IMG/VR virus record: IMGVR_UViG_3300020202_000041
Location: 1-42,625 of that record
Length of the DNA: 42,625 nt
Reading direction: 5' to 3' (one strand)
Source of the DNA: a virus
The notes beneath the pieces were generated by a model, which worked only from the letters and a program-made list of their open reading frames with translations, searched no databases and was not told the origin of the DNA. Every line of letters starts with the position of its first letter. Position 1 is the stretch's first letter. Below are positions 1 through 42,625 of the stretch, in pieces. The translations under genes were made by a program, and so were the position numbers.

Positions 1-127
1 TGCCTTGCTGCCCTCAAAGCGCTCGGTCACAATCTGTCATCCGAATAGGGATTGTACTCCGACTGGATCTTGTGCTGCTTCGTAAGGCCGACCTCGGCCG
101 TCGAGGACGCCATCTCCGGCAGAAAAA
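1..127. repeat. Left copy of 127-bp terminal direct repeat
   Basis: Bases 1-127 are identical to 42499-42625. The repeat covers the 3' ends of the terL and ABA-sandwich genes, which is not a typical place for a biological terminal repeat. Its length equals a k-mer commonly used in short-read assembly, so I read it as the overlap left when a circular or circularly permuted genome is assembled. The unique length is then 42,498 bases. Confidence 0.97.
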
Positions 128-1460
128 AGGTCAGGGAAAGGCTGTCCGCCAGGTCTGGCGAGAACCCAAGGCGCTCCTTGATCTGCTCCTTAGGTTCAAT
201 GACGAACTTCCCCTTGTTGTCGAACGTGTAGGTAGGGGCTGTGAGTTCCGCCTGAAGTTCGGGGAGATTCGGCAGGGCCCCGCCTCGCTTCACCCAGTTG
301 GCCATCTCAAACCAGACCTCGGCTCGCTTGTTCAGATACCGAGGATCGGTCGCTCTGCCTGAGCCGTGGTATTCGATCGGCGTGTGTCCTTGAAGCATCA
401 GCGAGTCGATGACACCTGAGCCAAAGCCGCCCGTGCCGTCGACGATCTCGACCTCTGAGTTCCATTTGAATTTGGCTAGCGCCACGCGGGCCGCGATGTT
501 GTTGGTTCGCTCGTTTCGCATCTCAACGGGCCTGAAGGCCTGAAGCCCCTGGCGCGGGAAGATCACGGTGCGGTCATCGCCAAAGCGCGCGACGTCAACG
601 CCCAGGCGCCTCTGCGAGAACGCATAGCTGTCCTCGGGATACCGACGCTTCATGGACTCGGCCACCTCATCAGGACCCAGAAGCGAGTTGATACTCGAAG
701 GCGGGAACTTGCCGAAGACGTTGACCAAGACCCACGGGTTGTCGCGACCGTACTTCTCGATCTGCTCTTTGGCCCACTGAATGCTGACCCTCGGAGTGCG
801 CTTCGGATCATCAGGGTCAGAGGTGATCTCGGTGACATGCCAGAGGTGGCGCTCAGACGTACATGCCCGGAACAAGGGGCCTTCGTTGTGCGTCGGGTTC
901 CCGGCCATCATGATCTTGAGGTTCTTGCCCGGGGCATCAGTCGCAAGACCCGCTTCGGCAGCTGCCATCACGGCATCGGGAATGCCGCCCACCTCATCGA
1001 GAACGAACAAGAGATTGTCGGCGTGAAGGCCTGCCAGAGTGTTGGCTTGCTGCGTGCGATCAGATCCTTTGGCCCAGGTTCGGGCGGACATCCACCACGT
1101 CTCTGGGTGGTCCTTGGCAAAGATCCGAGTCTTGGTCCACTGAAACGCCGCCAGGAGAAACGGGCTCTTCCCCTGCCATTTGGACATCTCGGTCCAGAGG
1201 CCGTCGGCCAGGTTGTCGCCAGAGATTGAGGTGGCTGCGATTTTAGGATGGAGAAAGCAGGTGAGAAACCACCAGCACGCCCACGCCAGGATGGCTGTCT
1301 TGCCAGGACCTTTGCACGCCTTCATGGCGAGCCGCTTGTGCTGGGTCATGGCCATCAGCACATCGACCTGCCAGGCGTCGGGCTCAACACCAAAGACCTC
1401 GCGCACGAAAAGGACTGGATCCTCTCGCCATCGCCTGATCTGAGCCGAGGCCTTGCTCAC
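27..1460 (-). CDS. terL: Terminase large subunit (packaging ATPase and nuclease)
   Basis: This 477-residue protein is the motor that pumps DNA into the prohead and cuts the concatemer. The N-terminal ATPase domain has a Walker A ACKGPGKT (48-55), Walker B LLFVLDEV (150-157, D155/E156) and a coupling motif GNPT (187-190). The C-terminal RNase H-like nuclease domain has acidic residues in LGVDVARFGDD (D289, D295/D296), EIVDGTGG (D341) and SPDLADS (D436/D439). Length and motif order fit a complete TerL. Its start overlaps the end of terS by 4 bases (ATGA), so translation is probably coupled. Its 3' end overlaps by 22 bases, in the circle, with the convergent gene ending at 42546 (equivalent to base 48). 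Confidence 0.97.
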   Translation of the reverse strand: MSKASAQIRRWREDPVLFVREVFGVEPDAWQVDVLMAMTQHKRLAMKACKGPGKTAILAWACWWFLTCFLHPKIAATSISGDNLADGLWTEMSKWQGKSPFLLAAFQWTKTRIFAKDHPETWWMSARTWAKGSDRTQQANTLAGLHADNLLFVLDEVGGIPDAVMAAAEAGLATDAPGKNLKIMMAGNPTHNEGPLFRACTSERHLWHVTEITSDPDDPKRTPRVSIQWAKEQIEKYGRDNPWVLVNVFGKFPPSSINSLLGPDEVAESMKRRYPEDSYAFSQRRLGVDVARFGDDRTVIFPRQGLQAFRPVEMRNERTNNIAARVALAKFKWNSEVEIVDGTGGFGSGVIDSLMLQGHTPIEYHGSGRATDPRYLNKRAEVWFEMANWVKRGGALPNLPELQAELTAPTYTFDNKGKFVIEPKEQIKERLGFSPDLADSLSLTFFLPEMASSTAEVGLTKQHKIQSEYNPYSDDRL

Positions 1461-1891
1461 TCGCTCTCGCCCTTTCCTAGGACGAGGTCTTCAAGAGTCA
1501 GCCTTCCAGATACGTCGTGCTTGTCGGTGAAGAGTTTCAGGTGTTTCCCGAGTAGCTCGCAACCCTTGAGCACGCCGTTGTGTTCGAACTTCCATTCGCC
1601 AGTGGCGAGGCCGTCCTTGTCGTAGACCGGCTCGGCTTGAGAGCAGCGCTCAATGGTCTCCTTGATCTTCCCGAGCACATAGTCGGCCGTGATCTCGGTG
1701 CGCTTGCTGCGCTCACCCATGAGTTCCTGGACTCTCCTCTTAACTGCCGGTTTCGTTAGGAGTTGCGACGCCTGCTCATTGGCGGTCTTCTCGCTGTAGC
1801 CTGCGCGGATTGCGGCCTGGGTCCCGTTGAGGTCCACGATGTACTCCAGGCAGAATTGCTCCTGCTTTGGAGTCAGGCCGCCCTTTTTCAT
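1457..1891 (-). CDS. terS: Terminase small subunit
   Basis: This 144-residue protein resembles the Terminase_2 small-subunit family, which recognises the packaging site and feeds DNA to TerL. The N-terminal region reads MKKGGLTPKQEQFCLEY followed by an IRAGYSEKTANEQASQLL helix-turn-helix-like segment (about residues 28-46). The start at 1891 is chosen over an upstream in-frame codon because GGAGGA lies 8 bases before ATG. The start codon also overlaps (ATGA) the stop of a 24-codon gene just upstream. It directly precedes terL, the usual order. Confidence 0.93.
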   Translation of the reverse strand: MKKGGLTPKQEQFCLEYIVDLNGTQAAIRAGYSEKTANEQASQLLTKPAVKRRVQELMGERSKRTEITADYVLGKIKETIERCSQAEPVYDKDGLATGEWKFEHNGVLKGCELLGKHLKLFTDKHDVSGRLTLEDLVLGKGESE

Positions 1892-1962
1892 CGGGTGATC
1901 CTCCAGATGGAGAAACACGTAATGCCCAGGTAGGCCAGTACGATGACCGCGGCGTCGCTCAC
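1888..1962 (-). CDS. 24-residue predicted membrane peptide
   Basis: This mini-gene starts with GTG at 1962 and encodes 24 residues. Almost the whole peptide is one hydrophobic segment (AAVIVLAYLGITCFSIW) ending in a positive tail (RITR). The GTG overlaps the stop of the upstream gene (GTGA) and its own stop overlaps the terS start (ATGA). It therefore fills the gap in the translational chain exactly. GAGAGGA sits just before the start. No function is recognised. The alternative is a non-translated spacer, but the double coupling and hydrophobicity argue for a gene. Confidence 0.6.
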   Translation of the reverse strand: MSDAAVIVLAYLGITCFSIWRITR

Positions 1963-2174
1963 AGTCCTCTCACCTTCGGTATGAGAATCTTGGTCGGATC
2001 GTTGTTGCGGCTCTCTTCGAGCGCGATGCGGGCGAACTTGAGCGCAAACGCCTCGGCACTAGTCGGGATCTCGCCTGAGTTGAACTTCTTGAAGAGCGTC
2101 TCGACCGTCGGGTTGAGGGTCATCTCCCATTTGTTGCCTGGCAGATCTTTGAGCTTGATGGTGATCTCAGCCAT
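1959..2174 (-). CDS. Small phage protein of unknown function (71 aa)
   Basis: This 71-residue protein is not recognised. It begins MAEITIKLKDLPGNKWEM, has mixed charge, and shows neither membrane segment nor cysteines. It looks like a small soluble alpha/beta protein. The start overlaps the stop of the 120-residue gene upstream by one base (TGATG), and its stop overlaps the GTG of the 24-residue membrane peptide. Position directly before the terminase genes suggests a role in late expression or packaging, but that is only context. Confidence 0.75.
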   Translation of the reverse strand: MAEITIKLKDLPGNKWEMTLNPTVETLFKKFNSGEIPTSAEAFALKFARIALEESRNNDPTKILIPKVRGL

Positions 2175-2536
2175 CAGGCGCCGCCTGCTTCTTTGGGATT
2201 CGGTCCGCCGTCGGGCCCAGGTTCGGGCTCTGGCTGCGGCTCAGGATCGAGCGTGTACTTGGCTCGAATGGCCGCGAGACCGGGCTTCTGAATCTCCACG
2301 TAGATCTTGGTGTGGGCAGCGTTGAGATCATCGAACGTCTGTTTCACGACAGAGAAGGGCACCTTGCCGTTCTCGTCCTGATTGGCTTCCATCGTGGCGA
2401 TGAGGTCGCGCTCGGTCTGCTCAACCACAGCCTGCGAGACCGAGACCTCGTGGAGCAGGCTCTCGACCTGATCCATCACGCCGAGGCCTGTTTCCGACGT
2501 CTGCTTCATTGCTTGTTTCTTGACCAGTTCATCCAT
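2174..2536 (-). CDS. Predicted coiled-coil protein with Pro/Glu-rich tail (120 aa)
   Basis: The protein is helical and charged over residues 1-90, with heptad-like stretches around VMDQVESLLHEVSVSQAVV. It ends in an acidic, proline-rich tail (PEPQPEPEPGPDGG). No family is recognised. An AAGGAGAAGACTC ribosome-binding region precedes the start at 2536. The gene lies in the terminase operon between the glycosyltransferase-like gene (12 bases away) and the 71-residue gene. A disordered acidic tail could mediate protein binding, but nothing specific can be claimed. Confidence 0.75.
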   Translation of the reverse strand: MDELVKKQAMKQTSETGLGVMDQVESLLHEVSVSQAVVEQTERDLIATMEANQDENGKVPFSVVKQTFDDLNAAHTKIYVEIQKPGLAAIRAKYTLDPEPQPEPEPGPDGGPNPKEAGGA

Positions 2537-2548
2537 GAGTCTTCTCCT

Positions 2549-3568
2549 TTAGAGATCGATTGAGTCTTCCGATCGCGACCTGAAGTAGGCGCGTATTTGG
2601 TCCCTGAGTCTGATTTGGCGATCATCCCAGGTCTCAAGCTTCAAGAGGCCCTGCGAGTCGCGCGTAAGATCCAGCATCGGATCAAACGAGTTGTCGCGCA
2701 GGATCTTCCAACGATCCGTGTACCCGCGATCGCGCTTCTTCCCGTGCCAGAAGTGATAGAGCGAGCCGGGCACATAGCCGACATCCCGCTTGATCCAGCG
2801 CTCGGCCCGGACTTCCCACTGCTTGAGTGCATGGCGATACTCCTGGTTCAGATGCTCGAAGCTCTGTTCCATGCAGTTCACGAGCCCCAAGGCCATGTGG
2901 CGATCGCCTGCACCGAGAACGGCAAAGTCGATCAGTGGTCCGCCCATAGGGCCTGACATGTTGTCGAGCGCTTCTCTGGTCGCGGCCCAGGCATAGCCGG
3001 GGTGTCCGTGCTCCATGTAGTAGGCGTTCTCCCAGAAGCCTCCCTTGATCGGTTTCACGCAGCCGCTCTCGATGTACTTCGACATGAACGACTCCATGGG
3101 CTTGCCAAGGACATTGCCGACGGGGTCGAGATCAACGGCCGTCTTGAACATCTGGACTACATGGTAGTGCTGAAGCTGCTGCACGGTCTCTTCAAGCCAC
3201 AGCCTGACAGATCCGGTCATGGGCATCACGTCGGCATCGATCCACGCCAGGTACTTCCAGTCAGGAAAGATCTGGGATGCGTAGTTGATCCCAATATTGA
3301 TCATGTTCTCTTTGTGCCAAAGCTCATCGATCGATCGGACCTGGACATGCGCTGGGTCGTTGGCAGAGGTCACTTCAAACGGCCGCTCGCCAAAGGCCTG
3401 CTCAACCGTGATGAGGGTTGCGCCTGCTTGGCTCATGGCCTCGGCAAAACGCCGATAGAGTTCATAGCGAGTCCGATACCGCACAGGGTTTGAGATCACG
3501 GTGACAACGACGAGCTTCTGAATCTGGTTGGTCGCGATCGGCGTGGAAGTTGGCTGAAAGTACGGCAT
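2549..3568 (-). CDS. Glycosyltransferase-like protein (GT-A fold, DxD motif)
   Basis: This 339-residue protein looks like a GT-A-type glycosyltransferase, which moves a sugar from a nucleotide-sugar donor to an acceptor. It has a beta-strand LVVVTVISNP (19-28), a segment DELWHKENMINIGI (81-94) typical of the nucleotide-binding core, and a metal-binding IDADVMPM with DAD at 111-113. I prefer ATG at 3568: GAGGTG lies 5 bases upstream and the ATG overlaps the stop of the dehydrogenase-like gene by one base; GTG at 3571 is the alternative. Together with that gene it forms a two-gene sugar cassette inside the terminase operon. Donor and acceptor are unknown; virion decoration or host surface modification are both possible. 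Confidence 0.75.
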   Translation of the reverse strand: MPYFQPTSTPIATNQIQKLVVVTVISNPVRYRTRYELYRRFAEAMSQAGATLITVEQAFGERPFEVTSANDPAHVQVRSIDELWHKENMINIGINYASQIFPDWKYLAWIDADVMPMTGSVRLWLEETVQQLQHYHVVQMFKTAVDLDPVGNVLGKPMESFMSKYIESGCVKPIKGGFWENAYYMEHGHPGYAWAATREALDNMSGPMGGPLIDFAVLGAGDRHMALGLVNCMEQSFEHLNQEYRHALKQWEVRAERWIKRDVGYVPGSLYHFWHGKKRDRGYTDRWKILRDNSFDPMLDLTRDSQGLLKLETWDDRQIRLRDQIRAYFRSRSEDSIDL

Positions 3569-4365
3569 CACATCACCTCAGGTCTGCGTCTGCGGTTGCC
3601 AAAGACTGACGCCTCAATGGCCTCGACCTGAAGCCCTTGTTGAACGAAGGCCCAATTCAGAAAGGCTTGCGTGTCTTTCGGGAAGCACATGCCCCCGTAT
3701 CCAGCCTGTCCGTCATGCCCAGGGGTCGACGTGTGCCCGTAGCCAATGCCGTTCATGGCAAGGGCTGCAAAGCGCACCTTGTCGTAGGGAATGCCCACGT
3801 GCTCACAGATCTCTCGGATCTCATTGCAATAGGTGACCTTCAAGGCGAGAAACACGTTGTGCATGTATTTCGCCATCTCGGTGATCCGCGCATCCTTCAG
3901 GATCCGCACACCCGAGAAGCCAGCCTCGAAATAGATCTCACCGATCTCGATTGCCGCCTCTTCGCATCCGCCGATCAAGATCGCGGGCTGCTCCATAAAA
4001 TCCTCGTATGGGCGCGAGGCTGTGAGAAACTCCGGGTTATGGACGACTTTTCGAAAGCCATACTTCGTAGCCAGCTCTTGAGTTGTACCTGGGAGCACCG
4101 TGCTTTTGATGCAGATCACGCCCTCAAACTTCTCCGCTTGCAGGCGAAGAAAGGTCTTGTGAAGCGCTGTCAGGTCTTGCTTTCCGTCCTTATCGGTCGG
4201 AGTCGGAAGACACAGAAAGAGCGCGTCCGACTTCCAGACCTGAGGCGTATCCGGGTATTCGCTACTGTTCTGATCAAACCCTAGGACTCTCATCCCGCGG
4301 TTCCTGAATCCTCTGAGGACAGCGCCACCCACGACGCCGACTCCGATCACACCGATTGATCTCAT
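3568..4365 (-). CDS. UDP-glucose/GDP-mannose dehydrogenase-like protein lacking the C-terminal domain
   Basis: The first 231 residues match the nucleotide-sugar dehydrogenase family, which oxidises UDP-sugars to uronic acids with NAD. Visible are the Rossmann GVGVVG (8-13), PTPT (54-57), STVLPGTT (88-95), NPEFLTA (110-116), EMAKYMHN with the catalytic Lys/Asn pair (K166, N170) and the active-site loop GYGGMCFPKD with Cys227. The protein stops at residue 265, whereas family members run to about 400 and carry a C-terminal UDP/NAD-binding domain. The catalytic residues are intact, so either this is a minimal form or a decayed enzyme. The start overlaps the LuxR-like gene stop (4 bases) and the stop overlaps the glycosyltransferase start. 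Confidence 0.85.
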   Translation of the reverse strand: MRSIGVIGVGVVGGAVLRGFRNRGMRVLGFDQNSSEYPDTPQVWKSDALFLCLPTPTDKDGKQDLTALHKTFLRLQAEKFEGVICIKSTVLPGTTQELATKYGFRKVVHNPEFLTASRPYEDFMEQPAILIGGCEEAAIEIGEIYFEAGFSGVRILKDARITEMAKYMHNVFLALKVTYCNEIREICEHVGIPYDKVRFAALAMNGIGYGHTSTPGHDGQAGYGGMCFPKDTQAFLNWAFVQQGLQVEAIEASVFGNRRRRPEVM

Positions 4366-4631
4366 CCTTGATCAGCCTTTCCGATGGCCAGGATCACGAT
4401 GCTCGTCATGACCTGGTGTCTTGAGGCGATGCCTGTCTTCCTGTAGAGGCGGTTGATCTGGTTCTTCACCGTTTTAAGCGTGACACCGAGGTCGACTGAG
4501 ATTTGCCGATTGGTGAGCCCCTGTCGGATCAAGGCCACGATTCTTTCCTCTGTGGGAGAGAGGCGAAAACCCAGCGGCTTCGGGCCCGGTGGTCTCCGTG
4601 CGCGCGCCGCCGAATCTGCTCCTGTCGCCAT
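4362..4631 (-). CDS. Stand-alone LuxR/GerE-type HTH regulator (89 aa)
   Basis: Residues about 22-80 form a LuxR/GerE DNA-binding domain: LSPTEERIVALIRQGLTNRQ, then the recognition-helix region LGVTLKTVKNQINRLYRKTG. There is no receiver or ligand-binding domain. It is preceded by a basic, proline-rich N-terminus. It is the first gene of the terminase operon, divergent from a plus-strand gene at 4732, so control of this operon or of the shared intergenic region is a reasonable inference. No clear Shine-Dalgarno sequence precedes ATG 4631. A second LuxR-type protein (5154-5405) is encoded nearby. Confidence 0.85.
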   Translation of the reverse strand: MATGADSAARARRPPGPKPLGFRLSPTEERIVALIRQGLTNRQISVDLGVTLKTVKNQINRLYRKTGIASRHQVMTSIVILAIGKADQG

Positions 4632-4731
4632 GTACAGAGGCTAGGGGCTCAGTTCGTTTGCGTTCTATGTGAATTGCATTCAAATTGTCTTTGCATTGAA
4701 AATTCGTTCACAACTCTGTTTGAATGGGCTC
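4632..4731. promoter_or_regulatory. Divergent promoter/operator region with repeated TTGCATT motifs
   Basis: This 100-base spacer between the leftward LuxR-like gene and the rightward 77-residue gene is markedly AT-richer than its flanks. It contains two direct copies of TTGCATTSAAA (4674-4684 and 4691-4701) 17 bases apart, and an inverted ATTCAAA/TTTGAAT pair (4678-4684 and 4719-4725). The spacing is close to 1.5-2 helical turns, as expected for a dimeric regulator. I could not define convincing -35/-10 boxes for either direction. Confidence 0.5.
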
Positions 4732-4965
4732 ATGCGAATCACTTCACTTGAAGCTCTGAAGAGACCGGAGTCGATCACGGATCGGCACTTCATTCCCGAT
4801 AGACCGTCACAGGTCGAGCGCTACCAGCGCACGCAGCAACGGCTCAAAGAACGAGGCGTGTCGCTTCATGAGCTGGCCAGGAAGGCCATCGACGAGATGC
4901 TCAATCAAGTCGAGGCATTGGAAGAGAAGGAAACGTCATGTGCTGGGCTACTGAAGGCCCGCTGA
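4732..4965 (+). CDS. Small helical protein of unknown function (77 aa), plus strand
   Basis: I take the start as ATG 4732, because the longer frame runs through the AT-rich regulatory spacer. The 77 residues are charged and mostly helical (SLHELARKAIDEMLNQVEAL), with an RxxQxxxKER stretch before it. The shape resembles small DNA-binding or antitoxin-like proteins, but no family is recognised. It is one of very few plus-strand genes, divergent from the LuxR-like gene and convergent with the 69-residue gene, which it overlaps by 18 bases. No strong ribosome-binding site is seen. Confidence 0.55.
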   Translation: MRITSLEALKRPESITDRHFIPDRPSQVERYQRTQQRLKERGVSLHELARKAIDEMLNQVEALEEKETSCAGLLKAR

Positions 4966-5157
4966 TCCGTCTGAGCAGTTGACGATGTAGGCATCTTCCC
5001 GATCCAGGATGAGCGCGAGCACTTCTTGAGCTTCCTGCTGGTCGGCGGTGAGGGTCTCGGGAGCAGCGTTGAGATCAAAGTCCTGACTGCACTCGATCTC
5101 AACTGACGTGACGCCCTCGTATATGTCGACAATGATCCGGTATCTCTCGGGCTTCAT
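4948..5157 (-). CDS. Unknown small acidic protein (69 aa)
   Basis: The 69-residue product begins MKPERYRIIVDIYEGVTSVE and is strongly acidic in its second half. The start suggests a beta-hairpin. No family is recognised. Its ATG overlaps the stop of the LuxR-like gene upstream (ATGA at 5154-5157), which supports the start and links it to the replication-side operon. Its 3' end overlaps the convergent gene ending at 4965, so this is the last gene of the 12450-4948 transcript. Confidence 0.7.
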   Translation of the reverse strand: MKPERYRIIVDIYEGVTSVEIECSQDFDLNAAPETLTADQQEAQEVLALILDREDAYIVNCSDGSAGLQ

Positions 5158-5405
5158 GTGCCGAGCCCGCGCGGAAGCTCCAGAACCTCGGGGTCACGAC
5201 GGTTCATCATCGAGAGCCGGGCCCTCAGCTCTTCCCTAGATCTGACTGCGTACTTCTCAAACACGCGTCTCAACGAGTGCGTGACGGCGGGCTTTGAGAC
5301 CCCAAGCTCGTCTGCAATCTCCTGATTGTCCCAGCCGCGAAGGTAGAGCATCACGATCTTGGCCTGCCCTTCCGTAAGTTGGGTTCCGGATGACGGTCTT
5401 CCCAT
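5154..5405 (-). CDS. Stand-alone LuxR/GerE-type HTH regulator (83 aa)
   Basis: Residues about 9-66 form a LuxR-type HTH: LTEGQAKIVMLYLRGWDNQE followed by the recognition helix LGVSKPAVTHSLRRVFEKYA. It has the same layout as the 89-residue protein at 4362-4631 but is clearly divergent in sequence, and it likewise lacks a sensor domain. GAGG lies about 8 bases before ATG 5405, inside the end of the upstream gene. It probably regulates phage transcription; targets are unknown. Confidence 0.85.
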   Translation of the reverse strand: MGRPSSGTQLTEGQAKIVMLYLRGWDNQEIADELGVSKPAVTHSLRRVFEKYAVRSREELRARLSMMNRRDPEVLELPRGLGT

Positions 5406-5408
5406 GCT

Positions 5409-5642
5409 TCAAACCTCGACGTCTTTTCTTTCTGTGATCCAGGCCTTCGGGATTGCAATGTATTGGCTTGCGGAATTGCCCACTTCGTCAAGATTCAACG
5501 CGACGATAAGGCGCTCATCGTTTTCGTGAATGAAGAACCCGCAGGTGGTGACCTCGTGGAGCCCGTGGTTCATGACAGCGCCGAGATCCTCCCAGGCGTC
5601 GCACGACGTTGCGTCATGCCAGGTGACTTTGATGATCTTCAT
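5409..5642 (-). CDS. Conserved-looking small phage protein (77 aa)
   Basis: The 77-residue protein begins MKIIKVTWHDATSCDAWEDL and continues with FFIHENDERLIVALNLDE and IPKAWITERKDV. This pattern is familiar from small phage proteins of unknown function that read as a compact beta-rich fold. ATG 5642 overlaps the stop of the 43-codon gene upstream (ATGA). It is followed after 3 bases by the LuxR-like gene. No function can be assigned. Confidence 0.78.
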   Translation of the reverse strand: MKIIKVTWHDATSCDAWEDLGAVMNHGLHEVTTCGFFIHENDERLIVALNLDEVGNSASQYIAIPKAWITERKDVEV

Positions 5643-5770
5643 GCTGCCCTCGTAATGGTACCCGGCCAGGTTTCGGAAGATCCGATGTGAACCAAGCTAT
5701 GGCCCACGCGCTCATCGGGCGCGGCGAAGATCTTCGATTGAAACCTGACCGGGCGGAGTTTGGTATTCAT
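5639..5770 (-). CDS. 43-residue unknown protein
   Basis: I choose ATG 5770, giving 43 residues beginning MNTKLRPVRFQSKIFAAP, because this start overlaps the stop of the phosphoesterase gene (ATGA) and its own stop overlaps the start of the next gene (ATGA). A longer frame in the same phase runs inside the phosphoesterase gene and is not supported. The peptide is basic with no membrane segment. Function unknown. Confidence 0.6.
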   Translation of the reverse strand: MNTKLRPVRFQSKIFAAPDERVGHSLVHIGSSETWPGTITRAA

Positions 5771-6720
5771 CCTATGATCACCCTTGGCCCGTGCTCGTCG
5801 ACGACGCCAAAGCTTTGCACCCAGTCGACCGTCTTGGTGGGCGTGTAGCTCAAACCCTTTGCCTGCGGATCCCCCGCATAGCCTGTGTTCAGCTCCCATA
5901 TGGCCTGGCCCCGAACGGTGCGGTAGACAACGCCTGGTCTGTGCGTATGCGATGAGATTGAGTTCTGAAGGTTGTAGTCGCGATGGTCACCAAGGCGCGA
6001 GCGGAAGCCGTGGTGAACGACAATCGAGCCGAAGAATAGTTCTTGGCGAGGGTCGTGGTTGGTCTCCACCCCCTCAAACGTAAAGAGATCTCGGAGCTTG
6101 TCGGCAATCCAATCCTCGGCAGCCGGATAGGCTTCAAGGATCCGCTTCATGGGACGCACGTCGTGGTTGCCTAGGCCCTGGTAGCACTTTGCCTTAGGGG
6201 CCGCCTTCTGCACCTCGCGCCAGAACTCTTCGTTCAGCTTTCTGGCCAAGGCCTGCTCTTCCCTGGGCGTGAACTGGTTGTGAGACCGCGGGAACTTCGC
6301 ATGCGAGTACATGTCCCAGGCATCGCCATTGAGAACCACATGCTCTGGCTGATGTGCCTGGAGATACCGGTAGAACTTATCAATCACGCGCTGACAGTGG
6401 AACGGCCAGTGGATGTCGGAAATGACAGCCATCGTTGGCCACGGAGCCGCGGGTGGAACCGCGACGGGCTCATACTTCTCAAGATGCTGGTGGATGTCGC
6501 GCTTGAAGACGTCGTTTGAGATCTTGACCCGGCTCTCGGGCTTGGGCTCAAGTCCTGCTGCCTGAACTAGCGTCGTGTAGGACCCGAAGTGTTTCTCTAC
6601 GTGGTATCTGGCATTTCGAACGCGATTGAAGAACTCTGCTTTCGTCGGAGTTTGGCCAAGCTCGATTGCGAGGTCTTTGAGAGCAGCAATTAGAGCATGT
6701 TGGTCAACGGCACCCGACAT
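5767..6720 (-). CDS. Calcineurin-like metallophosphoesterase with N-terminal homing-endonuclease-associated repeat
   Basis: Residues about 97-317 carry the metallophosphoesterase motifs in order: SDIHWP (101-106), NGDAWD (131-136), GLGNHD (182-187), VVHHG (234-238) and SSHTHRPG (256-263). These bind two metal ions and hydrolyse phosphoesters. Residues about 8-58 look like a homing-endonuclease-associated repeat (LAIELGQTPTKAEF ... FGSYTTLVQAAGL), a DNA-binding module. The fusion suggests a DNA-acting phosphatase, nuclease or repair enzyme. It sits in the replication-side operon downstream of a zinc-ribbon gene. Substrate is not determinable from sequence. Confidence 0.88.
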   Translation of the reverse strand: MSGAVDQHALIAALKDLAIELGQTPTKAEFFNRVRNARYHVEKHFGSYTTLVQAAGLEPKPESRVKISNDVFKRDIHQHLEKYEPVAVPPAAPWPTMAVISDIHWPFHCQRVIDKFYRYLQAHQPEHVVLNGDAWDMYSHAKFPRSHNQFTPREEQALARKLNEEFWREVQKAAPKAKCYQGLGNHDVRPMKRILEAYPAAEDWIADKLRDLFTFEGVETNHDPRQELFFGSIVVHHGFRSRLGDHRDYNLQNSISSHTHRPGVVYRTVRGQAIWELNTGYAGDPQAKGLSYTPTKTVDWVQSFGVVDEHGPRVIIG

Positions 6721-6802
6721 GCCCTAAAGAGTTGCAACTTGCGAGGGTGACATTCCAGATGGAGAAGAGTTTGAACTGGTCTAGATCTTAGCGGCCGTCC
6801 AT

Positions 6803-6827
6803 GGCCAGGCAGCGTCCATGCCTGGCC
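6803..6827. other. 9-bp stem-loop upstream of the phosphoesterase gene
   Basis: GGCCAGGCA (6803-6811) and TGCCTGGCC (6819-6827) are perfect inverted repeats with a 7-base loop. They lie in the 123-base space between the zinc-ribbon gene stop and the phosphoesterase start. No T-run follows on either strand, so a standard intrinsic terminator is unlikely. An mRNA processing or stability element, or an operator, is possible. Confidence 0.6.
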
Positions 6828-6843
6828 GAGGGTACCACATTGC

Positions 6844-7167
6844 CTACTCGGCGGGCTCATCAGACGCGGGCCATTTGCGATGCCCGCAGGTCGTACACTC
6901 AAGCCCTAATTGGACCAAGTTGAACCAGCGCCGGTTCCCGCAGCTTGGGCACCTGTCGTCCGTGCCGGGCTTGACGTGCTCAAGCACTCTCGGGCGCTGT
7001 TTTCTCACGACCACGCCAAAGGCTGTGATCAGACGAATCAGCTCATCAGCTTCCTTATGCGCAAGATCATCCTCGGGGAACTCCGCCATCACGTCTTGAA
7101 GGAAGCTCACGACGCGCGCGTGAATGTCTCGAAGTGATACAATCTCGGGCTTGCTCGGCTGACTCAT
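6844..7167 (-). CDS. Zinc-ribbon protein (107 aa)
   Basis: I take ATG 7167, preceded by a G-rich AGCGGGGGCC segment, instead of a longer frame upstream with no support. Residues 1-70 are helical. The C-terminus holds a zinc ribbon: two CxxC knuckles, CPSC and CTTC, separated by about 17 residues and ending CGHRKWP. Such ribbons bind nucleic acid or protein. It lies between two other small genes of the replication-side operon. Specific role unknown. Confidence 0.72.
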   Translation of the reverse strand: MSQPSKPEIVSLRDIHARVVSFLQDVMAEFPEDDLAHKEADELIRLITAFGVVVRKQRPRVLEHVKPGTDDRCPSCGNRRWFNLVQLGLECTTCGHRKWPASDEPAE

Positions 7168-7252
7168 TTTGGCCCCCGCTTGTGGGTGTTCAGCCTGCCC
7201 TATCGGCTGGGGCGCCGGGCAATCAGAGTTAAGTTTTGCTAACCAACTCCGT

Positions 7253-7537
7253 CTAGGTCCATGAGTACGGACTGCCCTTCCCCTGTCGGTCAAGAAACCT
7301 CTCAAGGATGCGACCTTGGATGAGCGGCACCAACTTGCTCCAGTCGATCGTCTCTAAGATCTCCACTTTGCGGGTACGCAAGATCTCTTCAACAAGCTCA
7401 TCAGAGACTCTCCGTATGATCCGCTCTTGCATAGAGTCACATGCTGACGGACGACCAAGCTGTTTCATGAGACCATCGATGTCGACTTCCATCACCGAGT
7501 TCCCCTGGTCGTTGCGAAAGAATCTGAAGATGTTCAT
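7253..7537 (-). CDS. Unknown protein (94 aa)
   Basis: The start at 7537 overlaps the stop of the coiled-coil gene upstream (ATGA), giving 94 residues starting MNIFRFFRNDQGNSVMEVD. The body is amphipathic and charged (RIIRRVSDELVEEILRTRKVEIL), probably helical. No family is recognised. An 85-base gap without an obvious gene separates it from the zinc-ribbon gene downstream. Confidence 0.65.
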   Translation of the reverse strand: MNIFRFFRNDQGNSVMEVDIDGLMKQLGRPSACDSMQERIIRRVSDELVEEILRTRKVEILETIDWSKLVPLIQGRILERFLDRQGKGSPYSWT

Positions 7538-8577
7538 TCTTTCTCTCCCTCGATCTCGGCGAGCGCTTCCAACGCGACATCCCCTTTGCAGCCGACGGGC
7601 GCCTCGCAGTATGCGCACGCTTCCAGCGCCCCCTTGGCCCGCTCCAGCTTGGCGCGGAGGGCGACATTCTCCTGGCACTGATCCTCGGCGATCTCCTTCA
7701 TGGTCGTGACGGTCTCTGCCTTGATCCCCGGATATATGCAGCGCTCAGCCGAACAACATCCGTCCTCGCCGCAGGAACCGCAGACTGGACAGTAGATCGG
7801 GTCCTTCAAATCGTCGTTCTCTCGCTTCAGCCGCTCGACCTCGGCCTTCAGGATGTTGACGTAGGTGTACTCGGCGCCCAGTTCGTCGTTCTCGTTCAGC
7901 TCTTTGGCAATGAGTTTGGTCAGCCGCTCAACCTCGGACGATAGTTGGGCGATTCGGCTCATGAGCGCCTTGGAGTTCTCGACAAGCTGCTCGCGAGTCC
8001 AGTCGCTGTAAGGTGCTTTCTCGTTGGGTTTCTCGGTCACGCTTTCAGTCGTAAGTGTGACGGCTAAGTGCTCGTCTGAACGATCAGGTAGATCAGTGCC
8101 GCCAATATCAGGACCATTGGCCATCTCGGTCTGTGGTAGTCGCACAGATTCTCGTCTCGGCAGAATGGGCATGGCGGTTTTGGTAGGTTCATTTTTTTCC
8201 TTTACACCACTCTCGTTCGCGAAGCTACTGGGGAGGGATTGAGTAGAAAGAGCATCGATGTAGTTGAGCACGGCCCGGACTTCAGGCTGAAGCAAGCTAG
8301 CTACCCAATGCCCGCCCGACATCGGCGCAGGTTGATCTACGAAGTCACGCCAGCGGTCGAGTACGGCTTGAGCGAGCGGGCTTGGCTTTACTCCCTCACT
8401 TATCGTCGTCGGAGCCACCGGTGGGGATTCAAGCGAAGCAATCAACTTGTCGGCCACCTTCATCCAGTACAGCGAGATGTCCTGGTAGACCTGCGGATCA
8501 GGCCCTTCGCCCTCGGCCATGAGAGCGAGCCCCTCGCGGATTGCGCGGATCTGCTCTAGAACTTTACTCCCGCTCAT
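7534..8577 (-). CDS. Long coiled-coil protein with cysteine cluster (347 aa)
   Basis: The N-terminal third is helical, the middle is low in complexity, and a coiled coil follows (MSRIAQLSSEVERLTKLIAK, then EVERLKRENDDL). After it comes a dense cysteine motif CPVCGSCGEDGCCSAERC and a second pair CAYCEAPVGC near the C-terminus, likely zinc sites. ATG 8577 has GGAG 8 bases upstream; GTG 8586 is an alternative with AAGGAG before it. The gene overlaps the 84-residue gene by 14 bases. Similar coiled-coil/Cys layouts occur in phage proteins of unknown function. Confidence 0.72.
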   Translation of the reverse strand: MSGSKVLEQIRAIREGLALMAEGEGPDPQVYQDISLYWMKVADKLIASLESPPVAPTTISEGVKPSPLAQAVLDRWRDFVDQPAPMSGGHWVASLLQPEVRAVLNYIDALSTQSLPSSFANESGVKEKNEPTKTAMPILPRRESVRLPQTEMANGPDIGGTDLPDRSDEHLAVTLTTESVTEKPNEKAPYSDWTREQLVENSKALMSRIAQLSSEVERLTKLIAKELNENDELGAEYTYVNILKAEVERLKRENDDLKDPIYCPVCGSCGEDGCCSAERCIYPGIKAETVTTMKEIAEDQCQENVALRAKLERAKGALEACAYCEAPVGCKGDVALEALAEIEGEKE

Positions 8578-8818
8578 GGTCGCCACTCCACTCCTTCAGT
8601 GCATAGCGTGCGACATCAATCTGCATGCGAACAGTGAAGAAGCGCTCGTTCGATGGATCAGCAATCTGCTCCAGCGCCTCGACGAGAGCCTTGGACTTCT
8701 CGGCGCAGGCGTCCCATCCGGCACGATAGGCCCGGTACAGCTCGTGCTCCAGATGAACCTCGGGCTCAAGGGAGTTCATGAAGGCGTACTCTCTCGCGGC
8801 ATCATCGCGCTCTTTCAT
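8564..8818 (-). CDS. Unknown helical protein (84 aa)
   Basis: The 84-residue protein begins MKERDDAAREYAFMNSL and contains HELYRAYRAGWDACAEKSKALVEA-like helices; the AGWDA segment is frequent in small phage proteins of unknown role. It overlaps both neighbours by about 15 bases, consistent with coupled translation. No catalytic motif or membrane segment is seen. Confidence 0.68.
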   Translation of the reverse strand: MKERDDAAREYAFMNSLEPEVHLEHELYRAYRAGWDACAEKSKALVEALEQIADPSNERFFTVRMQIDVARYALKEWSGDHERE

Positions 8819-9116
8819 GGCTGGCCCTTAGCTTTGGTGGACGACGCTGGCTTCGCGACTTTCCTTGCTTCGCAACGGTTGATCTTGCGGCAGTGAGAAC
8901 TGCAATCAGCAGGTCGATCTCCTCGCCGTAAAGATATGAGCGTAAGTAGGGTCCACCAGGGGCCACGTCAGCCAGAACAATGTTCACTGATGGGCTATGG
9001 CCCAACCCGCCCTCTACGCCAACGCCGATGCAATCTTGATTATTTATCCAGTACGTGCCCTGTTTGTTCAGCCACTTAATGATCTTGTCCTGACTTGGTA
9101 TTTTTGCCGCTTGCAT
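8802..9116 (-). CDS. Unknown basic-tailed protein (104 aa)
   Basis: The protein has a folded-looking first part (DKIIKWLNKQGTYWINNQDC, then NIVLADVAPGGPYLRSYL) and a highly basic C-terminal tail (KSRSQRRPPKLRASHERAR). I favour ATG 9116, which has GAGGGG 9 bases upstream; ATG 9125 is an alternative with the G-run too close. The basic tail could bind nucleic acid. It follows the nuclease gene directly. Confidence 0.6.
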   Translation of the reverse strand: MQAAKIPSQDKIIKWLNKQGTYWINNQDCIGVGVEGGLGHSPSVNIVLADVAPGGPYLRSYLYGEEIDLLIAVLTAARSTVAKQGKSRSQRRPPKLRASHERAR

Positions 9117-9129
9117 TTTGTTCATCCCC

Positions 9130-9501
9130 TCACCTTCCCGCGCCTTGCGCATCGCTCAACCCCAGCTTCTCAACAACCTCTTCCACGGAACGCGCGACGA
9201 TCGCGAAGCATCCACGCGCCCGAACCTCGGCAAGGAAGTCCTTCTGGTGCTCGCTCAGTCTTCCCTTCTCGGACTTCACCTCAATTGCGAAGAAAGTCCC
9301 ATCGTCCATCAGGCCCGTGATGTCAGAGAGCCCGCGCATGCGGTTTGGAGAGAACGCTCGATAGGACTTTCGCTTTTCATCGAATACGGCACCGTTCTCA
9401 TTCTTCCAAACGAGCAGGCCCTTGTAGCGAAGGAAGGCGATGATCTGAGACTCGATCACCTTCTCTCGCGTCACTGGCCTTTTAGGGGTGCGCTTAGTCA
9501 T
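9130..9501 (-). CDS. VRR-NUC/PD-(D/E)XK-type nuclease (123 aa)
   Basis: The protein matches the small stand-alone VRR-NUC or Holliday-junction-resolvase-like nucleases of phages. E17 lies in the first helix (KVIESQIIAFL), then GLSDITG supplies D60, FAIEVKSEKG supplies E74 and K76, and LSEHQKDFL supplies Q86, forming the D-ExK-Q active site. It probably processes branched or linear DNA during replication. Its start overlaps the stop of a 34-codon membrane peptide gene (ATGA). Confidence 0.85.
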   Translation of the reverse strand: MTKRTPKRPVTREKVIESQIIAFLRYKGLLVWKNENGAVFDEKRKSYRAFSPNRMRGLSDITGLMDDGTFFAIEVKSEKGRLSEHQKDFLAEVRARGCFAIVARSVEEVVEKLGLSDAQGAGR

Positions 9502-9602
9502 CGCCTGAACCTCAAGCCAAGCCAGATCGCACCGGCCAAGAGCCCGTAGGCGCCGAAAATGATGAAGCCAACAATCATGACCGCATATTCGAATAGGTTC
9601 AT
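9498..9602 (-). CDS. 34-residue predicted membrane peptide
   Basis: The frame encodes 34 residues with a single hydrophobic span (AVMIVGFIIFGAYGLLAGAI) and a basic C-terminus (RFRR). Its ATG overlaps the stop of the 106-residue gene (ATGA at 9599-9602) and its stop overlaps the nuclease start (ATGA at 9498-9501). It thus fits exactly between two genes. The design resembles the 24-residue peptide before terS. Role unknown; host membrane targeting is possible. Confidence 0.65.
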   Translation of the reverse strand: MNLFEYAVMIVGFIIFGAYGLLAGAIWLGLRFRR

Positions 9603-9919
9603 CCGATCACCTCGATGGTCACCCGGAGCCTTCGGTTGGTGAGGTTAGTAATGGCATCCCATGCCGCGGGTCCTTCGAAGGTCAGGTGAGATCTGGATCG
9701 AGCCGTGCACTGAGCTGAATCGAGCCTGGCCTCGAAGGTGACGGGGTCTGGCTTGATCTCCCAATCATCGGCGAGGATGTCTTGCATGTCGGGGCAGTAT
9801 TCTTGAATGCCCTCAAAAGCGGTCAGCACCGAGTGGTCGGGGCTGTGAATCCACCACACCTCACCTATGGCTTTGCGCCGAAAGGGCTTCCCGCTCTTGA
9901 TCGCTTCCTGAATTGTCAT
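9599..9919 (-). CDS. Unknown phage protein with DILADDWEI motif (106 aa)
   Basis: The protein begins MTIQEAIKSGKPFRRKAIG and contains DILADDWEIKPD at about residues 48-59, a pattern seen in several families of small phage proteins. The first 60 residues faintly resemble the DUF2829/Tad2 layout (short N-terminal helix, then a W/E-rich end). However, the central sequence differs and there are about 47 additional residues, so I do not assign that function. The start overlaps the upstream gene (ATGA). Confidence 0.7.
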   Translation of the reverse strand: MTIQEAIKSGKPFRRKAIGEVWWIHSPDHSVLTAFEGIQEYCPDMQDILADDWEIKPDPVTFEARLDSAQCTARSRSHLTFEGPAAWDAITNLTNRRLRVTIEVIG

Positions 9920-10164
9920 CCCACTGCTCCCTTGAAAGGGACTGAGACCACTCTGGCTCTGGCATCCCGAAGCTTCTCAAACATCCGATCAAGCTGGGCT
10001 TGCAGCTCTTCGTTCTCAAGCCTGAGTTTGCTGAGCTGATGCTCGAGCCGATAGACCTCATCACCCTTGGCTTTGAGAGCGAGATTGGCGATCCCGAGGT
10101 CATGCTGAAGACCGAAGATCTTTCGCTTGTAGAACTGGGCTCCCATCGATGGACGCTTTTGCAT
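9916..10164 (-). CDS. Coiled-coil protein (82 aa)
   Basis: Most of the 82 residues form a coiled coil: heptads run through EVYRLEHQLSKLRLENEELQ and on to the FEKLRDARAR region. The start at 10164 overlaps the stop of the upstream gene (TGATG); an internal ATG six codons later is possible. No function is recognised; such short coiled coils often act as oligomerisation or adaptor proteins. Confidence 0.68.
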   Translation of the reverse strand: MQKRPSMGAQFYKRKIFGLQHDLGIANLALKAKGDEVYRLEHQLSKLRLENEELQAQLDRMFEKLRDARARVVSVPFKGAVG

Positions 10165-10484
10165 CAGTTCATCGCCTGTTGAAACTCGCCATCCAAGCTC
10201 TGATCCAGATAGTGCTCGGCGACCTGCGCTTCATCGAACGTCATTCCCCGGATCTCCTCGCTCGGCCTCACCGGGAACTCGTAGCCCATCGAGATGAGTT
10301 CATCTTCCATGGCTATTAGTTTTTTGAGCGCCTCTTCAGCGAGCCTTGTCTGAAGGCACATCGTCTGCTTGGCAGCAATCGCGACACTTCTCCGGCCGAT
10401 CACCGTTTGACGAAGGCATTTGACCTCTTCAGCCATCTGCACCATCTCTTTGACCTGCGTGATGACTTCCTTCGGTTGCTTCAT
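10164..10484 (-). CDS. Unknown helical protein (106 aa)
   Basis: ATG 10484 follows GGGGGAGATC, giving 106 residues (MKQPKEVITQVKEMVQMAEE). The protein is helical and ends with FDEAQVAEHYLDQSLDGEFQ. The long frame upstream of this start is only the shadow of the neighbouring gene. It overlaps the end of the 151-residue gene by 56 bases in another frame, which is unusually long for this genome. Confidence 0.65.
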   Translation of the reverse strand: MKQPKEVITQVKEMVQMAEEVKCLRQTVIGRRSVAIAAKQTMCLQTRLAEEALKKLIAMEDELISMGYEFPVRPSEEIRGMTFDEAQVAEHYLDQSLDGEFQQAMN

Positions 10485-10884
10485 GATCTCCCCCTTGTTG
10501 TTTCTTTCTCTCTGCCCGATCGGCCATGATCTGACCCAACAGGGCTTCGTAGCTGACATCCGGTGTGTTCTCGAACTTGGCGATAAACGCGTCTGCGCGC
10601 TCTTCGCAATCTTGCTTGGCCTTTCGATAGGCCGGCGACTGGACCTCGGGGAAAAGAGCTGGCTCAAAGCGCGAGCCGCGCAAGAGCCTTCGGCAGACGG
10701 CAAAGAGCTGTTTGCCTTCGGTCGTGAGCATCCACGCCGGATGATCCCTGAGCATCTGGATGACGGTAGCGGCATTAACATCCACCCCGGGCTCGTGCCC
10801 AATCCGGCTGAAGATCGTGAGCAAGCTCTTCAAAGCCAGTTTTTCGGGTGAGTCCATGGCGACCGATCTTGTAGCTCGACTCAT
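10429..10884 (-). CDS. Unknown protein (151 aa) overlapping the helicase gene
   Basis: ATG 10884 has GAGG 7 bases upstream, giving 151 residues. The central part (VIQMLRDHPAWMLTTEGKQL) is likely a folded helical domain; the C-terminus is low-complexity and charged and overlaps the next gene. The 5' end overlaps the DnaB-like gene by 110 bases in another frame. A later start (ATG 10858) would shorten the overlap but has no ribosome-binding site. Position suggests a replication accessory. Confidence 0.6.
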   Translation of the reverse strand: MSRATRSVAMDSPEKLALKSLLTIFSRIGHEPGVDVNAATVIQMLRDHPAWMLTTEGKQLFAVCRRLLRGSRFEPALFPEVQSPAYRKAKQDCEERADAFIAKFENTPDVSYEALLGQIMADRAERKKQQGGDHEATEGSHHAGQRDGADG

Positions 10885-11746
10885 ATTCGTTCCTCTTTGG
10901 ATCAAACATCACACGCCCGATGAACCGGGTAACACCGCCATTGGAACGGTTTTTCGGGATTCGGAAGAAAGTCTCATAGCAGCCGTCTGTGGTTCGCCCG
11001 CCAGGGGCTATCGTGATCACCTTGGTTGCAATCTTGGTGAGGTCACTAGAGCCGTGGAACTCATCGATACCGGGCACGAGATCCTCGTTGGCCCGATCGC
11101 GCTTTCTCAGGTGCGCCACCAGGATGATCGGCTTCTGCTGTTCAAGAGCGAGCGAGCGCACGTTCTTGGCGATCTCGCGCATGGCCCGATTCTCGTTGTC
11201 GTCATCGAAGTCGAAATAATGCACGTGGTCGATGATGAAGAGATCCGTCTCGTCCGCATGCCCTAGGACGTTCTCGATGAGGTCGATCAGCGTGAAGCGG
11301 TCTTGCTTGTAGAACATGAACAGGTCCTTGTAGCCCCGCTCGAAGTGATCGGCGGTCCAGTCCTCGAACTCCGTGAGTTCGTCCATGAAGTCGCCCAAGA
11401 CCCAGCGGTCGTAGCTGAGCCGGATGTTGGGCCGGATGCTCCGATCGGCTCGGAAGAACGCGTCGCTGAGGATCTGGTATTTGAGCCGCCGCTCGATCTC
11501 GAACTGCTCGGCCTCAAGCGCCATGAAGTGCACGCGCTTCCCATCACGCATGTTGGCAAGAGCGATGTTGCAGCAGAGCTGGGTCTTGCCCATTCCACTG
11601 GGCGCTCCCAAAAGCACCAGGTCGCTCGGAGCGATGCCGATCAGGGCGTCGTCAAGGAACCCTACCCCGAACCGTCTGAGCAGCTTCCTGGCGCCTTTAC
11701 GCGCGTCACGCTCGATGTGGGAGTTGAGAGCCGCCGACTTGAACAT
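10775..11746 (-). CDS. DnaB/RecA-fold replicative helicase-like ATPase
   Basis: The 323-residue protein has the RecA-like core of the DnaB C-terminal domain: Walker A GAPSGMGKTQ (47-56), Walker B LFIIDHVHYF (169-178), the VAHLRKR segment (210-216) and GSSDLTKIA (232-240). It lacks the DnaB N-terminal domain, as in several compact phage helicases. ATG 11746 has GGAG 5 bases upstream and overlaps the initiator gene stop by one base (TGATG). It should unwind DNA at the phage fork, loaded by the upstream gene product. Confidence 0.85.
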   Translation of the reverse strand: MFKSAALNSHIERDARKGARKLLRRFGVGFLDDALIGIAPSDLVLLGAPSGMGKTQLCCNIALANMRDGKRVHFMALEAEQFEIERRLKYQILSDAFFRADRSIRPNIRLSYDRWVLGDFMDELTEFEDWTADHFERGYKDLFMFYKQDRFTLIDLIENVLGHADETDLFIIDHVHYFDFDDDNENRAMREIAKNVRSLALEQQKPIILVAHLRKRDRANEDLVPGIDEFHGSSDLTKIATKVITIAPGGRTTDGCYETFFRIPKNRSNGGVTRFIGRVMFDPKRNEYESSYKIGRHGLTRKTGFEELAHDLQPDWARARGGC

Positions 11747-12450
11747 CAACGCTCCACGATGTCGGGCGAGCCGGCTGTGGGTTGAAGTCTCGGCGGCGAC
11801 CACGTGACGAAGTCGCGCCAGAAGGCGCCAGATCGCCGCGTTCCGAGAAAGGTGGCGAAGTTCTGCTTGGGTTTTCGCCAGGAGTTCTCGGGCATTGCGA
11901 GCATCGCCGTGTAGTTCTCAAGCGCCGAGAGAAGGTCCTCGTGGTCCTTCGGCGTCTTGATCTGGTCACGGTACCGCTGCTCGGCGTGGGGTCCCTTGAT
12001 CTGGACCGGGTAGCGAGAGAATGCCTCATCAAACCCAGACGGCGTCGCAGACTCCTCGGCCGTACGTACACGTACGGGCGTACTTGTCTGTTTGTCTGTC
12101 TGTCTGTCGCGTACAGATTCCGTACGTGCGCGTTCGGGTTGCGTACGCGGGTCTGTGTCGAGACGTACAGCCCCGATCTCGGCCAGCTTTTGCAGTGCTC
12201 GATCCAGGACGACCCGGTCGATGTCACAGACGCGCTTGGCGTGAGACGGGATGATGGTCACTTCTGGCGAGTTCTTTTGGGACGCTTGGCAGAAGACGTA
12301 GAGACAGGCCTTAAGCTCAAGCGGAGTAAACTCAAAGAACTCCGGATCCTCAAGAAACCGATTCGAGAGCGCAAACCAAGTCGGGTGCTTGATGTCCTTG
12401 CGTGGATTGTACTTCTCCCAATTGGTGACGGTCACCGTGATCTTGTCCAT
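11746..12450 (-). CDS. Replication initiator/helicase-loader-like protein
   Basis: The 234-residue protein has an N-terminal winged-helix-like domain typical of phage replication proteins (MDKITVTVTNWEKYNPRKDI, then TPLELKACLYVFCQASQK and SHAKRVCDIDRVVLDRALQK). A variable Arg/Thr-rich linker follows, then a C-terminal helical domain (FDEAFSRYP ... LLSALENYTAML). It is coupled to the DnaB-like gene. The linker-coding DNA carries the CGTAC repeats proposed as the origin, as lambda gene O does. Family assignment rests on layout, not on a decisive motif. Confidence 0.7.
   Translation of the reverse strand: MDKITVTVTNWEKYNPRKDIKHPTWFALSNRFLEDPEFFEFTPLELKACLYVFCQASQKNSPEVTIIPSHAKRVCDIDRVVLDRALQKLAEIGAVRLDTDPRTQPERARTESVRDRQTDKQTSTPVRVRTAEESATPSGFDEAFSRYPVQIKGPHAEQRYRDQIKTPKDHEDLLSALENYTAMLAMPENSWRKPKQNFATFLGTRRSGAFWRDFVTWSPPRLQPTAGSPDIVER
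12061..12170. repeat. CGTAC iteron cluster and TGTC microsatellite; candidate replication origin
   Basis: Eight copies of CGTAC start at 12061, 12065, 12071, 12079, 12110, 12121, 12142 and 12164. Between the fourth and fifth copies lies a TGTC/TTGTC tandem run (12085-12108). The block lies inside the initiator gene, in the low-complexity linker between its two domains. Iterons within the initiator gene are the lambdoid arrangement, so this is the best origin candidate. It could also reflect a simple Arg/Thr/Val-rich linker. Confidence 0.6.
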
Positions 12451-12512
12451 GATGCGCCTCGGTCTTGTGTCCAGTTGAGTTCGCGAGAAGAGTCGTGATG
12501 TGCTGAATCAAA

Positions 12513-12549
12513 GCTGTAGCAAAAATGGGTGCCGGAGTTTTGCTACAGC
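12513..12549. repeat. 12-bp perfect inverted repeat
   Basis: GCTGTAGCAAAA (12513-12524) and TTTTGCTACAGC (12538-12549) are perfectly complementary with a 13-base spacer. As RNA it forms a stable stem; the A/T ends resemble the base of a bidirectional terminator, but the U-run lies inside the stem and not after it. As DNA it could bind a dimeric protein. It stands about 60 bases upstream of the initiator gene start. Confidence 0.75.
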
Positions 12550-12588
12550 CCGAAACGGGCGGCGCGCGGGCGGGAATGAGCGCGAGAT

Positions 12589-12607
12589 CTTTCCCGTGTT
12601 TTTCCCG
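12589..12607. repeat. 19-base direct repeat, copy 1 (candidate integrase arm site)
   Basis: CTTTCCCGTGTTTTTCCCG occurs exactly here and at 12827-12845. The two copies bracket the tRNA-like segment at distances of about 100 and 35 bases. A related core, CGGTGTTTTTAGG, lies at about 12623-12635. Paired repeats flanking a core next to int are typical arm-type binding sites. Confidence 0.65.
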
Positions 12608-12709
12608 GCTACTGATCGTGACGATCGGTGTTTTTAGGTGAAGTTGCGTGATATTTGCGCAGACCTGGCTTGCAAAATAGGGCCATCTCGCATTAAATGC
12701 AGGACCAAT

Positions 12710-12793
12710 GACCCTATAGCTCAACAGGATAGAGCTACGGTTTCCTAAGCCAGCGTCGGCAGAAATTCCAAGAATCGAAATTCTCCTAGCGTC
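12710..12793 (+). other. tRNA-Arg(CCU)-like segment; probable attP core
   Basis: The 5' half reads like a bacterial tRNA-Arg(CCU) gene: acceptor GACCCTA, D arm GCTC-AACAGGATA-GAGC, then ACGGTTTCCTAA with anticodon CCT. A 3' TAGCGTC pairs with the acceptor at 6 of 7 positions. The 3' side of the anticodon stem pairs at only 3 of 5 positions and no proper T arm forms, so a working tRNA is unlikely. Lying 3 bases from the integrase stop, it is best read as attP sequence copied from the host tRNA target, with the crossover probably in the anticodon region (about 12731-12751). Confidence 0.7.
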
Positions 12794-12795
12794 AG

Positions 12796-13953
12796 TCACT
12801 CTGACACCTCGCTTCCGCTGACAAGCCTTTCCCGTGTTTTTCCCGTGCTCTCGATTTTCAGCTCGATGATCTTCTCGATGCCGTCGATCCGTACGACCTC
12901 TTCAAGACCCCGGAGATCGTCGGCGACATAGCCGTGCAGGTAGACCCGCTTTTGGACGTCCATGCTAGCGCCCGCCATTTTCTCTCGCTGTGTGTCGGTG
13001 TGGGCGGTCGACTTGGACGCGTGATGCTCATAGGTGGCTCTGAGATCGTGCGGCTCGTACCCGCAGTCAGTCAGCTCCGCGTGGCGAATCATCGTCTGCC
13101 AGGCCTTATTCAGCCCGTCCTTGGTCATCGGCTTGTCCGGCTGCCCACGGCGGGGGAAGACCCACGGCGACAAGATGCCTTTCGCCTGCTGGGCCGCCAG
13201 GTGCTCCAGAAGCAAGCGCTTCACAATCGAGTTAATCGGGATGGCCCGACCCTTCCGGGTCCGCGTGTTCTCATCCGGGATCATGATCCAGTTCTCTTGG
13301 AAGTTGATGAACTCCCAGCGCCCGAGCATCTGCTCCCCGCGCCGGACGCCCATGAAGACGTACTGCGCGACGAATAACCGTAGCGCTCCTTCGGAGTGCT
13401 GAAGCATGAGGCGCACGTGCTCAAGAGGGACAAGCTTTCTCTTGCGGCGGATGACAGCCGGGATCTCCATCTCGGGCAGAACCCGCATCTTGCCGTTGAT
13501 CTTGCACCACTTCAGAAACGTCTTGAGGACCTTCCGGTGATTGGTGAGATCGGCCACCTTGGCCTTTCGGCAGTACTCGTTCCAGAGCGGGTCATCGATG
13601 TCGGCAAGCTTGCGGTTGGCAAAGAACTTGGCCAGGTGCTTTCGCCAGATCGACTCGATCTCATAGAACGATCTCTCGCTCAGCGGTCTTCGCCCTGGCA
13701 TGGGATTCATCTGGGCGCGGCGTTCTTCGAGATAGTCGGACCACAGGTGCTTGACCCGATACTCGAAGGACTCGGCTCCCAGACGAGAGCGAAGAAGCGC
13801 ATACATGTCGCGCGCCTCAATGGCCTTCTCGTCTGACTTGAACTCGCCTAGGCGTTCTTCGAAGTCGCCCTTTCGGTAGTAGTAGACGTCCCCTCGCTTG
13901 AAGAGGTTGTCGGCAATCTTAATGCGCTTGAGATGCGAAGGCAGCGTCATCAT
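12796..13953 (-). CDS. int: Tyrosine recombinase/integrase
   Basis: The 385-residue protein has an N-terminal arm-binding-like region, a core-binding helical domain (about 65-160) and a C-terminal catalytic domain. Catalytic residues visible are R204 in GVRRGE, K234 in the beta-hairpin, H302 and R305 in HDLR, and Y338 in KRVYLHG. The usual second histidine (LGH) is replaced: the segment reads MAGASMDV with Ala329. ATG 13953 overlaps the stop of the excisionase-like gene (ATGA). The 3' end contains one arm-type repeat and abuts the tRNA-like attP segment. Confidence 0.95.
   Translation of the reverse strand: MMTLPSHLKRIKIADNLFKRGDVYYYRKGDFEERLGEFKSDEKAIEARDMYALLRSRLGAESFEYRVKHLWSDYLEERRAQMNPMPGRRPLSERSFYEIESIWRKHLAKFFANRKLADIDDPLWNEYCRKAKVADLTNHRKVLKTFLKWCKINGKMRVLPEMEIPAVIRRKRKLVPLEHVRLMLQHSEGALRLFVAQYVFMGVRRGEQMLGRWEFINFQENWIMIPDENTRTRKGRAIPINSIVKRLLLEHLAAQQAKGILSPWVFPRRGQPDKPMTKDGLNKAWQTMIRHAELTDCGYEPHDLRATYEHHASKSTAHTDTQREKMAGASMDVQKRVYLHGYVADDLRGLEEVVRIDGIEKIIELKIESTGKTRERLVSGSEVSE
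12827..12845. repeat. 19-base direct repeat, copy 2 (candidate integrase arm site)
   Basis: Exact second copy of the repeat at 12589-12607. This copy lies inside the last codons of the integrase gene, on the other side of the tRNA-like core. The codons it covers encode a polar C-terminal tail that can probably tolerate the constraint. Confidence 0.65.
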
Positions 13954-14186
13954 CCCACCTTCGGCTTGGATCGCCAGTGGAGTGAGCGCTTCACCTGGTT
14001 CCAGTCCACCTGCGGATGCCGATAGGTTCCAAAGCGATCAAACTCTCCGCGTGAGATCTTGTTTCTGAGCGTGCGACGACACCAGGGCTGATGGCCCAGC
14101 TCTTCGGTTGCGCGCCGGATGCACTCATCCAGATCGATGACGTCACGCCCCTCGATTGTCTTCGGTCTGCCTGCTGGTTTCTTCAT
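13950..14186 (-). CDS. Excisionase/recombination directionality factor-like protein (78 aa)
   Basis: The 78-residue basic protein starts MKKPAGRPKTIEGRD and contains a winged-helix/MerR-like segment WCRRTLRNKISRGEFDRFG followed by YRHPQVDWNQVKRSL. This resembles small Xis or AlpA-type proteins. It is translationally coupled to the integrase gene downstream (ATGA), a common xis-int arrangement. It probably biases integrase towards excision. Assignment is from fold pattern and position. Confidence 0.68.
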   Translation of the reverse strand: MKKPAGRPKTIEGRDVIDLDECIRRATEELGHQPWCRRTLRNKISRGEFDRFGTYRHPQVDWNQVKRSLHWRSKPKVG

Positions 14187-14207
14187 GCTGCCCTTCTTTC
14201 AAGGCTC

Positions 14208-15035
14208 CTATGTTGCGATGAACAGATGATCCGCCGCCGCTAGCTGCGCGTAAAACCGATTGCGGTTCGCAAAAAACTGATCACGCGCTATGCGCAGCTG
14301 GGCCAACTCAGCCTCAATGGGCCCAATTGCTGCCGCAAGGTCTTCCGACGATCGAATCTGAGTCGAGACTAGTTGTTTGGAAAGTCTCTCCATGTCCTCA
14401 AAGCGACTGCTCAACTTCTCGCCGTATGGATACCGCCGCCAAAATGGCTGCTGATGGTCTTCCAATGGAACGACTGCAGCGCGTTCTCTTGAATAGAACC
14501 ACTCAATGTCTTTCTGTAAATAGTGAGAAAAGAGGCTGTCCTTCTGGTTGTGCCGATCGCCGAGTTTTCTCTCCCCACGCCAAACTTCTTCGCGATACTC
14601 ATTCTCCTTGGCGACCTCTAACATTCTTTCGTGGAGTGTTTTCTCGCGCTGTTTGCGCGCCTCTTCAGACCACCGGCGTTCAGCTTCGATAATGACAGGC
14701 GCTTCAGCCAAGAACCGCTCGCATCCTAGAATTCGATCTGAAGCAAAATAGTCAAACTCGGCGTCGCGACGAACATACCCCCTGCGAAGCTCTTCTCCCT
14801 TCTGCCAAAGAACATGATAGTGGGTTAGTTCGTCGTGCTCTGGGAAGTAGTTGACCGTACCCCACAAGAGACCCTTCAAGACAAACTTGTCATCGATGGG
14901 GCTCTCTTCCTTGATCTGCCGAAATATCGAGAGCGTCATCTGGCGGTTGCCAACAGTGATGGCCTTGATCTGAATCGAGATCGTGTTGATGGACACATCA
15001 TTCACTGTCAGTGCGTTCCCGTTCTTCGTTCCCAC
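14208..15035 (-). CDS. Unknown accessory protein (275 aa)
   Basis: The protein starts with GTG 15035 preceded by AAGGGGA; GTG 15005 is an alternative. It has an N-terminal beta-rich region (ISIQIKAITVGNRQMTLSIF, then LLWGTVNYFPEHDELTHYHV and VLWQKGEELRRGYV) and a long charged coiled C-terminus. The N-terminal pattern resembles an uncharacterised family found in phages and bacteria. Base composition looks less GC-rich than its neighbours, and it sits between excisionase and small early genes, so it may be an acquired cargo gene. Function unknown. Confidence 0.68.
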   Translation of the reverse strand: MGTKNGNALTVNDVSINTISIQIKAITVGNRQMTLSIFRQIKEESPIDDKFVLKGLLWGTVNYFPEHDELTHYHVLWQKGEELRRGYVRRDAEFDYFASDRILGCERFLAEAPVIIEAERRWSEEARKQREKTLHERMLEVAKENEYREEVWRGERKLGDRHNQKDSLFSHYLQKDIEWFYSRERAAVVPLEDHQQPFWRRYPYGEKLSSRFEDMERLSKQLVSTQIRSSEDLAAAIGPIEAELAQLRIARDQFFANRNRFYAQLAAADHLFIAT

Positions 15036-15180
15036 CGCCGTCCCCTTCCGTCGTTCTCATCTCTTCCAGGCCCTCGATACACAAGAGCCAGATCTCAGCT
15101 TCTTTCGGATCCGTCTCGCGCCAGAGCCGATCGCGGAGATCTTGCAATCCGTCCTCGAGTCTCTGGCGAAAGTCGTCCAT
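14998..15180 (-). CDS. Unknown small acidic protein (60 aa)
   Basis: The 60-residue product (MDDFRQRLEDGLQDLRDRLW ...) is an amphipathic helix followed by a low-complexity acidic tail. ATG 15180 abuts the stop of the upstream gene (TGA ATG). Its 3' end overlaps the 275-residue gene by 38 bases. No function is recognised. Confidence 0.6.
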   Translation of the reverse strand: MDDFRQRLEDGLQDLRDRLWRETDPKEAEIWLLCIEGLEEMRTTEGDGGGNEERERTDSE

Positions 15181-15489
15181 TCAAGTCCTTTGATCGCCCA
15201 TGAGCCTGCGCACTTCTTTCTTAATGTCGCGGATCTTGAGTGCGTCGTTTCGATTGCTCTTGGCCAAGTCATTGATGGCCTTGACCACACTGGCCCGATC
15301 GATCTTGCCATTAGACGTGGTAGGTCTCCGGCTCAGATCCTTAATGCGTGAGAGCTGATTATAGACGTTCTGTCTCGCCCACCTCTTGCCGGTTTTGGTC
15401 TTGAGACCGAGACGGTTGGCTTTCCTGGCGATCTGATCAGCAGTCAATCCCTCGTCTCGCCACTTCTGAAACTCACTCACCACGTCCAT
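15181..15489 (-). CDS. HTH-containing protein (102 aa)
   Basis: The N-terminal half reads like a recombinase-type or homeodomain-like HTH: WRDEGLTADQIARKANRLGL followed by TKTGKRWARQNVYNQLSR. This resembles the DNA-recognition segment of serine recombinases, but the catalytic domain is absent. The C-terminus is charged (ALKIRDIKKEVRRLM). GGGGAGAG lies just upstream of ATG 15489. It may be a small early regulator. Confidence 0.72.
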   Translation of the reverse strand: MDVVSEFQKWRDEGLTADQIARKANRLGLKTKTGKRWARQNVYNQLSRIKDLSRRPTTSNGKIDRASVVKAINDLAKSNRNDALKIRDIKKEVRRLMGDQRT

Positions 15490-15566
15490 CTTCTCTCCCC
15501 TGTCTGGTTAGATTGAGGCCGCGCACGTCAATTGAGAGGCACTCAAATCAATCCGAGCTACAACAA

Positions 15567-15701
15567 TCACCGAACCACGTGCGCAGCCTCAGTTGGCCTC
15601 GCGAGCAGAGCCACGGAAAACTCACCCCAAGTAAGGTTTCGCCTCTTCTCGCGAAGCCAATTCAGGCCCGCAACCTCAAGCGAGCCCTCGGGGTAGGTCA
15701 C
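15567..15701 (-). CDS. 44-residue unknown protein (candidate)
   Basis: A GTG-initiated frame of 44 residues (MTYPEGSLEVAGLNWLREKR ...) fills most of an otherwise empty 274-base space. The sequence has the composition of a real protein (WLREKRRNLTWGEFSVALLA). GAGGTGAT lies upstream, followed by a six-codon frame whose stop overlaps the GTG (GTGA), so reinitiation is possible; an in-frame TTG is an alternative start. Confidence is limited by size. Confidence 0.4.
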   Translation of the reverse strand: MTYPEGSLEVAGLNWLREKRRNLTWGEFSVALLARPTEAAHVVR

Positions 15702-15763
15702 GTTAGCCAAACGGTCATCACCTCGCCCGGCCGGTCACCCCGAGAACTCGCCTCAAGCGGCGG

Positions 15764-15946
15764 TCACTTCTTCTTCTCGGCTCGCCTCTTCTCGGCATCG
15801 ACGGCCAGAGCCCATCTCAAGAGCAGCCAGTTCTTTGGCGGCGGTGTGGGTCTCAGTGGGCCAAGGACCGCTTCGACATAGGGATGCTTTGGCCTCAGCT
15901 CGTTGTTCTCGTCGAAGTACATCACGTCACGCAGGGACTTTTCCAT
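15764..15946 (-). CDS. Unknown small protein with Lys-rich tail (60 aa)
   Basis: The 60-residue protein starts MEKSLRDVMYFDENNELRPK, continues with a proline-rich segment and a helix (NWLLLRWALAVDAEKRR), and ends AEKKK. AGAGGGG lies just before the ATG, inside the end of the lipoprotein gene. No family recognised. Confidence 0.65.
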   Translation of the reverse strand: MEKSLRDVMYFDENNELRPKHPYVEAVLGPLRPTPPPKNWLLLRWALAVDAEKRRAEKKK

Positions 15947-15948
15947 CG

Positions 15949-16176
15949 CTACCCCTCTTGTTCTTCGTCAATTCGGGCCTGGCATTCTGAGGTGTTGGCG
16001 TATTCGACGCCATCGATCTCAATCGTATGAAATTGCAGGCGGTGCAAGGACCCCGCGAGAATCGATCTCTTGATCACCTGCTCGCACTGCGAAAGCGAGA
16101 GCGGGGCGATCTCGGTCTTTGCCGGATCCGGCTTCGCGCAGCCGGCTATGAGTAGTGCCAAAAGAAGGAGTCTCAT
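15949..16176 (-). CDS. Small predicted lipoprotein (75 aa)
   Basis: The first residues MRLLLLALLIAGCAKPDPAK form a lipoprotein signal peptide with lipobox LIAGC and acylated Cys13. Mature residues include two further cysteines (CEQV, SECQ) that could form a disulfide. ATG 16176 overlaps the stop of the upstream gene (ATGA). It is in the early operon, not in the lysis cassette, so a spanin role is unlikely. A surface or periplasmic function in the infected host is possible. Confidence 0.75.
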   Translation of the reverse strand: MRLLLLALLIAGCAKPDPAKTEIAPLSLSQCEQVIKRSILAGSLHRLQFHTIEIDGVEYANTSECQARIDEEQEG

Positions 16177-16403
16177 GCTCTCGCCTCGTATTCTTCCATG
16201 GTGCTCTCGGTTGTTGGCCCCTCGACACACTCGCAATGCGAGCACACACGCACTGGCTCAAGATGCGGCTGGCCCCAAAGGAAAGAGAACTTCCACCAGA
16301 CCAGATGCCGGTAGTAGGGGCGCCGATAGAGCTTCATCGTGGTGATCCGGTTTCGGCCGCTGGCGGTGAACTCGAACTCGTGATTGAAGAGGCGCAGTTT
16401 CAT
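16173..16403 (-). CDS. Unknown small protein with CxxC motif (76 aa)
   Basis: The 76-residue protein starts MKLRLFNHEFEFTASGRNRI, with an aromatic/basic middle (LYRRPYYRHLVWWKFSFLWG) and a single CSHCEC cluster. ATG 16403 overlaps the stop of the upstream gene. The aromatic patch may be a membrane-proximal or nucleic-acid-binding surface. Function unknown. Confidence 0.68.
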   Translation of the reverse strand: MKLRLFNHEFEFTASGRNRITTMKLYRRPYYRHLVWWKFSFLWGQPHLEPVRVCSHCECVEGPTTESTMEEYEARA

Positions 16404-16681
16404 GACTTCACCTCGGCTTTCGCAATCAGCGCATCCAGCTTCGGCAAAATGATGTCCGCGTGATCGTCCTCGGCAATCCAAGCGCGGCACTCCTTGAGCA
16501 TCGAGAGCATCTCGGGGGCGCAGGAGATCAATCGCATGTCATTCTCGCTGGTGCCGAATTGATCGTGAACTATTCCCTGTCCGGCAGCGTCGATCACCTC
16601 TCGAATCCGATAACTCATCCCCTCTTCGGCTCCGTCCTCGAAATAGACATTCAGCTTCCATGGGCCTGGGCTGTGGCTCAT
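16400..16681 (-). CDS. HTPGPW-like conserved phage protein (93 aa)
   Basis: The start MSHSPGPWKLNVYFEDG and the later ENDMRLISCAPEMLSMLKEC segment match a widespread family of small phage proteins (HTPGPW ... DARLIAAAPDLL type). The family is common in early regions of temperate phages but lacks an assigned function. Its ATG overlaps the upstream gene stop (16678-16681). Confidence 0.85.
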   Translation of the reverse strand: MSHSPGPWKLNVYFEDGAEEGMSYRIREVIDAAGQGIVHDQFGTSENDMRLISCAPEMLSMLKECRAWIAEDDHADIILPKLDALIAKAEVKS

Positions 16682-17007
16682 GCCGTCTCCTTCGGCAGGA
16701 AGGCCTCGAACTCTTTGACGGCCATCTCAAGAAACATCTCGTACATGCGTTTCTCTGACTCTCTCTCGGGGTCTTCAGAGAGCGTGCGGATCCGGTCGTC
16801 AAAGGCGTTGATCTCCTCAATCAAGCGGTCGCGCTTCTGATCAGGCGTCTCGTTGACGCGCGTGTTGACCAGCTCGACCACCTCAATCAAGCGCTTCTGC
16901 GCTTCATTCGCGCAGCCCATTTTGAGATAGTCGAGAGCCGTGATGATCGCGACTTCGTATTGGAAGAACCCGAATCGAAACTCATTCATGTCGCGAGGGA
17001 TGTTCAT
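16678..17007 (-). CDS. Unknown helical protein (109 aa)
   Basis: The product starts MNIPRDMNEFRFGFFQYEVA and is helical and charged throughout, ending EMAVKEFEAFLPKETA. ATG 17007 overlaps the stop of the annealing-type gene (ATGA), supporting this start; an internal ATG seven codons on is an alternative. It may cooperate with the upstream recombination gene, judged by coupling only. Confidence 0.68.
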   Translation of the reverse strand: MNIPRDMNEFRFGFFQYEVAIITALDYLKMGCANEAQKRLIEVVELVNTRVNETPDQKRDRLIEEINAFDDRIRTLSEDPERESEKRMYEMFLEMAVKEFEAFLPKETA

Positions 17008-17699
17008 GCGCGCACCTTCTCGACGTAGCGGCCAACGGCGACCTTGAAGAATCGGGCCGAATCTGAAAGCGTTTGGTTTTTGGTTGATGCCTGGTCCTCA
17101 AGCCAGCCGATGTAGTTCTCGACCTTCGGAAGCCCGTCGCGCTCGATGGCTTGCTTGACCGTGAGCCCCTTGTACTTTCCGAACGTGACTACAAACGATC
17201 CAGGGTCGGCGGTTGTGGCCGGGTCGTCTTCGAAATCAGGGCCTTCAGGCCACGGCGACTCCTCTTGCGCCGGCCGCGTGTGGCTCACAGTCTGACGTCC
17301 GCCATTTGAGGCGGGTCGTGTTTGGGTCACGGTCTCAGCGGGCGAGTCGACGATGCGATCGCCTTCGTCCAGCTCGTCGGCACAGAACTGGGTGCCGTAT
17401 CCCACGAGCGCAAGTGCTCGCCCGATGGCGCCTGTCTCGGCTTTCTCCAGGTAGTCCGGGAAGCCCTTCTTGGTTTCCATCTTGTGGGCCATGGCCATGA
17501 CGTTGCCGTCGTTATCCTTGATTTGGGCGCGGGCGTAGGCCATCTCGGGGGTGAAGGTTAGGATCTCGGTCTCAATCCGCCAAGTCGGGCGCTCTTCCCT
17601 GAACCACACGAGACGAAACTTAACCTCTAGATAATCGCGGCCCCGAAGGTTCATCAGCGGGAGTTCTGTTCCAGCTTTGGTCCGATAGGTCCTGAGCAT
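17004..17699 (-). CDS. Probable single-strand annealing/recombination protein
   Basis: The 231-residue protein starts at ATG 17699, after AGAGGTG. Its N-terminal domain (YLEVKFRLVWFREERPTW; EMAYARAQIKDNDG; EKAETGAIGRALALVGYG at 85-102) matches a phage family related to Rad52/ERF-type annealing proteins. A variable linker follows, then a short C-terminal FGKYKGLTVKQA...YIGWLED module (173-202) that also occurs with exonuclease-type proteins. It is the first gene of the leftward early operon, behind a TATATTGTCG promoter-like motif. The functional label is inferred from family resemblance. Confidence 0.65.
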   Translation of the reverse strand: MLRTYRTKAGTELPLMNLRGRDYLEVKFRLVWFREERPTWRIETEILTFTPEMAYARAQIKDNDGNVMAMAHKMETKKGFPDYLEKAETGAIGRALALVGYGTQFCADELDEGDRIVDSPAETVTQTRPASNGGRQTVSHTRPAQEESPWPEGPDFEDDPATTADPGSFVVTFGKYKGLTVKQAIERDGLPKVENYIGWLEDQASTKNQTLSDSARFFKVAVGRYVEKVRA

Positions 17700-17737
17700 C
17701 ACGCACCTCTCGACTGGGTTTGTCTTGCGGTCATCGA

Positions 17738-17781
17738 CAATATAAATTGAGAGAGTTGCCCGACCGGGGTAGCAGCCCCGG
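17738..17781. promoter_or_regulatory. Leftward promoter-like motif and adjacent hairpin
   Basis: On the minus strand, TATATTGTCG (TATATTG at 17744-17738) precedes the annealing-type gene by about 40 bases. It has an unusually AT-rich context and no clear -35. The same decamer occurs upstream of the late operon (41852-41846). Behind it, CCGGGG-TAGCAG-CCCCGG (17764-17781) forms a perfect 6-bp stem. The region also lies upstream of the divergent plus-strand gene at 17813. Confidence 0.5.
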
Positions 17782-17812
17782 CCGAGCGCACCCAAATCAG
17801 TTGGAGGCTGAA

Positions 17813-18181
17813 GTGGATGCTTTGTCTGACAAATGGATAGAGCTGGCCGGAATTGCGGTCGGCATTCTGGGGCTCGTGTGGGCCTGGCTGTCTGGTGTCA
17901 TCACATGGGCAAGGAGGACGATCGGCATGTGGCTCGCTCGCGAAGACATCAAAGCCCTGAGAGAAGACATTGCAAAGCTCACCGAAGAGGTCCGCCAGCT
18001 CAAGCAGCTGCCGATGGACAAGATGGAGCACGCCTTCTGCAAGGGCTGCGGATTCTTGGGCGAACTTATCGGCGAGCGCGAAGAGTCCGCAACAAAGGAG
18101 CGACCCGCCCGAAAAGTGCTGACCTTCAAGTGTGTCAAAGGATGCCCTCGGAAGCCCTGGGATCGCTGGTTTGCTCTGTAG
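17813..18181 (+). CDS. Single-pass membrane protein with coiled coil and Cys motif (122 aa)
   Basis: GTG 17813 is preceded by TTGGAGGCTGAA, which supports this start. A hydrophobic segment (LAGIAVGILGLVWAWLSGVI) near the N-terminus is followed by an amphipathic coiled coil (EDIKALREDIAKLTEEVRQL) and a cysteine-bearing C-terminus (CKGCG, CVKGC). It lies on the plus strand between the early operon and the cro-like gene, convergent with the latter. Location beside the immunity genes makes a lysogen-expressed or superinfection-related role possible. A 180-codon frame on the other strand is less convincing. Confidence 0.65.
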   Translation: MDALSDKWIELAGIAVGILGLVWAWLSGVITWARRTIGMWLAREDIKALREDIAKLTEEVRQLKQLPMDKMEHAFCKGCGFLGELIGEREESATKERPARKVLTFKCVKGCPRKPWDRWFAL

Positions 18182-18227
18182 GCCTGTCATCACTCGCTCC
18201 AGTGAAACGGTTACACGCGTCCATTTT

Positions 18228-18245
18228 CGAGGTGACGGCACCTCG
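18228..18245. other. 7-bp stem-loop between convergent genes
   Basis: CGAGGTG-ACGG-CACCTCG forms a perfect 7-bp stem with a 4-base loop between the convergent genes ending at 18181 and 18279. TTTT precedes it and ATAAAA follows three bases later on the plus strand. A weak bidirectional terminator is plausible although T-runs are short or displaced. Confidence 0.5.
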
Positions 18246-18278
18246 ACATAAAACGTAATACTCGCCGCAGATCTGACC

Positions 18279-18515
18279 TTAGGAAGCGCGGCTCCTCTTC
18301 GACCCTACGAAGGTGAAAAGCTCGCCCTCAGGGACATTGAAGAAAGCAGCGAGCCTCTCGCGAACGACCTCACGGGGAGAACTCCTGTACGTACCTGCGT
18401 ACATCTTCTCCAGAAGACTCACGCTCACCCGTGCGCCCTGAGACGCCTTCGCCAGGCCAAAGTCCCCTTGGGCATCAATCAACTGTCTGAGTCGCTTTGA
18501 GTTCACTCGATACAT
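18279..18515 (-). CDS. Cro-like HTH regulator (78 aa), possibly leaderless
   Basis: The small protein has a lambda-repressor-type HTH: SKRLRQLIDAQGDFGLAKAS, the turn GARVSVSLLEKMYAG, and a third helix through REVVRERLAAFFNV. It is divergent from the larger repressor-like gene. A promoter TTGCAA-N17-GATACT places the transcription start at or within a base or two of the ATG, and there is no Shine-Dalgarno sequence, so the mRNA may be leaderless as for lambda cI from PRM. It is probably one half of the lysis/lysogeny switch. Confidence 0.78.
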   Translation of the reverse strand: MYRVNSKRLRQLIDAQGDFGLAKASQGARVSVSLLEKMYAGTYRSSPREVVRERLAAFFNVPEGELFTFVGSKRSRAS

Positions 18516-18609
18516 GAGAAGAGTATCTACTTTTTTAGTGAAGTTTGCAACAGAGTTATCACAGAAAAAGGAGATAGCGCATTCCGACCGTTAGGCTGTA
18601 GGTTAAGCT
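18516..18609. promoter_or_regulatory. Divergent immunity promoter/operator region
   Basis: The leftward promoter reads TTGCAA (18550-18545) and GATACT (18527-18522) with a 17-base spacer. An imperfect inverted repeat, GTGA (18538-18541) to TCAC (18559-18562), is centred on the TTGCAA and would cover the -35, a natural operator position. The rightward promoter for the 18610 gene is not clear. The region is AT-rich compared with flanking coding DNA. Confidence 0.65.
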
Positions 18610-19134
18610 GTGGAAATTTGGCAGAAAAACGCGCTGGTAAACATTGCAGCCGTGATTGCTGAGTCAAAGCTCAGCCAGGCTTCATTCGCAAAATGTGCGA
18701 AGATCAACGCGAACCATCTCAATATGGTCCTTAACGGGCGCCGTCCGGTTTCGCGCCAGCTCGTCGCCACTGTCGCGCACTACGTCGGGCAAGAGACCGA
18801 CTGGTTCTATCTTGATCACTCCTCCCGGCAGCCCCCACCAGAGTCGCCGTCAGCGGCTGCGATGGCGGAAGTCATTCTCAAACAGCAACAAGAGATAGAG
18901 CGCCTTAAGCAGCATGACCATGCTTCTTCAATTCATCTGACCGAAGAAGAGGCCAAGTTCTTGAAGCTGTTTCGTGCCGCCGACAAATCGCGTCAGGAGA
19001 TCGTTCGTATTTTTCTGACCAAGGATCCGAGTCGTTTGTCTCAAGTGGAAGATTATATTCAGCAGGAAATTGATCAGCGCCAGGCGGCGGCGAAGGCGAA
19101 GGGTCGAAAGAAACCTCGCTCTTCTTCGCGATGA
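18610..19134 (+). CDS. CI-like repressor lacking a peptidase domain (174 aa)
   Basis: GTG 18610 starts a protein with an N-terminal HTH (LSQASFAKCAKINANHLNMV, then NGRRPVSRQLVATVAHYVG), a Pro/Ser linker and a C-terminal coiled, charged region (LKQQQEIERLKQ ... YIQQEIDQRQAAA). The S24/LexA-type Ser-Lys peptidase domain of SOS-cleaved repressors is absent, so induction must work otherwise. AGG lies 7 bases before the start. It reads in the same direction as the downstream lipoprotein gene. Confidence 0.78.
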   Translation: MEIWQKNALVNIAAVIAESKLSQASFAKCAKINANHLNMVLNGRRPVSRQLVATVAHYVGQETDWFYLDHSSRQPPPESPSAAAMAEVILKQQQEIERLKQHDHASSIHLTEEEAKFLKLFRAADKSRQEIVRIFLTKDPSRLSQVEDYIQQEIDQRQAAAKAKGRKKPRSSSR

Positions 19135-19384
19135 GATCTAGGGCTTCCCGGATTCTCTTAACCGTGTCCACCATCCTGGCGGCTTGCTCGGCGGCGTCGG
19201 CTGCCGTTGCGCTTTCCAAGGCCTGATCATGTAGCTCCATGTAGCGCATCACGCCCGAGATCACGATGTCCTTCAGCTGCTCGCACATTTCCCGATCATC
19301 CACGCCGCTGCTCCCAAAAACGAGCGTCTTAATAGTACCTTCATTTCCCAGAATCAAGCGAAAGGTTGCTGAATATTGCAACAC
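18905..19384 (-). CDS. Candidate gene antisense to the repressor 3' end (159 aa)
   Basis: A GTG-started frame with GGGAG 7 bases upstream gives a convincing first ~95 residues (FRLILGNEGTIKTLVFGSSG; MELHDQALESATAADAAEQA; VKRIREALDLIAKK). The last ~76 residues overlap the repressor gene on the opposite strand for 230 bases and look like antisense translation. The first part lies in otherwise empty DNA. It may be a real gene whose tail overlaps the repressor gene, or a chance frame. Confidence 0.42.
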   Translation of the reverse strand: MLQYSATFRLILGNEGTIKTLVFGSSGVDDREMCEQLKDIVISGVMRYMELHDQALESATAADAAEQAARMVDTVKRIREALDLIAKKSEVSFDPSPSPPPGADQFPAEYNLPLETNDSDPWSEKYERSPDAICRRHETASRTWPLLRSDELKKHGHAA

Positions 19385-19531
19385 CCTTGAACTCCCTGGG
19401 ATCTCGCCAGGAGTTCAGAAAGGATTTCTACTGCGGCCACAAGATCTGAGCTGGCCGGACGAGCAGTTAATTTTCGTAAACTCATCAAGCTGAGCGACGA
19501 CTTTCCCGATAGATACGGCAGGGGGTCGACA
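19385..19531. other. Spacer upstream of the lipoprotein gene
   Basis: No gene is supported here. The strand direction suggests it carries the promoter of the rightward lipoprotein gene; an AT-rich TTAATTTTCGTAAAC patch at about 19467-19481 is the best candidate region, but I cannot assign boxes with confidence. AGGGGG (19519-19525 region) serves as ribosome-binding site for the gene at 19532. Confidence 0.4.
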
Positions 19532-20176
19532 ATGCACCGCTGGCTCATCATTGCTTTGCCGCTACTGGTTGGATGCAAGAGTCTTAATGACGGGCTGGTG
19601 CGGGCGTTTGGCCCGAACGGAAGAGACCGCATGTACGTCCGAGCCTATGTGAGCGCGTTCACCGACGAGAAATACACCGCCGATCTGGCAGCAAAGCCAA
19701 CCCTGAATTTTCGTTATACTGAGTCAGACGACATCAAGTTTGTGAGCGAGAATCAGGAGATCACGCGCGCATGTAAAGACGCCGCAGCAGAGATGGGCTA
19801 CAAGGTTGAGTTCAACAAGCCCGACTGTACCGACTGCCTCGACGTGTACCTCACGCATCGATACAAGTTCGAGGTTGTAAAGGGCACGCCACAGGCGTTT
19901 TGCTCCACGATTGCAAACTCATACACATTCATGGCGCAGACCTACTGCTCCTCATGGGTTCCGGAGCATGCGGTAAATAGTCGGTGGGTCGCGCTCGGTT
20001 TCTACTCAAAGAAGGAGAAGCGCCCGATCCACAAAGTGCTTTCCTACTCCGAAGGATCGATTAGATCTGTGATCAGAGTTGCGCGAGAGCTTTGCATGGC
20101 CGGTCTGATGGACTTCCCAGAGCGCTTCGAGGAGAACGAACACACGGTCGAGTACGGCGCCCAGGCTAGAAAATAG
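19532..20176 (+). CDS. Predicted lipoprotein next to the immunity region (214 aa)
   Basis: MHRWLIIALPLLVGCKSLND is a lipoprotein signal with lipobox LVGC and acylated Cys15. The mature domain of about 200 residues has several cysteines (ACKDAA, CTDCL, FCSTI, YCSSW) likely forming disulfides in the periplasm. AGGGGG lies about 7 bases before ATG 19532. It is transcribed in the same direction as the repressor, opposite to the late genes, and ends 1 base from the convergent amidase gene. The pattern is that of a lysogenic-conversion or superinfection-exclusion gene, but the family is not recognised. Confidence 0.8.
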   Translation: MHRWLIIALPLLVGCKSLNDGLVRAFGPNGRDRMYVRAYVSAFTDEKYTADLAAKPTLNFRYTESDDIKFVSENQEITRACKDAAAEMGYKVEFNKPDCTDCLDVYLTHRYKFEVVKGTPQAFCSTIANSYTFMAQTYCSSWVPEHAVNSRWVALGFYSKKEKRPIHKVLSYSEGSIRSVIRVARELCMAGLMDFPERFEENEHTVEYGAQARK

Positions 20177-20177
20177 A

Positions 20178-21011
20178 TCAGCCTTCTGCGTACTTCTTTT
20201 TGAGGAGTGCGCGGAGTTCATTCATCGTCATCGAAAGAGCGGCGCCGGGATCGTTCTTCCGCCACCGACCGATGCCCAGAGGCCCAGCGACTTCGTCGTG
20301 TCCAAGGCAATGATCAAAGCTGAAGACCTCGGGCGCTTGGCGCTTGAGCCAGATCAGGAACTCGATGAGCGTCTTTTCTTGTGCCGGCGTGTATTTCTCA
20401 TACCAGCCCTTAAGCTGGTTCTCTCGGCCAGGAGTGAAGCGGACTTCATCGGCTTTGAGATACGTCCCGAACCACGTCTTGAACGTTCCGTTGGTGACAG
20501 AAGTCACGCGGCCCGCGTTGTTGATCTCAATCCCGATCAGGTCGTCGGACACAGCGCCCGTGAGCGTCTTCCAGGCGGACTCGCCAGCGTGGTAGCCCCA
20601 TCTTGAGATCGGGTGCGCCTGTACCATCGTGCCGTCTTTCTGAATGCACGTGAAGCAATAGCCGTTTTTGATTCCGCCATCGATGGTCTTCGCAGCTCCG
20701 TCTCGGCCCGCGGTAAAATGGACGACAGCACCCAGGGGCCAGCCCTTGGCGTACTTCCCCTTGGTCTTCATCTCGCGCACGTGGCGGATGGCCTTGGGAT
20801 ACCAGTCGAGTCTCGCGCCCATCTGGCCTTGCGGCACTTCGATTTTCGGCTCTTCCTTCTTGATTCCCTCGATCACCGAGCCGCCAAGAGCTTGAGTCAG
20901 AACCGAGGTCTGCTCCATGGCAAGCTTCTTCACCTTGGGATCGGTCGCCACTTTCTCGATCTCTTTTGAGTACCAGCGCGCCTCGTAGAGCTTCTCTCTC
21001 ATCTTGTCCAT
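20178..21011 (-). CDS. Endolysin: N-acetylmuramoyl-L-alanine amidase (Amidase_2/PGRP)
   Basis: The 277-residue protein cuts the amide bond between MurNAc and the peptide stem. Zinc ligands are visible as H98 (AVVHFTAG), H238 (LGHDEVAG) and D254 (KNDPG); other core pieces are WGYHAGESAW (138-147) and GIEINNAG (160-167). An N-terminal extension of about 65 residues is helical and not a signal peptide. AAGGA stands 5 bases before ATG 21011. It is the last gene of the late operon, after holin-like and spanin genes. Confidence 0.93.
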   Translation of the reverse strand: MDKMREKLYEARWYSKEIEKVATDPKVKKLAMEQTSVLTQALGGSVIEGIKKEEPKIEVPQGQMGARLDWYPKAIRHVREMKTKGKYAKGWPLGAVVHFTAGRDGAAKTIDGGIKNGYCFTCIQKDGTMVQAHPISRWGYHAGESAWKTLTGAVSDDLIGIEINNAGRVTSVTNGTFKTWFGTYLKADEVRFTPGRENQLKGWYEKYTPAQEKTLIEFLIWLKRQAPEVFSFDHCLGHDEVAGPLGIGRWRKNDPGAALSMTMNELRALLKKKYAEG

Positions 21012-21012
21012 G

Positions 21013-21318
21013 TCAGTCCTTCCACTTCTCGCACTTCCACGAGAGTTCGGTCAGTTCCTTGAGGTGCGCCTTCAATTCATCCCGGGTCGTGCAGACGAAC
21101 TCGTCAAACACAGGGAGCGAGCACGAGATGAAGACGTTGTTTCGAACGATGGTTTGGGTCTTCGAATCGGCCGCGAAGATCTTGGCTTTGAAGCTCAGGT
21201 CAGGTGCGCCTGGTGCCTTCTGGGGACACCCGGCCATGTTCAAACTACCGAGGCCGATCACAATCAGAAGAAGGGTTTGCGAGCTTCTCAAGCTCACACG
21301 CAGCTTTGGCTTTCGCAT
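21013..21318 (-). CDS. Outer-membrane spanin (o-spanin, Rz1-like lipoprotein)
   Basis: Starting at ATG 21318, the 101-residue product has a lipoprotein signal (MRKPKLRVSLRSSQTLLLIV) ending in MAGC, followed by a mature part beginning PQKAPGAP. The gene starts inside the inner-spanin gene in another frame and overlaps it by 74 bases, the classic overlapped Rz/Rz1 layout. A longer upstream frame is not needed. It would bridge to the inner spanin and fuse membranes at lysis. Confidence 0.8.
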   Translation of the reverse strand: MRKPKLRVSLRSSQTLLLIVIGLGSLNMAGCPQKAPGAPDLSFKAKIFAADSKTQTIVRNNVFISCSLPVFDEFVCTTRDELKAHLKELTELSWKCEKWKD

Positions 21319-21526
21319 CCAGGCGCTCCTTGTCGTCCACAATCTCATTGGCCTTCTTGATCTTCTCGGCCGCCTCGTCGAGCTTCTTCTTCAGCTTGTC
21401 GGTCTCAATCTTCGCAAGCCACCCTTTGACGAGCGAGATCAGTCCCGTGACAAGCGAGAAGATGGCTCTCAGATTGGCGAGAGCCATGAAGCCGATCTTG
21501 ATGTAGCCCCAGATGGCAGCGATCAT
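21245..21526 (-). CDS. Inner-membrane spanin-like protein (Rz-like, 93 aa)
   Basis: Residues 1-38 are hydrophobic (MIAAIWGYIKIGFMALANLR, then FSLVTGLISLVKGWL), followed by a strong periplasmic coiled coil (KLKKKLDEAAEKIKKANEIV) and a short tail. This is the i-spanin plan, and an Rz1-like lipoprotein gene overlaps its 3' part. The start overlaps the upstream gene stop by 4 bases. A two-segment membrane part could alternatively mean a holin. Confidence 0.72.
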   Translation of the reverse strand: MIAAIWGYIKIGFMALANLRAIFSLVTGLISLVKGWLAKIETDKLKKKLDEAAEKIKKANEIVDDKERLDAKAKAACELEKLANPSSDCDRPR

Positions 21527-21795
21527 GCCGCCGCGACCTTCTTCGCCGCGATCACAAGAGCCGTGATGAGCTGGACCGCTTCGTCAAGCGAGAGATCTTT
21601 CCCTTCTTCCACGATCTCGCCAAAGCCCGTGAAGCCCTTAATCAAGACACTCTGCTTTTGCAGAAGGTCCATCACGACAGCCGTGTCAGCGAAGTCGATC
21701 TTCCCATCTTTCATGGCGGCCTTGCCGGCCATCGCCACAAGCTCTAATGCTGCGACAAGCTCCATGATCTGCTGAGTACCTTTGCTCTCTGCCAT
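21523..21795 (-). CDS. Lysis-cassette protein of unknown role (90 aa)
   Basis: The 90-residue protein starts MAESKGTQQIMELVAALELV and alternates helical segments, the last being hydrophobic (LITALVIAAKKVAAA). AAGGAGAAGGCAG precedes ATG 21795. It is embedded between a holin-like gene and the spanins, so a lysis or virion-release role is likely, but no family is firmly recognised. Confidence 0.68.
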   Translation of the reverse strand: MAESKGTQQIMELVAALELVAMAGKAAMKDGKIDFADTAVVMDLLQKQSVLIKGFTGFGEIVEEGKDLSLDEAVQLITALVIAAKKVAAA

Positions 21796-21810
21796 CTGCC
21801 TTCTCCTTGG

Positions 21811-22098
21811 TTACTTGGACTTATCCGTGGTCTGCTTTAGGATCCCTTTGAGTTCGGCGAGCATCTCTCTGAGGCGTGCGATCTCTTCAAAGATCCGTGA
21901 GTCGAGGTGCTCGTGCTTGGTGCGGATCTCGGCTTGGCCGACCTTGAGGGCGTCGATCTGGGATTGCTTGGCTTCAGATCTCTGCTCATCGACCTTTTCG
22001 ATGTAGTTCACACGGCCTTCCAGCCTGATCAGCCAGATGACCCCACCGAGAGCCGGAAGGCCGAGCGTGACCAGGAGTCCGAGAGTTTGTTGATCCAC
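21811..22098 (-). CDS. Holin-like membrane protein (95 aa)
   Basis: One N-terminal hydrophobic helix (LGLLVTLGLPALGGVIWLIR) is followed by a long charged coiled coil (YIEKVDEQRSEAKQ; FEEIARLREMLAELKGILKQ). It begins with GTG 22098 after GGAAGGG. Single-TM proteins with a cytoplasmic or periplasmic coil occur as holins or antiholins in such cassettes. It is the first gene of the lysis group, following an 87-base space after the fibre-associated gene. Confidence 0.65.
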   Translation of the reverse strand: MDQQTLGLLVTLGLPALGGVIWLIRLEGRVNYIEKVDEQRSEAKQSQIDALKVGQAEIRTKHEHLDSRIFEEIARLREMLAELKGILKQTTDKSK

Positions 22099-22185
22099 GC
22101 ATACCCTTCCGAGACTCCTACCGAGAGACCCCTGCTTTCTGTTCTACCGATCGCCTACGGGAGCTTTCCAACTACCTTTGGACAT

Positions 22186-22653
22186 TCAGCCTTTGAGCAC
22201 TTCAGGCCAGACAGCCTTGAGTTCCTCGGGTGTTTTCGCAGTGAAGATCCTTGGATCCTCGGTTGCGTTCCGGAGCGCCGCCTTCTTGTCCGCAATTTGC
22301 TTCTTCTTGGCGTTATCGCCGACCTCGTCAGCCCGCAGGTATTCTTCGTCAAGCTTAGCCAAGATTGGGGCGCGGGCTTCCCGGATCTTCTGCTGCCAGA
22401 TCTCAACCGCTTTCGGCATGTCGCAACCGACTGTCGGGCCGGTCTGCCGCCAAGCGTTTCGAAAGGTCCGGTCGCTTGGAACAGCCGTGTGCTCAACAAC
22501 CTGCACGCTGGCTGCATTCGCCGGGACGTCCTTTGCGAGCGCCCTTTGCAGAGCTTGCTCTGCGGTAAAGTCTTTCGGGTCGTCGCGGCTTATTACTGGC
22601 ACACAGACTGAGAGACCGCCATCGGGGCGCGTGTAAATGATCACCTTGGCCAT
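22186..22653 (-). CDS. Tail-fibre-associated protein, possibly assembly chaperone (155 aa)
   Basis: The protein starts MAKVIIYTRPDGGLSVCVPV at ATG 22653, with GGAG 7 bases upstream and a one-base overlap with the fibre stop (TGATG). The middle has a segment CDMPKAVEIWQQKIREAR and the remainder is helical. Proteins with this MAKVIIYTRPDGG-type start commonly follow tail-fibre genes in podoviruses. A chaperone role is inferred from position. Confidence 0.68.
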   Translation of the reverse strand: MAKVIIYTRPDGGLSVCVPVISRDDPKDFTAEQALQRALAKDVPANAASVQVVEHTAVPSDRTFRNAWRQTGPTVGCDMPKAVEIWQQKIREARAPILAKLDEEYLRADEVGDNAKKKQIADKKAALRNATEDPRIFTAKTPEELKAVWPEVLKG

Positions 22654-24479
22654 CACTGATCTCCAAACGCGATAAAGCTCATAAAGTTGACATCGGCCGC
22701 AGTGTTGTCGTGCCTAAAGCCCCTGAGCGGAATGGTGCTCCCACTCAAGGAACCTGCGACGCCGGCCACGCAAGCGAAGTGACTGACGGCACTAGGCTCG
22801 TTGGTGGCAACCGCAACCGAGTAGTTCCCGTTTGAAAAGTTGGTAGTGAGATTCACCGTGTAGATTCCAACCCCGCCGTCGGTGATGGACGAGACGTTGA
22901 AGGATCCAGAGACAATCGTGGGCGTGCCTGCAGTCCCATCAAACGAGCCCCACACCTTGGCAGCGGACTGGTGAAACTTCTGACGCCCAGGGGTGACGAC
23001 TCGATTGGTGGCGGATCCCGCCTCTTGCTCAGCCTGGCTTGCGGCGGCTCCGGCAATGATGTTCTCGACCGTTGCCTTATTCAGCGCCGACTCGCTCGTG
23101 TCATGAATGAGCAGTGTGTCGTCGGTCGCAACCGAAGTCTCGGCCGTGTGTCCCGTGACGGCAGTGGCCGCGAGCTTCGAGTTGGTGATCGCACCATCGG
23201 CAACTGAACCGAAGTCCATCGCCGACCAATCATCGGGTGCCGCATCCGTGTCAGCGGCGAGCTGAAAGCCCGTCCCGGCTGCGGACAGCGCCTTGCTCGT
23301 CGCGCCCATGATCGTGTCGGTCCCGGCGCGATTCACCGTCAGCGTATTTCCTGCGGTTTTGAGCAGGAATGCGATGTTGAACGGGGGCGTGAGGCCTGAC
23401 ATCTGAGGCAGCGTCACCGAGATCGCACCACCCGAGGTGTCGAAGACAAAGAGCTTTCCGTTGTCGGAACTCGTAATCGTCACAGGCGAGTCGGCCGACG
23501 TCTTGTAGACCACATCTCGGAAGAAAGCTGAGTTCAGCTGAGATGCTGCCGAAGCAGCGCTTGCGGCTGCGTCCTGAGCGTACTTCTTCGCCGAATACTC
23601 CGCATTGTCGACGGTACCCGAGGTGTAGTTCGCCCAGTCTTTTGCAGATCCGCCGCTTGCGGCCCCTCGGGTCTGCGTGCCCTTAGCCCATTCCTTGGCT
23701 GAGTAGTCGGAGCCATCGACCGTGGCCGTGGTCTTGGTTGCCCAGTCTTTGGCGTTACCAGCGGACGGCCCGCCGGTACCACCGATTGCGTGAGCCTTGG
23801 CAGACCACTCTGCGCCTTCGACTGCCGCGGAAGTCTTTGACGCCCAGTCAGACGAGAGTGTCGCCGAGGTTGCTGCATTCGTGGCCGATGTCGAAGCGTT
23901 GTTGGCATACGTCTGAGCGTTGGAGATCTCCGTCGCCGTAGGCCATGTGCTCGCAGCAGCCCAGCCCGTGCCGTCAGTATTGGTCGTCGGACATTTGCTC
24001 GCGGCCCCCACAACACCAGTCGGCAACACCGGATCAAAGCTCGATGAGGTGTACGTCTCGGGCAGCCTGACGGATCGGTTGATCTCATCTTGCTGCTGCT
24101 GATCGATCATCACCTCTTTGTCGAACTCATCCTCATGACTCTCGGGATAGAACTCGCCCTGGTTTCGGATGTCGGTCTCTTGCTTGAGAGACCGCACGCG
24201 GCGAATGACGATGACATAGCCAGTTTTGAGATCGCCATCGGCATCAAGCCAACTTTGGCCAGAGTTGACCAAGACCACGGTCCCACCGCTTGGCTCGCCT
24301 GCTCCCGTGACCGTGTAGTCGGTCGTGAGAGTCAGCGTGGTTTCAACCGGCGGGGTGGCGTTTGATCTGACGGTGACCCGAAGGTCAGAGTCCGAAAAGA
24401 TCGGGAAGGTATAGGAGTAGGTGTCGACGGCACCATTCCCCGTGTAGCTCACGCGACTCGTCGTGGACGTCAATGACAT
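22653..24479 (-). CDS. Tail fibre protein with T7 gp17-like N-terminus (608 aa)
   Basis: Residues 1-140 match the T7-type fibre attachment domain (SRVSYTGNGAVDTYSYTFPI ... INRSVRLPE), which anchors the fibre to the tail. The shaft contains three repeats of the form DWAxKTxxxVxGxxYSAKxxA at 211-231, 245-265 and 281-301. The C-terminal part (about 480-608) is beta-rich and probably binds the receptor. ATG 24479 is preceded by AGGGG, which is buried in a hairpin (24489-24514). This protein should define host range. Confidence 0.9.
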   Translation of the reverse strand: MSLTSTTSRVSYTGNGAVDTYSYTFPIFSDSDLRVTVRSNATPPVETTLTLTTDYTVTGAGEPSGGTVVLVNSGQSWLDADGDLKTGYVIVIRRVRSLKQETDIRNQGEFYPESHEDEFDKEVMIDQQQQDEINRSVRLPETYTSSSFDPVLPTGVVGAASKCPTTNTDGTGWAAASTWPTATEISNAQTYANNASTSATNAATSATLSSDWASKTSAAVEGAEWSAKAHAIGGTGGPSAGNAKDWATKTTATVDGSDYSAKEWAKGTQTRGAASGGSAKDWANYTSGTVDNAEYSAKKYAQDAAASAASAASQLNSAFFRDVVYKTSADSPVTITSSDNGKLFVFDTSGGAISVTLPQMSGLTPPFNIAFLLKTAGNTLTVNRAGTDTIMGATSKALSAAGTGFQLAADTDAAPDDWSAMDFGSVADGAITNSKLAATAVTGHTAETSVATDDTLLIHDTSESALNKATVENIIAGAAASQAEQEAGSATNRVVTPGRQKFHQSAAKVWGSFDGTAGTPTIVSGSFNVSSITDGGVGIYTVNLTTNFSNGNYSVAVATNEPSAVSHFACVAGVAGSLSGSTIPLRGFRHDNTAADVNFMSFIAFGDQ

Positions 24480-24488
24480 CTAGATTTT

Positions 24489-24514
24489 CCCCTATAGAAC
24501 GCATCCTATAGGGG
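24489..24514 (-). promoter_or_regulatory. Hairpin covering the tail-fibre ribosome-binding site
   Basis: CCCCTATAG (24489-24497) and CTATAGGGG (24506-24514) form a perfect 9-bp stem with an 8-base loop. In the fibre mRNA the distal arm carries AGGGG, the Shine-Dalgarno sequence 8-9 bases before the ATG. The hairpin could limit translation or serve as a ribonuclease processing site. Confidence 0.65.
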
Positions 24515-24520
24515 GTTCTC

Positions 24521-24540
24521 AAAACACCCGAGAATCGGGG
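24521..24540 (-). terminator. Putative intrinsic terminator after the giant virion gene
   Basis: On the minus strand CCCGA-TTC-TCGGG is followed by TGTTTTG, directly after the 2,098-codon gene stop. The stem is short (5-6 bp) but GC-rich and the T-rich tail is in the right place. It would reduce, not fully stop, read-through into the tail-fibre and lysis genes. Confidence 0.6.
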
Positions 24541-27500
24541 CTATCTATTGGGCCCCCCAGCCTTGCCAGTGACTAGACCTCTGGCGAAGTCGACTGGTCC
24601 CGTGGGCTCAGCCTTTCCTTCGCTCACATCGGCGAGGTATCCCAAGGGTTTTCCAAGAGGTGCGACGGGTACCCCAGAGAGCATGCCCACAGCCGTCAAG
24701 GTGTCACGGATGGCGCGCTTCTTTGAGCCCTCACCTTCGACCGCCTTATAGACCGAGTATGGTGCCGACGTCGTACTCTCAAGCATCGAGATCGCAGGCG
24801 ATGTTGAGATCCGGTCGTCATACTGCTTGTCGTTGAAGCGATTCACGGCTGCGTTTACGAGCGGCCCCACCGCAGGAACCAAAGCCGTGGCCGTTCGGTA
24901 TTGGCTTCCGAAGAACATCGACATCAGATCATCCAGGTACTCGTCGTCATCGTCTTCGTCGATCCCGCCAGCCATGGCTTTGACGATCAACTCCGACAGG
25001 AACGCCGGGATCGCAAATCCGAAGACGTAGACGTAGAGCAGTCTTCCCATACCCTTCTTCAACCCCAGATCCCGCTGCACCTTAACGAACTCGGTGCCGT
25101 AGAGGTTTGCGAGCATGTTGAAGTAGGAATAGAACATGGTGAAGAGCCGGAAGAATGGTGCCCCCGTCTCGAGACGTGAGACGTCCTCAGGATTCATCGA
25201 GCCTTGCGTTTGTCTCACCGCTGCGTCGGCAGCTCTGACGGCGTCCTTCTCGGAGCCCCCTTCTTCAATCGCCTGCTCGTAGGCCCCGATCCAGACCACC
25301 TGATCGACCACGTTCTGTGTTCCGGTCTGAAGGAAGTACCCGTGCTTTTGGGTGAACGCCCGAAGCTCCTCGTACTTTGAGGGGTTGAGCAGGATGTCAT
25401 CAATGTGCATCTGGATCTCTTGAGCACTCGAGCCAAGCCGGGTCTGCATCATCTCGGACTTCTCCGAGATCATCTCGGCCGTTGCTTGGGGTGCTTTCAC
25501 ATAGGCCCAGAGAGCGTTTCTCAAATGCCTCGGCTTCACCTTAACCGCGGCGACCGATACGCCCGTGAGCTGCTGCATGGCGTTTGTCACACCTGCGAAC
25601 ATGACGTTCAGGCCCGCGCGGGTGCGAATGGCCTTTGCCACCCGGTCGACGAACTTCCCGCCCTTGCCTTGCATTTGTCCCGTGACCTTCTGCTGGGCCG
25701 TGCGCTGAAGCCAGGGCGTGAGCATGTCGCTTGCCACGCCTGGGTCGAACTCGTTGAGCTTGGCTCTGACACCACGGTCGGTGACGATGCGAGCTGCGTC
25801 CTTGACTGCGGGCTCGATGTGAACGAAGCGCAGGACCTTGTCGATGTGCATCGGGACCAAGGAGAGATCGAGAGAGAGGGCCGCTCGGTAGTTCTCCACC
25901 CGTGACTTCGTGAAGCCGCGGCCCGTGGTCGGGAACATGAAGGAGTTTCCGCCCTGCTCGAGGGCCTCTCTCTCTCGATGCAGCTCCTGGTCCTGGACCA
26001 GAAACGGGTCAGTCACCGCAGGGAAGTAGCCCCCCCGGTACACTCCAAACGGTGTGACCACTTCTTGAGCTGTAACCTCGTTGAAATAGTAGCCGTACAT
26101 GCGCTTGTGGGCGCGCTGTGCCTCGGGCTTGATCGAATCCATCAGATCCCACACGCCCTGCACGAAGTCCCAATCGGCTTTAGTCAAGACACCTTCGCGG
26201 TGCAATCGCGCAATGAACTGGTTCCATCTTCCGCGGTAGACCATGCCCTCAGCGTCGAGCGCACCCCAGCCGCGTCCCATCAAGAGCTTGTCGAAGTTGG
26301 AGTCGTTACCGGTATGCAGGAGAGCCCCTAGAAGCTCGCGCTTCCCGCCGAAGGTGTAGCCCAGCTCGGGTGCCTGGATGGGTTTCTGGTCGATCGACTT
26401 CTCGATGGGTTTGACGATGTCGTTCAGGTACTTCTCCAGTACCTCACGCTTTGCAATGCGGTATCGGTTGGCAGCCTCAAGCACTGGTTCGACGATGTAG
26501 CGGGTGAATACACCTCGGCCGCCGTCGATGGCTTCTGCCCAGTGTTCAACTCTTCGTCCCGAAGCTCGGGCGCCGAGGAGCTGAACCTTCGTCTTATCCC
26601 ACTCGGTCGCGGCCCGGTCGTAACCTGCGCGGTTGCCGGGCTTTGAGACTTCTTCCAGGCGGACCGTCAATTCTTCTTTGACCTCTTCCCTGTCGCGCAT
26701 GACGCCATCGATCTCCATCTGGCGGACACTCTTCGACAGCTCCCAAATGGCAGAGACGGTGTCATCCATCGCCACGAAGTCGTCGTAGGACACCTCTTTG
26801 TAGGGCCCAGCTCTCTCCGTGCCTGACTGGATCAAGGCCTCAAGCGTTGCATGCGTCTCGGGGTCGTAGAGGCGGACTTGCTCGAGGTACTGAGCTGCGG
26901 TCCTCTCGGCCTTCCCAATCCCGAATTGCGAAAGGATCGCGCGTGCGGCGTTCACGAGATCCACGTCGCGGCTCTTGGCGAGAGCCTCGTCTTTCTTCGC
27001 AAGGCGCTTGTAGAACTCAAGCCGCTTCTCGACCATCTCCTGGGCTGCCACCGCTGCTCGATACAGCTCGTGGTTTAATAGCTCGCGGCGCTTTGCCTCG
27101 AATGCGCCCTCAATGTCACCTTGGGTGAGGAGCCTTGCTGCCTCGTTTGCGGCCTTCACCTCAGCGCGCTCGAAGACATAGGGTTTTATCTCGCGGACCT
27201 TCTTTCCACCGATCAGGGCCTGGGCCTGCTCGCGCACAGCCTTCTCGGTGGGCACCCTTCGCGCAACCTTGCGCATGACCTTCTTGAGTCCAGGTAGGTT
27301 GTGCTTGGCCAAAAACTCCAGCTCCATGCGGAGAAGCTTTGCGCGAGAGTCGTTGTGAATGCTCTCGAGCGCTGCTTGGGAGAGCCCCTGCTGGAGAAGA
27401 CCCGGGTACTTGTCCTGGATCTCAGCCTCAACTTCGCGCTCGACCACGACGTCGATCTCTTCGACTTTGGTGAGCGCTTGCATCATCTCATCGCCCGTCT

Positions 27501-30500
27501 GGAAACCAAGAAGGTCAGCTGCGATGTTGAAGTCGATCCCGCCCTTAGCGGACACGATCTTCTTCGGAAGGGCCTTTATGAAGTCCTTGTCATAGGCTGT
27601 CAGGAGCGAACTCTTTGAGAGCTTAAAGTCCTTCCCCTCAAGGATGGAGCCGTCAGCCGACTTGAGCCCGTTTCTCAGGGCATCGAGCGCGCGGTACACC
27701 GGGAGCTTCTCGAGCTGCATGGTTATGCTCTCTCTGATGATCTCCTTCTTCTGCTCGATGAACTCCGACTTCTCTCGCTCAAAGTCGGCCATGAGCTTGG
27801 CATCGAGCTTCTCTTTGGCAGCGAGTCTCGCCTCGTCCATCATCGACTGGTATTCGAGGAACTGCTCCTCGGTGAGCCCAAGCGCCTTCGCCTCATTTAC
27901 GAGCGGCTTCATGTTCCGCTCGCGCTCCATGGCTGCGATCTCTTCATCAGTCGCAAGGAGCCGATCCATCACGCCGCGAACATCGTCAGAGAGTGGGACG
28001 TTGAGGTTTCGAATCGAGCGATAGACCGACGTCAGCCACACCTTGAACTTGGCAAAGAGCTTTCTGAGCTTCTGCGAAGGGGCGCGCCCCTCCATGAAGT
28101 AGGCCTCAATGCCGCGGGCAAACTGCTCATGGTGCTCGGTTTGAATGGCGGCTTTCACAGCCTCCATTCCGTCCCTGGCGCGCGCTCCCACACCGAACCA
28201 CTCAAGAATCGTGTCGAGATCCCTTGAGAGCTGCTCAGGCACCCCAGGGGTGGTGGCATCTTCAATGAGCTCCTCAAGCCACAAGTGCCCTGACTCATGG
28301 ATGAGGGTCGATTTATTCTTGTGCTGGAAGAGGTCGATGATCGCCTTGGTGGAGAGAAAACGAATGCGACCACGGGCTTGCTCTGTAGCCCCTTGAAAAT
28401 ACTGGGTTCCTCCGCCTTCATTGCTGCCTTCACCAGAATCGTTTATACTGGGCTTGCCGGACGGAAGAGCAGAAAGGTCTGCTGCCCCTTGAGAGCTCGC
28501 TCTCTCGGTTATGAGGAACTGGCCGCCCTCGCGTTCGGCTTTTCTTACCCTTCGATTGAACTCCTTTTCATCAATCTGATACCAGTGAACAACCTCATGG
28601 TTGCTCTTCTCGCCGTTGATCTCGATGACAGAGATCTTGGCGTTGCCGTTCTTCTTGATGAATGTCCAATAGTTCGGTTTCGTTGTCGGCTTGCTCTGAA
28701 GAATGTGCGTTGGTGAGTAAAGTGCTTCGCGCAAGACCTTGGCACTCTCCCCTTTGGGGATCTCAGGATGGCGCACCCGGTTTTTTTTTGCGATGTTCTC
28801 TTTGACCACGACAGGCTTGTCTTCAGCCCCAAGTCTCTCAAGCTCTGATGCGTTCAGCCTCGGGAAGAATCGATCCCCTTTCCCCTCCGGAGATTCTAAG
28901 TGTTCGTTCTCTTCCTGTAGAATCTTGGGATCAATGGGCTGCTCAAAGCTCTGGGCCACCTCGTTCGCGTCGACTGCTTCCGAAGCGTCCGCCTGCCGGA
29001 TCTCGATCTCGCGCGATTGAAAGAGTGAGAGCGGATCCTCACCTTTGCCCCTGCGCTCAGCTCGAGCTCGAGCACGCTCGGCAAAGACCGTGGCCATCTC
29101 GGGCGTCTCACCAGCTTGGGTCAGCTGCTCTCGGAATCTGGCTTCGACCTCTCCGGAGGTATCGGCTTTTTTCTCTTGTCCCTGGCTCTCGGCTTCTTCC
29201 TGGGCCTTTTGAAGCTCGGCCTTTGCTTCTTCATCAACGACCTTCTGTTCGTTGGCTGTCAGTTCTTCCGGATGAAATTTGATGTCATTGGCCAGGCCCT
29301 GGTAGTGCTCAGTGCCCACGACCTTCTCAGCCCACAGCCCGAGCGGGATCTCTAGCGGAGATCCGGTTTCCTTGGACTCCTCGTACTGGGTCAGAATCCC
29401 CAGTTCGCCTGAGACTGCGACGACATCGACGCCCTTCTTCTGGAAATACTCGTCAAAGGCCTCAACGGGGATATAGACGTTCTCGACGCCTGACCCTTGA
29501 GTGATCTGCTCAACCAACTGGCGTTTGGCTTCAGGCAGCCGCTCGCGAAGCTTCATGCTCTCGGCGGTCTTTCCGAGAGCGAGGTAGAACTCCTGGTTGA
29601 GCTGCGTCTGCCGTGCTTTTCGCACCTTTGCGTAGCCTGCTCCAGCGCCTGACGGAGCGGTCATCACCCCGCCCGAGAAAGCTCCCACGATGCCGGCGTC
29701 CAGCGCTCGCTGACCAATGCCGTTCAAAGCGTCAGGATTGACGTCGGTGATGTAGTCGGAGAGATCTTGAGCGACCGAGGTCACGGCCTCTTCGTTACCC
29801 TCGGCGATCATCGAGTAGGCGAATTGCTTTGAGAACTCGCCGATCACCTGCCGGGTCACAGCTTTCCCGTGCTGGCGCTCCATGGCCTTGGCCCACGACT
29901 TCAGGATCCCGAAGGTGCCCACGTATTCAAAGCCAGCTTCGGCAGTCCCGTGGATGACGGCGTTGGTGAGTGCCTGCTCACGGGTCGCCCCTGCCTCTAG
30001 ACTTCGCTTCTGGGTCTCGGCAGCAGTCGTTGCTGCGGCAAAGCCCACGCCGAGAGCCGGGTTCAGAAGAGAGCCTGCGATAATCGCCGCTTGGTTTGGA
30101 GCATTGGCCACGAACTGAACAGCGAGGATTCGCCCGGCTCTGGCGTAGTTCTTCCGCCCGATCTCCTCCGTGATGCTCTGATCCATCTCAGGCACCTTGA
30201 ACTCATCGGCCCTCTTGTCGAGAGAGGTCGAGATCGGGTTGTACATGTGCCGTCTGGAGACCTCTTCGTCGAACTTCTTGAGGTCGCGATTGAGCTCCGG
30301 GTACCGGCCAGTCACATCGGACTTCGGCACCATGGCGCCAGAGAGATCTTCCATGAAGCCAGGGACGCGAGCCGAGCTTGCTCCCATGCGCGCCAGGCCC
30401 GATTGCAGCGCCCGGTACATGGTGGACATGAGCCCATGGTCCTGAACCTTCTCCTCCAGCTCCTGGGCTTTCGTGACCTCGTCTTTTACGAGGGCCGCGT

Positions 30501-30837
30501 TGTCGGGGTTCTCCATGAATCTCGCGACCCCGGGCGACTTGCGCCGGAGCTCCGCGGGATCGACGTCGAATGAGAACTTCTGGCTCAAGTCGTCGAAGTT
30601 CCGCTCGACCACCTCAGCTGGAAGCTTAGCTCGTTTCGATAGCTCAAGCACACGCGCGCGCCGATCTGGCTCAGCTTTCGCCGCGACGTGAAGTGACGCC
30701 TTGAGCTGCTGGTCTTGTTCTTGAGACATCCCGTCGATGACCTCATCATACGGATCAGCCGCCATGGGCTCCTCTGAAGCCGGGGCCTGGGATGCTTCAA
30801 GGCTGTCGATGATGTCGTCGTATTGGTCAGTTGCCAC
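24541..30837 (-). CDS. Giant polyvalent/internal virion protein (2,098 aa)
   Basis: This is the largest gene, 15% of the genome. The likely role is a T7 gp16-like internal protein ejected with DNA, carrying extra enzymatic modules. Visible are a hydrophobic, Gly/Ala-rich stretch (238-276), a region VYIPVEAFDEYFQKKGVD (454-471) typical of phage polyvalent proteins, a small nuclease-like module around 690-780 (YWTFIKKNGNAKIS; HEVVHWYQI; GGQFLITE) and a metallopeptidase-type HESGH at 847-851. Long coiled coils follow, and a C-terminal domain has hydrophobic helices (FRLFTMFYSYFNML; LLYVYVFGFAIPAFLSELIV). It starts with GTG 30837, overlapping the upstream gene by 11 bases. Confidence 0.88.
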   Translation of the reverse strand: MATDQYDDIIDSLEASQAPASEEPMAADPYDEVIDGMSQEQDQQLKASLHVAAKAEPDRRARVLELSKRAKLPAEVVERNFDDLSQKFSFDVDPAELRRKSPGVARFMENPDNAALVKDEVTKAQELEEKVQDHGLMSTMYRALQSGLARMGASSARVPGFMEDLSGAMVPKSDVTGRYPELNRDLKKFDEEVSRRHMYNPISTSLDKRADEFKVPEMDQSITEEIGRKNYARAGRILAVQFVANAPNQAAIIAGSLLNPALGVGFAAATTAAETQKRSLEAGATREQALTNAVIHGTAEAGFEYVGTFGILKSWAKAMERQHGKAVTRQVIGEFSKQFAYSMIAEGNEEAVTSVAQDLSDYITDVNPDALNGIGQRALDAGIVGAFSGGVMTAPSGAGAGYAKVRKARQTQLNQEFYLALGKTAESMKLRERLPEAKRQLVEQITQGSGVENVYIPVEAFDEYFQKKGVDVVAVSGELGILTQYEESKETGSPLEIPLGLWAEKVVGTEHYQGLANDIKFHPEELTANEQKVVDEEAKAELQKAQEEAESQGQEKKADTSGEVEARFREQLTQAGETPEMATVFAERARARAERRGKGEDPLSLFQSREIEIRQADASEAVDANEVAQSFEQPIDPKILQEENEHLESPEGKGDRFFPRLNASELERLGAEDKPVVVKENIAKKNRVRHPEIPKGESAKVLREALYSPTHILQSKPTTKPNYWTFIKKNGNAKISVIEINGEKSNHEVVHWYQIDEKEFNRRVRKAEREGGQFLITERASSQGAADLSALPSGKPSINDSGEGSNEGGGTQYFQGATEQARGRIRFLSTKAIIDLFQHKNKSTLIHESGHLWLEELIEDATTPGVPEQLSRDLDTILEWFGVGARARDGMEAVKAAIQTEHHEQFARGIEAYFMEGRAPSQKLRKLFAKFKVWLTSVYRSIRNLNVPLSDDVRGVMDRLLATDEEIAAMERERNMKPLVNEAKALGLTEEQFLEYQSMMDEARLAAKEKLDAKLMADFEREKSEFIEQKKEIIRESITMQLEKLPVYRALDALRNGLKSADGSILEGKDFKLSKSSLLTAYDKDFIKALPKKIVSAKGGIDFNIAADLLGFQTGDEMMQALTKVEEIDVVVEREVEAEIQDKYPGLLQQGLSQAALESIHNDSRAKLLRMELEFLAKHNLPGLKKVMRKVARRVPTEKAVREQAQALIGGKKVREIKPYVFERAEVKAANEAARLLTQGDIEGAFEAKRRELLNHELYRAAVAAQEMVEKRLEFYKRLAKKDEALAKSRDVDLVNAARAILSQFGIGKAERTAAQYLEQVRLYDPETHATLEALIQSGTERAGPYKEVSYDDFVAMDDTVSAIWELSKSVRQMEIDGVMRDREEVKEELTVRLEEVSKPGNRAGYDRAATEWDKTKVQLLGARASGRRVEHWAEAIDGGRGVFTRYIVEPVLEAANRYRIAKREVLEKYLNDIVKPIEKSIDQKPIQAPELGYTFGGKRELLGALLHTGNDSNFDKLLMGRGWGALDAEGMVYRGRWNQFIARLHREGVLTKADWDFVQGVWDLMDSIKPEAQRAHKRMYGYYFNEVTAQEVVTPFGVYRGGYFPAVTDPFLVQDQELHREREALEQGGNSFMFPTTGRGFTKSRVENYRAALSLDLSLVPMHIDKVLRFVHIEPAVKDAARIVTDRGVRAKLNEFDPGVASDMLTPWLQRTAQQKVTGQMQGKGGKFVDRVAKAIRTRAGLNVMFAGVTNAMQQLTGVSVAAVKVKPRHLRNALWAYVKAPQATAEMISEKSEMMQTRLGSSAQEIQMHIDDILLNPSKYEELRAFTQKHGYFLQTGTQNVVDQVVWIGAYEQAIEEGGSEKDAVRAADAAVRQTQGSMNPEDVSRLETGAPFFRLFTMFYSYFNMLANLYGTEFVKVQRDLGLKKGMGRLLYVYVFGFAIPAFLSELIVKAMAGGIDEDDDDEYLDDLMSMFFGSQYRTATALVPAVGPLVNAAVNRFNDKQYDDRISTSPAISMLESTTSAPYSVYKAVEGEGSKKRAIRDTLTAVGMLSGVPVAPLGKPLGYLADVSEGKAEPTGPVDFARGLVTGKAGGPNR

Positions 30838-32497
30838 GCTTCTTCTCTTGGCTCTTTTGGTAGACGTTGAAGATCATCTCGGGCGTGGGCCTCATGCCGC
30901 GAGATCTGAGCTTGCTCTCGATGACCTTGCGCTCTTCTTCGGGCACCTCTTCGTCGACCTCAAAGCCCGCTCGCTTCGTGTCCCAGAACCAGCCCTTGTG
31001 AGTGACCTGCTTGATCAAAAGCCGATCGGCAATCTTCTGAGCCTCTTCGGTCGAGACCTTCTTCCCGGTCTGCGCCTGATGCAGCCGGATCTCGTCATCA
31101 ACCGCCTTGTGGAACTTGTTCAGCTTCTCGGCTTCCTTATCGGTCTTGGGATTGGCACTGAAGCCTGCGGCCTCAAAGGCCTCATCGACGACTTGCTTCG
31201 TGGACCGGAAGCCATTGAGCACCTCATCGGCCTTGCTGTCTTTGTTCCTCAAAGAGGTCTGAAGCTGGATCAGCTCATGAAGATCTGAACCTGCGACAGT
31301 TGGCTTGTAGATCATGAGGTTCGTTTCCAGGAACTTTGCCTGAAGTTCCGGAGTCGCAGCCATTTGCTTGAGGTTGTAGTAGTCAGGGCTGTTTCGCTCG
31401 GGCTCAATCCCGCGGCGAAGGTTGTCGGCATAGTCTCTGAGAGCCTTCCTGTGACCAGCAGACAGGGAAGCCATCACTCCCGGCGGGACCTTGTCGAGGT
31501 CTCCTTTGGATTGCTCAAGGACCAGGGCCCAGCGCTCATAGAGCTTGTCTTGGCCTAGGCGCTGCGCACGCTCCTCGGCGCCCGCCCGATGTTCCAGCCT
31601 CCGCTCGGTTTCATCTCGGACCTTCGGGTCTTCGATCCCGCGGGCGAGCTTCATCGCAGCAGTGAGATTCCCACCGGCTTTCTGCCACAGGGCGTCCGCC
31701 TGGCGCTGGCTCTCGCCTCGAATGGATCCTTCTTCCAGGGCCTTCTCTACGGCTTGGGCATGCTTGCCAGTGAGGCCCTCGCGGTTGGCTTCGAAGTAAC
31801 GCTTGGCTGCAAGGTCCTGGCCTTGTGTCAGCATGCGCTGGATGACGCCTGTGTGGGTTTCGCTCTCAGCCTCTTGCATGAGGAGCTTCTCGCCATCCGT
31901 CGAGAGCCCTTGTCGACCTGCATAGGAGGTCAAAAGAACACGCTGCATGGCGATCGATTCTTGGATCTTCTTCGGATCCGTGAAGTTCAGGAGCGCATTC
32001 TCGCGGGCTGCTGCGAGACCCGATTTGGTAGTTTCCTCATCAAAGGCCTTGCTCTCGGCATAGACGTGCCTTTGAAGATGGGTATCCAGCTCCTGACGCT
32101 CTTTGGCTCGGATCCGACGGAAGAGCGCTTTTTGATCCTCGTTCGCCAAGCCCTCTTCGATCTCGTCGGCGAGCTGATCGAACTTGGTCCCGAACTCCTC
32201 GACGACCCCAAAGGCGTTTTTGCCTTTCCTCGTCATTGCTCCGGTTTCAGGATTGTAGACGAGGTCGTTCTTCTTCTTGGAGAGATCCGACCACGCGCCC
32301 GTAGCAGCCACGTCATTGGCGTTTCGCTTCTCTTCTTCGACGAGTTTGATGAGAGTGCCGCCAGTCTTCTGGACTGCGTTGGAGAACCCGGCAAGCGCAT
32401 CACCCCCACCGAATGCTGCAAGCGGGGCGTCGCCTGCGACCTTCACTCCTGGGAGTGCGCGCTCTTCAACCTGAGGGAGCGTAGGAACTCTTGGCAT
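30827..32497 (-). CDS. Internal virion protein, T7 gp15-like (556 aa)
   Basis: The protein begins MPRVPTLPQVEERALPGVKV, a typical opening of podovirus internal core proteins, and is otherwise helical and charged (EEFGTKFDQLADEIEEGLAN; KALFRRIRAKERQELDTHLQ). It lies between the gp14-like gene and the giant gene, matching the T7 gp14-gp15-gp16 order. It probably forms part of the ejection channel through the host envelope. Confidence 0.82.
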   Translation of the reverse strand: MPRVPTLPQVEERALPGVKVAGDAPLAAFGGGDALAGFSNAVQKTGGTLIKLVEEEKRNANDVAATGAWSDLSKKKNDLVYNPETGAMTRKGKNAFGVVEEFGTKFDQLADEIEEGLANEDQKALFRRIRAKERQELDTHLQRHVYAESKAFDEETTKSGLAAARENALLNFTDPKKIQESIAMQRVLLTSYAGRQGLSTDGEKLLMQEAESETHTGVIQRMLTQGQDLAAKRYFEANREGLTGKHAQAVEKALEEGSIRGESQRQADALWQKAGGNLTAAMKLARGIEDPKVRDETERRLEHRAGAEERAQRLGQDKLYERWALVLEQSKGDLDKVPPGVMASLSAGHRKALRDYADNLRRGIEPERNSPDYYNLKQMAATPELQAKFLETNLMIYKPTVAGSDLHELIQLQTSLRNKDSKADEVLNGFRSTKQVVDEAFEAAGFSANPKTDKEAEKLNKFHKAVDDEIRLHQAQTGKKVSTEEAQKIADRLLIKQVTHKGWFWDTKRAGFEVDEEVPEEERKVIESKLRSRGMRPTPEMIFNVYQKSQEKKRGN

Positions 32498-32500
32498 CGA

Positions 32501-33037
32501 TCACCCCTCCGCTTCGTGGCCGGTGTCTCGCCCGTAACGACGAGACGGCGCGCTGTTTCTTGCCCGCATGCCCTCAAGCCCCCAGTTGGCCGCCTGGATC
32601 CCACCGGTGAGCAGCGTCATGCGGGCGTTGTTGTCGGCCCCCAGCTGACCCATCCGAGCCTGGCCTAGGCCCTGAGACGCCTGTACCCGGTAGCCCCAGG
32701 CTTCACGCCAGGCGTTATTACGGATGGTCATCATGTCCTCGGCGCCCGCTGCTGCGATGTCCTCTTGGGATGCCGCGGCTGAGCCCGTGTTGACGTCTAT
32801 TCCCTGTGCCGCGAGAGCTGCACGCTGGCCCCCGATGGCGCCTCGGACCTGCTGCCCGTAACGGCTGGCAGCCCGGTCCCCGCGCTTGAGCGCATCGTCA
32901 GACTGCATGCCTGCAAACTCGGCCTGCGCCTCAGCTTGACGAACCGCGTAGTCGCCTTGAGCGCGCTGTGCCTCCGCCTGCTGGCTTGCGCTGAACATGC
33001 TCATGGCGCCCATGCCTGCGTATGCTCCCATCCCCAT
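32501..33037 (-). CDS. Internal virion protein, T7 gp14-like (178 aa)
   Basis: The Gly/Ala/Met-rich N-terminus (MGMGAYAGMGAMSMFSASQQ) and the central AALAAQGIDVNTGSAAASQE segment, followed by GYRVQASQ, are characteristic of gp14-like internal proteins of short-tailed phages. GGAGAG lies 6 bases before ATG 33037. It would be ejected into the outer membrane at infection. Confidence 0.85.
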   Translation of the reverse strand: MGMGAYAGMGAMSMFSASQQAEAQRAQGDYAVRQAEAQAEFAGMQSDDALKRGDRAASRYGQQVRGAIGGQRAALAAQGIDVNTGSAAASQEDIAAAGAEDMMTIRNNAWREAWGYRVQASQGLGQARMGQLGADNNARMTLLTGGIQAANWGLEGMRARNSAPSRRYGRDTGHEAEG

Positions 33038-33049
33038 CTGTTTCTCTCC

Positions 33050-35671
33050 TCACTTGAACGGGAAGGATCCCTCGGGTTGAACGGCCAGAACTGTCACAGG
33101 AAGCGGGTCGACCTGTCGTAGAAAGACACGCCCGTTGGAGTTCCACTCAGGCCTGATCGGGATCTCGACGACTTCAGATGCGAGTGCGACCGGATCGTCA
33201 TATGACTCGTCGTTTCTGATCTGGAGCTCGTTGAGATCCTCAAGCGGGTCATCATCGTCATCTGACGGCGGTTTGGGTCCGGCCCAGAGCCCTCGGGTCT
33301 TGTCCACGCGAGCGTAGACCTTGTGCACAACGCGCTTCTTGCCGGCGATCGACTGGCCCTCAGGGGTGTCGATGTCGAGTGTTTCGAGATCCGAAATGTA
33401 CGGAATCCCAATGTGGATCACGCCGTAACAGCGATCGAGTGTGATCGTGCCGTTGGTTACGGTCTGCGTCTCATAGGCCTCGTTGTTGGGGCTTGCCACG
33501 ACAAAGCCGTCGGCAAGAATGGAGACTGCTTCGCCCTCGAGATGCCACAGCCCCGTGATCTGATCCACGGCGCGAGCCCAGTCTGAGATTGCGACTGACT
33601 GCATACCGGACGGAACGGTCCTGTGCGGGCGCCCTCGGACCACGGTGCCCGAGACGTAGGTGTCGATTGTGAGGCGGATGATCGTGCCATCAGCACCCGT
33701 GAGATGGATCTGGTTCCCAACGTCACTTGACGTGAAGTAGCTCGTACTCGACGTGAGTGTAACAGTCGAAGTGTAGAGCCAGCCACCGCCCGAATACTCC
33801 GACATGGTCATCGTGTGGGACGTAGAGGTGTTGCGACCATCGTAGGTGAGAGCGGCATCCATGAAAACTGCGTCCTTAATGTCCTCGATGAAGCGCGTTT
33901 CCATGCGTTCGATGTAGCGCTTGGTGGCGCCATTGATCGTGCGGTTGATGATCAGATAAAGGGCATCTTCCGTCCCTTCAGGAACGGCGCAGACGCTCTC
34001 AACCAGGCCATCAAAGTCGTGCTTGTGCCAGGCCGTGATCTGCTGCTCTCGCACGTAGGTCAGCCCAAGCAGAGTTCCGTCGTCTCGCACCATCCAGACA
34101 ATCGAGTTTGGCGTCCGCTGATACGTCCAGTCGTCGATCGTCTTCCCCTCGACGAGATGAGTCGAGTAGGTGGTGAGATCATTTCCCCGGACGCCATCGA
34201 CCTGCTGAGCGAGCAGATCGCGAACAGTGGATCCGCGGTCCTGAACGTAGAGAGCCGTCTCGTTGATCACGATCGGCTGAAGGTTCGACGCTCCGTTATA
34301 TGAGAGCTGCTTGCGGTTGATCTCAGTCGGCGTGATGACGCCTGCGTTGTTGCCCTCAAGCCAATGCTCTCCACCTTTGGTGAGAACGAAAGGCTTCTCA
34401 AGCTCAAGAATGTGGCGGACCTCGTTCACCTGGCGGCCGACAATGTCGAAGGTGATCGCATCGCCATCTGTTGCAGGTGTACTCGCCGAGAAGTTTTTGA
34501 AGTATCCAGAGCGTGATGCCCACACCCGCTCAGGATCGTTATCTGAGTTGGCAAAGGTCAGCCGCTGCTGGATGTAGCTCACCGTGGAGGGGTAGTTCCC
34601 AGATGTGGCAAAGACTGTCCTATCCGTCGGCGGCCGGACCTCGGTGTCGGGGGTCACCCCTGAATCGATGAAGGTGATGACGCCTGCGAGCACATGCTGC
34701 TTGTCCTGACCAGCAAAGCCAATGAAGCCATAAGCTCCAGAACTGGTACGCCGGTAGACATTGAAACCCAATGCGCCAGACACCGTATCCCACGTGAGCG
34801 TGATCGGCGAGCCCGAGCTTGGGGCAGCGTTGGCCGTAGCTGTCGGATCCACACCAAGACTCTCTTCGCCAGTCGTGGAGTCGATGGTCGTGATGATCCA
34901 CTTGGCGGCAGTACCAGACGCAACGGAGACCGTCACGGTTCCGACGTTGCTGACTGCCGGAGAGAATGTGATCGCCGTCAGCGTCCAGCTCGTGTGCCCC
35001 GATCTCGTCAGCTCCCGCGGGGCGTAGTTGGGATGAGCAATCGTGATGACGTCCGCGGATTGAACGAAGTGCAGATCAAAGATGTCTGCTTCCGCGTAGG
35101 GAGTTGAAAGCGTGTAGACCTCAGCGACCGTGCCGCCTGAGGTGTAGGCGCCAAAGGACGTAGAGTTGACGGCGGTCCCGTCCATGTACTTGAGCGAGAA
35201 GGTGTTCGCGCCCGTGTTGACGTTGGCGACCTTGAAGTTGCGGCCGTTGAGATACGTGCCGATCGCCCCTGTGATGCCCGAGATATACACCTCGTCATCG
35301 TTGGCATAGGTGTCCGAGCCCGAATAGGTTACGACACAAGGGTTGGCGTTAGTGATCGCAGTAATGTTCTGTGCAGTCAGCATGACCTGAGCGCCATTGC
35401 GGTGGACCCGCATGTACATATTCCCGAACTCGAGAACATACGTCTGGTCATTGTTGAAAACGAACGGGATCAGCCGCACAGGGCCGCCGTCAGAGTCATT
35501 CACTTCGCCAACGAAGCTCGTCCCAGGGCGATTGGTGGCACCCCCTGACTTCATAACCATGAAGTTCCGGCAGGTCTTTAGCCCCGATGCATACTTGACA
35601 TTGTCAACGCGAGCCTGCACCGCTGGTGCAATCTCACCTGCTGCAAAGGATCTCTGAGAGAGGACTGCCAT
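33050..35671 (-). CDS. Tail tubular protein B-like (T7 gp12-like, 873 aa)
   Basis: The N-terminus (VLSQRSFAAGEIAPAVQARV, NVKYASGLKTCRNFMVMKSG, NRPGTSFVGEV) is the signature of podovirus tail nozzle proteins. The rest is beta-rich. The gene follows the gp11-like gene directly (stop TAA next to ATG). It forms the distal tail tube in the virion. Confidence 0.9.
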   Translation of the reverse strand: MAVLSQRSFAAGEIAPAVQARVDNVKYASGLKTCRNFMVMKSGGATNRPGTSFVGEVNDSDGGPVRLIPFVFNNDQTYVLEFGNMYMRVHRNGAQVMLTAQNITAITNANPCVVTYSGSDTYANDDEVYISGITGAIGTYLNGRNFKVANVNTGANTFSLKYMDGTAVNSTSFGAYTSGGTVAEVYTLSTPYAEADIFDLHFVQSADVITIAHPNYAPRELTRSGHTSWTLTAITFSPAVSNVGTVTVSVASGTAAKWIITTIDSTTGEESLGVDPTATANAAPSSGSPITLTWDTVSGALGFNVYRRTSSGAYGFIGFAGQDKQHVLAGVITFIDSGVTPDTEVRPPTDRTVFATSGNYPSTVSYIQQRLTFANSDNDPERVWASRSGYFKNFSASTPATDGDAITFDIVGRQVNEVRHILELEKPFVLTKGGEHWLEGNNAGVITPTEINRKQLSYNGASNLQPIVINETALYVQDRGSTVRDLLAQQVDGVRGNDLTTYSTHLVEGKTIDDWTYQRTPNSIVWMVRDDGTLLGLTYVREQQITAWHKHDFDGLVESVCAVPEGTEDALYLIINRTINGATKRYIERMETRFIEDIKDAVFMDAALTYDGRNTSTSHTMTMSEYSGGGWLYTSTVTLTSSTSYFTSSDVGNQIHLTGADGTIIRLTIDTYVSGTVVRGRPHRTVPSGMQSVAISDWARAVDQITGLWHLEGEAVSILADGFVVASPNNEAYETQTVTNGTITLDRCYGVIHIGIPYISDLETLDIDTPEGQSIAGKKRVVHKVYARVDKTRGLWAGPKPPSDDDDDPLEDLNELQIRNDESYDDPVALASEVVEIPIRPEWNSNGRVFLRQVDPLPVTVLAVQPEGSFPFK

Positions 35672-36280
35672 TTACTCCCTCGCCCGGATGTATTCGGCAT
35701 CAGGCGCCTGCCCTGGTGACTCTTCGTTCACCGCATTCACCTCAGCCTTTGAAATCTCGTAGAGATAGTTGTTGAAACAGGTCGCTGCAATCTTCTGGAA
35801 GTCCGCCCCTGAGACCCTGGGCGCGATGAAGGTCGCAAGCCGATAAGAGAAGGCGATCACGAAGTCTTGCGTATAGATCAGCGGGTTCTCAGCCAGCAAT
35901 GTGTACTCGGCCTGGGCGTCATCCTGATCCGTGAAAATGATGAGCCCATCGGCATCATCTTGCGCCAGCTTATAGGAGATCCGAGTTGCCTGGGTGTCGG
36001 GGTACGTCCCGCTCAGGATCCTTCTCAGGAGAACACAGTCGGACGGATACCGATACGAGTAGGACCAATCATCGTTGGGGTCCTCCTCAACCAGCACGAG
36101 ATCAGCAATTTTGGTTGCAAACGGCCACGGGAAGTCACGAAGAGTCGCCTTGAGCGCGATGTCGTAGAACCTACGGCAGACGAGAGCGTTCTCGCCTCGG
36201 TCAGTATCAAGGTTTGAGATCTCTTTGCCATTCCCAAGATGAAACAGAGCCAGGTTCGCGATCTCGGTCTTTGATGCCAC
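35672..36280 (-). CDS. Tail tubular protein A-like (T7 gp11-like adaptor, 202 aa)
   Basis: With GTG 36280 as start the product begins MASKTEIANLALFHLGNGKE, the standard opening of gp11-like gatekeeper proteins; GAGGAG lies 8 bases upstream. A TTG two codons earlier is too close to that site. Further family features are CRRFYDIALKATLRDFPWPF and YRYPSDCVLLRRI. It joins portal to nozzle. A strong terminator lies just upstream. Confidence 0.92.
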   Translation of the reverse strand: MASKTEIANLALFHLGNGKEISNLDTDRGENALVCRRFYDIALKATLRDFPWPFATKIADLVLVEEDPNDDWSYSYRYPSDCVLLRRILSGTYPDTQATRISYKLAQDDADGLIIFTDQDDAQAEYTLLAENPLIYTQDFVIAFSYRLATFIAPRVSGADFQKIAATCFNNYLYEISKAEVNAVNEESPGQAPDAEYIRARE

Positions 36281-36295
36281 GATCAATGCTCCTCA

Positions 36296-36330
36296 TCGAA
36301 AGAAAGCGCCGGGCGAAAAACACCCGGCGC
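36296..36330 (-). terminator. Strong intrinsic terminator
   Basis: On the minus strand GCGCCGGGTG-TTTTT-CGCCCGGCGC forms a 10-bp stem with one G-U pair and a 5-base loop, followed by TTTCTTTC. It separates the capsid genes from the tail genes and probably sets a higher transcript level for the capsid block. Confidence 0.85.
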
Positions 36331-36340
36331 GAGACCCCCC

Positions 36341-36640
36341 TCAGATCACTTCATCCATTGCTTCCGATGGCCCTATGCGGCCCGACTTGAGGTTTCGCTG
36401 AACCTCATTGAGCGACTGCTGAGCCGTCGACACCTTCGTCGGCGTGTTCTTTGCGACTTTCTCCATCCATCGAGTCGAGAACTGCTCCTCCGGTGTAAAG
36501 AGATGCTCAACGAGCTTCTCTTGTCCGGTGTCCTCGTTTCGGATGCGCTTGTGCCCCTTGATAGGGACAAGCTCGAAGACGTCGCCTTCTCTCCTGCGAA
36601 GGTGGTTGTAATAGCCGTTCTGAAGTGCCCTGACTTTCAT
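36341..36640 (-). CDS. Small head-region protein (99 aa)
   Basis: The product starts MKVRALQNGYYNHLRRREGD, followed by VFELVPIKGHKR, an SH3-like beta pattern often seen encoded next to phage capsid genes. The C-terminal part is helical. AGGAG lies upstream of ATG 36640. It could be a head-completion or decoration protein; context is the only functional hint. Confidence 0.75.
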   Translation of the reverse strand: MKVRALQNGYYNHLRRREGDVFELVPIKGHKRIRNEDTGQEKLVEHLFTPEEQFSTRWMEKVAKNTPTKVSTAQQSLNEVQRNLKSGRIGPSEAMDEVI

Positions 36641-36659
36641 GTCTCAAGACTCCTGTGAA

Positions 36660-37103
36660 TTAGCTGACAGTGAATCCGTCAGCGTAGATTGCGCGAGCTT
36701 CCGACATCGAGACCGGCTGAAGGTACGCCGACACCGTCACGCTAGGGGTGGTGCCGCCCACGTTGAAGTAGGCACCCACATAGCGCTTGGTGATCGCGCC
36801 CTTAGGGATCGCGATGTGGTGGACCGAACCAGCCGTCAGGTTCGCGTAGCCAATCGAGCGCGCAACAAGGATGTCGGGCGACGAGAGGTTGGCGTTTGCC
36901 GACTGGATGAACTGAAACTCGTAGGTTTCATCGGTCGTGGTTCCGTCTGCGGCAACCTCGACACAGATGACGAGTTCCATGGGCTCACCGTTGCCGACGT
37001 CGTTCTTCGGCGTCACGTTGCCCAGGTCGATGGTGTTGGTGGATGCAGCGTCGGCCGTAACCGCCTGCGAATCCGAAAGCTGAAGATATGCGTCCATGAA
37101 CAT
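36660..37103 (-). CDS. Bbp16-like capsid decoration protein (147 aa)
   Basis: The start MFMDAYLQLSDSQAVTADAA and the segment TIDLGNVTPKNDVGNGEPME match the Bbp16 family encoded beside the BPP-1 major capsid gene. The remaining sequence is beta-rich and polar. In BPP-1 the product stabilises the capsid surface. AAGGAGAAACCAAT precedes ATG 37103. Confidence 0.85.
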   Translation of the reverse strand: MFMDAYLQLSDSQAVTADAASTNTIDLGNVTPKNDVGNGEPMELVICVEVAADGTTTDETYEFQFIQSANANLSSPDILVARSIGYANLTAGSVHHIAIPKGAITKRYVGAYFNVGGTTPSVTVSAYLQPVSMSEARAIYADGFTVS

Positions 37104-37132
37104 ATTGGTTTCTCCTTTTCTTTCGTTAGGGG

Positions 37133-38134
37133 TTAGCTGACAGCCGCTTCGGTCTCAGTCAGTGCGTCGCAGATCCGGATCGGGATGCCGCGGAACGAAG
37201 CCACGCGCTTGCCGTCGACTTCGGCATAGGTGAGTCCACCAGTGACGACGTCTTCGCGGCGCTGGATGTCCAGCATCTGGAAGCAGGTCCGGTTCATGTA
37301 GAACACGGGCTTGCACATGTTGAGCGACGGGATCCGGTGCGTGGCCTTGATCATGAGGTTCACAAGGTCAGCAGCCGAAGAGTTCGCAACGAGGTTCGAG
37401 ACGTCGATGTTCGGGATCCGAACAACGTATCTCCAATCCTTGAGCGCAATGCCGGCGTTCCACACGAAGCGCTCTTGGTAGGCGCGCATGCGGTTGCCAG
37501 CGACTCCAGCGGTCACTTCCACGGTGACTTCGTTGTAGTCGTTGTGCTCAAGGCCCGCCTTGGAGCCTTTCGGGAAGATGCCCGAGATCGTGTTCTCTCC
37601 CCAGCCGACGAGCCAGATCGAGGAGTTGTCGGAGCCAGAGCCCGAACCGGTGATCACGTTCTGTGCGTTGGTCGCACCCGAGATCGCCGAGTAGCGGGGA
37701 GCCAGTCCCGTGAACTCCTCAGGAGCCGTGCCAGAGTTTCCGTAGAAGAGGGTGGATGCCATCTCCTGGTTCATCGCCTCAATGAACGCCTTAGCTTCCG
37801 ATGCCCGGAACTCACCGACGTTGCCGTTGAGCTTCGCCAAGGCGACATCGACTTCCGACCACGCTTCCAGAATCCCGCACTGCTCGTCGATCTGAGCCGT
37901 GGTCGACTTGGAAGGAGTCACGCCGCCGTTGAGCAAGCGCCATGCAACGGTGGGCAGGCCCGTGCGAACGGTTGTGCGGTGACCGGTCGGCAGGTTGCCT
38001 TGCAGCCACAGCATGTCGAGAAGGATCTCGTTGGTCTGCGAGAGCAGTTCAACGATCGAGGGAACTTTGCCATCCGGGTCGAGCCTTTTCGCCCAGTCGG
38101 CAAGAGTGAGAGCACTCGTAGAGAGAGTTGCCAT
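37133..38134 (-). CDS. Major capsid protein (BPP-1 Bbp17-like, 333 aa)
   Basis: The sequence MATLSTSALTLADWAKRLDP, then VELLSQTNEILLDMLWLQGN and HRTTVRTGLPTVAWRLLNGG, matches the BPP-1-type HK97-fold capsid protein. Later regions (EAMNQEMASTLFYGN; FTGLAPRYSAI) agree. AGGAG is 6 bases before the ATG, preceded by a small GCCCC/GGGGC hairpin (38147-38163). Confidence 0.94.
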   Translation of the reverse strand: MATLSTSALTLADWAKRLDPDGKVPSIVELLSQTNEILLDMLWLQGNLPTGHRTTVRTGLPTVAWRLLNGGVTPSKSTTAQIDEQCGILEAWSEVDVALAKLNGNVGEFRASEAKAFIEAMNQEMASTLFYGNSGTAPEEFTGLAPRYSAISGATNAQNVITGSGSGSDNSSIWLVGWGENTISGIFPKGSKAGLEHNDYNEVTVEVTAGVAGNRMRAYQERFVWNAGIALKDWRYVVRIPNIDVSNLVANSSAADLVNLMIKATHRIPSLNMCKPVFYMNRTCFQMLDIQRREDVVTGGLTYAEVDGKRVASFRGIPIRICDALTETEAAVS

Positions 38135-38146
38135 TTGTTACTCCTG

Positions 38147-38163
38147 GCCCCTAGTTATGGGGC
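38147..38163. other. Hairpin upstream of the major capsid gene
   Basis: GCCCC-TAGTTAT-GGGGC forms a 5-bp stem just before the capsid ribosome-binding site. On the minus strand a T-rich patch (CCTTTTTCTTT) precedes rather than follows it, so it is not a standard terminator. mRNA stabilisation is a reasonable reading. Confidence 0.45.
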
Positions 38164-38178
38164 AAAGAAAAAGGGTTG

Positions 38179-38826
38179 TTATTCGTTGCTTCCATAGAGA
38201 ACTTCGGCGATGGTCCTTGCCTTCGTTGGGGCTTGGCCCGTCGGAATGATCAGTTGGTCCTCGCCCATCGCTCTCCCGATCCTGACAAACGCCTTCAAGA
38301 GGCCCGGGTGGTTGCCGTAACCTGAGATCTCCAAGTCCTTCATGAAGTCTTCGGTGGCGAACTTCTTGAGAACGCGATGAGCAAGCTCCACGTTCTTCGT
38401 AAACTCCGCTCCGCCGATCTCCGTGTCGGCCTTGGCCATCTCCGGCCACTTCTTCTCAACCAGATCCGTGTGTTCCTTCTGAAGCTCGGACAGGTACGTC
38501 GCCCTTGATTGGCTCTCGCGATTCACCTCAGCTTGGGCCTGCTCATTGGTGAGTCCTCGCGCCTTTGCTTCGGCAGCGATCCTCTCCAGCTCGGCTGGCT
38601 TTAGGTGTGATCCATCGGGAAGCTTCAAGTCGTACTTCTCAGGTACGCCTTGCGTGCTTTCCGGCTTTGCCTCAGGGGCTTGCTGGGTGGTGGTCGTGTC
38701 GGGCTTTGCCGCCTCTTGAGCTGGCGTCTGAGGAGCGACCTCAGGTGCCGGCGTCTGGGGGGTTGCAGTTTCCGACGTCCCTGCTGGAGTTGTATCTTGC
38801 GCAGGTTGAGTCACTTCCTCAGCCAT
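38179..38826 (-). CDS. Scaffold-like head assembly protein (215 aa)
   Basis: The first 60 residues are a Pro/Ala/Thr/Glu-rich disordered region; the second half is helical and charged (LERIAAEAKARGLTNEQAQA; YLSELQKEHTDLVEKKWPEM). This layout and the position directly upstream of the capsid gene are those of podovirus scaffolding proteins. GAGGAGAAATTAGAA precedes ATG 38826. It overlaps the Bbp19-like gene by 8 bases. Confidence 0.8.
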   Translation of the reverse strand: MAEEVTQPAQDTTPAGTSETATPQTPAPEVAPQTPAQEAAKPDTTTTQQAPEAKPESTQGVPEKYDLKLPDGSHLKPAELERIAAEAKARGLTNEQAQAEVNRESQSRATYLSELQKEHTDLVEKKWPEMAKADTEIGGAEFTKNVELAHRVLKKFATEDFMKDLEISGYGNHPGLLKAFVRIGRAMGEDQLIIPTGQAPTKARTIAEVLYGSNE

Positions 38827-39133
38827 TTCTAATTTCTCCTCTGTTCTCTTTCATCATTTGCAGGAACCCCTCTTCAGACGCCTTGGCGATCTCGGCCATG
38901 AGCCAGTGACCGATGTCTTGTTGGCCGGCGTTGAAGTGGATTCGCGCGCTGTTTTCCCAAACGGATCCAAAGACGTTGCACTTGGCGAGAGCACGCCAGG
39001 CAAAGCGGCGGAACTCCGGCTGAGCCATCAGGACCTTCAGATCCTCAACCTCTCGCTCACGCAGAAGCTTTTGGTTAAAGACAGCGTCTTTGACCTGCTG
39101 TTCGTCGGCGGCGTTCTTGACGGCACTCTTCAT
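38819..39133 (-). CDS. Bbp19-like protein (104 aa)
   Basis: The segment EDLKVLMAQPEFRRFAWRAL, then CNVFGSVWENSARIHFNAGQ and IGHWLMAEI, matches the Bbp19 family found between portal and scaffold genes of BPP-1-like phages. Its function is not established. The start overlaps the portal stop by 4 bases. Confidence 0.85.
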   Translation of the reverse strand: MKSAVKNAADEQQVKDAVFNQKLLREREVEDLKVLMAQPEFRRFAWRALAKCNVFGSVWENSARIHFNAGQQDIGHWLMAEIAKASEEGFLQMMKENRGEIRNG

Positions 39134-40890
39134 GCGCCCTCCACCAACTGGCCCGCTTGAGATTGATCAATAAGCCGCGAGAGAGCGCTGTCAGATCCCA
39201 TGTCAGTCTGTGACAGATTCTTTGCAGCCACGGCGGCCTGAGATACCTGCTCGACCTGAGCGGCCTGTGCGGCTTCGCGAGCGCGCCCAGCTCTGATCTC
39301 CTCGACCTTGTCGTCAGACCGCACGATCTTGGGGCTCACGCCCACTGCATCGCCGTAGTCGTCGATCATCTGATCGCGATCGACCTTGTCGAAGACGGAG
39401 GGATCGCCGGTGACCGAGGCGAGCTGGCCAACGAAGCCGGCAAAGCGCTCAATGCTTGAAACGCCGATGAGCTTCTGAGCCTGAGCCATCATGGAGACGT
39501 ACTCGACCTTGAGATCCATCCCTTGCAGCTCCTCTGGAGGAGGCGGGATGAGTCCTTGGCGGCTCATAATGTCGAAGGTGAGATCAATCAAAGGATCCAG
39601 GATGTCTTGGTTCATGTTCTCGAGGACGGGCCCGAGAGCGAGAAGCTTTTCCTCATGCCTCTCATCGATCTCGCGAGCTGTGATGTCGCGGCGATCGGAG
39701 TTGTGAAGCATCAGGAAAAGGTCGGCAAAGAACGCCTGATCGATTCTCTGGTGGTGATCCTGGATGTCGAGGAGCAGCTCCTGAATCCGCGGGTTCACCT
39801 CGTGCGCGGGCCTGAAGCCCTGCATGCCCTCTCGGACATCGGCATAGGTGATGTCACCAGGAAGGATGGAGACCTTGGCCGTACGAAGAGAGGTCGGCCC
39901 CGTCATAGGGGGGTTGACCATCTTCTCAACTGCCTGGGCCTTTCTTCGCTGCATGAGCTGAAGGGCCTTGATGTCGCCAAGGGCTGTGATCCCTGGGCAG
40001 TCGGTCGCATACACGTCTTCGCCTGTGGTCTCCCACCGGCCGCCGAGGATCGGGAAGATGTCATAGCCAGACTCGCGTAGGACCTTATCTTGGTCGGTTG
40101 CAGCCTGAAGATAGCCAGAGGTCGAGGCACTCGATGAGCCGCGCTCGTAGTAGCAAGACGAGAACTTCTTGTGCTTGGACTGAAGCTTTCGCTCATCGAA
40201 CTCTGGATTCGGTTCGATCACGTGACACACGTCGACCCATGCCTCCATCTGCCCCTGTTCGTAGAGCATGCGAACGTGGATGGAGAAGTTCGACCAGTCA
40301 GGTTGCCCACTGGGAAGACGACGCCCGAAGAAGCTGATGAGGTTCCGGACAGTCATCCGGAACTCTCTGAAGAAAACGTTCACGCGACCGTCTTGACCCT
40401 TGGCGAGCGCATAGGAGCCAATCGGAAACGAATTGCAGTGGATGACAGTAGAGAAGCTCTCCTCTACCGAGATCGGAGCCGTTCCGAAAACACCAAGATC
40501 CCCGTAGAAAGGATCAAGCGTGTTGTAGAGGTTCGACTTCAGAAACACGCCGTTCATCCGGCGCGAGACCAGATGAAGCCATTCTTTGGCGCTAGAGAAC
40601 TCGGCAAGATCCGGGTCGGGCGTAGTCAGCCGAAACCAAGGTCTGGCGGGCGACGTGATGCCGGCCATCATGCCTGACCTCAGGGTACGGGCCGCGATAC
40701 ACCCCCTAGAGTCGACGATCTTCTGGTTTCGTCTGTGGCCCTTGTTGGCGTCGGTGATCAAGAAGCGCGATCGACTGGGCAGGATGTAGTCAGAGAGCTC
40801 CCGCCAAAGCGGGATGAAGGTTGATCTCTCCTGCTCGAGCTGAGAGCGAAGGATCTCATAGCGCTGGCGCTTGGATTCGGGCTTATACAT
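39130..40890 (-). CDS. Portal protein (podovirus head-tail connector, 586 aa)
   Basis: The N-terminus (RYEILRSQLEQERSTFIPLW; RELSDYILPSRSRF; KIVDSRGCIAARTLRSGMMA; ITSPARPWFRLTT) is diagnostic of the podovirus head-to-tail connector family, which forms the dodecameric DNA portal. The C-terminus is Ala/Gln-rich and helical. The start ATG directly follows the stop of the upstream gene (TAAATG). Confidence 0.95.
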   Translation of the reverse strand: MYKPESKRQRYEILRSQLEQERSTFIPLWRELSDYILPSRSRFLITDANKGHRRNQKIVDSRGCIAARTLRSGMMAGITSPARPWFRLTTPDPDLAEFSSAKEWLHLVSRRMNGVFLKSNLYNTLDPFYGDLGVFGTAPISVEESFSTVIHCNSFPIGSYALAKGQDGRVNVFFREFRMTVRNLISFFGRRLPSGQPDWSNFSIHVRMLYEQGQMEAWVDVCHVIEPNPEFDERKLQSKHKKFSSCYYERGSSSASTSGYLQAATDQDKVLRESGYDIFPILGGRWETTGEDVYATDCPGITALGDIKALQLMQRRKAQAVEKMVNPPMTGPTSLRTAKVSILPGDITYADVREGMQGFRPAHEVNPRIQELLLDIQDHHQRIDQAFFADLFLMLHNSDRRDITAREIDERHEEKLLALGPVLENMNQDILDPLIDLTFDIMSRQGLIPPPPEELQGMDLKVEYVSMMAQAQKLIGVSSIERFAGFVGQLASVTGDPSVFDKVDRDQMIDDYGDAVGVSPKIVRSDDKVEEIRAGRAREAAQAAQVEQVSQAAVAAKNLSQTDMGSDSALSRLIDQSQAGQLVEGA

Positions 40891-41256
40891 TTACTGCCCC
40901 AGGAGCTGCTTGCCGCCGCCGGTGGAACCACCGGACAGCCCAAGCGAGCCTGTGAGAATGGTGGATCTGCGCCCTTGAGCGCCCATCGTGGCAGCCCGCT
41001 GGCGGGCTCTGGCCTCGTCGCGAACACGGATAAGTTCCGATTCGGACTCCTCCTTCTCTTTACGCTTCTTGGCCTCATCCATAAGGCCAGCCATGGCTTC
41101 CTTTTGCTTCTTCTCTTCCTCGTAGGCCTTCTCGCGGTTGGCATTGAATCCAAGCGCTTCAGCTCCAGCTTCCTTGCCGAGCTTCCCGCCAGCGATAGAC
41201 GAGGCCAGTGTGACGGGATTGAGGACTGCGAGAGCTGGGGATACGGACGAACCCAT
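40891..41256 (-). CDS. Small head-region protein (121 aa)
   Basis: ATG 41256 overlaps the stop of the GNAT-like gene by one base, giving MGSSVSPALAVLNPVTLASS. A small hydrophobic N-terminus is followed by a charged coil (REKAYEEEKKQKEAMAGLMD) and a Gly/Ser-rich tail. The tail RRSTILTGSLGLSGGS resembles small proteins encoded beside podovirus portal genes. Function unknown. Confidence 0.75.
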   Translation of the reverse strand: MGSSVSPALAVLNPVTLASSIAGGKLGKEAGAEALGFNANREKAYEEEKKQKEAMAGLMDEAKKRKEKEESESELIRVRDEARARQRAATMGAQGRRSTILTGSLGLSGGSTGGGKQLLGQ

Positions 41257-41708
41257 CAGGCAATCTCCATGAGAAAGTTCTTTTCTTGGCGCTTGAAGCC
41301 GCGCTTGATCAGGCTTTGGTCTTTGATTCGGGTGCGCTCTTGGAGAGCAAACGTGATCCAGTCGGCGTGCTCTCTTCCCCAGTCGATGAAGGCATCCATC
41401 AAGAGGCTGGCAGCTCGAGAGCCTCGGTGGTCGTGATCGACCCACCAAAAGGCTTCGGCCAGAACACGAATGTCTGGATTGAAGAAGTGTGGGTTGAGAA
41501 GGCCAGCCGTGAATCCCACGGGGCCAACACCCTCGCCGTCGGCAATCAGCATCAGGTGATCACGCATGATCAAAGAGAGCTGATCGCGGGCATACGCCTC
41601 ATCACCAAGGAGCGGGCGCTTTGAGCCGAAGAAGTCGGAGAACTGCCGCAGTTGAGCGAGCAGCCAATCGAGATCTTCAGGCCTGGCTGGGCGTATTCGA
41701 ATGGTCAT
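41256..41708 (-). CDS. GNAT-fold acetyltransferase-like protein (150 aa)
   Basis: The N-terminus MTIRIRPARPEDLDWLLAQL and the acetyl-CoA-loop-like HRGSRAASLL (94-103) with FWWVDHDHRG before it indicate a GNAT fold. Such proteins head the structural operon in many podoviruses. Target is unknown; it may have a structural instead of catalytic role. It is the first gene of the late head operon. Confidence 0.78.
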   Translation of the reverse strand: MTIRIRPARPEDLDWLLAQLRQFSDFFGSKRPLLGDEAYARDQLSLIMRDHLMLIADGEGVGPVGFTAGLLNPHFFNPDIRVLAEAFWWVDHDHRGSRAASLLMDAFIDWGREHADWITFALQERTRIKDQSLIKRGFKRQEKNFLMEIA

Positions 41709-42225
41709 GTGCGCTCAGTGTCGAGCGCGAGTCAGCGAAAACCCAAATTTAGGGGGTAACTGATGGGCCCCCCTTGACTGAAGATCTAGACCAGGCGAAG
41801 CCAGAAGAGGGCGAGCGGCGTGGAAGCTGTGGGAGAGGGTGACGACAATATAGCCCTCGTAAAGTGTCGCAAGACGAGCCCACTGGAGACACGCGTACGA
41901 TGACCGAGAACAGTAGCTAGTCTCGGAATACACGTATAGCTATTCGCAGGAGTCGCGCCCTGCCTCGCTCATCGCTTGAATGAACTGCATGGTCCGGCGT
42001 CGTGAGCCCTTAAACCAGCCCGGACACGACTGGAGCGGGTTTCCATGCAGTTCCTTGAGGCGGCGGGAGTGGCCCGGATTAAATCGAGGACTGAGCGGAA
42101 TGGGCAGGTCGCGGCAATATATACAGACCTCGAACCGCTCGCCTCGCCTCAGCCCAATCAAGAAGAAAGTTCATCATGCTTGCCCGAGTTGCAGGGCGCC
42201 GTCGGGTACGGTACATGAGCGGGGT
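41709..42225. promoter_or_regulatory. Late-promoter and structured non-coding region
   Basis: These 517 bases hold no supportable gene. They contain two leftward TATATTGYCG motifs (minus-strand TATATTG at 41852-41846 and 42121-42115), a CCGAGA/TCTCGG stem (41904-41926), a long inverted repeat (41982-42053) and a GGGGG/CCCCC pair just upstream of the late operon. In the circle the region lies between terL and the portal operon, so packaging-site function is also possible. Confidence 0.6.
41982..42053. repeat. 11-bp inverted repeat enclosing further pairings
   Basis: GAACTGCATGG (41982-41992) and CCATGCAGTTC (42043-42053) are perfect inverted repeats 50 bases apart. The interior contains additional complementary pairs (TCCGG/CCGGA, GTCGTG/CACGAC, CCAG/CTGG), some in pseudoknot order. 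A structured RNA, or a packaging or regulator recognition site, is possible. Confidence 0.65.
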
Positions 42226-42546
42226 ATGAAACCAGGCAGAGAACTCGATCAGCTCGTGGCTGAGAAGGTGTTCGGGAGCACGGAAGCCAAGCCGTATTCA
42301 ACCGACATTGCGGCAGCCTGGCGTGTTGTGGAGAAGCACAATCAAATCGTGTCGATTTGGCAGGGAAGGCCCTCGCTTGATCGGAACGCGCACGGCATGA
42401 TCTCTCGAAGAGTTTGGGAACGCGGCGACCCCGTTGTTTACAGGGTCAGCGTCGCCGGACGCCATACAGCCTATTCCGAAACCGCCCCGCACGCCATCTG
42501 CCTTGCTGCCCTCAAAGCGCTCGGTCACAATCTGTCATCCGAATAG
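42226..42546 (+). CDS. Phage ABA-sandwich domain protein (BC1872-like, 106 aa)
   Basis: Starting at ATG 42226, the sequence (GRELDQLVAEKVFG, then YSTDIAAAWRVVEKH and the end APHAICLAALKALG) matches the small ABA-sandwich family widespread in phages, whose function is unknown. A longer upstream frame runs through the structured non-coding region and is not supported. It is on the plus strand, opposite to terL, and its 3' end overlaps the terL 3' end by 22 bases across the contig junction. Confidence 0.85.
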   Translation: MKPGRELDQLVAEKVFGSTEAKPYSTDIAAAWRVVEKHNQIVSIWQGRPSLDRNAHGMISRRVWERGDPVVYRVSVAGRHTAYSETAPHAICLAALKALGHNLSSE

Positions 42547-42625
42547 GGATTGTACTCCGACTGGATCTTGTGCTGCTTCGTAAGGCCGACCTCGGCCGTC
42601 GAGGACGCCATCTCCGGCAGAAAAA
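42499..42625. repeat. Right copy of 127-bp terminal direct repeat
   Basis: Identical to 1-127. The ABA-sandwich gene ends inside this copy at 42546, and the remaining bases repeat the 3' part of terL, which shows the two contig ends join. Confidence 0.97.

Follow-up and report, generated by a model that had tools for sequence, protein, structure and literature searches.

Two genes resembling those of sugar-converting enzymes stand in the terminase gene run of a viral genome (IMG/VR record IMGVR_UViG_3300020202_000041; 42,625 nucleotides, the whole of which is the window referred to below), raising the question of what a phage might make with them and where it might place the product. We consider the chances about even that the pair is a working two-enzyme module for a uronic-acid-type sugar, acting on an acceptor that the phage itself makes. 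The window begins and ends with the same 127 bases, so the genome is probably complete. Its gene content, which includes an integrase, a major head protein, a head-tail adaptor, a tail protein and a 2098-aa phrog_9880 protein, points to a temperate podovirus-like phage. Nearly all of the noteworthy genes are on the minus strand, where we also observed a metallophosphoesterase with an N-terminal homing-endonuclease-associated repeat (PF18780) at 5767-6720.

Read on the minus strand from position 4631 downwards, the run begins with an 89-aa LuxR/GerE-type helix-turn-helix gene (4362-4631; PF00196, 1.2e-10). It is followed by a compact UDP-glucose-dehydrogenase-type enzyme of 265 aa lacking the C-terminal UDP-binding domain (UGD; 3568-4365) and by a 340-aa DxD glycosyltransferase of GT-A fold (GT; 2549-3571). 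Next come p120 (2174-2536), with no assigned function but conserved 3' of the GT at several loci; p71 (1959-2174), a small predicted protein without a family match in Pfam and PHROG profile searches; TerS (1457-1918; PF03592 3e-29, phrog_51 3e-40); and TerL (27-1460; phrog_2 3e-26). Overlaps of 4 nt join LuxR to UGD, UGD to GT (the GTG/ATG start of the GT gene overlapping the UGD stop) and TerS to TerL, and the remaining gaps are at most 40 nt, so the run looks like one transcription unit. The position of the pair within this packaging run suggests that it may be expressed late. The GC contents of the UGD and GT genes (0.56 and 0.57) equal that of the genome (0.575). Promoter consensus matches occurred in the window only at chance level; a 98-aa ORF on the plus strand (4669-4965) diverges from the LuxR gene, and the terminase run may have its promoters in the gap between the two. 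A sequence-only reading of this locus had placed a coupled pair between a LuxR-type regulator and terS. The regulator is real and adjoins the UGD gene, and the coupling is borne out by the overlap, but p120 and p71 separate the GT from TerS, and the interval given for the pair, 2549-4631, also takes in the LuxR gene.

The window UGD matches PF03721 (2e-19) and PF00984 (1e-17) above cut-off, while the same Pfam scan gave no match to PF03720, the C-terminal domain. Its AlphaFold model (pLDDT 94.1) finds UGDs as its best PDB folds, with TM-scores over the query of 0.80-0.86 for nearly all of the top 50. With the UDP-glucose 6-dehydrogenase/nucleotide-sugar dehydrogenase family (PF03721, PF00984 and PF03720; PDB 3gg2, 3vtf and 1dli) it shares the Rossmann and central helical domains and the Thr/Glu/Lys/Asn/Cys/Asp catalytic set, but it lacks PF03720, has an NAD domain about 35 aa shorter, and carries Gly in place of the Arg of the RIG motif. 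A profile scan returned 552 viral relatives, of which the best 80, together with three found earlier, gave the 83 loci studied here. ORF lengths in these 83 homologues span only 260-321 aa, PF03721 and PF00984 were present in all 48 relatives scanned and PF03720 in none, and T89, E112, K166, N170, C227, K230 and D231, residues of catalytic type, are invariant in 84 of 84 compact UGDs. The compact form therefore represents an old, ancestral family and not a broken gene; random truncation or decay was rejected on the same evidence. Thus the earlier description of an intact catalytic Cys, Lys and Asn (C227, K166 and N170) and an absent C-terminal domain was correct, with the absence being a trait of the family. 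Judged by sequence, the window protein is not a canonical UGD but belongs to a compact family of UGD-like enzymes.

Two features bear on the substrate. Arg206 is kept in 82 of the 84 compact UGDs and is replaced by Gly only in the window protein and in that of a second viral contig, L063. We take this residue to be the RIG-motif Arg, Arg260 of human UGDH, which reaches into the active site of the neighboring subunit; its replacement may mark a changed substrate in these two enzymes. In known UGDs the UDP part is held by the C-terminal domain, and as this domain is missing, specificity for NDP-sugars is no more than putative in the compact form. The name "UDP-binding domain" is in use for it (PMC13036090).

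The window GT gave nothing above cut-off in Pfam, PHROG and NCBIfam profile searches, although a Pfam scan of its relatives found weak PF00535 matches in 6 of 36. Its AlphaFold model (pLDDT 91.5) gave 78 matches in PDB at E<=0.001; those listed first are nearly all GT-A transferases, with beta-1,4-GalT, GtrB and chondroitin synthase at E about 1e-5. Matches in BFVD comprise two close uncharacterized viral proteins and many viral glycosyltransferases. Fold and DxD agree with GT7 beta-1,4-galactosyltransferase and with the GT2-type GtrB and chondroitin synthase, and by eye a conserved GxGDxHM motif and a C-terminal His pair resemble those of GT7; however, identities are mostly 6-15%, TM-scores about 0.3-0.5, no family model applies, and the C-terminal motifs HGxKxxRxYxxR and RxED are the protein's own. 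Both Asp of the DxD (D112-A-D114) are invariant in 102 of 102 sequences, as are D223, R282, Y284 and R287, and the His pair and the R-E-D residues nearly so. Structure prediction of each protein alone, proposed in the sequence-only reading as a check, thus returned a UGD and a GT-A fold, and the pair is present and intact; neither of the outcomes it had named as counter-evidence, broken active sites in both proteins or randomly truncated relatives, was found. The invariance of catalytic residues in 84 UGDs and of the DxD in 102 GTs argues that selection maintains activity.

This GT family is large, with at least 306 viral and 85 bacterial-genome stretches. Bacterial copies occur mainly in Acidobacteria, Acetobacteraceae and Rhizobiales, and distantly in Flavobacterium; gene neighborhoods are highly varied, and many bacterial copies have non-phage surroundings. 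A scan for UGDs beside bacterial copies gave one weak match (L257). By eye, the distant Flavobacterium relatives L266, L268 and L269 adjoin genes like those of peptide-exporting ABC transporters, which suggests a peptide-glycosylating role there. One relative (L042) lies on a contig with a neighbor that, by eye, resembles a eukaryotic giant virus gene, and a Yasminevirus protein is a close structural match to the GT model in BFVD; it seems that the family extends beyond phages into giant viruses. Of 92 viral loci with the GT, roughly 14 have TerL close by, which on a rough estimate about equals random placement, so we rejected a terminase-side position as a signal of the family; such positions may be chance placements. 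The earlier suggestion that the packaging-operon location is unusual was not supported, since a GT near TerL is not unique to the window and recurs in the family.

Gene neighborhoods of compact UGDs offer a wider view of what these enzymes may serve, although the 83 loci are the most window-like ones and partly near-duplicates, so that the following counts are not of independent events. A glycosyltransferase-like gene was found in the fetched stretch of 55 of the 83 and FolE in 51, many loci adding QueE, a TGT-motif gene and a phosphoribosyltransferase. In L064, L067 and L068, the UGD accompanies NeuB, a cytidylyltransferase, DegT, GLF and epimerases, and these sugar-nucleotide genes argue for sugar substrates. 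Seven compact UGDs stand shortly before UvsX in T4-like contigs, and four adjoin a T4-type DNA alpha-glucosyltransferase (PF11440, 5e-90 in L090) and a C5-methylase-like gene. In these four (L090, at 2819-5993, L092, L121 and L128) the UGD lies between the two, with a thymidylate-synthase-like gene and a dCMP deaminase nearby, making them candidate operons for uronic-acid or pentose hypermodification of DNA. L045-L047, L118 and their relatives have 7-deazaguanine operons that include a DSGG[YF]Q-motif protein, called DpdA-like only from this motif, seen by eye, and its QueE/FolE neighbors (PDB, Pfam, PHROGs and NCBIfam gave nothing for it), and a GT-B-like protein that had no profile match but has relatives that public phage records label as glycosyltransferases. 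Relatives also occur near QueE in Pseudomonas PA5oct-type jumbo phages (PP408249). The phage-borne UDP-glucose dehydrogenases of phrog_9148 and the compact forms of Campylobacter phage CP20 and Microbacterium phage Honeyfin are comparable; the latter two, at about 256-260 aa, are too short for a C-terminal domain, with CP20's adjoining QueE and Honeyfin's directly following a GT with a 4-nt overlap. Genes for a GT and a UGD are among the features given as common to Honeyfin's Microbacterium phage cluster (PMC12614000); in Microbacterium EC phages the GT is gp84 and the compact UGD gp85. The window UGD is nevertheless distant from all of these, and its partner belongs to a different GT family. 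The context of compact UGDs reads as sugar chemistry that works together with a glycosyltransferase and often serves DNA.

It is possible, though on the whole unlikely, that the window pair modifies the phage DNA, placing on an altered base a uronic acid that it makes or a pentose obtained from this acid. Besides the FolE, QueE, TGT-motif, alpha-glucosyltransferase and UvsX neighbors of compact UGDs, the placement of window-type GTs in T4-like contigs favors this: in six they lie between DNA polymerase and UvsX and in a seventh directly before the polymerase, close to UvsX/gp41 (L012, L027, L043, L153, L155, L161 and L168), near the place of the DNA beta-glucosyltransferase gene in T4. Phage SP-15 offers an experimental precedent, as its hypermodification cluster has a UGD and its DNA carries glucuronate (PMC5977210). 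The sugar is present on SP-15 DNA as phosphoglucuronate, and a phage UGD and GT supply glucuronate for a phage component. However, the SP-15 UGD, at about 436 aa, is full length, and uridylyltransferase and hydroxymethyl-dU synthesis, both lacking in the window, are part of its cluster. PF00303 had no match in the T4-like contigs with the GT, which may be fragments, and a tie of the GT to a hydroxymethylase or C5 methylase was rejected (PF00303 in 2 and PF00145 in 1 of 48 records). The window was searched for genes whose products could provide an acceptor base: a hydroxymethylase of thymidylate-synthase type, a C5 methylase, a PF13640 oxygenase, and FolE, QueE or DpdA-like homologues. None was found, and this lowers the case for DNA in this phage.

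The pair itself proved rare. A search for other phages with it, as the sequence-only reading had proposed, returned a single one, the 37.9-kb viral contig L063, in which a UGD (50% identity), a GT (42%), a p120-like gene and TerL follow in the same order as in the window, after genes for a C5 methylase and a TerS-like protein; a LuxR-type gene is not conserved beside the pair there. Among the loci examined the UGD-GT-TerL order recurs nowhere else, and the partner gene was absent from all other GT or UGD loci, including 43 GT-bearing records that were checked over their whole length. No new pair turned up among the matches of scans run with the L063 proteins, the new UGD matches not having been searched for a GT. 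A fixed cassette spread among phages was rejected accordingly. In a tree, the L063 GT falls in a different clade from the window GT, which groups with those of L002-L004 (support 1.0); these phages keep GT-p120-TerL but have no UGD. Including these closest GTs, the UGD is absent around about 90 other GT genes. A p120 homologue follows the GT in L002, L003, L004, L063 and L143, and at no other of the 92 viral GT loci. The pair, rare as it is, thus arose or persisted on two GT backgrounds; from its gene surroundings, the window-type GT is an enzyme that works without a UGD elsewhere.

With each gene usually found without the other, the two might be independent accessory genes sharing a slot, the GT using a host sugar and the UGD, lacking its UDP-binding domain, serving another purpose, possibly on a non-nucleotide substrate. 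We find this doubtful, since the genes overlap by 4 nt, L063 has them in the same order with a GT from a different clade, and compact UGDs are repeatedly paired with unrelated GTs. Least probable is a change of the host surface, in which a temperate phage would alter lipopolysaccharide, capsule or another glycan (lysogenic conversion or superinfection exclusion): the integrase, the GT relatives in bacterial genomes, many outside phage surroundings, and the frequent role of UDP-GlcA as a precursor of surface sugars speak for it, but no flippase- or GtrA/B/C-like neighbor was recognized near the pair, which is embedded in the packaging run and is not a separate moron with its own recognizable promoter. 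The UGD of Campylobacter phage IBB_35, for which a role at the surface has been proposed (PMC3322345), counts in the same direction; the earlier suggestion of altered host surface sugars nonetheless found no specific support here.

In the two-enzyme module that we favor, the compact UGD would turn a hexose into a uronic acid by NAD-dependent oxidation at the C6 hydroxyl through a cysteine thiohemiacetal, the most likely substrate being UDP-glucose or an NDP-hexose related to it, and the GT-A enzyme would move this acidic sugar, or one derived from it, onto a phage-made acceptor late in infection. The folds are intact, the catalytic and DxD residues invariant, the frames coupled and the pair recurrent, as computation demonstrates; to this extent the earlier proposal that the pair could make and transfer a uronic acid is partly supported, product and acceptor being putative. 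Our guess at the acceptor slightly favors a virion protein, as no tested base-modification gene lies in the window, with DNA second and host surface glycans third. A passage in PMC11256854, citing other work, mentions capsid glycans on mycobacteriophages, a precedent for virion decoration. Counting against the module are the missing UDP-holding domain, owing to which the enzyme may act on something other than a UDP-sugar, the Gly at position 206 in the window and L063 proteins, and the usual occurrence of the GT without a UGD. A bolder proposal, which we put forward as a long shot, is that compact UGDs form a distinct, unrecognized phage family for acidic-sugar hypermodification, oxidizing a sugar already on, or held by, the partner GT or the acceptor (a DNA base or virion protein), so that no UDP-binding domain would be needed; the window and L063 pairs would then be a terminase-linked branch that decorates genome or capsid around packaging.

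Compact UGDs were already annotated as UDP-glucose dehydrogenases in single phages, and a GT/UGD pair was known in Microbacterium phages. In the open-licence literature we saw nothing that describes the absence of the C-terminal domain as a trait of the family, links compact UGDs to DNA-modification operons, or covers the window GT-A family. The sugars that phages put on their DNA and virions bear on their escape from restriction and from immune recognition, and two large families of viral enzymes whose active sites are conserved can be linked with such decoration. One or the other, the compact UGD or the GT-A enzyme, is present in hundreds of viral genomes, and with cultured phages available for UGD relatives, among them Microbacterium and Campylobacter phages, the question can be taken to the bench.
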